From: an uncultured Planctomycetales bacterium
Lineage (GTDB): Bacteria; Planctomycetota; Planctomycetia; Isosphaerales; Isosphaeraceae
Direction of reading: 5' to 3'
Assembly (NCBI GenBank): GCA_903926465.1
Contig: CAIYJE010000077.1
Location: 1-43,617, forward strand
Length of the DNA: 43,617 nt
Under the pieces are notes generated by a model. The model was not told the DNA's origin and did not search any database. It was given only the letters and a program-made list of their open reading frames with translations. This document shows, piece after piece, positions 1-43,617 of this stretch. A program made the translations under genes and the position numbers. Each line of letters starts with the position of its first letter. Within the stretch, counting starts at the first letter, position 1.

Positions 1-440
1 CAGCGGTCATCTGCGGACCAAGAATGTCCAGCAGAGAAGTCAGATCATGGGTGTCCGTACCCAGTGGTGCCATGCAAAGAGTTGAATGCCACGAAAGGCA
101 AAATGCAAGGGGTTACTGAATTCGGCTGAATGCTTACATAATTCCGACTTCCACCGATGTTGAGGCTGCTTGGTCCGACTTCGGGAATGGGGATGCTGGG
201 TAAGCCGGCATCGTTGACCATATCTCGTTTACCATTATGCGTCGGTTGGGTATCACGCGGGCTTTTACCAACGACGCACACTTTCGTGCCGCTGGTTTTG
301 AGACGCTGTTTTGATCCGGCCGGCGGTTCCGACAACATCCGGCCGATTACTTCTGAAGCTATCTGAGCAGCTTGTGCTGAAGCCGTTCCGGTCGCCCTTT
401 GAAAACGATTTTTCAGAACACACCTTGAGCAAATCGCACC
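1..440. other. Left-edge region without an assignable gene
   Basis: No frame on either strand gives a protein I recognise. The forward frames are closed by stops before about position 130, so any gene entering from the left would end there. A reverse-strand open frame (45-539, with an internal ATG at 338) contains some protein-like text but has no family match I know and no clear ribosome binding site. I therefore leave the stretch unassigned. Confidence 0.4.
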
Positions 441-734
441 ATGTCGCAAGAAAGCGTTATTCACTTCTACGGAACAAACGAACTGGAAGATAAGACGACG
501 CTGCTTGCCAGTTTGCTCAAGGTCTGTCGGGCCAACCATATCGTGGAAGTGGAACGTTTAAACATGCAACCCACTAATGATATAAACAGATACAATTACA
601 ATTACACCTACATAATAAACAGCGATGAGACGCCAGCGGACGTACAGATTGTTGGCAGGAATATCCCGATAGGCACGCATAAAGAGCGATTAGCAGTCTG
701 CAGACTCTGCCAACCACACTTGTCTGATGGTTAA
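441..734 (+). CDS. Hypothetical protein, possibly the front half of a split gene
   Basis: I do not recognise this 97-residue product. The first 40 residues look like an ordinary globular start (MSQESVIHFYGTNELEDKTT, then a Leu-rich helix). The middle is locally AT-rich, with an Asn/Tyr-rich stretch around residues 45-60. The end, rich in Cys, His and Arg, reads less like a folded domain. The stop codon (732-734) overlaps the ATG of the next ORF at 727. This is either a coupled pair of small genes or one gene broken by a frameshift. The ATG at 441 has no strong Shine-Dalgarno sequence. Small acidic proteins of this sort are often immunity or orphan accessory proteins, but that is only a guess. 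Confidence 0.4.
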   Translation: MSQESVIHFYGTNELEDKTTLLASLLKVCRANHIVEVERLNMQPTNDINRYNYNYTYIINSDETPADVQIVGRNIPIGTHKERLAVCRLCQPHLSDG

Positions 735-1053
735 CCTCGGGTGGTGCAGCTTTGGAGAGTCGGTCGCCAATGCGATCGAAAGCCTGATTCCCGAGTCCGT
801 ACGAGGCACATTCTCAGCGTATGAAGTTACTATTCGGATAGGGCCTCATGATGTAATTACCGATCTCGCAGCAACAGCCGAGTATACGATGATTCAGGCA
901 AACTGGTCTCTGGCAATCTGGGGTTATGGGTCACCGAATGACTGGATTGAGGCCAGACGAAAAATCTGGAATTTGGACATCGTGCGCGAGATTCGCGACG
1001 ATCTTCAAAATCGATTGGATGAAGTAAACGTGTCTGTCTATTGGATCGTGTGA
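727..1053 (+). CDS. Hypothetical protein, immunity-protein-like size and composition
   Basis: This is a 108-residue product with no motif I can name. It has a predicted mix of helix and strand, many Trp and Ile residues, and an acidic C-terminal part (residues 70-100). It has no signal peptide and no membrane segment. It overlaps the preceding ORF by 8 bases in another frame, so it could be translated by coupling, or be the rear half of the same gene after a frameshift. Its text looks more protein-like than most shadow frames here, which is why it is kept. About 175 bases without a gene follow before the oxidoreductase. Confidence 0.45.
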   Translation: MVNLGWCSFGESVANAIESLIPESVRGTFSAYEVTIRIGPHDVITDLAATAEYTMIQANWSLAIWGYGSPNDWIEARRKIWNLDIVREIRDDLQNRLDEVNVSVYWIV

Positions 1054-1228
1054 AGTGAGCAATACCCCGATTCTCCAGTGTTCGCCACCTGTTTATAAGC
1101 ATCAGACGCAACGCGGATCAACACAGATCAACTCGTATTTCCGATCAATTCAGGGCGGCCGCTGCTACAATGGCAACGGTTGAAACGTGGTGATCTAATC
1201 TCTCACAGATGATCGAAGGAAACACGTC

Positions 1229-2242
1229 ATGCATGCGTTTGTTCTTTCGGGAAGTTTCGGGCTGGAGAATGTGTCCAGGGTGGAACTACCCACTCCCAAG
1301 CCGGGGCACGGGCAGCTGGCGGTCCGAGTGCGGGCCGCCTCCCTCAACTATCGGGACTTGCTCATCACACGTGGCTGGTACAACCCCAAGCTGAACATGC
1401 CGGCGGCGTTCGGGTCGGACCTGGCCGGCGAGGTGATTGCCGTGGGGCCAGGCGTCAGCCGATTCCAAGTCGGTGACCGCGTTACCGGTTGCTTCTTCCC
1501 TGGCTGGACTGACGGCCCTGTGACCGACACCAAGGTGAAATCGTCTCTGGGCGATGGCTGGCAACCGGGCGCACTGTCTCAGGAAGTGGTTCTGCCCGAG
1601 GAGGGCCTGGTGGCTTCGCCTTCATGTCTGACCGATGAAGAATGTGCCACCCTGCCATGCGCAGCACTCACGGCCTGGAACGCCCTGTTTGAGCAAAGCG
1701 CAATCATGCCGGGCGAGACCGTGCTCACGCTGGGCACGGGCGGCGTCTCGCTATTTGCGCTCCAGTTCGCCAAGGCGGCCGGGGCCAAGGTGATGATCAC
1801 CTCCAGCCAGTCTGACAAGCTGGAACGGGCCGCGAAGCTGGGTGCCGACGTGGGAATCAACTACAGTACCGAACCGAACTGGGACGGCCCAGTGTGTGAG
1901 CATACTGGTGGCATCGGCGCGGACCATGTAATCGAACTGGGTGGGGCCGGCACCATGGCCACCTCGATCCGCGCAGTGAAACGCGGGGGCGTGATCAGCC
2001 TGATCGGCGTACTCAGTGGCCTGGGTCAGATCGACCCGATGCCCATCCTCATGCGCAGCATTCGCTTGCAGGGAATCTTCGTGGGCAGCCGGGCCATGTT
2101 CGAGCGGATGAACCGGGCGATCGAGATGCACAACATCAAGCCAGTCATCGGCCGCGTGTTCCCATTTGAGGAAACTCCGGCCGCTTTGGCTTACATGGAG
2201 AGCGGCAGCCACTTTGGCAAGATCGTGATCCGCGTGAGCTAG
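1229..2242 (+). CDS. Zinc-independent medium-chain alcohol dehydrogenase / quinone oxidoreductase family protein
   Basis: The 337-residue protein has the two domains of the MDR superfamily. Residues 1-125 form the GroES-like substrate domain (NYRDLL at 40-45, GSDLAGEV at 62-69, VGDRV at 81-85). Residues 130-280 form the NAD(P)-binding Rossmann fold, with the glycine motif GTGGVS at 169-174. The GHE motif that supplies a catalytic zinc ligand in classical alcohol dehydrogenases is absent; GSD stands in its place, which puts this protein with the zinc-less quinone oxidoreductase-like branch. The substrate is unknown. It is probably a cytosolic NADPH-dependent reductase. The ATG at 1229 follows a GAAGGA ribosome site (1215-1220). 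The gene stands alone and converges on the DUF1501 gene 35 bases downstream. Confidence 0.88.
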   Translation: MHAFVLSGSFGLENVSRVELPTPKPGHGQLAVRVRAASLNYRDLLITRGWYNPKLNMPAAFGSDLAGEVIAVGPGVSRFQVGDRVTGCFFPGWTDGPVTDTKVKSSLGDGWQPGALSQEVVLPEEGLVASPSCLTDEECATLPCAALTAWNALFEQSAIMPGETVLTLGTGGVSLFALQFAKAAGAKVMITSSQSDKLERAAKLGADVGINYSTEPNWDGPVCEHTGGIGADHVIELGGAGTMATSIRAVKRGGVISLIGVLSGLGQIDPMPILMRSIRLQGIFVGSRAMFERMNRAIEMHNIKPVIGRVFPFEETPAALAYMESGSHFGKIVIRVS

Positions 2243-2277
2243 TTACAACACTCAAGCCGATGTCGGGATTGAGCAGC

Positions 2278-3615
2278 TCAGATCAATTCCGGCATCGGCT
2301 CAATCTCGTCAAGGATTCGCATGGGTCGCCCGCTGCGGTCGGGCACAAAGCCGCCAGGATCAATGCCCAGGCAGTGGTAAAGTGTGGCAAACACTTCCTG
2401 GAAGCTGATCGGTCGGTCCTTGGGAACCTCGCCCCCCTTGGTGGTGGTACCAATCACCTGGCCGGTTCTCAGGCCGCCGCCGGCCAAAATTGCGCAATTG
2501 TTCTGGGGCCAGTGGTCCCGGCCGCCGGCCTTATTGATCAGCGGGGTACGTCCGAACTCGCCCCAGACGATCACAGTGACATCGTCTTGCATGCCACGGG
2601 CCTGCAAATCATCGAGCAGGGCCGAAAGCCCCATGTCAAGCTTGGGTAGCCGTTCCCGGCACTGACCGAAGTTGTTGTCATGATAATCCCAGCGGCCGAA
2701 ACCGATGGTCACGCAGCGTGCCCCAGCCTCAACCAACCGCCTGGCCATGAGAAACTGGTCCATGCTGCAGGGGCCACCGTCATCCACGTTCTTCATATCT
2801 CCCACGCCATACTTGGCGCGAAGCCTGGGGTCCTCCCGGGTCACATCCAGGGCCTCTACCAGTCGGCTTGAAGAGAGAATGTCGAACGCCTGGCGACTGA
2901 AGCTGTCCATCCCTTCCAGGGCGCCTGAGCGGTCCATTTCGCTCCGCAGGGCATCTAGCTTGCCACGAAGCGACTTACGCCCAACCAGGCGATCAATCCC
3001 AAGCCCGTCAGACTTCAGGCTAACCTCACCTGAGGCAAATGGGGTGAACGGGCCCCTGGCCAGCCCCAGAAACCCCGGCTCGCCGTTATCGGCCCAAGGT
3101 CGGTGCCCCATCTGGGGCGAAAGCCCGACAAATGCAGGTACGTCCGGATTCACGGGCCCCTTAAGATAGCTCAGAATTGACCCCAGCGAGGGCCGGCCCC
3201 CCTGAGTCTTGCTGATGATCTCTGGATAGCCGGTGAGGCACTGAACGGCGGCATGCTCGCCCCGGGCCCCTACAATCGTGCGCAAGATGGCCAGCTTATC
3301 GGCCCGCTGCGCCAGCCGAGGAAAATGCTCACAAAGATCAAGGCCGGGGACATTGGTAGGAATCGGCTTGAACTCACCGCGGATCTCCGCGGGTGCGTCT
3401 GGCTTCAGATCCACCATATCCTGGTGCGGTGGGCCACCGGCCAGAAAGACCATGATGACCGATTTGTGGGACGAACGAACCCCAGCCCGCGCCTCGGCCT
3501 GAAGCAACTGGGGCAGGCTCAGGCCGCCCATGGCCAGGCCACCCACCTTCAGGAAGTCACGCCTGGTGATTCCATCACAAAAGCGACCGCTCTGGCTTCC
3601 TCGGATCGTCAGCAT
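2278..3615 (-). CDS. DUF1501 family exported protein with Tat signal
   Basis: This 445-residue protein belongs to DUF1501, a sulfatase/alkaline-phosphatase-like fold that is abundant in planctomycetes. The N-terminus carries a twin-arginine signal (TRRDFLKVGGLAMGG, about residues 17-31), so it is exported folded. Visible family features are FLAGGPPHQDMVDLKPDAP just after the signal, the VWGEFGRTP motif and GRDHWP near the C-terminus, which are metal-site-like positions shared with the phosphatase superfamily. The open frame extends upstream to 3948, but that part has unlike composition. The ATG at 3615 has a GGGGAGG ribosome site, so I start there. DUF1501 genes usually follow a DUF1549/DUF1553 gene, as in the second copy at 25751; this one is alone. 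The biochemical function is not established. Confidence 0.9.
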   Translation of the reverse strand: MLTIRGSQSGRFCDGITRRDFLKVGGLAMGGLSLPQLLQAEARAGVRSSHKSVIMVFLAGGPPHQDMVDLKPDAPAEIRGEFKPIPTNVPGLDLCEHFPRLAQRADKLAILRTIVGARGEHAAVQCLTGYPEIISKTQGGRPSLGSILSYLKGPVNPDVPAFVGLSPQMGHRPWADNGEPGFLGLARGPFTPFASGEVSLKSDGLGIDRLVGRKSLRGKLDALRSEMDRSGALEGMDSFSRQAFDILSSSRLVEALDVTREDPRLRAKYGVGDMKNVDDGGPCSMDQFLMARRLVEAGARCVTIGFGRWDYHDNNFGQCRERLPKLDMGLSALLDDLQARGMQDDVTVIVWGEFGRTPLINKAGGRDHWPQNNCAILAGGGLRTGQVIGTTTKGGEVPKDRPISFQEVFATLYHCLGIDPGGFVPDRSGRPMRILDEIEPMPELI

Positions 3616-3861
3616 GCGAACCTCCCCACCTTCGCCGTCAGACTCCCGTGGAGATTCGGCAAAAGTTAAACAAATCGTACAACTCAATCGATGCTGGGGC
3701 AACCCGGATCTGAGGAGAGCGGAACCACGGAAACATGTCCGCAGGTAACGGATCGTCTTGTCCGGTAACCGGAGATGGGGTAAGAGGACGCCTGATGGAT
3801 TGAACGCACCAGGGCCACCTGGTGAAAAGACCGACGGCACGACCAGGCAAGGAGGCCAGGT

Positions 3862-6033
3862 ATGAGCCGAGCAAGCAGCTTGAAATGGACAACTCTGGGG
3901 CTCGGAGGCCTGATCGTGGGGGCCACGATTGTGCTGGGCATCGCCCATGAACGCACGTGCACATGCCAGCAGCCGCTCAAGGCGGCCGCAATTTCCACCC
4001 GGTTAAAAACCCCGCGCGCCACACTGCGAACATTTTATTCCTCAATCTCCGCCTCGAATCGTGATCCCGCGCGGATAGACGACGCCGTGGCATGTCTCGA
4101 CCTTTCCAAGATGCCGCACAGCTTCCATGCGGATCGAGATGCTGGACGCATTGCAACCCACGTGGACGTAGTGTTAAGAACCCTGGGTATTCGCTCGTTC
4201 CTGGCGAGTGACGAGGAGGAGGGGCCGCCTTGTGTGCTAACCACCAAGGAGGGGTTCCGGCTGGTCCTTGCCCGTGGTGCCGATGGCTGCTGGCGATTCG
4301 ACCCGGAAACCATGCGTCAGATGCCGGCCATGCGGGTGGCTGTGATTCAGTTGGAAGCCGGCAAGGCCGAACCAGCGGCTTCGGATGTTCCGGGCGAATA
4401 TCGGTCAGCCCGCGCGGCTTACCAAACTTTCCAGGATGCACTCCATCGGGGAGACTACGACGCCGCCGGCCATAGCCTGGATCTTTCCCCATTCCCGGCA
4501 CCTGCGCGTGAAGCGCTTGGGCCCGTGCTGGCGGTCAAAATCCAGGAGATCAGTGACCGACTCGGAATCTTGCTGGAACAGGATCTACCGGATCAGGCCA
4601 CTGGCGACCCGATCCAGCTGGTTGCCAGACGCGAAGGGCGAATTGGGATCGAACGTCAAAGCAGTGGTGAACGGCGTGGGCAGTGGCTATTCAGCCCCAC
4701 CACGGTCCGATCGGTCGAAACCCTGTACGACGCCATGGCCAGCCTGCCGATCAGCGCGGAAGCCCTGGCGAACGGTCGGACCTACCTGGTCCCTCCCTTC
4801 CAGAAAGCCCCTGGTCTGTGGATCCGCCATCACCTTCCACGGTGGAGCTGGCTGAGGGTACACCTGGGCAGGCATGGCACGGTGGATGGCTATCAGATCG
4901 CGGGGCTGGGCCTGATCTTGATTATCAGCCTGGTCGTTCGCTCGCTGGCCATCCAATTTGGCGTTCTGGCCGCCAAACTCCTGCAAAGGATTCGCGGCCA
5001 GGGACCCAACTCCGCCTCACTGGTGGAATTGCTGCCACCCGTCGGCTGGCTTGTGGCGGTTGAGACTATCTCGGCCGGCGTGCAACTGCTTGACCTCCGG
5101 CACAGCCTGGCGGTCTGGACATTCACAGCCCTCGGCTTGCTGCATTGGGCGGCGGTCTCGTGGGTCATTTACTGCATTATTGACGTGGGCCTTAACCAAC
5201 TCGCCGCGCGAAGACAGGGGCACAACGGAACCTCAGCCGCCCACGCGGCAATCACCGACATGCTGTTTCCGCTGGTCGCCTTGCTGCTGCGAATTGGCGT
5301 GGTCATTGCCACCGGACTGGCGCTTTTGCAAATGTTTGAAATGAACGTGGCCACCATCCTGGCCGGCCTGGGAATCGGCGGCCTGGCATTCGCGCTGGCG
5401 GCCCAAGACTCGCTCAAGAATTTCTTCGGCTCGCTCACGCTCATCTTCGACCGCACCTTTTACGTGGGCGATCTGGTGAAAATTGGCGAGAAGGAAGGGA
5501 AAGTCGAGGCCGTTGGGCTCCGGAGTACCCGCATCCGGGCACTGGACGATGCCCTGATGACCATCCCCAACGCCGAACTCACAACGATGCACGTGACCAA
5601 CTACGGGGCACGCCGATATCGGAAGTTGCGGACCTCGATCTCGGTGGAGTACTCAACCCCGCCTGAAAAGATCGAAGCCTTCTGCGCGGGGATTGTGGAC
5701 CTGATTGAGGCGCATCCCAACACGAGGAAGGAAGAGTTCGGTGTTCACGTCTCGAATCTGGCAGATTCGAGCATTGATATCCTGGTGAACGTCTTCTTCC
5801 TCACCAACGATTCCAAGCTGGAGATGCAGGCAAAAGACTCTCTCACGCTAGATATCATTCGCCTGGCACAAAGCCTGGGGGTTGTCCCGGCAACGTCCTC
5901 TGAGCTAGCCCGCCAGGAGTGGGCCCGAGAAGAGGCGATTGCCCTGGCGAAGCAAGGCACACCCAACGTACCCACGCCTCATTTCCGCCGGGCAGGCCAG
6001 GGGGTCGTCCGAACTGATCGACCAGGCGGTTAA
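3862..6033 (+). CDS. Large MscS-family mechanosensitive channel with duplicated N-terminal module
   Basis: The C-terminal third is a clear MscS core. The pore-lining helix lies near residues 494-515 and is rich in Gly and Ala (ATILAGLGIGGLAFALAAQD). The beta domain follows (FDRTFYVGDLVKIGEKEGKVEAVGLRSTRIRALDD, about 529-563), then the cytoplasmic cage to about 690. Upstream are an N-terminal helix (about 9-28) that anchors or exports the protein and membrane helices near 345-375, 393-412, 418-445 and 467-492. Between the first and second helices lies an envelope domain made of two similar copies (about 51-164 and 181-284), each with an Arg-Ala-x-x-x-(Thr/Tyr)-F start and a LDLS-(K/P) motif. 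At 723 residues it is longer than E. coli MscS and resembles the larger multi-domain channels. It probably gates on membrane tension during osmotic downshock. A GGAGG ribosome site precedes the ATG. Confidence 0.9.
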   Translation: MSRASSLKWTTLGLGGLIVGATIVLGIAHERTCTCQQPLKAAAISTRLKTPRATLRTFYSSISASNRDPARIDDAVACLDLSKMPHSFHADRDAGRIATHVDVVLRTLGIRSFLASDEEEGPPCVLTTKEGFRLVLARGADGCWRFDPETMRQMPAMRVAVIQLEAGKAEPAASDVPGEYRSARAAYQTFQDALHRGDYDAAGHSLDLSPFPAPAREALGPVLAVKIQEISDRLGILLEQDLPDQATGDPIQLVARREGRIGIERQSSGERRGQWLFSPTTVRSVETLYDAMASLPISAEALANGRTYLVPPFQKAPGLWIRHHLPRWSWLRVHLGRHGTVDGYQIAGLGLILIISLVVRSLAIQFGVLAAKLLQRIRGQGPNSASLVELLPPVGWLVAVETISAGVQLLDLRHSLAVWTFTALGLLHWAAVSWVIYCIIDVGLNQLAARRQGHNGTSAAHAAITDMLFPLVALLLRIGVVIATGLALLQMFEMNVATILAGLGIGGLAFALAAQDSLKNFFGSLTLIFDRTFYVGDLVKIGEKEGKVEAVGLRSTRIRALDDALMTIPNAELTTMHVTNYGARRYRKLRTSISVEYSTPPEKIEAFCAGIVDLIEAHPNTRKEEFGVHVSNLADSSIDILVNVFFLTNDSKLEMQAKDSLTLDIIRLAQSLGVVPATSSELARQEWAREEAIALAKQGTPNVPTPHFRRAGQGVVRTDRPGG

Positions 6034-6077
6034 GCGACGGGGCCAGGGCGCAAGGCCACCAGAAACCTGAACTTTGG

Positions 6078-6105
6078 GAACGGCCAGTGACTTCACTGGC
6101 CGTTC
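6078..6105. terminator. Hairpin between convergent genes, candidate bidirectional terminator
   Basis: The arms are GAACGGCCAGTGA (6078-6090) and its exact reverse complement (6093-6105), separated by two bases; the real loop opens a few pairs. It lies 45 bases after the MscS stop and 10 bases beyond the stop of the opposing permease gene. A short T-containing tail follows on the plus strand. Its position and symmetry suit termination of both transcripts. Confidence 0.6.
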
Positions 6106-6115
6106 TTCGTTTGGG

Positions 6116-7471
6116 TTACCTGGCCAGGATCCAGCGGAAGAGCTGGGCAAAACTCGGCGCTTTGCCTTGCATAAGCAGGCCGGTCCGAAAGATCTTGGCC
6201 GAGGCCCAGACCGCCATCAGCACGGTCAGACTGGTGAGTATCACCCCCAAGATCACCTGCCAAACCGGCGGAGCAGGGGAGAGTGCCATGCGCATAAGCA
6301 TCAGGAACGGCGTGGCCGGCGGGAACAGCGACATCCCCACCGAGATTGGGCTCGCAGGCTTCTGCAGCACAACCGACCAAACGAGCGCAGGCAGCATGGC
6401 CAGCATCATCACGGGAAACATCAAAGACTGCGCATCTTTCATATCATTGCAGGCCGCCCCAACCGCCATGAACAACGACCCGAAAAGCATGACGCCTAGA
6501 AAAATGAAGAGGGCCGTGGCCGCCAGCAATCCGGGCGTGACAAGCTCGCCGTAGCCATACTTCACGGCCACGCCATACGCGGTACCCAGGTAAAGCGCCG
6601 CCAGCAACAGGGCCACCCCCACGTTCCCCAGCAGCTTTCCGAGCATGAGCTGAAAGGGTGACAGCGAACCGAGCAAGACCTCGCTGATCCGGCTCATCTT
6701 CTCTTCCATCACCGACTGCATCAGTTGGGGCGTGGTGGTCATGACGGTGACGAACATCACCGCAACCAGGGCAATGGGCGGGCCAAACGTGCGAATGGGG
6801 TCAAGCTTCTTGCCCATGTCGTTTGCGGCTCCAACCACCGGGTTTGAATCCCGATTGATCAACCCTACCGTGTCGGATTTCACGGGGGTCATCGCCTTGA
6901 GCACCTTGGCCGCATCAACCCCCTCGGTCTTGAACCGTGCCTGCTGCACCGCCGAATTGATGGTCGCTTCAATCCAGCGCGGCAGGCCCATATCCGTGGG
7001 CGTATTCGTGTAGTAACGCAGCCTGGCCGCCTGGTCTCCAGCCTGGGGGCCAGACCGGGCCGGGTCCAGAATGTCGGCCGGCACCTCCACAAACGCAAAG
7101 AGTTCTCCCGAACGCACCTTTTCAGACAGTTCCAGCAGCATCTCGCGATCGTTTTGCCCGACCGAGTCAACCAAGATTGGCTCGAAGCGGGGCGCAATCT
7201 GTTTGCGATCTGCACCAGTAGTGCCCGGTTCATAGATCCCGTAATCATTATAGCTTTGGGCGGCCGTGGAAATGGCCGCCGCAATTTTGCCGGTTCGGTC
7301 AATCACTGCAAAACTTCGGGTCTGCGTATCCGCCTTGCTGAGAAAAAACTGCACGAAGACCCCAAGACCATAAATCAAAGGCAACATCAGCAGGCTGGCC
7401 AGAAACGCCTTGGTCTGAACCGCGTTCCGGAATTCGGTACTGGCAACCGTCCACACTTTACGCCATGGCAT
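6116..7471 (-). CDS. ABC-2 type transporter permease (NatB/YhaP-like)
   Basis: This 451-residue membrane protein starts with a helix at about residues 20-45. A large extracytoplasmic domain follows (about 46-215), then five C-terminal helices: the IALVAVMFVTVM region, the LLGNVGVALLLAALYLGTAY region, LLAATALFIFLGVMLFGSLF, MFPVMMLAMLPALVWSVVL, and a last one near the end. This topology is that of ABC-2 exporters of the NatB group, with an amphipathic EEKMSRISEVLLGSLSPFQL segment before the second helix. The ATG at 7471 lies 14 bases inside the end of the ATPase gene, so the two are translationally coupled and form one exporter. The cargo is unknown; sodium, drug or peptide export are all possible for this family. 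Confidence 0.88.
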   Translation of the reverse strand: MPWRKVWTVASTEFRNAVQTKAFLASLLMLPLIYGLGVFVQFFLSKADTQTRSFAVIDRTGKIAAAISTAAQSYNDYGIYEPGTTGADRKQIAPRFEPILVDSVGQNDREMLLELSEKVRSGELFAFVEVPADILDPARSGPQAGDQAARLRYYTNTPTDMGLPRWIEATINSAVQQARFKTEGVDAAKVLKAMTPVKSDTVGLINRDSNPVVGAANDMGKKLDPIRTFGPPIALVAVMFVTVMTTTPQLMQSVMEEKMSRISEVLLGSLSPFQLMLGKLLGNVGVALLLAALYLGTAYGVAVKYGYGELVTPGLLAATALFIFLGVMLFGSLFMAVGAACNDMKDAQSLMFPVMMLAMLPALVWSVVLQKPASPISVGMSLFPPATPFLMLMRMALSPAPPVWQVILGVILTSLTVLMAVWASAKIFRTGLLMQGKAPSFAQLFRWILAR

Positions 7472-8375
7472 GGGTTGTGACCTCCCGACCTGGAGCCGCG
7501 ATCCGGACAAAGATATCGTGCAGTGTTGGGTGGGCAATCTCAAAGAGTTGCACCGTGGTCCGATCCATCAGACTCCGAAGCAGAGCCTGGGGGTCTCCAG
7601 AAAATCGGACTTCCTGGGTATTCCCGAGATCGTTGACCTCTTTGACGCCCGCCAGTCCCGCCAAAGCCCCCGCACCGCCCGACGTCCGTACGCGAATGGT
7701 GTCACTGCCGTAGTGGGCCCTGATCTCCTCCAGGGTTCCGTCGAGAACCTTTTTTCCTTTGTGGATCATGAAGATCCGGTCGCACATCTGCTCGGCAACC
7801 CCCATGTCGTGGGTTGAGAACACCACCGTGGTGCCTTTCCGTTTCAGGCTCAAAACGGCATCCTTGAGCACGTCGGCGTTGACCGGGTCGAGGCCGGAAA
7901 ACGGCTCATCCAGAATCACCAGAGCAGGGCGGGAGATCACAGCGCTGATGAACTGAACCTTCTGGGCCATCCCTTTGGAGAGGGTATCAATTTTCTTATC
8001 GGCCCAGTCAGAAAGCCCCATGGTGGCCAGCCACTCCGCAATGTCACCGTCAAGGCTGGGACCGCTCGCCCCTTTGAGTTGCCCGAAGTAGCGAAGCAAC
8101 CTTCGCACGGTCATTCGCTTGTACAAACCACGCTCCTCAGGAAGGTAGCCCACCTGGTCTTGCGCGGCCCGGGTCTCTCGACGACCCAACACCTCGACCT
8201 CTCCGGAATCCGGCAGCAGGATGTGCAAGATCATTCGCAGGGTGGTTGTCTTTCCAGACCCATTCGGCCCAATGAAGCCGTACAGTGACCCAACCGGCAC
8301 CCGCAAAGAGAGCCCATCTACAGCCAGATGCTCCCCAAATTGCTTGGTCACACCGTTCAGCACAATAGCATCCAT
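7458..8375 (-). CDS. ABC transporter ATP-binding protein (NatA-like)
   Basis: The 305-residue ATPase has a Walker A (GPNGSGKTTT), Q-loop region (VGYLPEERGLY, the form typical of the NatA/YhaQ group), signature (LSKGMAQKVQ), Walker B (ALVILDEPFSGLDP) and H-loop (FSTHDM). A C-terminal domain of about 85 residues follows, as in exporters that pair with ABC-2 permeases. It energises the permease encoded by the next gene, which starts within its last 14 bases. The frame is open to a TTG at 8423, but homology begins at MDAIVLNGV. The ATG at 8375 has a GGGGGAG ribosome site, so it is chosen. Confidence 0.92.
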   Translation of the reverse strand: MDAIVLNGVTKQFGEHLAVDGLSLRVPVGSLYGFIGPNGSGKTTTLRMILHILLPDSGEVEVLGRRETRAAQDQVGYLPEERGLYKRMTVRRLLRYFGQLKGASGPSLDGDIAEWLATMGLSDWADKKIDTLSKGMAQKVQFISAVISRPALVILDEPFSGLDPVNADVLKDAVLSLKRKGTTVVFSTHDMGVAEQMCDRIFMIHKGKKVLDGTLEEIRAHYGSDTIRVRTSGGAGALAGLAGVKEVNDLGNTQEVRFSGDPQALLRSLMDRTTVQLFEIAHPTLHDIFVRIAAPGREVTTHAMA

Positions 8376-8471
8376 CCGCTTGGCTTCTCCCCCCAGGCCG
8401 GTACGCCACGGTAACGCGGTCAAAAACCGAATCGTTCCCTTGGACTCTTCCCCTAATTCGTTGGGTCATTG

Positions 8472-8500
8472 ATCTTATTGAAGTCTGACAGTTGTCACAA
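8472..8500 (-). promoter_or_regulatory. Candidate promoter of the ABC exporter operon with overlapping palindrome
   Basis: On the minus strand, TTGTGA (8495-8500) and TAAGAT (8472-8477) are separated by 17 bases and read towards the ATPase gene. Each matches the sigma-70 consensus at four of six positions. The -35 element lies inside a palindrome with arms AGTTGT (8490-8495) and ACAACT (8497-8502) around one central base. That is the usual arrangement for a repressor site. The regulator is unknown. Confidence 0.35.
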
Positions 8501-8581
8501 CTAGTGAGAATTGAATATTCCCCAGACGCGGGAAGCCTGAAAATGAGCCCCATTCCGACCTTGTGCCGGAGAGGACCGGCT

Positions 8582-8605
8582 TTTTCGCAAATGGGTTTGC
8601 GAAAA
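8582..8605. promoter_or_regulatory. Perfect palindrome upstream of sufR, candidate SufR operator
   Basis: The arms are TTTTCGCAAA (8582-8591) and TTTGCGAAAA (8596-8605), with TGGG between. They are perfectly complementary over ten bases. The palindrome ends three bases before the -35 of the promoter proposed for the suf locus, and 63 bases before the sufR start. Cyanobacterial SufR binds a spaced inverted repeat of CAAC and GTTG; this site has CAAA and TTTG in a similar layout, which is suggestive only. Confidence 0.55.
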
Positions 8606-8608
8606 TTG

Positions 8609-8637
8609 TGGAAATACCCTGGCCGGCTGACTATGAT
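8609..8637 (+). promoter_or_regulatory. Candidate promoter of sufR / suf locus
   Basis: TGGAAA (8609-8614) and TATGAT (8632-8637) are spaced by 17 bases. The -10 matches the consensus at five of six positions and the -35 at four. Predicted transcription would begin near 8644, about 24 bases before the sufR ATG. It lies directly next to the palindrome at 8582-8605. Confidence 0.45.
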
Positions 8638-8667
8638 AGGGGCCAAGAGGGGGACAGGAATGTGAGC

Positions 8668-9336
8668 ATGGGACCAGAAACACTGGAATCATCGGACAGG
8701 CCGCTGCTGGACGTGATCCGGCGGCGTGGGCCCTTGACCGTTCCTGAGATGGCTCAGGCGCTTGGGGTCACGGCCACCGCAATCCGGAACCGACTGGTAC
8801 GCTTGGTCGGTTCAGGTCTGGTGGAACGAAAAACCGAGTCGGTGGGGCGGGGGCGACCTCGGCACACCTACACGGCCAGTGCCGAGACTCACAAACGGCT
8901 TGGCCAGAACTACGCCGACCTTGCGCTGGCGCTCTGGGAAGAGCTGATGCAAACCGTGCAAGACCGCAAGCTTCGTCGCTTGCTGTTCCAGCGGGTGACC
9001 GATCGCCTGGCTGACTTGTACCGAGCTCAGCTTACGGGCGACCACTGGGAAGGCCGCCTGGTCCAACTTGGTACCATCCTGCATGACCGGGGGATTGAGG
9101 CTGAGGTGGTGTACCAGGAAGGTCAGGACTTTCCGGTGCTGCTCCAGTATTCATGCCCTTATTTCGAACTGGCCGAGGTGGATGACGCCGTGTGCGCCCT
9201 CGAACGCAAGATGTTTGAAAAAGCCCTTGGCCAGGCCATGCGGCTCGCATCCTGTCGGCTCGACGGTGACCGCGCCTGCCAGTTTGAAGCCAAACCTGGC
9301 TCCTTACCCACACGACCCCCGGCGCAGGCCGGCTGA
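8668..9336 (+). CDS. sufR: SufR-type iron-sulfur-sensing transcriptional regulator
   Basis: This 222-residue DNA-binding protein has a winged helix-turn-helix at residues 12-70 ([20 protein letters not shown] as the recognition unit, then the wing GRGRPRHTY). A C-terminal ligand domain carries four cysteines at 163, 176, 196 and 204. The first pair is spaced by 12 residues, as in SufR of cyanobacteria; the other spacings (19 and 7) differ from the classical form. SufR binds an Fe-S cluster and represses the suf genes when clusters are plentiful. Its position as first gene of the suf cluster fits that role well. The open frame begins further upstream, but the ATG at 8668 follows GGGGGACAGGA. 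A GTG at 8662 is an alternative start. Confidence 0.82.
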
Positions 9337-9418
9337 TCCCTTAAAAATCAACCTGACCCACCCGAGTCGGTTCCCCGACAACGGTTTTTCTGGTCCGAGA
9401 GGAATGAGAGAAAGACGG

Positions 9419-10258
9419 ATGAGCGACAAGGTTCTCAAGATCAATGACCTGCACGTGGCGATCAATGGCAAGGAAATCCTCAAGGGGGTCAACCTGACCA
9501 TCCGCCAGGGCGAAGTTCACGCGCTTATGGGCCCGAACGGTTCTGGCAAAAGCACGTTAAGCTACGCCCTGATGGGTCACCCAAACTACGATGTAACCCA
9601 GGGTACAGCCACCGTCGATGGCGTGAACCTGGTTGAACTTGAGGCCGACGAACGGGCCAAGCTGGGGGTCTTCCTCGCCTTCCAGTATCCCACCTCCATT
9701 CCGGGCGTGACGCTGGCCAATTTCCTCAGGCACGCCGTCACCAACGTCCGGAACCCCAACCGTAAAGAAGGCGAAGACCTGCTGCCGATGCGCGACTTCC
9801 GCAAGGAGTTGAAAGCATCGATGGACGAACTGGGGATGGATGCCGAGTTCGCCCGCCGTTACCTCAATGAAGGCTTCTCCGGCGGTGAGAAAAAGCGCGC
9901 TGAAGTGCTTCAGATGAGCATGCTCAGACCCGCGTTCGCCATTCTCGATGAAACCGACAGCGGTCTGGATATTGACGCAGTTCGGGTTGTGTCTGAAGGG
10001 GTCAACCGGGTAGCTGCCAAAGCTCACACCGGGGTCCTGGTGATCACCCACTACCAGCGGATTCTCAACTACATCCAACCTCAGTTCGTCCACATCCTGT
10101 TTGGTGGCCGGATTGTGGAAAGCGGCGGCACCGAACTGGTCACCAAGCTCGAACAGGAAGGCTATGACTGGATCCGGGCCAAGTACCCGCTTGAGGCCCA
10201 GATCGAGGACGAACTTGAGGCGAATGCCACAGGTGCCTTGCCCGCCGCCGCTCGCTAA
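9419..10258 (+). CDS. sufC: Fe-S cluster assembly ATPase SufC
   Basis: SufC is the soluble ABC-type ATPase that drives the SufBCD scaffold. The 279-residue product shows Walker A (GPNGSGKST), the long insert typical of SufC, the signature [11 protein letters not shown], Walker B ([12 protein letters not shown]) and the H-loop (VITHYQR). About 20 residues at the C-terminus extend beyond the usual family length. The frame is open far upstream over the sufR end, but homology begins at MSDKVLKI. That ATG (9419) has a purine-rich AGAGAAAGACGG leader. It lies 82 bases after sufR and is followed by a 178-base gap holding a stem-loop, then sufB. Confidence 0.95.
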
Positions 10259-10269
10259 CCATTTTTGAT

Positions 10270-10315
10270 CAACCTGGGGCTGGCTCCAGCTCTGAATCAT
10301 AGCAGTCCCAGGTTG
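10270..10315 (+). other. Stem-loop between sufC and sufB (element A)
   Basis: The outer arms are CAACCTGGG (10270-10278) and CCCAGGTTG (10307-10315). A second hairpin lies directly inside (GCTGG at 10279-10283, CCAGC at 10286-10290). No T-run follows, so it is not an obvious terminator. It resembles element B at 14830-14865 in its TTTGAT lead-in and its GTCCCAGGTT right arm. Confidence 0.5.
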
Positions 10316-10436
10316 TGAACTCTTTAACAACCACACATACGCCCTATTTTCTGGGCAGGCTGGTGCCTGCCTTCCCAATTCGCCTCAGCCGGTACGGCAC
10401 ATGAACCGGCTGACCGAGCTTGCAAGGAACTCAGCC

Positions 10437-11855
10437 ATGTCGACAGATCTCAATCTCCAGGTCGAAGGCATCAAGGACGACTACAAGTACGGATTTCGAG
10501 ACTCCGATGCCAACTACTCATTCAAGAGTGGCAAGGGGCTGAGTCGGGAAGTCGTCGAACAGATCTCCGCGATGAAGAACGAACCAACCTGGATGCGAGA
10601 TTATCGCCTCAAGGCCCTGGACATCTTCTGGTCCAAGCCAACCCCAAGCTGGGGCGGTGATCTGTCGGAAATCAACTACGACGATTTTCATTACTACATG
10701 AAAGCCGCCGATCGTCAGGGGGTGAGCTGGGACGACATCCCGGCCGAGATCAAGAATACCTATGACAAGCTGGGGATTCCGGAAGCCGAACGCCGTGGCT
10801 TGATTGCCGGCGTAGGGGCACAATACGAAAGTGAAGTGGTTTACCACAGTCTCAGAGACGACCTGGCCCAGAAGGGGGTCATCTTCGTGGATACCGACAC
10901 CGCGGTTCGCGAGCATAGCGACCTGGTGAAGGAATATTTCGGAACGCTAATTCCGGCCGAAGACAACAAATTCTCCGCCCTGAATTCGGCCGTTTGGTCG
11001 GGCGGATCGTTTGTTTACATTCCCAAGGGGGTCAAGGTTGATATTCCGCTCCAGGCCTATTTCCGGATCAATGCCGAGAACATGGGTCAGTTTGAGCGAA
11101 CCCTGATCATTGTGGAGGAAGGGGCCCAGGTTCACTACGTCGAAGGTTGCACGGCCCCCATTTACAGCACCGAGAGTTTGCACTCGGCGGTGGTTGAGAT
11201 TTTCGTCAAGCGTGATGGCCGGTGCCGCTACACCACCATTCAGAACTGGGCGAACAACATTTACAACCTGGTCACCAAGCGTGCCGTGGCCTATGAAAAC
11301 GCCCTGATGGAATGGGTTGATGGCAACCTTGGTTCCAAGCTCACCATGAAGTACCCGGCCGTCCACCTGCGGGGCGAAGGAGCCCGAGGCGAGATCCTCT
11401 CCATTGCCTTTGCCGGTAAGGGCCAGCATCAGGACGCCGGTGGCAAGATCGTGCATGAGGCCCCAAATACCTCAAGCCGGATCATCTCGAAATCCATTTC
11501 CAAGAATGGCGGCCGTTCGAGCTACCGAGGTCTTCTGAAGGTAGCCGATGGTGCCAAGAACTGCTCGTCCAACGTGGTTTGTGACGCGTTGATTCTGGAT
11601 TCTCAGAGCCGAAGCGACACGTATCCTTACATCGAGATTGATGAGGATGACGTCAAGATTGGTCACGAGGCCAGCGTCTCCAAGATTGGCGAAGAGCAAC
11701 TGTTCTACCTCATGAGCCGTGGACTTTCCGAGGCAGAAGCCAGCACCATGATCGTTTCCGGCTTCATCGAGCCGCTGGTGAAGGAACTGCCAATGGAGTA
11801 CGCCGTGGAGATGAACAAGCTCATCCAGCTTCAGATGGAGGGCTCGGTGGGCTAA
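10437..11855 (+). CDS. sufB: Fe-S cluster assembly scaffold protein SufB
   Basis: This 472-residue protein is a full-length SufB. It has the N-terminal YKYGF region, the central beta-helix core and the conserved C-terminal segments ([42 protein letters not shown]). SufB forms the SufBC2D complex, in which the nascent cluster is built. The Cys of [12 protein letters not shown] lies in the C-terminal conserved segment, and the GHEA histidine is present. The frame opens at 10401, but the ATG at 10437 has AAGGAA eight bases upstream and matches the usual length. The next ORF (DUF3592) begins 21 bases after its stop, so they are likely cotranscribed. Confidence 0.96.
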
Positions 11856-11876
11856 CCACCCGGCGAACACGGCCCA

Positions 11877-12311
11877 ATGCTGTCCGTACGCGCATTTAGC
11901 TGGCTGGTCGCCGGATTCGTGGCACTTGTGGCTTCAGTGACTCTGGCATGGCCGGAACTCCAGTACGTGCTGTTTGCCAAGACGACAGAAGCCCAGGTGT
12001 CTCAAGTCCGTGAGGTTGTGGAGTCACGCCGTCGCTCCGATGAACTGATGCTCCAGGTGGAGTACATGTTCCAGGATGGATCAACGGTTCGACATGAACG
12101 CGACCGGGTGCCCATGTCCTGGTCGCGACCTTCGGCTGGCACAACCACCCCGGTGGAATACCTCCCCAGTCAGCCGCAGGCGTCGCGGCTGGCAGGGCAC
12201 CGAAATCTGACTACGCCCACGTTACTGCTTGTCGCTTTGGCGTTTTTTAGTGGTTTCATTATCCCGCTGATTCGCTTTCCCCGAAGCGGTTCGCCGCCGC
12301 CGGGAAGTTGA
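11877..12311 (+). CDS. DUF3592-like small membrane protein inside the suf cluster
   Basis: The 144-residue protein has a hydrophobic segment at each end (about residues 7-26 and 110-130). Between them is a soluble middle with a DUF3592-like beta pattern: VEYMFQDGSTVRHERDRVPM, then VEYLPSQPQASRL. The latter resembles the V-x-Y-x-P-x-(N/Q)-P motif of that family. Both ends would sit in the membrane with the middle on the outer face. No enzymatic residues are visible. Its function is unknown, and it is not a standard Suf component. It sits between sufB and sufD on the same strand with short gaps, so it is probably cotranscribed. A weak ribosome site makes the exact start uncertain. Confidence 0.72.
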   Translation: MLSVRAFSWLVAGFVALVASVTLAWPELQYVLFAKTTEAQVSQVREVVESRRRSDELMLQVEYMFQDGSTVRHERDRVPMSWSRPSAGTTTPVEYLPSQPQASRLAGHRNLTTPTLLLVALAFFSGFIIPLIRFPRSGSPPPGS

Positions 12312-12415
12312 GCAGGACGACTCTCAGGCCTTGGCTCACATTCCATCCCAGAGGCGCTGATACCCGATATTCAGCTCCACCAACTTAACCAAGAGATACC
12401 GAGCGGACCCGACTC

Positions 12416-13753
12416 ATGCCGACTGCACAACCTCGAGCCCAGGCAACCTTCACCGGCGGCTTCAATGCCGAGGCGCTCAGCGATTTCCTCCAATCCCGCG
12501 ACGAACCAGGCTGGCTGGTCCAGCAACGTCGCGAGGCCTTGGCCAAGTTCGAGGCTGCAAGCTGGCCCACTCTCCGCGATGAAGAGTGGCGGCGAACCGA
12601 TATCCGCGCCCTCAAGCTCTCAGCCTTTGCCCCGCCCAGCCACGGTGAGCCTGGCAGTGCGGCACGCGCCGCGGTGGAACCGATGCGGGCCAGGCTGGCA
12701 AGCCACTCCGGAACCGGCCTGGTCCAGATTGATGGTACCATCGCCCAGCGTCCAGACACCGTAGGGCTCCCCTCCGGCGTTGTATTTTTGGATTTTGATA
12801 CCGCCGCACGTCAACACCCCGAGCTGATTCGCCGGTATTTTCAGACCCAGGCGGTTTCCACAGACGCAGACGCTTTTTCGGCCCTACATGGGGCGTTTTT
12901 CACGGGCGGCGTGGTGCTTTATGTCCCCCGTGGGGTCAAGCTTGAAACACCGCTGTACCACCTGATCGGCCTCACGACTGAGGGCTCGGTTGATTTCAGT
13001 CACACCCTGGTGGTTCTTGAAGAAGGGGCCGAGGCCACTCTGGTTCAAGAAACCACCAGTGTCGCCAGGCAAACACCAGGCCTGCATGTGGGGGCTATCG
13101 AACTGATCCAGGCCCCAGGTTCACGACTTCGATTTGTGAACATCCAGAACTGGGATTCGCACACATGGCACTTCAGCCGTGAGCGTGCCCTGGTAGGCAA
13201 AGACGCACAGCTTCAGTGGACGGTGGGGGGATTGGGAGCCCGGTTGGCCAAGGTCAACCAGGAAGTTGCACTCACCGCCGCTGGAGCCAATGCTCAGGTC
13301 AACGGCGTGATGTTCACTACCGGTCGCCAGAATCTGACCTATATCACCCGGCAAGACCACCAGGCTCCAAACACGACCAGCGACCTGCTGTACAAGGGAG
13401 TTCTCAAAGATAGTTCCCGGATCGTCTGGAAGGGGATGATTCGGGTTGAGAAAGACGCTCAGAAGACCGACGCCTACCAGAAGAACAACACGCTGCTGCT
13501 CAATGACACCGCACGAGCCGACTCAATTCCCGGTCTGGAAATCGAGGCCAATGACGTGCGCTGCACGCACGGCGCCACGGCGGGACAGGTTGATGAAGAA
13601 ATGGTCTTCTATCTCCAGGCCCGCGGCGTGCCTCGCGAAACGGCCGTACGCCTGATCATTGAAGGCTTCTTTGCCAATGTCTATGACCGGATGTCCCTTG
13701 AGTCCGTTCAAGAAACGCTCAGGGAAGCGGTTGAGACCAAGCTCAGCATCTGA
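12416..13753 (+). CDS. sufD: Fe-S cluster assembly protein SufD
   Basis: This 445-residue product is a SufB/SufD-family protein with the SufD arrangement. The N-terminal helical region carries LRDEEWRRTDIRAL (about 43-56), a mark of SufD, and the beta-helix core covers about 150-390. The C-terminal part contains NNTLLLNDTARADSIPGLEI and VRCTHGATAGQ, with the conserved His at the SufB interface, and ends with the Glu-rich helix. SufD pairs with SufB in the SufBC2D scaffold and is needed for iron acquisition. It lies 104 bases after the DUF3592 gene and about 145 bases before the rhodanese gene, all on the same strand. Confidence 0.95.
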   Translation: MPTAQPRAQATFTGGFNAEALSDFLQSRDEPGWLVQQRREALAKFEAASWPTLRDEEWRRTDIRALKLSAFAPPSHGEPGSAARAAVEPMRARLASHSGTGLVQIDGTIAQRPDTVGLPSGVVFLDFDTAARQHPELIRRYFQTQAVSTDADAFSALHGAFFTGGVVLYVPRGVKLETPLYHLIGLTTEGSVDFSHTLVVLEEGAEATLVQETTSVARQTPGLHVGAIELIQAPGSRLRFVNIQNWDSHTWHFSRERALVGKDAQLQWTVGGLGARLAKVNQEVALTAAGANAQVNGVMFTTGRQNLTYITRQDHQAPNTTSDLLYKGVLKDSSRIVWKGMIRVEKDAQKTDAYQKNNTLLLNDTARADSIPGLEIEANDVRCTHGATAGQVDEEMVFYLQARGVPRETAVRLIIEGFFANVYDRMSLESVQETLREAVETKLSI

Positions 13754-13897
13754 CCGGCAAATCGTAACGGAGGTAGGCTTCAAGCTCCGCCCAGCCTGTC
13801 CCCTGACTACGAACCAAGAAACGCTCGACCTTGACCGGTCTTGCATTCTATCCCACATTTCACTGACCCAAATTCAAGACCTCTGGAGGCTTTGCTC

Positions 13898-14773
13898 ATG
13901 TCTCATCAATACGCCCATCCTGATATGCTGGTTTCTCCTGAATGGGTTGAACAGCACCTGAATGACCCCAAGGTGCGAATCGTGGAAACGGATGAAGACC
14001 CCGCTCTCTACTTCCTGGGTCATATTCCCGGGGCAGCCGAGATTGGCTGGCACCACCACCTGCAAGACCAGGTCAGCCGCACCTATATCAGCGTTCCTCA
14101 GTTTGAGGCCTTGTGTTCCAAGGCCGGCATTGCCAACGACACCACGGTTGTTTTCTACGGCGATAACTCCAACTGGTGGGCATGCTACGCTTACTGGGCG
14201 TTCAAGCTGTTCGGTCACGAAGACTGCCGGATCATGAACGGTGGCTATGCACACTGGAAGGCCATTGGCAAGCCAATGACCACCGAAGTGCCCAGCTTCA
14301 CCCCGGCCCGCTATCAGGCCCACCCCATTGACCAGACACGCATCCGGGCCTTCCGGGATGACGTTCTGGCTCATATTGAGGCCGGCCACAAACTTGTCGA
14401 TGTGCGCAGCCCCAAAGAGTACACCGGCGAGGCACTCCACATGGAAAACTATCCCCAGGAAGGCTCGCTCAGGGCCGGCCATATTCCGGGTGCCCATAGC
14501 GTTCCCTGGGCAACTGCCATCCACCCAGACGGCACCTTCAAGTCGGCCGACGAACTACGGAAGATTTACCTCGAAGGGCTCGATCTCAAGACCACTGACG
14601 ACATCATTGCTTACTGTCGGATTGGTGAACGATCTAGCCATACCTGGTTCGTTCTCAAATACCTGCTCGGCTTGCCCAACGTCCGAAACTACGACGGCTC
14701 ATGGACCGAGTGGGGAAACCTGGTGGGAGTGCCAATCGTTCGTGGCAACCAGCCGGGCGTCTCGCCCCGCTAA
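13898..14773 (+). CDS. Two-domain rhodanese-like sulfurtransferase
   Basis: This 291-residue protein has two rhodanese domains. The N-terminal copy (about 10-125) has Asp in place of the catalytic Cys (FYGDNSNWW), so it is structural. The C-terminal copy (about 145-280) keeps Cys240 at the start of the active loop CRIGERS, with the [10 protein letters not shown] and GHIPGAHS motifs before it. Such enzymes transfer sulfane sulfur from thiosulfate or a similar donor as a persulfide. Placed between sufD and sufE in a cluster that has no SufS gene, it could deliver sulfur to the Suf machinery; that is inference. The ATG at 13898 has a GGAGG site; the frame itself opens at a TTG (13841). Confidence 0.93.
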
Positions 14774-14829
14774 GCAGAGTCCTTCCATATTCCCCTTCTT
14801 CCTCCGCTGACGGGTCAACGAACTTTGAT

Positions 14830-14865
14830 AATCTGGGATCGGCTTACTACGGCCTGTCCCAGGTT
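14830..14865 (+). other. Stem-loop between the rhodanese gene and sufE (element B)
   Basis: The outer arms are AATCTGGGA (14830-14838) and TCCCAGGTT (14857-14865), pairing over nine positions with one G-U. Inside, GGC (14841-14843) can pair with GCC (14852-14854). The sequence resembles element A between sufC and sufB. Confidence 0.5.
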
Positions 14866-14929
14866 TCAAACTCCTCCCTGTCAGCCGTGAAGGACTGAGC
14901 TTCACCCGAACAGCCCCAAGGACATCGTT

Positions 14930-15364
14930 GTGCTGGAGAAACTGGAACAACTGGTGGCGGAACTGGGCGAACTCGATCGCCAGGAACGGATCGAACTCCT
15001 GATCGATCTCGCCCGCACACTTCCTCCCTTGCCAGACCGGCTCGCCGAGTTCAAAGATGCCGCGCACCGGGTGCCGGAGTGTCAGTCGCCGGTCTTCCTG
15101 TTCCCTGAACGCGAGCAAGATACCTTCATTCTTCACGCCGACGTGCCCCCAGAGGCCCCCACCGTCCGTGGCTTCATGGCCATGCTGGTTGAAGGGCTCT
15201 CAGGGGCTCCCCTGCAAGAAGCGGTCTTGGTGCCGGCCGATCTCATCGAGCGGTCAGGACTTCGGGAACTGCTCGGCATGCAGCGGGTTAGCGGCCTGCA
15301 CGGGGTTCTCCGCCGTGTCCGAGACATGGCCATCCGCATGGCGGCGGAACCACCATCGGTCTGA
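14930..15364 (+). CDS. sufE: Sulfur acceptor protein SufE
   Basis: This 144-residue protein is SufE. Cys51 lies in the motif VPECQSPVFLF, which is the sulfur-accepting loop of the family. The N-terminal helices (LVAELGELDRQERIELLIDLA) and the core ending GLRELLGMQRVSGLHGVLRRV match the family. SufE normally takes persulfide sulfur from the desulfurase SufS and passes it to SufB. The GTG start at 14930 has AAGGA (14918-14922) in good position. It lies on the same strand as the rest of the cluster. Its usual partner SufS is not encoded in this window. Confidence 0.93.
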   Translation: MLEKLEQLVAELGELDRQERIELLIDLARTLPPLPDRLAEFKDAAHRVPECQSPVFLFPEREQDTFILHADVPPEAPTVRGFMAMLVEGLSGAPLQEAVLVPADLIERSGLRELLGMQRVSGLHGVLRRVRDMAIRMAAEPPSV

Positions 15365-15440
15365 ATTTATTGCAGCTCACCAGTCCAGCAAGCACATCGT
15401 TCCATTCCATAGACCTACTCGCTTCCAAGGAGCCTGACCC

Positions 15441-15743
15441 ATGCCGATCGAGCAAGACATCCTGGTGGCCGCCCTGCGAACTGTGACCGACCCCGAACTT
15501 CACGTCAACATCGTGGATCTGGGACTGGTTTACAGCGTGGCCTGCAATGAAGACCAGGTGGATGTTGAGATGACGCTCACCTCACCCGCTTGCCCGGCCG
15601 GTCCGCAGATTCTGCGCGATGCCACCAACGCGCTTGAGAAGGTCGAAGGGGTTACCAAGGCCAACGTCAAGCTGGTCATGAATCCCCCCTGGACCACCGA
15701 ACGGATGACCGACGAAGCCCGCGACGAGCTGGGGATCTTCTAA
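15441..15743 (+). CDS. sufT: SufT/MIP18-family (DUF59) Fe-S maturation factor
   Basis: The 100-residue product is a single DUF59 domain, which acts in Fe-S protein maturation. Visible motifs are the family signature TVTDPELHVNIVDLGLVY (about 14-31), and the cysteine of SPACPAGPQI at position 51 that is typical of the SufT/PaaD/MIP18 group. The C-terminal VxLVxxPPWTxERMT segment completes the fold. SufT genes close many suf operons, as here. An AAGGAG site lies just upstream of the ATG. The stop overlaps by four bases the stop of the convergent kinase gene (15740). Confidence 0.92.
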   Translation: MPIEQDILVAALRTVTDPELHVNIVDLGLVYSVACNEDQVDVEMTLTSPACPAGPQILRDATNALEKVEGVTKANVKLVMNPPWTTERMTDEARDELGIF

Positions 15744-16765
15744 ATCCTTGACCCGGCCGCTTGTTCCAACACCTCGAGCGCACCCAAGGCGGCGGCAGAG
15801 TCAATCTGTTCGTCACTCAGTGTGTGAACCGGTCGGCTGGGAAGTTGATGGCGGAGAGCCTCGGCGTAAAGCGTGCGCAAGGGCTCACGACCACCGATCC
15901 AGATAGGGCCCACACTGGCACTCAGAATCCCCTGACGCGCCAGATAGAGCGCATCATCGGCCACCACTGCCGCAGTCCAGAAGGCACCGCGCCGCGTGGG
16001 GTCGTCTTCTTGCCCAAGCACCTGCGCAAGACGCACCAGGAACCCAGTTCGCGCCAGCCCATGTTGGGCAATGATCGGCTCGACCTGTCGCAGAACCTCC
16101 AGGTCAACCTGTTCCGGTAGTTCAGGTGGCAAGCTGGCCCTGATCAGGGTGTGGCGGGCCACCGCCTGCAGCAACTCGCCGGCCAGGGTCGTGTAACTAT
16201 CTGAGACCCGACCCGCGGCATCGAGCGCCACCACCTTGGTATGTGAGCCTGGCCAGACGAAAACTGGTGGCGGGCTTGGCCGACCCAGCATCTGCCAGGC
16301 CCCCAGCGTCTCGCACTCCTCGCCACGCATCATGTCAGACTCGGTCCAGCCGGCCGATCCTGAGCCCGCGGCAACCATCACACCAGGGATCAGCACCACA
16401 GTCGGCCCATCCAGGGAAGGGGACTTGAGCCGCTGTGCGGCTTGCGAGAGTTCGTGCGGCCCGGCCGGGGCGGCGGCATGGGGCACCTTGGCCAGGCCAA
16501 CCTCGGAAGTTAGCATCCCCACCGCCACAATGTGCGAGAGCCCGGTCTGCGCTACCCCCTCCAGCTCGATCACCCCCTGACGGAGCGCCTCCCAGAGCGC
16601 TTCTCGGGCCGTGCCACGCGCCACATCGGCCACGCCAACCGGCCGCCGAACCGTGGCCACCACCGTTCGGGCGGCCCTGTCTACCAGATGCACGCGTAGG
16701 TTGGTGGTACCACCGTTCGCAACGACCAGCCAGCGATTGGACTCTGTCCCTGTGGGTTCGAACAT
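15740..16765 (-). CDS. 2-dehydro-3-deoxygalactonokinase family protein (DgoK-like)
   Basis: This 341-residue protein belongs to the DgoK family of sugar-acid kinases, which phosphorylate 2-dehydro-3-deoxy-galactonate in the De Ley-Doudoroff pathway. It has the N-terminal phosphate loop (GGTTNLRVHLVD, near residue 18), the central MMRGEECETLGAW motif typical of DgoK, and PGSHTKVV in the sugar-binding region. Where many homologues have an Asp before the loop (VDWGT), this one has ANGGT. Activity is therefore not assured. No DgoA, DgoD or sugar transporter gene is adjacent. AAGGTG precedes the ATG at 16765. It overlaps the sufT stop by four bases in opposite orientation. Confidence 0.86.
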   Translation of the reverse strand: MFEPTGTESNRWLVVANGGTTNLRVHLVDRAARTVVATVRRPVGVADVARGTAREALWEALRQGVIELEGVAQTGLSHIVAVGMLTSEVGLAKVPHAAAPAGPHELSQAAQRLKSPSLDGPTVVLIPGVMVAAGSGSAGWTESDMMRGEECETLGAWQMLGRPSPPPVFVWPGSHTKVVALDAAGRVSDSYTTLAGELLQAVARHTLIRASLPPELPEQVDLEVLRQVEPIIAQHGLARTGFLVRLAQVLGQEDDPTRRGAFWTAAVVADDALYLARQGILSASVGPIWIGGREPLRTLYAEALRHQLPSRPVHTLSDEQIDSAAALGALEVLEQAAGSRI

Positions 16766-16917
16766 ACAACACCTTGCGTTGACAGGCCGTGGGCCTGATG
16801 CTGATCCATGTTCGCCACGTGCACAACCAGGCCGGTGACCGGCTCACGGTGGGCGCACCATTCCCGTTTTTGGTCTTTTGGACCTGTCCCAAGATACGCT
16901 CAGCCGTTGGTGTTGTC

Positions 16918-18330
16918 ATGGCGACCCTTCGCAAGCCGGGCTACCGCCGGCTCAGTCTACTGTTCCACAAGGCGAGCGAGCCGATCTTCCTGATCGATGC
17001 GGCCAGACGCCTGGTCTACGTGAACCCGAGCTGGGAAGCACTCACCGGTTTTGAAGCAGAGTCCGTGCTGGGCCAGGAGTGCCTGCCGCTGGAGCCTGCC
17101 GCCGCCGAGCCGGGCCGAGATCGCCTGGCGGCAAGTTTTTGCCCGCCGGCAGAGGCGTTCGGGACCGAGCCAACCACCACAACCACTCTGGTCATTCACG
17201 CCAGTGGCGAGCCACGCTGGCGGCGGCTGGAGTTTTGGCCCCTACACACAGGCAATGATCGACCGCTCGCCGTCCTTGGGTTCGTCCGACCGGTTGAATC
17301 CACCGGTTCCGTACCCGACGCCCCGTCGCTGAAGCTCAGGAACCAGCTTCAAGCCCTAAGCGCTCAGCTGCGGGCAACCAACCGGCCAGCCGAACTGATC
17401 GGGGCAGGACCGCAGCATCTCCGACTCCTGGAACAAATCCATGCCGCGGCCCAACTCAGCGGACCTGTCTTGATTGTGGGTGAACCGGGGACCGGTAAAC
17501 GCATGGTCGCTCGGATCATTCACGAACAGGGACCAAGCGCAACAAGACCCCTCATCGCGCTCGATGCTCCAGCCATGACTCCAGATCTGCTTGAAACCGC
17601 ACTCCGGGACCTGCTGGTTGCCGATCCAGCAACGGAGGGCCTTCCCAATGCCGCAGTCGATTCAAGGCCGGGAACGGTCCTCATTCGCGAGGTCTGCGAG
17701 CTTCCGCGCGACATCCAGTCTCAGCTTGAAACACGGCCACAAACCCCAACCTCACCGCGGCTGATCACCACCTCCAAACGCGATCCCGACCTGGCACGCA
17801 CTTCCCACAAGCTTCGAGACGACCTTTACTACCAGCTCACCGCGCAGGTGATTCGCCTGGCCCCGCTGCGGCACCGGCTTCAAGACCTGCCACTGCTCGC
17901 CCAGACGTTTCTCCAGCAAGCCCCGCCAGGCGCAGGCCGAAAACCACTCGGGTTCACGGCCGAGGCCATGGAGGTGCTCAACGCCTATGACTGGCCCGGC
18001 AACCTGAGCGAGCTGAGGCGAGTGATTGAGGCTACCATGACCATAGCAGCCGGCGACCTGATCACCGCGGCCGACCTTCCGACCGCGATCAAGGGGCAGC
18101 TTGGCGCGGCCTATAACCCGCCACCGATGCCACCCCCGGTCACGCCACTGGATTCCACCCTGGAAACACTGGAACGCAGGCTGATTGAGCAGGCCCTGAA
18201 CCATGCTCGCCACAACAAGACCAAGGCGGCCGACATGCTCAGCATTTCTCGCCCCAGGCTCTACAGACGCATGAAAGAGCTGAACATTCCGGATCTCCCG
18301 GAACCGGATGAGAAAGCGGCAGGGCTCTAG
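16918..18330 (+). CDS. PAS-AAA-Fis regulator of the sigma-54 activator family, degenerate
   Basis: The 470-residue protein has the layout of a sigma-54-dependent activator. A PAS domain covers about residues 12-125 (EPIFLIDAARRLVYVNPSWEALTGF), an AAA domain 155-395 (Walker A GEPGTGKR at 188-195; arginine-finger region LRDDLYYQL at 299-307; DWPGNLSELRR at 358-368) and a Fis-type helix-turn-helix 415-455 (NKTKAADMLSISRPRLYRRM). Two parts are missing or altered. There is no GAFTGA loop for contacting sigma-54, and Walker B reads VLIREV with no Asp-Glu pair, so ATP hydrolysis is doubtful. It may bind DNA without activating sigma-54. The frame opens at a GTG (16789); the ATG at 16918 matches where PAS homology starts. 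Confidence 0.8.
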   Translation: MATLRKPGYRRLSLLFHKASEPIFLIDAARRLVYVNPSWEALTGFEAESVLGQECLPLEPAAAEPGRDRLAASFCPPAEAFGTEPTTTTTLVIHASGEPRWRRLEFWPLHTGNDRPLAVLGFVRPVESTGSVPDAPSLKLRNQLQALSAQLRATNRPAELIGAGPQHLRLLEQIHAAAQLSGPVLIVGEPGTGKRMVARIIHEQGPSATRPLIALDAPAMTPDLLETALRDLLVADPATEGLPNAAVDSRPGTVLIREVCELPRDIQSQLETRPQTPTSPRLITTSKRDPDLARTSHKLRDDLYYQLTAQVIRLAPLRHRLQDLPLLAQTFLQQAPPGAGRKPLGFTAEAMEVLNAYDWPGNLSELRRVIEATMTIAAGDLITAADLPTAIKGQLGAAYNPPPMPPPVTPLDSTLETLERRLIEQALNHARHNKTKAADMLSISRPRLYRRMKELNIPDLPEPDEKAAGL

Positions 18331-18452
18331 GCAGGGGTGTCCGTTCAATCATGCCGGTCCACCTTGAGCAATTTCCTGTCAAAAATCTGTAACCAAACCG
18401 ACCTCGCCTGCCTCTTGAAGTGTGGGAACCGTGAAAACGCAGGGGGCCGTTC

Positions 18453-20231
18453 ATGAGCCAGGCATCACGAAAGGTGCTCGATCCGTTCCGGCAACTCTGG
18501 GAGCATGGCACCTTGCGGGGGCTGAGCCCAGAGGAATTGCTGAATCGCTTTGTGATGCGCCGAGATGAGCAGGCGTTTGCCTGCTTGGTCTCTCAGTTCG
18601 GACCCATGGTTTATTCGGTCTGCCAGAGTGTGCTGCACGATGAGCATGCGGCCGATGACGCTTTCCAGGCCACTTTTCTGCTCCTGGCCCGCAAGGCTGG
18701 CTCTGTCAGGTCGGGAATTCAGCTTGGTCGCTGGCTGCATCGAACAGCCCGGCGCGTTGCCACCAGAGCCGCACGTCAGGCCGCGCGCCGACCCGAACGT
18801 ACCAGCCTCCACGAACTGGGCGAAGGTGCACAAGCCCCTGCGCCACGTACCGCGCTGGAGCCCGATCTGATGCGATTGCTCCATGAAGAAGTGGACCGAC
18901 TGCCGGCCAGCCATCGCGCGGCGGTGGTGGCGTGTGACCTGGAAGGGCTCAGCCATCAACAGGCCGCCGACCAACTCCGCTGGCCGGTGGGCACGGTGAA
19001 AGGCCGGCTCTTTCGCGCCCACCGCACCTTGCAAACCCGGCTGACTCGCCGGGGGGTAAGCCCCCTGGTCCTGCCGCTGGCCACTGGCGGCTTAATACCG
19101 TACCCACTCGTCAATTCGACCACACACCTGGCGGTTACCGCCGCCTCTGGCTCTCTCAAGAACAGCCTGGTGCCTGCCGCCGTGGCAGCCCTGGTTACAG
19201 GAGAAATACATATGATCTGGCTGAAAACCGCCGTTCTAAGTGGCTGCCTGCTGGCGGCCGGTACGGGTTTGACCGCTGGTGCCATGAAGCTGGCCGGCGA
19301 ACGAGGTGCTGGGGCAGTTGGAGTTCATGATGCCCAGTTCGCCGATCAGAAGCAGACAAGCGAACCGGCTGCACCCAAGCCTGCAAATGCAGAAATCTCT
19401 TCAGCGGTGGCCAACCAATCGTCCAACCTGATACCCCTACTCACTCCTGAATCTCGAAAAGAGCTCCAGGACGCACTCCAGAATTTGCAGAGCGAAAGAG
19501 AGTTTGAAGAAAGCCAATTACCGTTTTTCAGAAAGTTGTTCGGGATAAGTGAAACCCGAGTGATCGAAGCCGAAAAAGCCATCCTGGAACTGGAGGATCA
19601 ACTCTCCAAAAAGCAAACACTCGGGGGAAAGGAGATGGCAGAGGAACTGGATGCCAGAAATTTACGGGCGATGCTCAATATCAGAGCTGAAGCGCAGAAC
19701 AAATATCAAGCAATGAAACAAGACCTGAAAAAGTTCAGCGATCAACTTCGGATGCTCCGTGACAAGGAGAATTCCATCCTCGAACAACTGAGTGCCCCGA
19801 GTGCGGAACCCAGACGAATCAGGCCCGGCGATACGCTGGTGATCGAGGTGTTGGAAGCCCTGCCGGGCAGGCCGATCACTGGCGAGCGACTGGTGCGCAG
19901 TGATGGCACCGTGGGGCTCTTCTTCTATGGCGATGTTCGGATCGCCGGGCTAAACCGGAACCAGGCCAAGGCCGCCATCATCGGCCACCTGCGCAAATAC
20001 CTGAGCGATGGGAAGCTTGGGCTGGTTGTTGTGGATGATCGGGGGAACACGCTCGCGATCGCTCCCGAGCAATCGGCGGCCGTGGTGGTTGATGATACTC
20101 CGGCCGAGATCGAGGATTTACGACGCAAGCGAGAATCCGACGAGAGCCGCCCGAACCCGGTACTCAGAAGCAGGCCCACCGTCCTGGGCAACCCGCAGGT
20201 GCCCAGCCCCGAGAAAACGGATCCAGAGTAA
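18453..20231 (+). CDS. ECF sigma factor fused to a membrane anchor, coiled coil and polysaccharide-export-like domain
   Basis: The 592-residue protein starts with an ECF-type sigma factor: region 2 at about 30-105 (FVMRRDEQAF, DDAFQATFLLLAR, GRWLHRTARR) and region 4 at about 140-200 (LPASHRAAVVACDLEGLSHQ, then WPVGTVKGRLFRA). A hydrophobic segment (about 255-275) follows, then a Gln/Glu-rich coiled coil (333-447). Residues 455-532 (RIRPGDTLVIEVLEALPGR...VGLFFYGDVRIAGLNRNQAK) match the N-terminal domain of Wza-type polysaccharide export proteins. Planctomycetes often have sigma factors with C-terminal extensions. Here the extension suggests a membrane-bound sigma factor tied to envelope or exopolysaccharide status (inference). 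An internal ribosome site near 19199 may give a second product. Confidence 0.88.
   Translation: MSQASRKVLDPFRQLWEHGTLRGLSPEELLNRFVMRRDEQAFACLVSQFGPMVYSVCQSVLHDEHAADDAFQATFLLLARKAGSVRSGIQLGRWLHRTARRVATRAARQAARRPERTSLHELGEGAQAPAPRTALEPDLMRLLHEEVDRLPASHRAAVVACDLEGLSHQQAADQLRWPVGTVKGRLFRAHRTLQTRLTRRGVSPLVLPLATGGLIPYPLVNSTTHLAVTAASGSLKNSLVPAAVAALVTGEIHMIWLKTAVLSGCLLAAGTGLTAGAMKLAGERGAGAVGVHDAQFADQKQTSEPAAPKPANAEISSAVANQSSNLIPLLTPESRKELQDALQNLQSEREFEESQLPFFRKLFGISETRVIEAEKAILELEDQLSKKQTLGGKEMAEELDARNLRAMLNIRAEAQNKYQAMKQDLKKFSDQLRMLRDKENSILEQLSAPSAEPRRIRPGDTLVIEVLEALPGRPITGERLVRSDGTVGLFFYGDVRIAGLNRNQAKAAIIGHLRKYLSDGKLGLVVVDDRGNTLAIAPEQSAAVVVDDTPAEIEDLRRKRESDESRPNPVLRSRPTVLGNPQVPSPEKTDPE
19199..19214 (+). 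promoter_or_regulatory. Internal ribosome binding site inside the sigma factor gene
   Basis: AGGAGA (19199-19204) lies seven bases before the in-frame ATG at 19212. The downstream protein would begin MIWLKTAVLSGCLLAAG, a good membrane anchor, and would lack the sigma domains. This looks like a deliberate second start, though no experiment supports it. Confidence 0.45.
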
Positions 20232-20438
20232 ATCAGGAAATGAACGGGATGGACGGAATGGACACGAAGGAAGAATGGAACCAGGCAGCGCCGGCAAAGT
20301 TTCGATCCTGGTCCGTACCGTTCATTCTTCCCTTGCGTTCGGCTTAGGGCCAACCTTGACCAAACCGCCCGCCTGGGCTATCACCACCCTTGGCCAGAAC
20401 GGGTGCCGTGTGCGTTCGGGGTCCGTCTTGAGGTGCTG

Positions 20439-21662
20439 ATGCCAGGCGCAGCGTCCATCGTGGTTATCATTTTGCTCCTCGGCCAGCGCGCGGTACCGCT
20501 GGGCGAAGATACTACGCCGCCATTCGAGGCCACTCCACGCGTTTCCAGACCGGCCTGGGTAATCACGGAAGGACTGTCGGTTCTGGTTGAGCCCGAAGAA
20601 GGAGCCTTCGTCACCACACGAATGAAAAGTGGCCGAAAGGTGATCGTTCGGGCCTCAAACCCACCTGGTTGGCTGGCAATCGCTCCCCCTGAAGGCTCAT
20701 TCTCCTGGATCGAGAAGCGGGCCGTTGAAGATCTGGGGGAAGGGCAGGGCAAGGTCACCGTCTCGGCCGCCGCAGTTCGCCCAGGCCGCAACGATGTCTC
20801 GCTCCCTACCGGCCCCTACGTCACCCTGCGATCCGGTGCCGATGTGGTCTTGCTCGACCGGCCACCGCTCATCCTCCGCCAAGGAGAAGAACGGCGCATC
20901 TGGTACGCCATCGAACCGCCGGCCAGCGAGGTCCGCTATATTCGCGATGACGGTGTAGCCTGGTCCGATCCAACTCTGCTCGGAACCGAGGGCGAAAAGG
21001 ATGAACCCTCATCCACGTTTGACTTCGTCAACCGCCGTACCGACCCCTCCGAAGACCGAATCGGACGGCTCGACCCAGAATTTGTCGCCGTGGGACCAAC
21101 GGCACGCGAGGTTGGACTCTCACCCAGCTTCGAAGCAGAACTCAAACGGATCGAAAAAGCGCACCGGGCCACCCTCGTCAGACCCATGGAAACCTGGTCA
21201 CTTGCCCCGATCGAGGCGGAATATCTCAGACTCAGAGACCAGTCCAACTCAGGCAACGAAAAACAGGCGGTCGAACTCCGGCTCACTCAGCTCAAGCACC
21301 AGGCCGAAACCTCCCGATCGGCCCGCAGCCTACGCGAACTGATTGAAAATAGCCGCCTCCGCGACAAGGAATTTCAGCGCATCCGGGAACGGCTGGGAAC
21401 CATCGCCAGCGGCGACGAAGCGCCCTACGATGCCGAAGGGTTGCTTCAAACCAGTTCCACCATGCTCGATGGCCACAAGGCGCTCATTCTGATCAATGAT
21501 GCCGGCAAAACCGATGCCTACGTGGTCATGCCCCCCGGCCTGAGAATCGACCAGTACGTGGCAACCCGGGTCGGAATCCGCGGCGATTCCCGGTACGACG
21601 CCCGCCTCAAAGCCCGGGTAATTAACGTGGCCGAGATCGACCGACTCGATACCGCCCCCTGA
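20439..21662 (+). CDS. Secreted SH3-like domain protein, function unknown
   Basis: The 407-residue protein begins with a hydrophobic signal (MPGAASIVVIILLLGQ), so it is probably exported. Residues 30-175 contain two SH3-like beta modules: WVITEGLSVLVEPEEGAFVTTR with GWLAI as the first, and NDVSLPTGPYVTLRSGADVVLL as the second. The rest is charged and helical (about 215-330), ending in a small C-terminal domain. No catalytic motif is visible. The gene starts 207 bases after the sigma factor gene on the same strand, so the two may be regulated together. GAGGTG precedes the ATG. The name is based on fold only; a role in the cell envelope is a guess. Confidence 0.65.
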   Translation: MPGAASIVVIILLLGQRAVPLGEDTTPPFEATPRVSRPAWVITEGLSVLVEPEEGAFVTTRMKSGRKVIVRASNPPGWLAIAPPEGSFSWIEKRAVEDLGEGQGKVTVSAAAVRPGRNDVSLPTGPYVTLRSGADVVLLDRPPLILRQGEERRIWYAIEPPASEVRYIRDDGVAWSDPTLLGTEGEKDEPSSTFDFVNRRTDPSEDRIGRLDPEFVAVGPTAREVGLSPSFEAELKRIEKAHRATLVRPMETWSLAPIEAEYLRLRDQSNSGNEKQAVELRLTQLKHQAETSRSARSLRELIENSRLRDKEFQRIRERLGTIASGDEAPYDAEGLLQTSSTMLDGHKALILINDAGKTDAYVVMPPGLRIDQYVATRVGIRGDSRYDARLKARVINVAEIDRLDTAP

Positions 21663-21682
21663 ATCTCGATCGAGCGATTCAG
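21659..21682. terminator. Hairpin between convergent genes, possible terminator
   Basis: CTGAATC (21659-21665) pairs with GATTCAG (21676-21682) around a ten-base loop that itself contains CTCGATCGAG. It lies at the stop codon of the SH3-like gene and 42 bases beyond the opposing radical SAM stop. There is no strong T-run. Confidence 0.35.
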
Positions 21683-21723
21683 ACGGAACCAGCATATTCT
21701 GAGAGGCCCCACCAGCCGCAGCT

Positions 21724-22737
21724 TCAGGAAATGGCTGCGGCAGTTGGAGCCGATGGCGGAGGCGTAGGATAGCCTGAGATCACCGTGGGGGAACGCCTGC
21801 GTAAACTGGGCCCAGTTTGTGCCGCCGGGGCCGGATTCCGTGGCAGGTCAGGGTTCTGCGCAGCTCCCGTGGTGACCTCAAGTCCAAACTCAGCACCCCA
21901 CGACATGACCCGGGCCAACCCCTCCCGGCGCACTTCACGCGGCAGGTTCCGCACCAGGCCAATGGTTCCAACCGTCGCCTTGGGTCCATCCGCAAACATC
22001 TCAGCCGGCGTCTGCTTGCACCTCAGGCCGGCAAACGCCTCCGTTAAACCAGCCTGCACCTTGGGATTCAAGAAGAGGTAATGAGCCACCACCCGAGTGG
22101 CACCGACCTCCGAGAGCTTCCGAAAAAGCGGCACAAGGTTGGCCCGCGTATCCGTGAGACCCGGAATCAATGGCTCCAGGCGAACCTCAAACGGAATGCC
22201 AGCTTCCGCCAACCTGCGAATGTCACGAATTCGACCATAAGGCGAAGCTGCCAGTGGTTCGAGTTCCCGGACCAGCGGTTTGGATAGGCTAAACAGGCCC
22301 ACACCCACACGCACCTGCTGGGGGTAAGCCGACAGAAGCTGTATCAAACGCCTGGAAAATCGGCCCCGGGTCAAAATAACCAGGTCCAGACCCCGCTCCA
22401 GAACCAGTTGGGCCACCCGAGCAGATTCGGCGCGAACGGGACCAAGTGGCGGCAGCGGATCAGTCTGAGGACTCAAGACAATGGTGCGAACGTCCGCAAC
22501 AGCCGAATCCAACGCCGCGGCAAGAGCTTCAGTCGTGTAAGGATCAAACGGCAACCGTTCGTTGCCGGCATCGCCCCGTGAACTGATCGAGACAGGGCAA
22601 TAAACGCAAGAGTGAGCACAGCCGGCGGTAAGGTCGACACCAAAAACGCCCGGCGCCGCAGATGAAGGTCGTAAAACGGACCCACGTCGACCAACGGGAA
22701 CCAGTTTAGGCCATCTCGATTGTGTTTCCGCAAGCAT
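21724..22737 (-). CDS. SplB-like radical SAM protein (COG1533 type)
   Basis: This 337-residue protein is a radical S-adenosylmethionine enzyme. The cluster-binding motif is C-x3-C-x2-C (GCAHSCVYCPVS, near residues 40-50), followed by the TIM-barrel fold. The pattern TDPLPPLGP...LVILTRGRFSRRLI...VGLFSLSKPLVRELEP...LIPGLTD is that of the SplB-like group, named after spore photoproduct lyase. Many group members are not DNA repair enzymes, and this organism need not make spores, so the reaction is unknown. The C-terminal 40 residues are rich in Pro and basic residues and probably disordered. The ATG at 22737 has GGGGAG at a good distance. It is a monocistronic gene, convergent with the SH3-like gene. 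Confidence 0.85.
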   Translation of the reverse strand: MLAETQSRWPKLVPVGRRGSVLRPSSAAPGVFGVDLTAGCAHSCVYCPVSISSRGDAGNERLPFDPYTTEALAAALDSAVADVRTIVLSPQTDPLPPLGPVRAESARVAQLVLERGLDLVILTRGRFSRRLIQLLSAYPQQVRVGVGLFSLSKPLVRELEPLAASPYGRIRDIRRLAEAGIPFEVRLEPLIPGLTDTRANLVPLFRKLSEVGATRVVAHYLFLNPKVQAGLTEAFAGLRCKQTPAEMFADGPKATVGTIGLVRNLPREVRREGLARVMSWGAEFGLEVTTGAAQNPDLPRNPAPAAQTGPSLRRRSPTVISGYPTPPPSAPTAAAIS

Positions 22738-23234
22738 CGCATCCGACTCCCCAGGAGTGAACCTCTGAGCAGCATCCGGATTATACTGTTCGTAAGTTCA
22801 TGGGACAAGAACAGGACACGACATCATGTCATCGCATTGATTCTAAATCACTTAATTAAAGAAAGGATGAAGAAACGAGAAAATCCAGGTGGATTTGTCA
22901 AGATGTTGACAGAATCCGGCAACGCTGCCGCAACCCGACATCGAAATACTGCGAATCGCAACAAAACTAGACAGTTTGAAAACCGCTGCGGATGAGCTGG
23001 TCGGATTCAGCCAGCCGTTCCTACGTGCCAGAATTTTCATAGCAAAAAAAACACCGGCTTTTATTGGCCACCACCGTCTGAACCAGATCAGGCGGTTTTG
23101 CCGGTCATTGCAGTAGCGGCCTCTGTGGACAGTTGTTTCAGAAACTCCAGAGGCCAATTCCCGCCAGGTCGACCCACTCTGAAATTACTGTTAAACTTTT
23201 CTCATTGAACGGTCTCTTCTCTGGAGAGTGGCCA
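22738..23234. other. Intergenic region of about 500 bases, mostly non-coding
   Basis: The stretch is AT-richer than its flanks and contains an A8 run near 23042. A small forward ORF (22867-22995, 42 residues, basic, start MKKRENPGGF) has GAAAGG directly at its ATG but no recognised homology. A stem of GGCCTCTG (23118-23125) with CAGAGGCC (23148-23155) lies about 80 bases before the next gene and may belong to its leader. No tRNA was recognised. Confidence 0.35.
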
Positions 23235-25727
23235 ATGCCGTGGACCTGTCTGATCCAGGGATGCCTGGTTTTGCTCCTGGCCAATCCAAATGCGGGGCAT
23301 GCGCAAATACAAGAAGAGCCGGCTCTGCGAGTCTTCCCGGAGGCCGTGTTCCTGGAAGGCCCTGCCGACCGCCATACCCTGGTGGTACAGGCCAAGAGTT
23401 CAGGCGGCTGGACCGATGTTAGCCATCAGGTAGAGCTTGAGAGCGAATCTCCTGAGATTGCCGCCATCAACGCGGGTCAGGTTGTGCCACGCCAAGATGG
23501 GCAGACGCGGATCCGAGTTCGTTTCGGGCGTGCTTCGGCCGAGGTGAGAGCCACGGTGACCGGCATGGCTCAGCCCAAGCCCCCCTCGTTTGTGAACGAT
23601 GTCGAGCCACTGCTGACCCGGTTTGGCTGCAACCAGGGAGCGTGCCATGGCAAGATGGCCGGCCAGAACGGATTTCGGCTTTCCTTACGCGGATATGCCC
23701 CTGAACTCGACCACACCTGGATCACCCGTGAATATGAAGGGCGGCGGGTCAATCGCCTGAATTCTGAGGAAAGCCTGCTGGTCACCAAGCCACTGGGCCA
23801 GGTGGCGCACGCGGGTGGCAAACTTTTCGAGCCCGGTAGTCGGGCACACCAGCTTCTCCTTGACTGGCTGGCCGGCGATATGCCGGGACCTTCAAAAACC
23901 GATGTCGGCATCCGCCGGATCGAGCTGGTGCCGGGAAATCAGCTTCTCAGCCCCGGTCAGGAACAGCAGTTTCTTGTTCTCGCCGAAGATACAGCCGGCC
24001 ACATTCGGGATGTCACCTGGCTGGCCCGGTTCGAGTCCAATGATCCAGGGATGGCCGAGGTTTCCCCTTCGGGCCGGGTGCGTACCCTTCGGGCTGGAGA
24101 AACGGCGGTCCGGGCCAGCTTTCAAGGTCAGGTGGCCGTGGCGCTCGTCACGGCCCCCTATGAGCAGCCCATCGACCCTACGCGGTTCCGGGTTCCCCAC
24201 CAGAACCAGATTGATGACGAGGTGTTCGCCAAGCTGGAATCGCTACGTATCGAGCCTTCGGATCTTTGCACCGATGCCGAATTCGTGCGTCGGGTGTTCC
24301 TGGATCTGATCGGGACGCTACCAACCGCCCAGGAAGTACGGCAGTTCCTGGCCGACGACCGAAGCGACAAGCGAGCCCGCCTGATTGACGATCTGCTGGA
24401 ACGGCCCGAGTACATTGACTTCTGGACCTTGCAACTTGCCGATTTACTGCAAAACCGCAAAGAACGCGACCATGATGTGCGGGCGGTCAAAGGGGTGCGC
24501 GGATTCCATGCCTGGATTCGCAAGCAAGTGGCTACGAATCGGCCCTGGAACGAACTGGCCAGGGATGTCCTCACCGCCACCGGATCAACCAGCGAGAACC
24601 CGGCCGTTGGTTACTTCATTGTGACCGTGGGCGAGCAGCGTGAAGGGCATAAGTCTGAGGTGGTAGCTTCAGCGGCTCAGGCCTTCCTGGGTACGCGAAT
24701 CGGCTGCGCCCAGTGCCACAACCACCCGCTGGAAAAGTACACGCAAGATGATTATTACCGCTTCTCCGGCTACTTCTCCCGGCTCAGCTTCAAGCGCAAG
24801 CAACCTCAAGAAGGGCCCACAGAGCTGGTGGTTTGGTCCTCAGAACCGCAAGACAACGGCAAGCCGGTCGGCGTGACCCAGCCTCGCACCGGCGAGTTTC
24901 TCTCGCCGCGGCCACTGGATCGAAGTGAATCACGGGTCCGTCCGGGCGAAGACCCACGCGTGGAACTTGCTACCTGGATGACCCAGCCAGGCAACGAAGC
25001 CTTCACGGGTGCCATGGTCAACCGGCTCTGGAAGCACCTGTTGGGGAACGGCCTGATTGAGCCGGTGGATGACCTGCGGGCCAGCAATCCCCCCGCCAAT
25101 CCCGCCCTCTGGAAGACGTTGGGTCGGGAATTCGTGTCCAGCGGCTACAACATCAAGCAGATGCTTCGCCTGATCACCAATTCCCGAACCTATCAGCTTT
25201 CCTCAACCACCCGGCCCAGCAACGCAACCGACACTCGGTTTGGCTCTCACTTCATGGCCCGCCGGCTGCCGGCAGAGGTGCTGCTCGATAGCCTGTCGGC
25301 CGCCACGGGTGTGCCCGAGCGGTTTGCCGGCTACCCCCTGGGCGTACGGGCCATTCAGGTTCCAGACCCAGGCGTGGCTTCTCCGTTCCTGAGCATGTTC
25401 GGCCGATCGGATCGGGTGACCGCCTGCGCCTGCGAACGCAACGGCGACATTGCCCTGCCTCAACTCTTGCATTTGCAAAATGGTGCAAGCGTTGTTGAGA
25501 AGATCCGCGATGAGCAAGGCCGGCTTTCGGAACTGTTACGAGCGGGTGCAAATGACGATACGATGGCGGATGAGTTGTTTCTGGCCACGTTCTCTCGTTT
25601 GCCACGCACGTCCGAGCGGGCCGCTGTACAGACGGCAAAAGACGAGGCCGGGGCGGATCGGGCTGAAGTGTATCGCGATCTGTTCTGGGCCCTGCTGAAT
25701 TCCAAGGAATTCGCATTCAACCACTGA
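23235..25727 (+). CDS. DUF1549/DUF1553 planctomycetal cytochrome-like protein with Ig-like domain
   Basis: The 830-residue exported protein starts with a signal peptide (MPWTCLIQGCLVLLLANPNA). An Ig-like region (about 30-110) is followed by a haem-like motif with the spacing C-x4-CH (GCNQGACHGKMAGQNGFRLS, Cys132, Cys137 and His138). A second Ig-like (Big2) domain lies at about 230-310. DUF1549 covers about 325-540 and includes a true CxxCH motif (Cys491, Cys494, His495). DUF1553 follows to about 820. Such proteins are common in planctomycetes and are thought to be exported c-type cytochromes linked to degradation of complex organics; the reaction is unproven. The ATG at 23235 has GGAGAG. It forms an operon with the following DUF1501 gene. 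Confidence 0.9.
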   Translation: MPWTCLIQGCLVLLLANPNAGHAQIQEEPALRVFPEAVFLEGPADRHTLVVQAKSSGGWTDVSHQVELESESPEIAAINAGQVVPRQDGQTRIRVRFGRASAEVRATVTGMAQPKPPSFVNDVEPLLTRFGCNQGACHGKMAGQNGFRLSLRGYAPELDHTWITREYEGRRVNRLNSEESLLVTKPLGQVAHAGGKLFEPGSRAHQLLLDWLAGDMPGPSKTDVGIRRIELVPGNQLLSPGQEQQFLVLAEDTAGHIRDVTWLARFESNDPGMAEVSPSGRVRTLRAGETAVRASFQGQVAVALVTAPYEQPIDPTRFRVPHQNQIDDEVFAKLESLRIEPSDLCTDAEFVRRVFLDLIGTLPTAQEVRQFLADDRSDKRARLIDDLLERPEYIDFWTLQLADLLQNRKERDHDVRAVKGVRGFHAWIRKQVATNRPWNELARDVLTATGSTSENPAVGYFIVTVGEQREGHKSEVVASAAQAFLGTRIGCAQCHNHPLEKYTQDDYYRFSGYFSRLSFKRKQPQEGPTELVVWSSEPQDNGKPVGVTQPRTGEFLSPRPLDRSESRVRPGEDPRVELATWMTQPGNEAFTGAMVNRLWKHLLGNGLIEPVDDLRASNPPANPALWKTLGREFVSSGYNIKQMLRLITNSRTYQLSSTTRPSNATDTRFGSHFMARRLPAEVLLDSLSAATGVPERFAGYPLGVRAIQVPDPGVASPFLSMFGRSDRVTACACERNGDIALPQLLHLQNGASVVEKIRDEQGRLSELLRAGANDDTMADELFLATFSRLPRTSERAAVQTAKDEAGADRAEVYRDLFWALLNSKEFAFNH

Positions 25728-25750
25728 GCTTGAGCCGGAGGACGGGTGCA

Positions 25751-27073
25751 ATGTTTGAACTTCCCATGAGCCAACGGGCCAGCCGCTGCGATGGTTTCTC
25801 ACGCCGCGATTCGCTGAAGGTGGGTGCGCTTGGCCTGTTTGGCCTGACCTTACCCAACCTGCTCAGAGCCCAGGCGGCGGAACCCAGGCGAGCGACCGGC
25901 CGGGCCAAATCGGTGATTCTGGTCTTTCTGGGCGGCGGGCTCTCACATCATGACAGCTTTGACCTCAAGCCCGAAGCGTCTGAAGATGTGCGCGGACAGT
26001 ACAAGCCAATTCCTTCCGTGGTGCCTGGCACGGTGGTGGGTGAATTGCTCCCGCGGATGGCTGGCATTATGGATAAGGTGGCCCTGGTTCGCTCTGGCGC
26101 ACACGGGAACGACCACCACGAAACGGCCACCAACTGGGTTCTCTCTGGCCGGTTCGGTTCACCGTTTGGTGATTATCCGGCCATCGGGGCCGTGGTCTCT
26201 CATGAATTAGGCTTCCGGGGTGCACTGCCGCCGTACATGGCCGTTCCCCGCAACCCTTCATTCACCTGGGAGCTCGGCCGAAGTGCCTTCCTGGGCGGCC
26301 GCTTTGAGTCGTTCAAAACGGGCGACCCCAATGACGCTCAGTTCAAGGTGCCCGACATGGTTCCCGTGGAACCGATCGTCGGTCAGCGTCAAAGCCGGCG
26401 CCGGACCCTGCTGGAAGCCGTGGACAGCCTGGCTCGGCAGGTGGAAGGGAACGACCAGATTGCAACCTACGATGAGTTCCACCAGCGAGCGGCTGGGATG
26501 GTGCTTGCTCCTGAAGCGCGTCGATCGTTCGCCATTGAGTCTGAAGACCCCAGACTCCGCGACCGGTACGGCAGGACCACCTTCGGCCAGAGCTGCTTGC
26601 TTGCCAGGCGGCTGGTGGAAGGGGGCGTCCGATTCGTCACCGTTAACCACGGCGGCTGGGACCATCACGCCAAGATCTTTGCCGGCCTGGACAAAAAACT
26701 TCCCGAGTTCGATCAGGGCTTTTCCGCACTCGTGCAAGACCTGGACAGCCGGGGGCTGCTGAACGACACCCTGGTCGTGGCCATGGGTGAGTTTGGGCGC
26801 ACCCCCAAACTGAACAAAGACGCCGGCCGCGACCACTGGGGGCCAGCCGGCTCGCTGCTGTTCGCCGGTGCCGGCACACGGGGCGGCCTGGTGCTGGGTG
26901 CAACCGACCGCCTGGGTGCCTATGTGACCCAACGCCCGGTAGCCCCGGCCGACGTGGCCTGGACGATTTATGAGGCACTTGGCGTGGACCCCCAGGCGCA
27001 TCTGATGACCCCAGATGGACGGCCCCTGGAAATCCTGGACCGGGGCGAGCCAGTGCGGGAGCTTTTCGCTTGA
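25751..27073 (+). CDS. DUF1501 family exported protein with Tat signal (second copy)
   Basis: The 440-residue protein is a paralogue of the one at 2278-3615. A twin-arginine motif (FSRRDSLKVGALGLFGL, about residues 17-33) directs Tat export. The core has VFLGGGLSHHDSFDLKPEA, GNDHHETATNW, NHGGWDHHAKIF, MGEFGRTPKLN and GRDHWGP, positions that resemble the metal sites of the alkaline phosphatase/sulfatase fold. It directly follows the DUF1549/DUF1553 gene, its usual partner in planctomycetes, and the two products probably act together in the periplasm. The frame starts with TTG at 25730, but GGAGG (25737-25741) sits before the ATG at 25751. The stop overlaps the TTG start of the next gene. Confidence 0.92.
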   Translation: MFELPMSQRASRCDGFSRRDSLKVGALGLFGLTLPNLLRAQAAEPRRATGRAKSVILVFLGGGLSHHDSFDLKPEASEDVRGQYKPIPSVVPGTVVGELLPRMAGIMDKVALVRSGAHGNDHHETATNWVLSGRFGSPFGDYPAIGAVVSHELGFRGALPPYMAVPRNPSFTWELGRSAFLGGRFESFKTGDPNDAQFKVPDMVPVEPIVGQRQSRRRTLLEAVDSLARQVEGNDQIATYDEFHQRAAGMVLAPEARRSFAIESEDPRLRDRYGRTTFGQSCLLARRLVEGGVRFVTVNHGGWDHHAKIFAGLDKKLPEFDQGFSALVQDLDSRGLLNDTLVVAMGEFGRTPKLNKDAGRDHWGPAGSLLFAGAGTRGGLVLGATDRLGAYVTQRPVAPADVAWTIYEALGVDPQAHLMTPDGRPLEILDRGEPVRELFA

Positions 27074-27846
27074 GCCCACGCCAACTTGCCACCGGTATCC
27101 TTACGAGCGTGATGGGCCTACTCTCGGCCGATGATCCTCCCAAGCCGCCCGAATCGCCCGTGGTTCGCCTGTGCGTGCCACTGGGGATTCAGCCAGCCAC
27201 CACTTCCAAGCTCACCATTCGTGGCCAGCGGCTGGAGGGAGCAACCGAGGTTCGTTTAACGGCCCCAGGCGCCACGGTCAAAGTACTGGAATCAGGCAAA
27301 GCGAACGTACCGAACGGCCAGAACGCCGGCCGCCTGGGAGACACACAGGTGGTGGTTGAGGTTACGGTTCCGGACGATCTGGGACGCCCACCGCTGGCCC
27401 TGATCGTGAAAACCCCAGCCGGCGAGTCCACGCCTCACCTGCTCCTGTCCGGGGCTGGCTACATCCAGGCGGAAAAGGAACCCAACGATGGCTTCCGCCA
27501 GGCTCAAGCCGTGACCATTCCCGGGACGATTGAGGGCCTGATTGAGCGGAACCAGGATGTAGACGTCTACAAGTTGACCGGACGTGCCGGCCAGCAACTC
27601 AGGGGCGAGATTCGAGCCTGGCGGCAAGGGTCGGCACTCGATGGCTGGCTGACGCTCTACGATGCGCACGGGCAACAGATTGCTACGGCCGACGATCGCC
27701 CGACCGACTCCGACCCTGTGCTCATCGCAACCTTGCCCAAAGATGGAGCCTACTTCCTGGTGGTCAGTGACGCCCTGGACCAAGGCGGGCCAACGCACCC
27801 CTATCGCCTGACCGTTAACCTGGCTGAATCTGACCAGCCACGGTGA
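27070..27846 (+). CDS. PPC-domain exported protein, third gene of the DUF1549 operon
   Basis: The 258-residue protein begins with a short, rather weak signal-like segment. A middle region (about 30-120) has an IPT/Ig-like beta pattern (LTIRGQRLEGATEVRLTAPG). Residues 135-250 form a bacterial pre-peptidase C-terminal (PPC) domain: EKEPNDGFRQAQAVTIPGTI, then DVDVYKLTGRAGQQL, LTLYDAHGQQIATADD and DGAYFLVVSDA. No enzyme domain is attached. The TTG start at 27070 shares bases with the TGA stop of the DUF1501 gene (TTGA), an arrangement suited to translational coupling. An ATG at 27112 is an alternative. It probably helps substrate or surface binding by the exported complex (inference). Confidence 0.78.
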   Translation: MSPRQLATGILTSVMGLLSADDPPKPPESPVVRLCVPLGIQPATTSKLTIRGQRLEGATEVRLTAPGATVKVLESGKANVPNGQNAGRLGDTQVVVEVTVPDDLGRPPLALIVKTPAGESTPHLLLSGAGYIQAEKEPNDGFRQAQAVTIPGTIEGLIERNQDVDVYKLTGRAGQQLRGEIRAWRQGSALDGWLTLYDAHGQQIATADDRPTDSDPVLIATLPKDGAYFLVVSDALDQGGPTHPYRLTVNLAESDQPR

Positions 27847-27873
27847 ACTTGAGCCTGGACCCTGGGACCCCGG

Positions 27874-28974
27874 TTACGCCAGGTCATTGTACTGGGCATG
27901 AAAATCGGCCAGGTTCCCACGTCTGGCCAGCAACACGATCCGGTCTCCAGCCTGAAACGGTTCAGTGCCGCTGGGTGGAAATTCCACGCGCCCGTCTGGG
28001 TGTTTGACGGCAATCACAACCACACCGGTCCGGCGGCCGATATCCAGCTCACGCAAGCTGAGTTTGGCAAAGGGACCGCCCGCCTGGACTTCAATCTCAT
28101 CCATCTCAATCTCAAGCGTCCCCTTCTGGGTCACCAGTTCCGTGAACTGCACGGCTGTGGGGTTGGTGAGCAATGTTGCAATGCGCTGGGCACCAATGGC
28201 CGTGGGTTGCACCACATGGTCGGCTCCCGCCCGCTGAAGTTTGCGCAGCGTGGACGGATCTTCCGCGCGGGTCAGAATCAGAACGCTGGGGTTCAGGTCA
28301 CGCGCGGTCAGGGCAATAAACACATTGAACGCGTCGTCGGGCACGGTGGTGACCAGGGCGCGAGCTTGGGCCAGTCCTGCCGATTGCAGGGTTGATTCCA
28401 GGGTGGCGTCTCCCTGGATGCCAAGCCACTGGCGACGCTCGATCTCGGCCATTTTCAGAGGATCGCGGTCAATGATGGCGAAGGGTACACCGGCAGTTTG
28501 CAGCTCGGTGCAAAGCTGGGTACCCATGCGGCCCAGACCAACCACAATCACATGCTGTTTCAGCTCCTCGATCTGGCGCTTCACGCGTTTCTTCCCCAGG
28601 TATTGTTTCAGTTCCTCACTGGTGATCACAGCCACCAGGGTGGCCAGCGTGTAACCCACCGCCACATAGCCAAACAGAATCAACAGAATCGTGTGCAGCC
28701 GGAGCCAGTTCGTGGAGAGCGGGCGGACCTCCGTGAAACCGACCGTTGAAATGGTGATGGCCACCATGTAAATGGAATCGCTGAGCGACCAGCCAGCAAT
28801 CCTGTACCCGGCTACCCCCAGCACCACCACCAGGGCCACCGCAAGCATGGCCCGCCCCACCGACCGAAGCGCCTGAAAACGAGCCCAGCTCTCCCAGAAG
28901 AAATCAGGCGTGGGCGTCAGGGAGCCCAGCCTGGTCGCTTCTCGATGCTGGGAGTCTCTGGCGTGCCGGCCCAT
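27874..28974 (-). CDS. Potassium channel protein with RCK (TrkA) domains
   Basis: The 366-residue protein is a two-helix voltage-gated-family channel without voltage sensor. It has TM1 (about 41-61), a pore helix and selectivity filter (STVGFTE, filter Thr77-Val-Gly-Phe80, the TVGFxE form), then TM2 (93-118). The cytoplasmic part has an RCK N-terminal Rossmann domain (VIVVGLGRMGTQ, 142-153; acidic end of strand 2 in IDRDP) and an RCK C-terminal domain (about 280-366). It forms a tetrameric K+ channel gated by a nucleotide or ion. The filter has Phe where classical channels have Tyr, which is seen in this branch. The frame begins at a TTG (28992); the ATG at 28974 is taken. The gene converges on the PPC gene. 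Confidence 0.9.
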   Translation of the reverse strand: MGRHARDSQHREATRLGSLTPTPDFFWESWARFQALRSVGRAMLAVALVVVLGVAGYRIAGWSLSDSIYMVAITISTVGFTEVRPLSTNWLRLHTILLILFGYVAVGYTLATLVAVITSEELKQYLGKKRVKRQIEELKQHVIVVGLGRMGTQLCTELQTAGVPFAIIDRDPLKMAEIERRQWLGIQGDATLESTLQSAGLAQARALVTTVPDDAFNVFIALTARDLNPSVLILTRAEDPSTLRKLQRAGADHVVQPTAIGAQRIATLLTNPTAVQFTELVTQKGTLEIEMDEIEVQAGGPFAKLSLRELDIGRRTGVVVIAVKHPDGRVEFPPSGTEPFQAGDRIVLLARRGNLADFHAQYNDLA

Positions 28975-29084
28975 ACGTGAATCTCGTTCCAAAACTGCGA
29001 GAACGGCCCAGACGCTCGGTCTTGGGGCAGAATGAGAGATGATCTTAGCCGATTCTCACCCAGAAGCACCGCCGAGACTTGATC

Positions 29085-30824
29085 TCATTCCAGCTCATCC
29101 CACCGTATGGCCCGGTTCAGGGGAACATCGGTCTTAGATTCCTCGCGCCCCGAGGGCCAGCGAACCGTCACCCGATCCACCTGCTCAATTTTACCCAGCC
29201 CAAAGTGCAACCGCCGGTCATTCACCGAAAGGTACGAGCCACCCCCATCCACCGATCGCACCAACCGCCGGCCACTAGCTTCAACCGTAACCTCAGCCCC
29301 GATCGCATCGCGATTGGGGGCCCGCCCACGCAGATCAAGCTTCAGCCACCGGCCCACCGGGGCAGACTCGTTCCAAAGTACCACGCTGGGAGCCTTGTGG
29401 TGGGTGATCACCAGATCCAGATCGCCGTCACCATCCAGGTCACCGGCCGCCAGACCCCGCCCCATATGAAGCGCTTCAAAATACGCTCCAGCGCTGCTGG
29501 TCACGTTGCGAAATTTCCGATCGGCTTGCCCTAGCCAGAAAATCGGAGGGTTCTCATACGGGTACTTCTGGCTCAACTCCTGGCGAATCTGCCCGTTGGT
29601 CACCACAAAATCCAGCCAGCCATCACTGTCAAAATCTTCCAGGGCAATCCCCCAGCCCGTAAAGGGCCGGCTATCCCCACCAAGCCCCGCCTGGAAGGTT
29701 TCATCCTGGTAGAACAGGCCGGAATTCGTCCCCCCGCGCGCACGCCAGAGGGTGTCATGCTCTCCAAAAAAATGGCTGATGATCACATCCTGCAAGCCAT
29801 CGCCATCGGTATCGCCATGGGCAATTCCCATGTTCGCTTCCGACTTGCCCTGGCCGTTCAGGTCAATGCCCACGGCCGAGGCAATTTCCTCAAACTTGCC
29901 GTTCCCCAGGTTGCGCCAGAGGGCGTTGGCCTCGGCATCGTTGGCTACCAGTATGTCCATCCGGTGATCGCCATCAAAATCCGCAGCTAGCACCCCCATG
30001 CCACGTGCCTGGTCTGAGATGCCGGCCTCGGCCGTCACATCGGAGAACCGGCCATTCCCGTCGTTGCGGTAGAGCACATCCGGAAGGCCGCCGAAGGTGT
30101 CGGGTGGGCCATACTCGGCCTTGCCATCGGCCAGCCTCAAAAACGGGGCCTGGGTCGGATCGAACTCGAAGTAGTTGGCCACAAGCAGGTCCAGGTCGCC
30201 GTCGCCGTCATAGTCTAGAAACGCGGCCCCCAGGCTCCAGAGCGGGCATCCGACACCGGCCTCGGCTGTCACGTCGGAAAACCGGCCGCCATCGTTCCGC
30301 CACATGGTGTTGGCACCATAGCGGGTGACATAGACGTCGGGGTCGCCATCGGCGTCATAATCGGCCACGGCCAGCCCCTGGCCGTACCCCTTGGAAGATA
30401 ACCCCCAGACTTTGGAAACGTCTGTAAAGTGGCCTTTGCCGTCATTCAAAAGCAAGACATCGGCGGGCGCTTGGGCGGGGTCCATTTTCCCCACGGGCAA
30501 CGGCACCCCCTGCGCAAAGAACAGGTCCAGATCGCCATCTCCATCCACATCCAGCATGGCCACGCCGCCGCCGGTGACCTCGCACGGCCAGGCTGCGCCC
30601 GATTCGCCCCGTTCGTAGGAGAACGGCAAGATCTCTTCGCGGAAAAGCAGGGGGGCCGCCGTCGTACCAGGCGCATTGACTGGACCAGAATCTAGGGCAA
30701 TTCTCGGCTCGGGTGCTGGATTCTCTTGCGAGCAGCCCACGAATGAAAGAAAAATCGCGGCGATCAACAACCAACCAAGGCCGAACGTAGATCTCGGGCT
30801 GAGCCTGAGTGGAATCGAACTCAT
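29085..30824 (-). CDS. FG-GAP/VCBS repeat lipoprotein with ASPIC/UnbV domain (CRTAC1-like)
   Basis: This exported 579-residue protein has a lipoprotein signal (AAIFLSFVGC), whose Cys would be lipidated. Seven calcium-binding repeats follow in a beta-propeller array, such as DVDGDGDLDL, DYDADGDPDV, DYDGDGDLDL, DTDGDGLQDV and DLDGDGDLDL. The C-terminal ASPIC/UnbV domain begins near RGRAPNRDAIGAEVTVEASG and includes DGGGSYLSVNDRRLHFGLG. Its ligand is unknown; proteins of this class are very numerous in planctomycetes. An ATG at 30824 directly follows an in-frame GTG (30827), and no strong ribosome site is visible for either. Confidence 0.9.
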   Translation of the reverse strand: MSSIPLRLSPRSTFGLGWLLIAAIFLSFVGCSQENPAPEPRIALDSGPVNAPGTTAAPLLFREEILPFSYERGESGAAWPCEVTGGGVAMLDVDGDGDLDLFFAQGVPLPVGKMDPAQAPADVLLLNDGKGHFTDVSKVWGLSSKGYGQGLAVADYDADGDPDVYVTRYGANTMWRNDGGRFSDVTAEAGVGCPLWSLGAAFLDYDGDGDLDLLVANYFEFDPTQAPFLRLADGKAEYGPPDTFGGLPDVLYRNDGNGRFSDVTAEAGISDQARGMGVLAADFDGDHRMDILVANDAEANALWRNLGNGKFEEIASAVGIDLNGQGKSEANMGIAHGDTDGDGLQDVIISHFFGEHDTLWRARGGTNSGLFYQDETFQAGLGGDSRPFTGWGIALEDFDSDGWLDFVVTNGQIRQELSQKYPYENPPIFWLGQADRKFRNVTSSAGAYFEALHMGRGLAAGDLDGDGDLDLVITHHKAPSVVLWNESAPVGRWLKLDLRGRAPNRDAIGAEVTVEASGRRLVRSVDGGGSYLSVNDRRLHFGLGKIEQVDRVTVRWPSGREESKTDVPLNRAIRWDELE

Positions 30825-31290
30825 CACTGGGGGTCAGACCTCCGCGGGCGAGCAGGGGGTGGTTGGAGGCCCCACAGATTGGGATCCGCCGTGATTATTC
30901 TATCTCGCCGGGTTGATCGGGGAAGCTAAGACCTTGAAGGAGCTTCGCTCTCGTTACCGAGTCGAACCAAGTGGCCGGCCTCCGGCATTAAACATGACTC
31001 GATTCCGAGAGCTTCTAAAACCCTCTCCCGCTGGGAATGTGGGCTCAACTAGATTGCGGTCTCTTCACCCCAATGTAAACTGGTGTAATTCGGCTTTCGC
31101 GTCCGAGCAATTCCCCACGTCAAGAGCCTGCACAAGCAGAGGACCAATGGGGCAGGTCAAAGTCCGGCAAGCTTGACTCTGGCAAGCCTTCACTCTCACA
31201 GCTCGCTCATCGGCCCATGGCACGGGTCAATCTGGTCGTTTTTTTGCCCTCAAGATCGGGCTCCACCTCTCTCTTTTCAGGATCCAGAAC
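30825..31290. other. Intergenic region of about 465 bases, no gene recognised
   Basis: It separates the divergently transcribed FG-GAP lipoprotein and epimerase genes, so both promoters should lie here. I see no convincing coding frame; a forward open frame at 30913-31176 starts with TTG, has no ribosome site and unnatural composition. A T7 run lies near 31240, about 50 bases before the epimerase start. Confidence 0.4.
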
Positions 31291-32412
31291 ATGCTGATGT
31301 CGTTTTCTCTGATGGCCCTGCTAGTGCCAGTGATCGGATTCGCCGGATTCGCCGGCTCGGCGGCTGAAGGCACTCTCACCAAGCAGCCCTTTGGCAACAC
31401 TACGGACGGTCATGCCGTCGAACTGTACACGCTCAAGAACGGCACCATGACCGTGAAGGTCATGACCTATGGCGCCATCATCACGTCGATCGAGGTACCC
31501 GACAAGGCAGGCAAGATCGGCGAAGTCACCCTGGGTTTCGATACGCTCGAAGGCTACCTCAAGGGGCACCCCTACTTCGGCTCAACCGTGGGCCGGGTGG
31601 GCAACCGGATCGCCAAGGGGAAATTCTCGCTCAACGGCAAGGAATACACCCTGGCCACCAACAACGGTCCAAATGCACTCCACGGCGGCCTCAAGGGGTT
31701 CGACAAGGTTATTTGGAAGGCTGAAGACGTGAGCGGCCCAGACGGCCCGGCTGTTCGTATGACCTACGTGAGCAAAGACGGCGAGGAAGGATACCCCGGC
31801 ACCCTTACCACCAAGGTCACCTTCCGCGTGGCCGCTCATCATGATTTGCAGATTGATTACGAGGCCACGACCGACGCCGATACACCAATCAATCTGACCA
31901 ACCACACCTACTTCAACTTATCCGGCCCCAACTCTGGCACCATTCTGCACCATGAGCTGATGCTGGCCGCCGACCGGTACACGCCCACCGATGCCACGCT
32001 CATTCCCACCGGAGAGATCGCCCCAGTGGAGGGAACCCCGCTCGATTTCCGCAAACCCAAGACGATTGGTGCGCACATCCAGCAGATCAAGGCCGACCCG
32101 GCCGGCTATGACCATAACTTCGTGCTAAACGCCCAGTCCGAGCGACTACCGATCATGGCCCACGTTTATGACCCTCAGAGTGGCCGTGAACTGATCATGC
32201 GAACCACCGAACCCGGAGTTCAGTTCTACACAGGAAACTTCCTGGATGGATCCGTGGTCGGGAAGGGGGGAGCCTACAAGCAGTACGGCGCCTTCTGCCT
32301 GGAAGCTCAGCACTTCCCAGACTCAATCAACCACGCCAACTTCCCGTCGGCCGTCTTGAAGCCAGGACAGGTCTACAAGCAGACAACCTCGTACCAGTTT
32401 GCCACGCGTTGA
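31291..32412 (+). CDS. Aldose 1-epimerase, secreted form
   Basis: This 373-residue enzyme interconverts alpha and beta anomers of aldoses such as galactose. Its N-terminus (MLMSFSLMALLVPVIGFAG, then AGSAAEG) looks like a signal peptide, so it acts outside the cytoplasm. The catalytic His lies in LTNHTYFNLSG and the catalytic Glu in FCLEAQHFPDS near the C-terminus. The binding site includes GRVGNRIAKGKF and NNGPNALHGG. The length suits the galactose mutarotase family with a leader. A second in-frame ATG lies six bases in. It is followed by the remnant of a sodium/solute symporter; in planctomycetes such a transporter is a natural partner for an exported epimerase. Confidence 0.93.
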   Translation: MLMSFSLMALLVPVIGFAGFAGSAAEGTLTKQPFGNTTDGHAVELYTLKNGTMTVKVMTYGAIITSIEVPDKAGKIGEVTLGFDTLEGYLKGHPYFGSTVGRVGNRIAKGKFSLNGKEYTLATNNGPNALHGGLKGFDKVIWKAEDVSGPDGPAVRMTYVSKDGEEGYPGTLTTKVTFRVAAHHDLQIDYEATTDADTPINLTNHTYFNLSGPNSGTILHHELMLAADRYTPTDATLIPTGEIAPVEGTPLDFRKPKTIGAHIQQIKADPAGYDHNFVLNAQSERLPIMAHVYDPQSGRELIMRTTEPGVQFYTGNFLDGSVVGKGGAYKQYGAFCLEAQHFPDSINHANFPSAVLKPGQVYKQTTSYQFATR

Positions 32413-32615
32413 TGGCCTTTGCAGAACCGAATCTCTGGCCGTTTGGGGACCACCCCACGCGGCCAGAGCCTTTCATAGACCTCTCGCGACTCACGATTGG
32501 ATTGCACATAAAACCAACCCAAGAGAGAGCCGAGGGCGGCTGTCCCACACGGGCAACCCAGCGGTGACCTGCCGTGGATAATCTCAGAGCTCTGGATCTT
32601 ATTCCTCCAGAGGCC

Positions 32616-32820
32616 ATGAGTACCCCCAACACTCGCCTGGATCAACGAGACGATTGTGCGGCTTCCCGATCTTTGTGCAGGGGATTGGCTGGATACTGAA
32701 GCGATCCATGAAGTCCACACTGAAGACTTCTTTCTCTCAGGCCGATCGATTCTGGCGTGGGTGGCTGGCTTGGCGTTCATCTCGGCCAACCTGAGCCGGC
32801 TCTTGTTACTCACCCCGTGA
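32616..32820 (+). pseudogene. Decayed N-terminal remnant of a sodium/solute symporter (SSS family)
   Basis: The signature of the SSS N-terminus, TEDFFLSGRSILAWVAGLA followed by FISANLS, is clear in one frame (32719-32796). Intact members have (S/T)EDYFLAGR...WW..G.SL.AANIS at the same place. The ATG at 32616 opens in another frame with MSTPN, and symporter-like segments (TLAWIN; FVQGIGWILKRS) lie in the other two frames between. At least two or three small frameshifts therefore separate the pieces. After SANLS the similarity stops and TGA follows at 32818. The rest of the gene is gone, and the HD-domain gene begins soon after. Placed directly after the aldose 1-epimerase gene, it was probably a sugar symporter. 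Confidence 0.7.
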
Positions 32821-32931
32821 CCCAATGTGAGCCCCAACAACCCCCATCCTCTTGAAAAACTCGGCCGCGAGTCTGATGATTGCGTTACGTTTGACGATTC
32901 CGCAATCAGTACAGGGATGTGCTTCGCTCTC

Positions 32932-33870
32932 ATGGAAACAGGAACTGCTGCGTTGTTCCAATGGCATGACCGGGTTTATGGCGATGTCCGGGTGGATGAT
33001 CCCGACCTGCTCCAGTTAATTGCGTGCCCTACGTTCCAACGTCTGCGCGGGATTCGTCAGGCCGGCCCCTCCGTGTTTGCGTTCCCGTTCAAAACCGTGA
33101 CGCGGTTTGAGCATAGCCTGGGGGTATTCCTCTTGCTCAGGCGGCTTGGGGCAGGGCTCCAGGAGCAGGTAGCTGGCTTGCTTCACGACCTTTCCCATAC
33201 CGCATTTTCACACGCAGTGGACTTTGTGATCCTCTCCGAAGACCAGGCCCATCACGAAGGTCTCAAACCCCGGTTCCTACACCGACCCGACATTGCAGCC
33301 GCACTCGGGCGAATGGGCTTGAAGCCAGAATCGTTCCTGGACGACTCGGTCTATCCGCTGCTGGAACGACCACTCCCCTGGCTTTGTGCCGACCGCCTCG
33401 ATTACTACTTGCGAGATAGCCGATCGTGTAACGTGAGCACGCCGGCCGGCGTTGAGCGTACGCTCAATGCGCTGGTTGTGGTTGATGGTGTGATCGGCTT
33501 CAATAGTCTGGCCGTGGCCCGTGAGGTGGAGGCCGGGTATGGCGAGATGAATCGACTGTGGTGGAGTGGCCCCGTTGAGGCCTTCATCTACAATGAATTC
33601 GCCGAGGCACTCCGCGAAGCGATGCGTCTGGGCAGCCTGACTCAGGACGACATGCTGGGTGATGACGAGCATGTTCTTGCCTGCCTCAGGGCCGCCAAGA
33701 GCCCCAAAGTTACCGAAATCCTGCGCCAGATTCGGGAAGTTCAGCCCGAGGACCTGGCCAATTATGTGCCACGGGTAACCCCCAAGGTTCGCTGGATCGA
33801 CCCGCCTGTCCTCGTTGAAGGCTCCATGCGCCGCCTCTCTGAGATTTCTCCAGAGACGGTTACGGTGTGA
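32932..33870 (+). CDS. HD superfamily phosphohydrolase
   Basis: The 312-residue protein is a cytosolic HD-domain hydrolase of the dGTPase/YdhJ-like type (COG1078). Metal-binding residues are visible in RFEHSLGV (His61), LLHDLSHTAFSH (His85, Asp86, His94) and a further Asp in LCADRLDYYLRDS. The N-terminal DPDLLQLIACPTFQRLRGIRQ segment is characteristic of this group. The substrate is probably a nucleotide but is not set by sequence. The frame extends back to a GTG at 32827; homology begins close to METGTAALF, and the ATG at 32932 has a usable GGGATG upstream. An ATG at 32917 is possible. It converges on the SDR gene. Confidence 0.88.
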   Translation: METGTAALFQWHDRVYGDVRVDDPDLLQLIACPTFQRLRGIRQAGPSVFAFPFKTVTRFEHSLGVFLLLRRLGAGLQEQVAGLLHDLSHTAFSHAVDFVILSEDQAHHEGLKPRFLHRPDIAAALGRMGLKPESFLDDSVYPLLERPLPWLCADRLDYYLRDSRSCNVSTPAGVERTLNALVVVDGVIGFNSLAVAREVEAGYGEMNRLWWSGPVEAFIYNEFAEALREAMRLGSLTQDDMLGDDEHVLACLRAAKSPKVTEILRQIREVQPEDLANYVPRVTPKVRWIDPPVLVEGSMRRLSEISPETVTV

Positions 33871-33916
33871 TGACCTTGCGGCGAACACCACATGCTCATT
33901 TTCCAGCGGCCAACCG

Positions 33917-34681
33917 TCATCCTCCAAGACCAGCGCCGCCGCCCATTCCCAGATCTTCGCCCGTGAACCGGCCATGCGCAGCCACAAAGATCGCGAGTTC
34001 CGCAACCTCGGCGGGCTGGTTCAATCGTCCGTCCAGCGTGATCTGGCTCACGGCCTCCAGGACTTCCGGAGGCTGTAGATCCATCATGGGCGTGGCCGTG
34101 GGCCCTGGTGAGATGCAGTTGATCCGCACACCATGCGTTCGCAAAGACATGGCAGCCGAGTTCACAAAAGAAGCAAGAGCCGCTTTGGTGGCGTTATAGA
34201 CCGGGTTCACCCGAGAGCCGGATCTCGCCTTGGTACCGGCAATGGAGCCAATGAGCAGGATGCTACCTCGCCCTGCGGTTCGCATCAAATCGGCGGCGGC
34301 ACGCGTGCAATAAAATGCGCCATTGAGATTGATATCAACCGCCCGGTTCCAAAGGTCGGGAGTGGTTTCCGCGAACGGCTCAAGATTCAGCACGCCTACC
34401 GCGTAAAACAGGTAATCCGGGGTTCCAACTGACGAATCAATCCAGGCGAATAGTTCGGAAACCGCGGCAGCTTCTCGGACATCGATGGGACGCGTAAAGA
34501 GGTGGGTCGGACCGGTTTTCAGGCTTGCTGCAAGCTGACCAAGGCGGGTCGGATCGTGATCAGCCACGACCAGATGGGCCACTTGGCCCGCCAGCATCTG
34601 GATGAGCTGAGCACCAATGCCGCCGATCCCGATCACAACGACCGTGCTGTTCTGGTAGCGTTGCGCAATTCGAGTAAACAC
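33917..34681 (-). CDS. Short-chain dehydrogenase/reductase (SDR) family oxidoreductase
   Basis: The 254-residue enzyme has the SDR layout: an N-terminal glycine motif (VVVIGIGGIGAQLI), the acidic strand end (VVADHDPTR), catalytic Ser in LLIGSIAG and the YxxxK motif in NPVYNATKAAL. The C-terminal PGPTATPM and MGGGAGLGG segments are typical. The glycine motif is GIGGIG rather than the common TGxxxGIG. It is an NAD(P)-dependent reductase of unknown substrate. The GTG at 34681 follows GAAGGA at proper spacing; an upstream GTG at 34699 has none. It lies about 70 bases downstream of alaS on the same strand and could be cotranscribed with it. Confidence 0.87.
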   Translation of the reverse strand: MFTRIAQRYQNSTVVVIGIGGIGAQLIQMLAGQVAHLVVADHDPTRLGQLAASLKTGPTHLFTRPIDVREAAAVSELFAWIDSSVGTPDYLFYAVGVLNLEPFAETTPDLWNRAVDINLNGAFYCTRAAADLMRTAGRGSILLIGSIAGTKARSGSRVNPVYNATKAALASFVNSAAMSLRTHGVRINCISPGPTATPMMDLQPPEVLEAVSQITLDGRLNQPAEVAELAIFVAAHGRFTGEDLGMGGGAGLGG

Positions 34682-34752
34682 GCACAATCCTTCATTCACA
34701 GATCAGGATGGGGCGGCCCACGTTCACGTGACCGAAGGCCGCCCGCTGATCG

Positions 34753-37371
34753 TCAGCCAAGCTTGGCCCGGACAACTTCCAGGGCCTTGGCCACAGCGTC
34801 CTGGATCTTGGCGGGGTCTTTGCCACCCGCCTGAGCAAAGTCTGGCCGGCCACCGCCACCGCCGCCAACCACGGGGGCAACTTCCTTGAGCCAGTTGCCG
34901 GCATGGAGACCACGAACAACCAGGTCGGGGGTGAGGCCGGCGGCCAGCACCACCTTGCCGTCGGCGTGAGTGATCAAGAGCACAGCCAGATTCGTTTCGG
35001 TCTTACGGCGAAGTACGTCGATGAGTTGACGGAGTTCGTCTGGACCCACACCTTCAAGCGATGCCGCCACAATCCGAACCTCACCGGCCTGGGTTGCCTC
35101 CGAGAGGAGGTCGTCGGCCGAGGTCTTGGGGGTGGTATCTGCCTTGCGCTGGGCGAGTTGCTTCTTGAGGGTTTTGATCTCGTCAGCGAGCTGGCCGATT
35201 CGGTCGGCGAGCATGGCGGGTGGGACTTTGAGTGCCGACACGGCCTGATTGAGGGCGTCTTCTTGCTGACGGATCAGCTCAAGCGCGGCTCTGCCGGTCA
35301 CGGCCGTGATTCGGCGGGTGCCGGCCGACACCGATTCCTCACCCAGAATCTTGAACAGGCCAACCTGACCAACCTGGTCGAGATGAATACCGCCGCAGAG
35401 TTCCCGGGAGAAATCTCCCATCTCCACCACTCGAACTGTTTCGGGGTACTTTTCGCCGAAAAGGGCCATGGCGCCCAGCTTCCTCGCGTCTTCGAGTGGC
35501 ATCAAGGACGAGCGAACCGCTTCACCACGAATGATTCGATCGTTGACGGTCTCTTCGATCGCGCGAAGCCGCTCTCGACCCACAGCCTCGGGATTCGCAA
35601 AGTCGAAGCGAAGCCGGTCTGGCTCAACCTTGCTTCCTGCCTGCTGGGCGTGCTTGCCCAGATGCTTGTGAAGGGCGTGATGGAGCACGTGCGTGGCCGA
35701 GTGGGCTCGACGGATCGCCAGTCGTCGCTCGGGATCGACCTCGGCCCGCACACTCGCTCCGAGTGAAACCGAGCCACTGCTCAAACGACCAATATGGAGG
35801 ATGAAATCATTCTCACGCTGGGTATCTTCCACGTGGAATGAGAACCCTTCGCCCCGGATCACACCGGTATCACCAACCTGACCACCCGACTCACCGTAGA
35901 AGGGGGACTGATCGAGGATCAGGACAATTGGCGGGCCCCCATCGCTGGCGCTGGCGGTTTCGGCCAGGTGGTTTTGTTCGAGAATGCCGATGACCTTGGA
36001 ATCGGCCGTGGTGGCCTCATATCCCAGGAACTTTGCTCCCTGATGATAGGCTTCCTTGAGCGTATCGAGCGGTCCGGTGGCGAAAACATCGGCCGCCTCC
36101 GTGGTACCGCGCGAGGTCAGAGCATGCTGCTCAAGCTCGGCTTTGAAACCGGCCATGTCTACTCGCAGATTATGGTCGGTGGCCAGGCTATCTACGATCT
36201 CGACCGGAATTCCATAGGTGGCGTGCAGGCTGAACGCGTCCTTGGCGGCAATCACGTCGGAACCGGTGGCGCTGGTCTTGCGGAAGGTATCTTGCAAGAG
36301 ACGCATTCCGTTTTCCAGGTTCCGCAGGAAGCGTTCCTCTTCCTCACGAACCACGGTCTGGATCCTTGGCACGCTATCGGCCAGGTCGGGGTAGCCCCCC
36401 TTCATGGACTCTGCGACGGATGGCACCAGATGGAACAGGAACGGATCTCGCTGACCCATCTGGTAGGCATCGAGTACCGCACGCCTGAGCAAGCGGCGGA
36501 TCACATAGCCCTGCTTCTCTGGCCCGGGCCGAACATTTTCATGAATGCAGAAGGTCAGAGCACGGGCATGGTCGCTGATCCGACGCACCCGTACACCATC
36601 CGCGGCATCGGCAATTTTGCCGTAATCCAGGTGCAGGGCATCGGCCGCGGCCGCCACAATGGGCCGGAAAATGTCGATCTCAAAGTTCGAGCGAGCTCCC
36701 TGCATGGCGGCCGCCATCCGTTCCAGACCCATCCCAGTGTCAATATTCTTATTCGGCAGTGGCTCAAGCTGGCCAGGCCCCACCCGATTGAACTGGGTGA
36801 AGACGAGGTTCCAGATCTCCACTTCTTCGATCCCATCGCCGTGATAGAAGATCTCGGAGCAGGGGCCGCAGACGCCGTTGGGGCCATGAGTCGGTGCGCT
36901 GGCCGGCCAGAAATTGTCATCCTCACCCAGCCGCCGGATTCGGTTGGCGGGAATGCCAATTTCCTTGTTCCAGATATTAAACGCCTCGTCATCGTCGAGG
37001 TAAACCGTGAAGCTGAGACGCTCTGGGGCAATGTGCAACCTTTGGGTGAGCAGTTCCCAGGCCCAGTGAATCGCCTCTCGTTTGAAGTAATCTCCAAACG
37101 AGAAATTGCCAAGCATCTCGAAGAACGTCATGTGACGCGGCGTCTTGCCAACGTTCTCAATGTCGCCCGTACGAATGCACTTCTGGCAGGTTGTCGCCCG
37201 TTTGAAGGTGGGGTCGCCCAGCCCCATGAACTCTCGCTTGAACTGGTTCATTCCTGCCGGAGTGAACAGTACGGTGGGGTCATTGGGCACTAGCACATCG
37301 CTCGGCTTGCGGACGCAGCCTTTGGAGGCGAAGAAGTCGAGGTACGCTTCGCGCAATTCATCGGTCTTCAT
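34753..37371 (-). CDS. alaS: Alanine-tRNA ligase
   Basis: The 872-residue protein is a full-length alanyl-tRNA synthetase. The class II catalytic domain starts FFASKGCVRKPSDVLVPNDPTVLFTPAGMNQF, with the class II motif 2 region near MTFFEMLGNFSFGDYF. The tRNA-recognition domain follows. The editing domain has the zinc site in AHSATHVLHHAL (two histidines in HxxxH) and CGGIH (Cys and His). A coiled-coil linker (LADEIKTLKKQLAQRKADT) and the glycine-rich C-Ala domain (GGGGGGRPDFAQAGGKDPAKI) complete it. It charges tRNA-Ala and clears mischarged Ser and Gly. GGAAGA precedes the ATG at 37371. Its upstream region has several hairpins, discussed in the findings. Confidence 0.97.
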   Translation of the reverse strand: MKTDELREAYLDFFASKGCVRKPSDVLVPNDPTVLFTPAGMNQFKREFMGLGDPTFKRATTCQKCIRTGDIENVGKTPRHMTFFEMLGNFSFGDYFKREAIHWAWELLTQRLHIAPERLSFTVYLDDDEAFNIWNKEIGIPANRIRRLGEDDNFWPASAPTHGPNGVCGPCSEIFYHGDGIEEVEIWNLVFTQFNRVGPGQLEPLPNKNIDTGMGLERMAAAMQGARSNFEIDIFRPIVAAAADALHLDYGKIADAADGVRVRRISDHARALTFCIHENVRPGPEKQGYVIRRLLRRAVLDAYQMGQRDPFLFHLVPSVAESMKGGYPDLADSVPRIQTVVREEEERFLRNLENGMRLLQDTFRKTSATGSDVIAAKDAFSLHATYGIPVEIVDSLATDHNLRVDMAGFKAELEQHALTSRGTTEAADVFATGPLDTLKEAYHQGAKFLGYEATTADSKVIGILEQNHLAETASASDGGPPIVLILDQSPFYGESGGQVGDTGVIRGEGFSFHVEDTQRENDFILHIGRLSSGSVSLGASVRAEVDPERRLAIRRAHSATHVLHHALHKHLGKHAQQAGSKVEPDRLRFDFANPEAVGRERLRAIEETVNDRIIRGEAVRSSLMPLEDARKLGAMALFGEKYPETVRVVEMGDFSRELCGGIHLDQVGQVGLFKILGEESVSAGTRRITAVTGRAALELIRQQEDALNQAVSALKVPPAMLADRIGQLADEIKTLKKQLAQRKADTTPKTSADDLLSEATQAGEVRIVAASLEGVGPDELRQLIDVLRRKTETNLAVLLITHADGKVVLAAGLTPDLVVRGLHAGNWLKEVAPVVGGGGGGRPDFAQAGGKDPAKIQDAVAKALEVVRAKLG

Positions 37372-37884
37372 CAGCGTCTATCTTCCGGTCCGTCTAGGGT
37401 AGGGGCGATGCCACAAGTTTCAAACCAGGCCTGGTTCAGCCGGTCTCATCGCTTCCCATGATACACAACATTTTTCAACCTCCCAAGACGAAGGAAAACT
37501 CACCCGATCTTGGACATGCCTGCGGCCTGGATCTGGGAACCTGTTCCCAATGCCAAGGTGCTCCCAGGCACAGAGGCCTGGCTGGCTAGATTTCGTCCAC
37601 CTCACCCGTGGTTCGTAGGGCATTGAGGTGATTTCAAAACGGTAACCGTTCCCTCGCGGACCTGAAGCTATTCACTGTGTGGAAGCCTTTCCCAGACAGG
37701 CCAACCGGATCGAGCTACGGTTCTGGATTCCAACGCCAAAGGTGGTTCCTTCGCCCTCCCGAAAATCAGGGAATCAAGACCACGGAACAATTTGAGTGCC
37801 TCTCTTAGCCCGTTTTGCGTCTCTGAACTCACACCCTGCCAGCGTGGCTCCAAATCTGACCATTTGAAATGAAAGGTACTTTTC
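37372..37884. other. Intergenic region of about 510 bases between alaS and the DUF2382 gene
   Basis: No gene was recognised. The alaS-proximal half is rich in inverted repeats: a 14-base perfect palindrome AACCAGGCCTGGTT (37423-37436), and TGGGAAC (37534-37540) pairing with GTTCCCA (37543-37549) inside outer CTTGG/CCAAG arms. Further CCAGG/CCTGG pairs lie near 37565-37585. The half nearer the DUF2382 gene is less structured apart from the start-codon hairpin. Both divergent promoters should lie here. Confidence 0.4.
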
Positions 37885-37886
37885 AT
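37869..37886 (+). promoter_or_regulatory. Hairpin covering the ribosome site and start of the DUF2382 gene, candidate RNA thermometer
   Basis: ATGAAAG (37869-37875) can pair with TTTTCAT (37880-37886) around the loop GTAC, giving six A-U/G-C pairs and one G-U. The 5' arm contains the AAAGG ribosome site, and the 3' arm reaches the first two bases of the ATG (37885-37887). The stem is A-U-rich, so it should melt with modest heating. The layout resembles fourU-type thermometers, although here the U-run is downstream of the ribosome site. Confidence 0.4.
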
Positions 37887-38841
37887 GCGGACGCTTTTCG
37901 GACTCTCCCAAGACGAGAACGAGGCCCACGCCCTCCTCAATTTGCTGTTCAAAGATGGCTTCACCAAAGATGAAGTCTCGATTGTGACCAAAACCAGCGC
38001 AGACGAACTAGCCACCCTGCAAAGTTCAGAAGACGCCGAGGTCCGGGCATTGGCCGACCAGGTGGCACACGGTTCGGCCGTGGTGGTGGTTCGGGCCGGC
38101 GAAGCCCACGCTGAGAAAGCTCGGCAGATTCTGACTCAGCATGGAGCCCTCCTGCGTGAAGGCCCATGGAGCGTTAATACCTCCCAGAAAGATCTCAAGA
38201 TCCGAACGCACGAACTTCACGACGGTGAGTACGTTTTGCCCGTGGTTGAGGAAAGCTTGGAAATTGGGAAGCGCCCCGTGGAACGTAGCCGGGTTCGCAT
38301 TTTCTCCCGGGTCTCGGAAAGACCGGTTGAAGAGTCGATCTCGCTCCGAAGCGAAAAGGTCCACGTGCTCCGTCGCGTTGCAAGCCGGAACGTGACCGAC
38401 GCCGACAAAAACCTCTTCCTGGACGATGCGTTCGAAATTCTGGAAATGTCAGAAGAGGCCTTCGTGAATAAAGTGGCCCGCGTTGTTGAAGAAATTGTGC
38501 TCACCAAGGAAGTGGTTGAAGAGGTCAAGACAATCCGAGACACCGTGCGTCGCTCCGATTTCCAGATCGAGCAAATCGCCGCCTTCACGGTTAAACCCGA
38601 GCTCGAAAAAGAGTTCCTCGCCTATTACGACCACGACCTGGCCTGGACCCAACGCCCGTACAATGAATTCCAGCCTGCCTTTCGGTTTGGTGTCGAGTCT
38701 GCCGAGGCCCACAAAGGCCAGAACCGCTCCTGGCAAGCCATTGAAGGAGACGTTCGCAAAACGTGGGAAGCCCTCCACCCAGGGTCCTGGGAAGTGGTGC
38801 ACGCCGCAGTTCGGCACGCCTATGAAAAGGCCAGGTCCTGA
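37885..38841 (+). CDS. DUF2382-domain stress-response-like protein
   Basis: The 318-residue cytosolic protein begins with a small domain of the general stress protein 17M/YflT type (TLFGLSQDENEAHALLNLLFKDGF, to about residue 90). A DUF2382 region follows, with characteristic beta repeats: LPVVEESLEIGKRPVERSRVRI, ERPVEESISLRSEKVHVLRR and VVEEIVLTKEVVEEV (about 110-230). The last part (SFQPAFRFGVES-like segment and WEALHPGSWEVVHAAVRHAYE) is the common C-terminal tail of such proteins. Members are linked to stress tolerance in cyanobacteria and Deinococcus, but the function is unknown. The ATG at 37885 lies within a hairpin that may regulate translation by temperature. Confidence 0.85.
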   Translation: MRTLFGLSQDENEAHALLNLLFKDGFTKDEVSIVTKTSADELATLQSSEDAEVRALADQVAHGSAVVVVRAGEAHAEKARQILTQHGALLREGPWSVNTSQKDLKIRTHELHDGEYVLPVVEESLEIGKRPVERSRVRIFSRVSERPVEESISLRSEKVHVLRRVASRNVTDADKNLFLDDAFEILEMSEEAFVNKVARVVEEIVLTKEVVEEVKTIRDTVRRSDFQIEQIAAFTVKPELEKEFLAYYDHDLAWTQRPYNEFQPAFRFGVESAEAHKGQNRSWQAIEGDVRKTWEALHPGSWEVVHAAVRHAYEKARS

Positions 38842-38888
38842 CGGGGTAATTCGCCCGCCATCCGTTCAGGTTACGCCGCAGAGTTAAT

Positions 38889-38936
38889 AACCAAGGGGTC
38901 CGCTTCCCGGCGTTCCAGGAAGCGGACCCCTTGGTT
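38889..38936. terminator. 19-base-pair hairpin between convergent genes, probable bidirectional terminator
   Basis: AACCAAGGGGTCCGCTTCC (38889-38907) pairs perfectly with 38918-38936 around a ten-base loop, and G-U pairs can extend it outward to about 38885-38940. It lies 48 bases after the DUF2382 stop and 85 bases beyond the protease stop on the other strand. It has no strong T-run. The stem is far longer than most terminators. Confidence 0.6.
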
Positions 38937-39020
38937 GTTGGGTCGAGAAACTCGGTTTGACAGGCTCGAAAATCGGCTTCAACGATCTGATTGCTATCCC
39001 AGGAACCAGAGCCTGTCGGC

Positions 39021-40529
39021 CTAGCGGGCGGGAACCACCACGTCTTTTCCGTTGGGTGAATCCGAGGCCAGAGTCAGTGTGGTATCGGCTCCCTCGGTCC
39101 GTTTCACCGCGGCCCGGAACTCGGCTGGGGTTGAAACTTCCTGGCCATCTACAGCAAGGATGACATCCCCCTTGTTGACATTGGCTTTGGCTGCAGCCGA
39201 CTGCGGTTCAACCTCAATCACACCCACCCCGCCTCGCGTCATTGCTTGCAAGGTGTCGGTGGTACTCAGACCGCCAGAGAGCACGCTGGTAAAGTCAATT
39301 CGCACGCCCCGCCAAACGGGCGGCCGATTCGTGGAAATAGCCCCACCCATCACCGGGTACTTGGACATCACCAGCGACCGCTCAACTTCCTTACCTTCAT
39401 GCAAAACCCGCAACTTCACACTCTCGCCCACCGGTACCGAAGCCAGCGCCATCTGCAGGGCACTCTCGTCATCGGTCAGGGTCATCTCACCAACCGCCAA
39501 AATTCGATCGTTCGTCGCCAGGTTCGCCTTCCAGGCGGGTGTGTTTCGTTTCACATCGCTCACGGTATTGTTCTGAATCTGGCTCAATCCGATCCCAATG
39601 AACCCATACTCCACTTCTTTCCCCTGGCTCAATTCCGCAACCGCTCTGCGCCCCAGAGCGTCAAGCGGAATCGCATAGCCGGCGGCAGCGTCGTACCCAC
39701 TGGGGCTGGCCTCCGAGGTGGTGATGCCAACCAGTTCGCCTTTCAGATTTACCACAACGCCACCGCTCATCCCCAGATTCAACCGGCTATCCAGTTGCAT
39801 CAGCGTGGACTGGTACTTGAAAAACTGCCGGATATTCATATTGATCTGCTCGCCCTGGGGCGGGTCCAACCGCCGGGCGATATTCGAAAGAATGCCCAGA
39901 CTGGCAGACGCCTGACCATCCCGTGCGCTGTTGTAAGGGTTCCCCATGGCAATCAAGAAAGCCCCCTGGCGGAGCTTGGAGGCGTCGCCGAGTGGCAGCG
40001 GAACCAGTTTCACAGGCATCGTCGAACCTGGGCGAGGGACAATCACGGCAAGGTCGGTGCGAGGGTCTGCGGCAACGATCTCGGCATCAAAGGCGGCCCC
40101 TTTGGCCCGAACTCGAATTCGTGAAGCACCTTTGAGCAAGTGATACGTGGTCAGAATCTCGCCCTGCTCACCAATCACCACCCCTCCGCCAAAGTCTCCT
40201 GGCAATGCAAAATATTCAGGTGCCACATCGTTTGGGAACCCGGGGCGAACCAGTCGAACTCCCCCGTTCTGGTTCAGCATTGGGCCAGCCTCTTCCGGCG
40301 CTGGCCCCAGAGGCAGAGGATTGCGTCCCTTGATCGCCGTGGTTTCACCGCTGTCACTCGGAATGCGGGTGATAGCCACCACCGAAGGTTGAGCCCTGGC
40401 AATGGCGTCAGCCACCCTTGCCTCAAGAGCACTCACCACATCCTGAGGCTCATCCGCACGCACGCATGCCGCAACCGACAGTCCACAGAGCCCGAAAACC
40501 GCCAGGACCCAGGTTGAGCGCATGGACAT
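39021..40529 (-). CDS. HtrA/DegP-like serine protease with PDZ domains
   Basis: This 502-residue protein has a signal peptide (MSMRSTWVLAVFGLCGLSVAACVRA; no classical lipobox, though a Cys is present). A trypsin-like domain (about 45-285) carries the triad His130 (TTYHLL), Asp159 (DPRTDLAV) and Ser255 in GMSGG. Classical members have GNSGG, so the residue before the catalytic Ser is Met rather than Asn. A divergent insert lies at about 60-110. Two PDZ domains follow (about 305-400 and 420-495; the second ends with VNKGDVILAVDGQEVS). It probably acts in the periplasm in protein quality control. The frame opens at 40658, but AGAGGTG precedes the ATG at 40529. Confidence 0.86.
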   Translation of the reverse strand: MSMRSTWVLAVFGLCGLSVAACVRADEPQDVVSALEARVADAIARAQPSVVAITRIPSDSGETTAIKGRNPLPLGPAPEEAGPMLNQNGGVRLVRPGFPNDVAPEYFALPGDFGGGVVIGEQGEILTTYHLLKGASRIRVRAKGAAFDAEIVAADPRTDLAVIVPRPGSTMPVKLVPLPLGDASKLRQGAFLIAMGNPYNSARDGQASASLGILSNIARRLDPPQGEQINMNIRQFFKYQSTLMQLDSRLNLGMSGGVVVNLKGELVGITTSEASPSGYDAAAGYAIPLDALGRRAVAELSQGKEVEYGFIGIGLSQIQNNTVSDVKRNTPAWKANLATNDRILAVGEMTLTDDESALQMALASVPVGESVKLRVLHEGKEVERSLVMSKYPVMGGAISTNRPPVWRGVRIDFTSVLSGGLSTTDTLQAMTRGGVGVIEVEPQSAAAKANVNKGDVILAVDGQEVSTPAEFRAAVKRTEGADTTLTLASDSPNGKDVVVPAR

Positions 40530-40716
40530 GGTCACAACACCTCTACCACGGAAGAGTTCGATCACGAATCGGGAGGGCCGGCCGCGGCCAGACCGAGAGT
40601 CTGCAAAGCCTGCAGTCACCGTACCGTCATTGCAGGCATAAAAGTCATCATGCCCCACTAACCACCTTCAAGGCAACCCTTCAAGCCCGCCACCTGAACT
40701 TCAGCAACCAAATAAG

Positions 40717-40756
40717 GATGGCTGGAACCCGATTACCAACTCGGGATCCAGCCATC
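40717..40756 (-). terminator. Rho-independent terminator of recA
   Basis: On the minus strand, arms of 16 bases (40741-40756 and 40717-40732) pair with a single mismatch around an eight-base loop. CCTTATTT follows directly, giving the T-rich tail expected of an intrinsic terminator. The stem starts 43 bases after the recA stop. Confidence 0.75.
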
Positions 40757-40798
40757 TCTCTGGAGTTCAGACCTGATTGGGTTCACAAACGGTTCGCA

Positions 40799-41875
40799 TC
40801 ACTCTTCTTCGTCATCGGTACCGGCGGCGTCAGCGGCTGGAACACCATCCACGGCGTTCAGCGCAAGAATCTTTGCAGCCAGTTCGTCAGCCAGAGCTGG
40901 GTTATCCCTGAGGTGGTCTTTGGACTTTTCACGCCCCTGACCAAGCCGCTGCTCACCGTAATTGAACCAGGAGCCGGACTTATCAATCAGCTTGGCCGCC
41001 AGGCCCAGATCCAGCAGGTCTCCCTCACGACTAATGCCGTGCGTATACATCATGTCGAACTCGCAGACCCGGAACGGGGGAGCCACTTTGTTCTTGACCA
41101 CCTTGACCTTCACACGGGAGCCAACAACGTCTTCGCCTTCCTTCACCGCACCAATGCGTCTGACATCGATGCGGATCGAGGAATAGAATTTCAAGGCACG
41201 GCCACCGGGAGTCGTCTCTGGGCTGCCGAACATCACACCAATCTTCTCACGAATCTGGTTGATGAAGATCAGCACCCCCTTGGAGCGGGAAACACCGCCG
41301 GTGAGCTTACGCAAGGCCTGGCTCATGAGGCGGGCCTGCACGCCCACAAAACTATCGCCAATCTCACCTTCGAGTTCAGCTTTGGGCACCAGGGCCGCCA
41401 CCGAGTCGATGACGATGATATCGACAGCGTTGGAGTTGACCAGCATCTCCGCGATCTGGAGGGCCTCTTCGGCACTCCCCGGCTGGCTGACCAGCAGGGT
41501 CTCAATATCAACGCCTAGCTTCTTGCACCAGGTCGGGTCCAGGGCATGCTCAGCGTCGATGAAAGCCGCCACCCCACCCAGGCGCTGGGCATTGGCTACG
41601 GCATGCAATGCCAGCGTGGTTTTGCCGCTCGACTCAGGACCGAAAAGCTCGACAATTCGGCCACGGGGCAGACCTTTCCCACCGAGCGAGAGGTCGAGTG
41701 ACAGGGCACCGGTTGAGATCCCCTCAACCGCAAGCCCATGCGCATCGCCCAGTTTCATGATTGAGCCGGCACCGAAAGTCTTCTCAATCTGCCCGATCGC
41801 ATTATTCAAGGCCCGCTCGTCAACAGACGATGACGGTGCAGCCTTACTTTCGGAATTGCTCTGTTTTCGCGCCAT
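40799..41875 (-). CDS. recA: Recombinase RecA
   Basis: The 358-residue protein is a full-length RecA. It has Walker A (GPESSGKTT at 79-87), Walker B region ([14 protein letters not shown]), the L1 and L2 loop regions ([48 protein letters not shown]) and the acidic C-terminal tail (AAGTDDEEE). It forms filaments on single-stranded DNA for strand exchange and drives LexA self-cleavage in organisms with an SOS system. The GGGAGG site before the ATG, a sigma-70-like promoter 60 bases upstream, and a terminator downstream make it a monocistronic unit. Confidence 0.98.
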
Positions 41876-41934
41876 GGCCGCCTCCCATTGTCGGGGGAAA
41901 TCGCACTTTGGTCATGTGTACGCAAGACCAGTAA

Positions 41935-41963
41935 AAGATAGTCATCCCTCAGGTGGAAGTCAA
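41935..41963 (-). promoter_or_regulatory. recA promoter
   Basis: On the minus strand TTGACT (41958-41963) and TATCTT (41935-41940) are spaced by exactly 17 bases. Both match the sigma-70 consensus well: the -35 at five of six and the -10 at four of six. The recA ATG is 60 bases beyond the -10. A 12-base palindrome lies six bases upstream of the -35. Confidence 0.65.
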
Positions 41964-41969
41964 CCGAGC

Positions 41970-41981
41970 AAGTTCGAACTT
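41970..41981. promoter_or_regulatory. Palindrome upstream of the recA promoter, candidate operator
   Basis: AAGTTCGAACTT is a perfect 12-base palindrome ending six bases before the -35 element. LexA sites in several phyla are built from GTTC/GAAC or GAAC/GTTC halves, and this has both halves with no spacer. Whether LexA or another regulator binds it is unknown. Confidence 0.35.
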
Positions 41982-42065
41982 CTGGGAAGCCATGCCATGA
42001 CCCAGAATGAAGCCTGCGTTCCCGGGTGGGCCGTCCCTCCCTCAGTTGAGACAGAGCCGCCCTCA

Positions 42066-43136
42066 TCAGGGAAGGTCCGAGGCGGAGATCACTTCGCCAC
42101 CCGCGCGGGTACCCAGCGCTTGCCAGACTCCCAGGCGGCCAATCCCAGACCACCAACCTTCAGGTTCCGGGCTTACTCCTGTGGGAAGTCCGAGGCGGTC
42201 GTTAAAGGGCCAACTCTGAATGCTGTCTTTCACGAATCGAACGGATCCATCACCGAAAAGTGTATGGACACCGCCAGGGTGCATGCTTGATGCGCCAATC
42301 ATGATTGGGGTCGGTAACTTGCTTCGTTTCCAGACGTTTGGAGGTACAAAGGTTGACCCCACCGTATCCCCCCAATTTCCGCACCAGTACAGCCCATGCA
42401 GATCGAAGACGGTGGATTTGAAAATGGAAAGGTGTTGCGTGGCGCGCTCAACCACGAAAATCGTGGAATCAAGCCCGTCCCGAATTCTTGAGATTGGCAT
42501 GGACGTGGGGTGAATGAAGCAACCATCGGCCTGTGCAAGTGCACGGGAATCAACGCGGCATTGAAATTGTTCAAGAGGTAGCGCGACCACTGGGAAAGTT
42601 CCGTGGAGTGCCAGGTAACTCGTGAAAGATGACTCAATTCGCTCATCCGGTTCAGCTTGTCCAAATGGAATGAGTTCGCTGGCGTCATAGTTCCGGACAC
42701 GCCCGGATGCCGTATCGCTTGGGCAAAAATAGACCCCAATGGTAGAGGTCAGCGCCGAGCGATTCTCTCGCGAGGAGATTGCTAAATCCGCATTGATCGA
42801 AGCAAACAGGGTATTCTGTTCAAGATGCGGCAGCAGCGCCACGAGGAAACTTCGGTCCAGGAAATCAGGTGTGCAACGCGGCGATTGCCTTGAGTAACGT
42901 GAATCGTAAACCGGCATGAGCCCGATGGGCAGGCTCTGCATTTGTTCGTGGTAGAGGTGCAGAGCCACGCCCATTTGCTTGAGGTGGCTGGCGCATTGTG
43001 CACGTCTTGCAGACTCTCGGACGGCCTGTGTCGCGGGCAAGATTACCACAACAAGCAGGCCAATCATCGCGAGAACCAACAACAACTCAATCAACGTCAA
43101 TCCACGTGACGAGATGTTTGCTAACCGTGGTTTCAT
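42066..43136 (-). CDS. DUF1559 family prepilin-like protein
   Basis: The 356-residue protein has a type IV prepilin-like leader: MKPRLANISSRG, cleavage between Gly12 and Leu13, Glu at position +5, and a hydrophobic helix (LTLIELLLVLAMIGLLVVVI). DUF1559 follows, with LPATQAVRESARRAQCASHLKQ, the central disulfide-like cysteines and the C-terminal HPGGVHTLFGDGSVRFV motif. This is the largest planctomycetal family of pilin-like or secretion-related proteins. It is probably exported and held in the membrane by its helix. The function is unknown. A GAGG site precedes the ATG. It lies upstream of recA on the same strand, but recA has its own promoter. Confidence 0.92.
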   Translation of the reverse strand: MKPRLANISSRGLTLIELLLVLAMIGLLVVVILPATQAVRESARRAQCASHLKQMGVALHLYHEQMQSLPIGLMPVYDSRYSRQSPRCTPDFLDRSFLVALLPHLEQNTLFASINADLAISSRENRSALTSTIGVYFCPSDTASGRVRNYDASELIPFGQAEPDERIESSFTSYLALHGTFPVVALPLEQFQCRVDSRALAQADGCFIHPTSMPISRIRDGLDSTIFVVERATQHLSIFKSTVFDLHGLYWCGNWGDTVGSTFVPPNVWKRSKLPTPIMIGASSMHPGGVHTLFGDGSVRFVKDSIQSWPFNDRLGLPTGVSPEPEGWWSGIGRLGVWQALGTRAGGEVISASDLP

Positions 43137-43169
43137 GGATGCAACCTCAATAATTCTACAGCGCTATAT

Positions 43170-43245
43170 CTACTTCCATTTACATTTCGGTATCTCGGAT
43201 AAGTCGATGCCCAGTTCGCTGAGTCTTGCTTGCTGTCGCTTGATG
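43170..43245 (-). pseudogene. Possible 3' remnant of a gene cut by the IS66 element
   Basis: Outside the IS end, the minus strand carries an open frame that encodes ...IKRQQARLSELGIDLSEI and ends at a TAG (43170-43172). It lacks a start codon of its own. The frame continues across the IS end, so it may be chance. I do not recognise the protein. Confidence 0.25.
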
Positions 43246-43617
43246 GTAAGCGTCCGGTGGACCGCATCTTGCTCTAATTCACGAAAGTGATCCTTGAACC
43301 ATCCTCTGATTCAAAGATCACTCTGGCTGCGGTTCCGAGTTCAGAATCGTTACGACTTAGCTGGGGCCGGTTTCCAGGCATCCGGGAGCAGTTCCGCAAT
43401 TCGACTGTGCGGATGCGTACTCACCCGGTCGAGGACATCTCGAAGATAAGCAAACGGTTCGACTTTGAAATGCTTGCAGCTCTGCAGCACGGTCATTAGA
43501 ATCGCCGCCGTGCGTCCTCCAGCATCACTGCCCAGATGAAGCCAGTTCTTACGGCCTATGGCGATCGATCGCAGGGCATTCTCGCTCGCGTTGTTGTCGA
43601 TCACCAAGTAAGGGACC
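43246..43617 (-). mobile_element. IS66-family insertion sequence, one end, continuing beyond the window
   Basis: The terminal inverted repeat starts GTAAGCGTCCGG at 43246; IS66-family ends typically begin GTAAGCG. The transposase gene reads towards this end, as expected for the tnpC side. The other end and the accessory genes lie outside the window. IS66 elements make 8-base target duplications; the left candidate copy would be the 8 bases at 43238-43245, and its partner is not visible. Confidence 0.65.
43350..43617 (-). CDS. IS66-family transposase, C-terminal part, truncated by the window edge
   Basis: The visible 89 or so residues are the C-terminal end of an IS66 transposase (TnpC). The motif IDNNASENALR contains the Glu of the DDE triad. 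The C-terminal IS66 element follows: IAIGRKNWLHLGSDAGGRTAAIL, then AYLRDVLDRVSTHPHSRIAELLPDAW. The reading frame runs off the right edge with no start codon, so the protein is incomplete here. The stop lies about 100 bases inside the IS end. Confidence 0.88.
   Translation of the reverse strand, partial: VPYLVIDNNASENALRSIAIGRKNWLHLGSDAGGRTAAILMTVLQSCKHFKVEPFAYLRDVLDRVSTHPHSRIAELLPDAWKPAPAKS

Follow-up and report, generated by a model that had tools for sequence, protein, structure and literature searches.

A planctomycete ECF57-like sigma factor joined to a Wza-type domain, with a putative internal start ahead of its predicted membrane anchor

Introduction

Several ECF sigma factors that carry a membrane-bound part of their own have been described. 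IutY (ECF243) has a C-terminal membrane-bound part and is freed by intramembrane proteolysis, and the groups ECF48, ECF52 and ECF53 have such a part by prediction, with a periplasmic carbohydrate-binding domain in SCO4117 of ECF52 (excerpts of PMC8999054). The same excerpts describe ECF57 as planctomycete sigma factors with C-terminal extensions, often WD40, marked by a conserved cysteine in each of sigma-2 and sigma-4, a pair that would join the two domains; the named example is from Singulisphaera acidiphila (PMC8999054). An earlier note on the locus described here had stated that planctomycetal sigma factors with extensions are known, and the ECF57 group bears this out.

In polysaccharide export, domain D1 of Wza docks the outer-membrane exporter onto the inner-membrane copolymerase Wzc. 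In E. coli, D1 touches the helical arm of Wzc, and deletion of D1 disrupts the co-localisation of Wza and Wzc (excerpts of PMC12881504). Among OPX proteins, class 3 is described as consisting of Poly_export and SLBB domains only (excerpts of PMC9603273).

In planctomycete genomes, sigma factors whose outer domains await an explanation number in the dozens. The gene considered here lies in a stretch of 43,617 nucleotides (the window: contig CAIYJE010000077.1, positions 1 to 43,617) from the 6.9 Mb genome of an uncultured member of the Isosphaeraceae, and its product joins an ECF sigma factor to a domain of the Wza type. A sigma factor with a Wza-type outer domain appears to be new, planctomycete ECF sigma factors with C-terminal extensions being already known. 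The earlier note knew of no description of this exact combination; a search of the literature likewise found no paper, which is a weak negative in that the main ECF classification papers were outside its coverage.

Domain architecture and predicted structure

The gene is a continuous frame of 592 amino acids (18453..20231, +) with no stop within it, its bounds agreeing with those of the earlier note, and a stop stands in frame at 18432, 7 codons 5' of the first ATG. The order along the polypeptide is ECF sigma factor, linker, anchor, helical stretch and Poly_export domain. Sigma-70 region 2 occupies residues 45-113 (18585..18791, +; PF04542 Sigma70_r2, E 1.3e-10) and region 4 residues 141-191 (18873..19025, +; PF08281 Sigma70_r4_2, E 1.1e-10), both with the ECF fold. 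The Pfam scan of the protein gave no match to region 3, and by regions 2 and 4 without region 3 the protein is an ECF (group 4) sigma factor. In an NCBIfam scan the best 25 of 71 matches were all sigma, and in fold the N-terminal part is matched to ECF sigma factors, AlgU, SigE, SigW and SigK among them. The Pfam match to Poly_export (PF02563) covers residues 450-519 (E 1.7e-9, 38.2 bits against a cut-off of 28). The claim that a sigma factor, an anchor and a Poly_export domain are joined in one frame held; r2, r4_2 and PF02563 all score over their cut-offs. The same protein gave no Pfam match to SLBB after the Poly_export domain and none to an anti-sigma domain, in each case up to E 1, and no Pfam match to WD40.

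Between region 4 and the anchor lies a linker (residues 201-253; 19053..19211, +), delimited by comparison with other linkers and by an AlphaFold2 model. A long helix containing the anchor, or signal-like stretch, is placed by the model and by hydropathy at residues 242-282 (19176..19298, +), followed by a stretch predicted to be unstructured (residues 284-327; 19302..19433, +; pLDDT < 50), by a three-helix, coiled-coil-like stretch (residues 332-446; 19446..19790, +) and by the Poly_export or Wza D1 (PES) domain (residues 450-550; 19800..20102, +), assigned by PF02563, by a profile match to Wza chains and by fold. All three helices of the 332-446 stretch have hydrophobic periods of 3.4-3.6, so that "coiled coil", as the segment had been called, is fair as a description. 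The anchor is only moderately hydrophobic and falls below most relatives, which is a weak point of its reading as a tether: the best 19-residue means are 1.67 (residues 239-257) and 1.53 (residues 260-278), and 96 of 101 long-extension frames, that of the window included, have a stretch of 1.6 or more, with many at 1.8-2.3.

In the AlphaFold2 model of the whole protein, made from a 32-row alignment of fusions (mean pLDDT 77, pTM 0.43), sigma helices extend up to residue 199 and are followed by a single helix (242-282), by helices at 332-363, 367-389 and 393-446, and then by a compact Poly_export fold (461-550). The C-terminal part modelled separately from 57 rows reached a pLDDT of 84.5. Structure prediction had been set beforehand as the test on which the idea of a Wza-like fold could fail, and it gave a Wza match. 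With the C-terminal model, the ten best Foldseek rows were all Wza-family chains, six of them with E <= 0.001, and VIA-align gave Z 10.8 against 9n9a and Z 9.9 (rmsd 1.9, 75 aligned) against residues 84-169 of 2j58_A, the D1/PES domain of Wza, compared with Z 3.6 for the top unrelated row. Wza chains also rank first in a profile search of solved structures (7xfd_A, E 5.7e-8). By these models the C-terminal domain is predicted to have the fold of Wza D1/PES.

Two cysteines of the sigma part, Cys57 in the sigma-2 part (18621..18623, +) and Cys161 in the sigma-4 part (18933..18935, +), are invariant in 32/32 fusions and in 67/67 relatives aligned. Because such a pair is the mark reported for ECF57 in the excerpts cited above, the window protein is called ECF57-like, an assignment by cysteine pair and extension at the level of sequence. 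The genome of S. acidiphila, itself a member of the Isosphaeraceae, also carries a sigma-Poly_export fusion (L154).

Distribution and kinship of the fusions

A single-protein scan of genome contigs returned no relative. Of 45 Isosphaeraceae genomes, 44 contain matches to the Poly_export module of the window protein, and 33 of the 93 distinct frames that carry it also have a sigma domain (18 rows weaker than 1e-11, from frames of 187-435 aa, are not included in this family count). The 33 sigma-Poly_export fusions are spread over 31 of the 45 genomes and 16 of 21 genera. A search for proteins combining region 2, region 4 and Poly_export had been suggested with the first description of the locus, and all 32 of the fusions scanned with Pfam have the three domains, 20-21 of them with SLBB as well; the 33rd, L123, was left out of the scan for its length. 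Chance or artefactual fusion is ruled out by the identical domain order in 32 other genes. The module itself is present in 269 of 397 genomes of the class. Outside the Isosphaeraceae, 57 distant loci were opened, a minority of the matches, and no fusion was found in these 37 loci (L265-L301) and 20 regions (L302-L321), three of which were met twice.

The Poly_export tree places the window protein in a supported set (95) of seven rows, made up of the window protein, four further fusions, one of them present in two copies, and a frame truncated at a contig end. Three of the four share its long linker, and all five fusions of the set have only 41-74 residues after Poly_export. The window's Poly_export domain is 55% identical to that of an exporter of its own genome, 56% to that of the G001 fusion and 58% to that of an exporter of another genus. 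On the sigma tree the fusion state needs at least 12 changes, and the AU test does not reject a single clade of fusions (p 0.056); for the 34 fused Poly_export domains taken together it does reject a single clade (p 7e-5; 96 columns, quick search). One genome has two fusion genes in tandem (G020, L213: 6858-8699 and 9211-11247), of which one has a short linker and the other a long one.

Related planctomycete ECF sigma factors share the linker, usually an anchor helix 50-90 residues past region 4, and a variable outer part. Pfam gives 72 families in the other extensions of 67 relatives (a 68th, L033, from another family, was left out), among them carboxypeptidase-regulatory-like (8), HlyD (4), SBP_bac_10 (3) and WD40 (3 of the 67; in the excerpted description of ECF57, WD40 is a matter of prevalence and not a requirement). 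In a second family (f3), ten genomes have 24-126 matches each to a sigma-plus-linker query, with 126, 93 and 82 in G091, G070 and G047, single genomes of 9-10 Mb.

Genomic neighbourhood

Directly upstream of the sigma gene and on the same strand is an activator composed of PAS, AAA+ (sigma-54 interaction domain) and Fis-type HTH parts (16789-18330, +), and 3' of it is a 419-aa frame (20403-21662, +), hydrophobic near its start, that has no Pfam or NCBIfam match. Among the window proteins scanned, no polysaccharide cluster was recognised beside the gene. No anti-sigma domain occurs in the 14 neighbouring window proteins scanned (4 and 10, a few small frames between them being left out), in agreement with the suggestion that the protein works without an anti-sigma factor.

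Twenty other fusion neighbourhoods were compared, with genes predicted by a simple script, which in L203 failed to pick up the fusion itself. Ten neighbour proteins from them were scanned with Pfam, with no polysaccharide genes among these ten: two histidine kinases, two FAA hydrolases, an alpha/beta hydrolase, a xylose-isomerase-like protein, a phosphotransferase, an enolase, one SBP_bac_10 protein and one protein without a match. A stand-alone exporter gene shares a stretch with a fusion only in genus g17 (G016, G059, G060, G061). Elsewhere in the window's genome are three stand-alone Poly_export frames besides the fusion, two frames with a Wzz domain (978 and 743 aa), and M50 protease frames. 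Four stand-alone Poly_export genes are clustered on one strand in another genome (G031, L092, C8:2208-11327).

A putative internal start before the anchor

Within the window gene, AGGAG (19199..19203, +) precedes the ATG of codon 254 by 8 nt and is a putative internal ribosome-binding site, conserved among relatives. No other in-frame ATG of the gene has RGGAG 5-12 nt ahead of it: the first ATG lacks such a match, and before codon 140 stands TGGAG, at 9 nt. Translation from codon 254 would give a second product of 339 aa (19212..20231, +) that begins MIWLKTAVLSGCLLAAG... and is signal-sequence-like. The full-length protein shows no signal or lipid anchor at its N-terminus, and from codon 254 there is a signal-like stretch with LSGC. 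In relatives the internal Met is often followed by a few residues including Lys and then by a hydrophobic run, the make-up of a signal peptide. The locus had been described as encoding one polypeptide, which is right as regards the continuous 592-aa frame and overlooks this in-frame internal start, with its suggestion of a second product lacking the sigma part.

The test for internal starts was devised after the site of the window had been seen, and the window is therefore not an independent case; its relatives are. Of 101 long-extension ECF sigma factors, 58 have an ATG in frame within the linker and RGGAG 5-12 nt before it. Applied to stretches of equal length, the same test was positive in 1 of 101 from the sigma domain and in 11 of 317 from the extension. 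The strict pattern is absent in the other 43, including 15 of the 33 Poly_export fusions. In a non-redundant set (<60% identity) the counts are 15/32 against 0/32. Family f3 has the pattern in 9/31, compared with 0/31 sigma-domain and 2/80 extension stretches, and other families in 2/5, compared with 1/5 and 1/18. As to the starts of genes in these genomes generally, 29 of 185 early ATGs are preceded by RGGAG, mostly 5-13 nt away, as are 43 of 1186 internal ATGs. The commonest spacing between site and ATG among the relatives is 11 nt, which is long by E. coli habit.

Codon usage at the site bears on what is being conserved. For the Gly within the site, 48 of 56 sequences use GGA and the other 8 GGG, never GGC or GGT, against a GGA background of 17% (p 3e-29), GGC being the commonest Gly codon of these genes. 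In the non-redundant set GGA is used in 17/19 (p 1.7e-11). The Gln, Glu or Lys codon preceding that Gly ends in A in 29 of 36 cases against a background of 31% (p 1.6e-9). From this joint bias, selection seems to act on the nucleotides of the internal site and not on the protein alone. The open reading of the 101 frames was also considered as a sign of selection and was dropped, the frames having been chosen for read-through from sigma factor to extension; three matches in one search list have one stop inside the match, and the f3 sigma-plus-linker search has none inside the match among the matches listed. The window's genome holds a second long-extension ECF sigma factor of 682 aa without Poly_export (L035:1459-3507, C48), the linker of which has AAGGAG, 11 nt and ATG; so has that of the S. 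acidiphila fusion L154.

Shine-Dalgarno-like pausing has been proposed for membrane-protein genes, and it could be that only the full-length protein is made, that the conserved AAGGAG slows the ribosome for insertion of the anchor or folding of the sigma part, and that the Met is merely part of the helix. The position of the site within the coding frame and a spacing to the ATG of mostly 11 nt suit this explanation, which we nonetheless consider unlikely. Pausing has no need of an ATG, yet 29 of 32 non-redundant relatives have a Met directly before the anchor, compared with 156 of 535 similarly long blocks elsewhere; a pause 5' of the anchor would precede synthesis of the anchor; and the sequence past the Met often resembles a signal peptide. 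Given the conserved site, the ATG and the signal-peptide-like start taken together, the gene probably yields both a membrane-tethered sigma factor and the outer part alone, as judged from comparison of sequences. The internal start, if real, would be more surprising than the Wza-type domain, since it bears on the class as a whole.

Fused and stand-alone Poly_export domains

Eighteen sister fusions, which form one sigma clade (97), were compared with the exporters of the same genomes. A single clade of their Poly_export domains apart from those exporters is rejected (AU p 8.8e-5), whereas a single clade of their SLBB parts apart from the exporters is permitted (AU p 0.357). A first tree with Poly_export and SLBB joined gave no rejection (AU p 0.413), and splitting them shows that only Poly_export departs. 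L157 was left out before these counts, and for the split trees the distant stand-alone paralogues L073, L111 and L133 were left out also. That Poly_export departs while SLBB does not is as expected if Poly_export is held to the partner of the exporters, and the trees are thus a hint of a partner shared with them; the pattern is seen in the sister fusions, the window protein itself being without it. With L157 again left out, the nearest stand-alone domain comes from the same genome in 12 of 33 cases, where permutation gave 1.0 on average and at most 6 in 5000; kinship between members of a genus inflates the observed figure.

Individual pairs differ in how alike the fused and stand-alone domains are. 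In G016, the fusion L059 and the distant stand-alone exporter L102 are 88% identical in Poly_export (76% of codons) and 52% identical in SLBB (41% of codons), a pattern that looks like an old conversion event. In G036 the codon identities are 74% for Poly_export and 70% for SLBB. With identity raised in some pairs (G016) and hardly in others (G036), gene conversion is not claimed as the general cause.

These comparisons also bear on whether the outer domain does anything. The sigma factor might simply be anchored, with Poly_export a non-sensing spacer or leftover and with activity set by the amount made or by phosphorylation. Such a role would sit well with the loss from the window protein of SLBB, kept in 20-21 of 32 fusions, with the high variety of extensions in this class, and with the lack of recognised polysaccharide genes nearby. 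We think it improbable: the Poly_export core is strongly conserved, its G, P, Y and K positions being invariant across 57 rows, the predicted fold is intact, and the Poly_export domain of the sister fusions stays near that of the exporters while SLBB drifts.

Proposed mechanism

The explanation that we prefer combines a tethered ECF57-like sigma factor, two products, a partner in the export complex and release of the sigma factor; taken whole, and drawn from sequences and models, it seems to us evenly balanced between right and wrong. One hydrophobic helix would link the cytoplasmic sigma part to a domain lying beyond the inner membrane. The frame would give two proteins, the tethered sigma factor at full length and a product comprising the outer part only, started at codon 254 and either secreted or anchored. 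The Poly_export domain would bind the exporters' own partner, whether the copolymerase ring or exporter subunits, and assembly or saturation of the export complex would alter its state. This change would then free or activate the sigma factor; the simplest route would be cleavage within or close to the membrane, as happens with IutY, and the alternative a conformational change relayed via the linker. The product lacking the sigma part might adjust the response, either as a competitor for that complex or by helping to build it. We infer that the Poly_export domain senses export status in this way. We lean slightly towards the proposal that the window gene is the version in which the outer domain mimics the copolymerase-docking domain of an exporter.

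The converse arrangement, in which the internally started product is the main one and serves as an accessory export subunit while a minor full-length form feeds synthesis back onto transcription, is very doubtful: the internal site of the window (AGGAG, 8 nt) fits RGGAG where the first ATG does not, and the sigma-less product would start signal-like, but SLBB, usual in exporters, is absent from the window protein, and the full-length form is under selection too, because sigma regions 2 and 4 are conserved in 32/32 fusions scanned.

If one frame does give both a tethered sigma factor and its free outer half, the class as a whole would have a rule open to test. The Poly_export version offers a concrete case, because its counterpart domain belongs to a capsule exporter that has been studied in detail and docks there onto a known partner.

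Comparison with known systems

With Wza and the OPX exporters, the window protein has in common the Poly_export/PES domain, by Pfam, profile and predicted fold; it differs from them in having no SLBB and no Wza_C and in having a sigma factor in front. Since SLBB is missing, the protein is not an OPX exporter on the class definitions excerpted from PMC9603273. IutY and SCO4117, so far as the excerpts of PMC8999054 describe them, have the order predicted for the window protein, namely sigma factor, transmembrane part and outer domain. Their extensions are or resemble anti-sigma factors, whereas the window protein has no such Pfam domain and its outer domain is a different one. ECF57, in the same source, shares with the window protein its planctomycete origin, its long C-terminal extension and its cysteine pair; where the ECF57 extension is often WD40, that of the window protein consists of an anchor, helices and a Wza-type domain.
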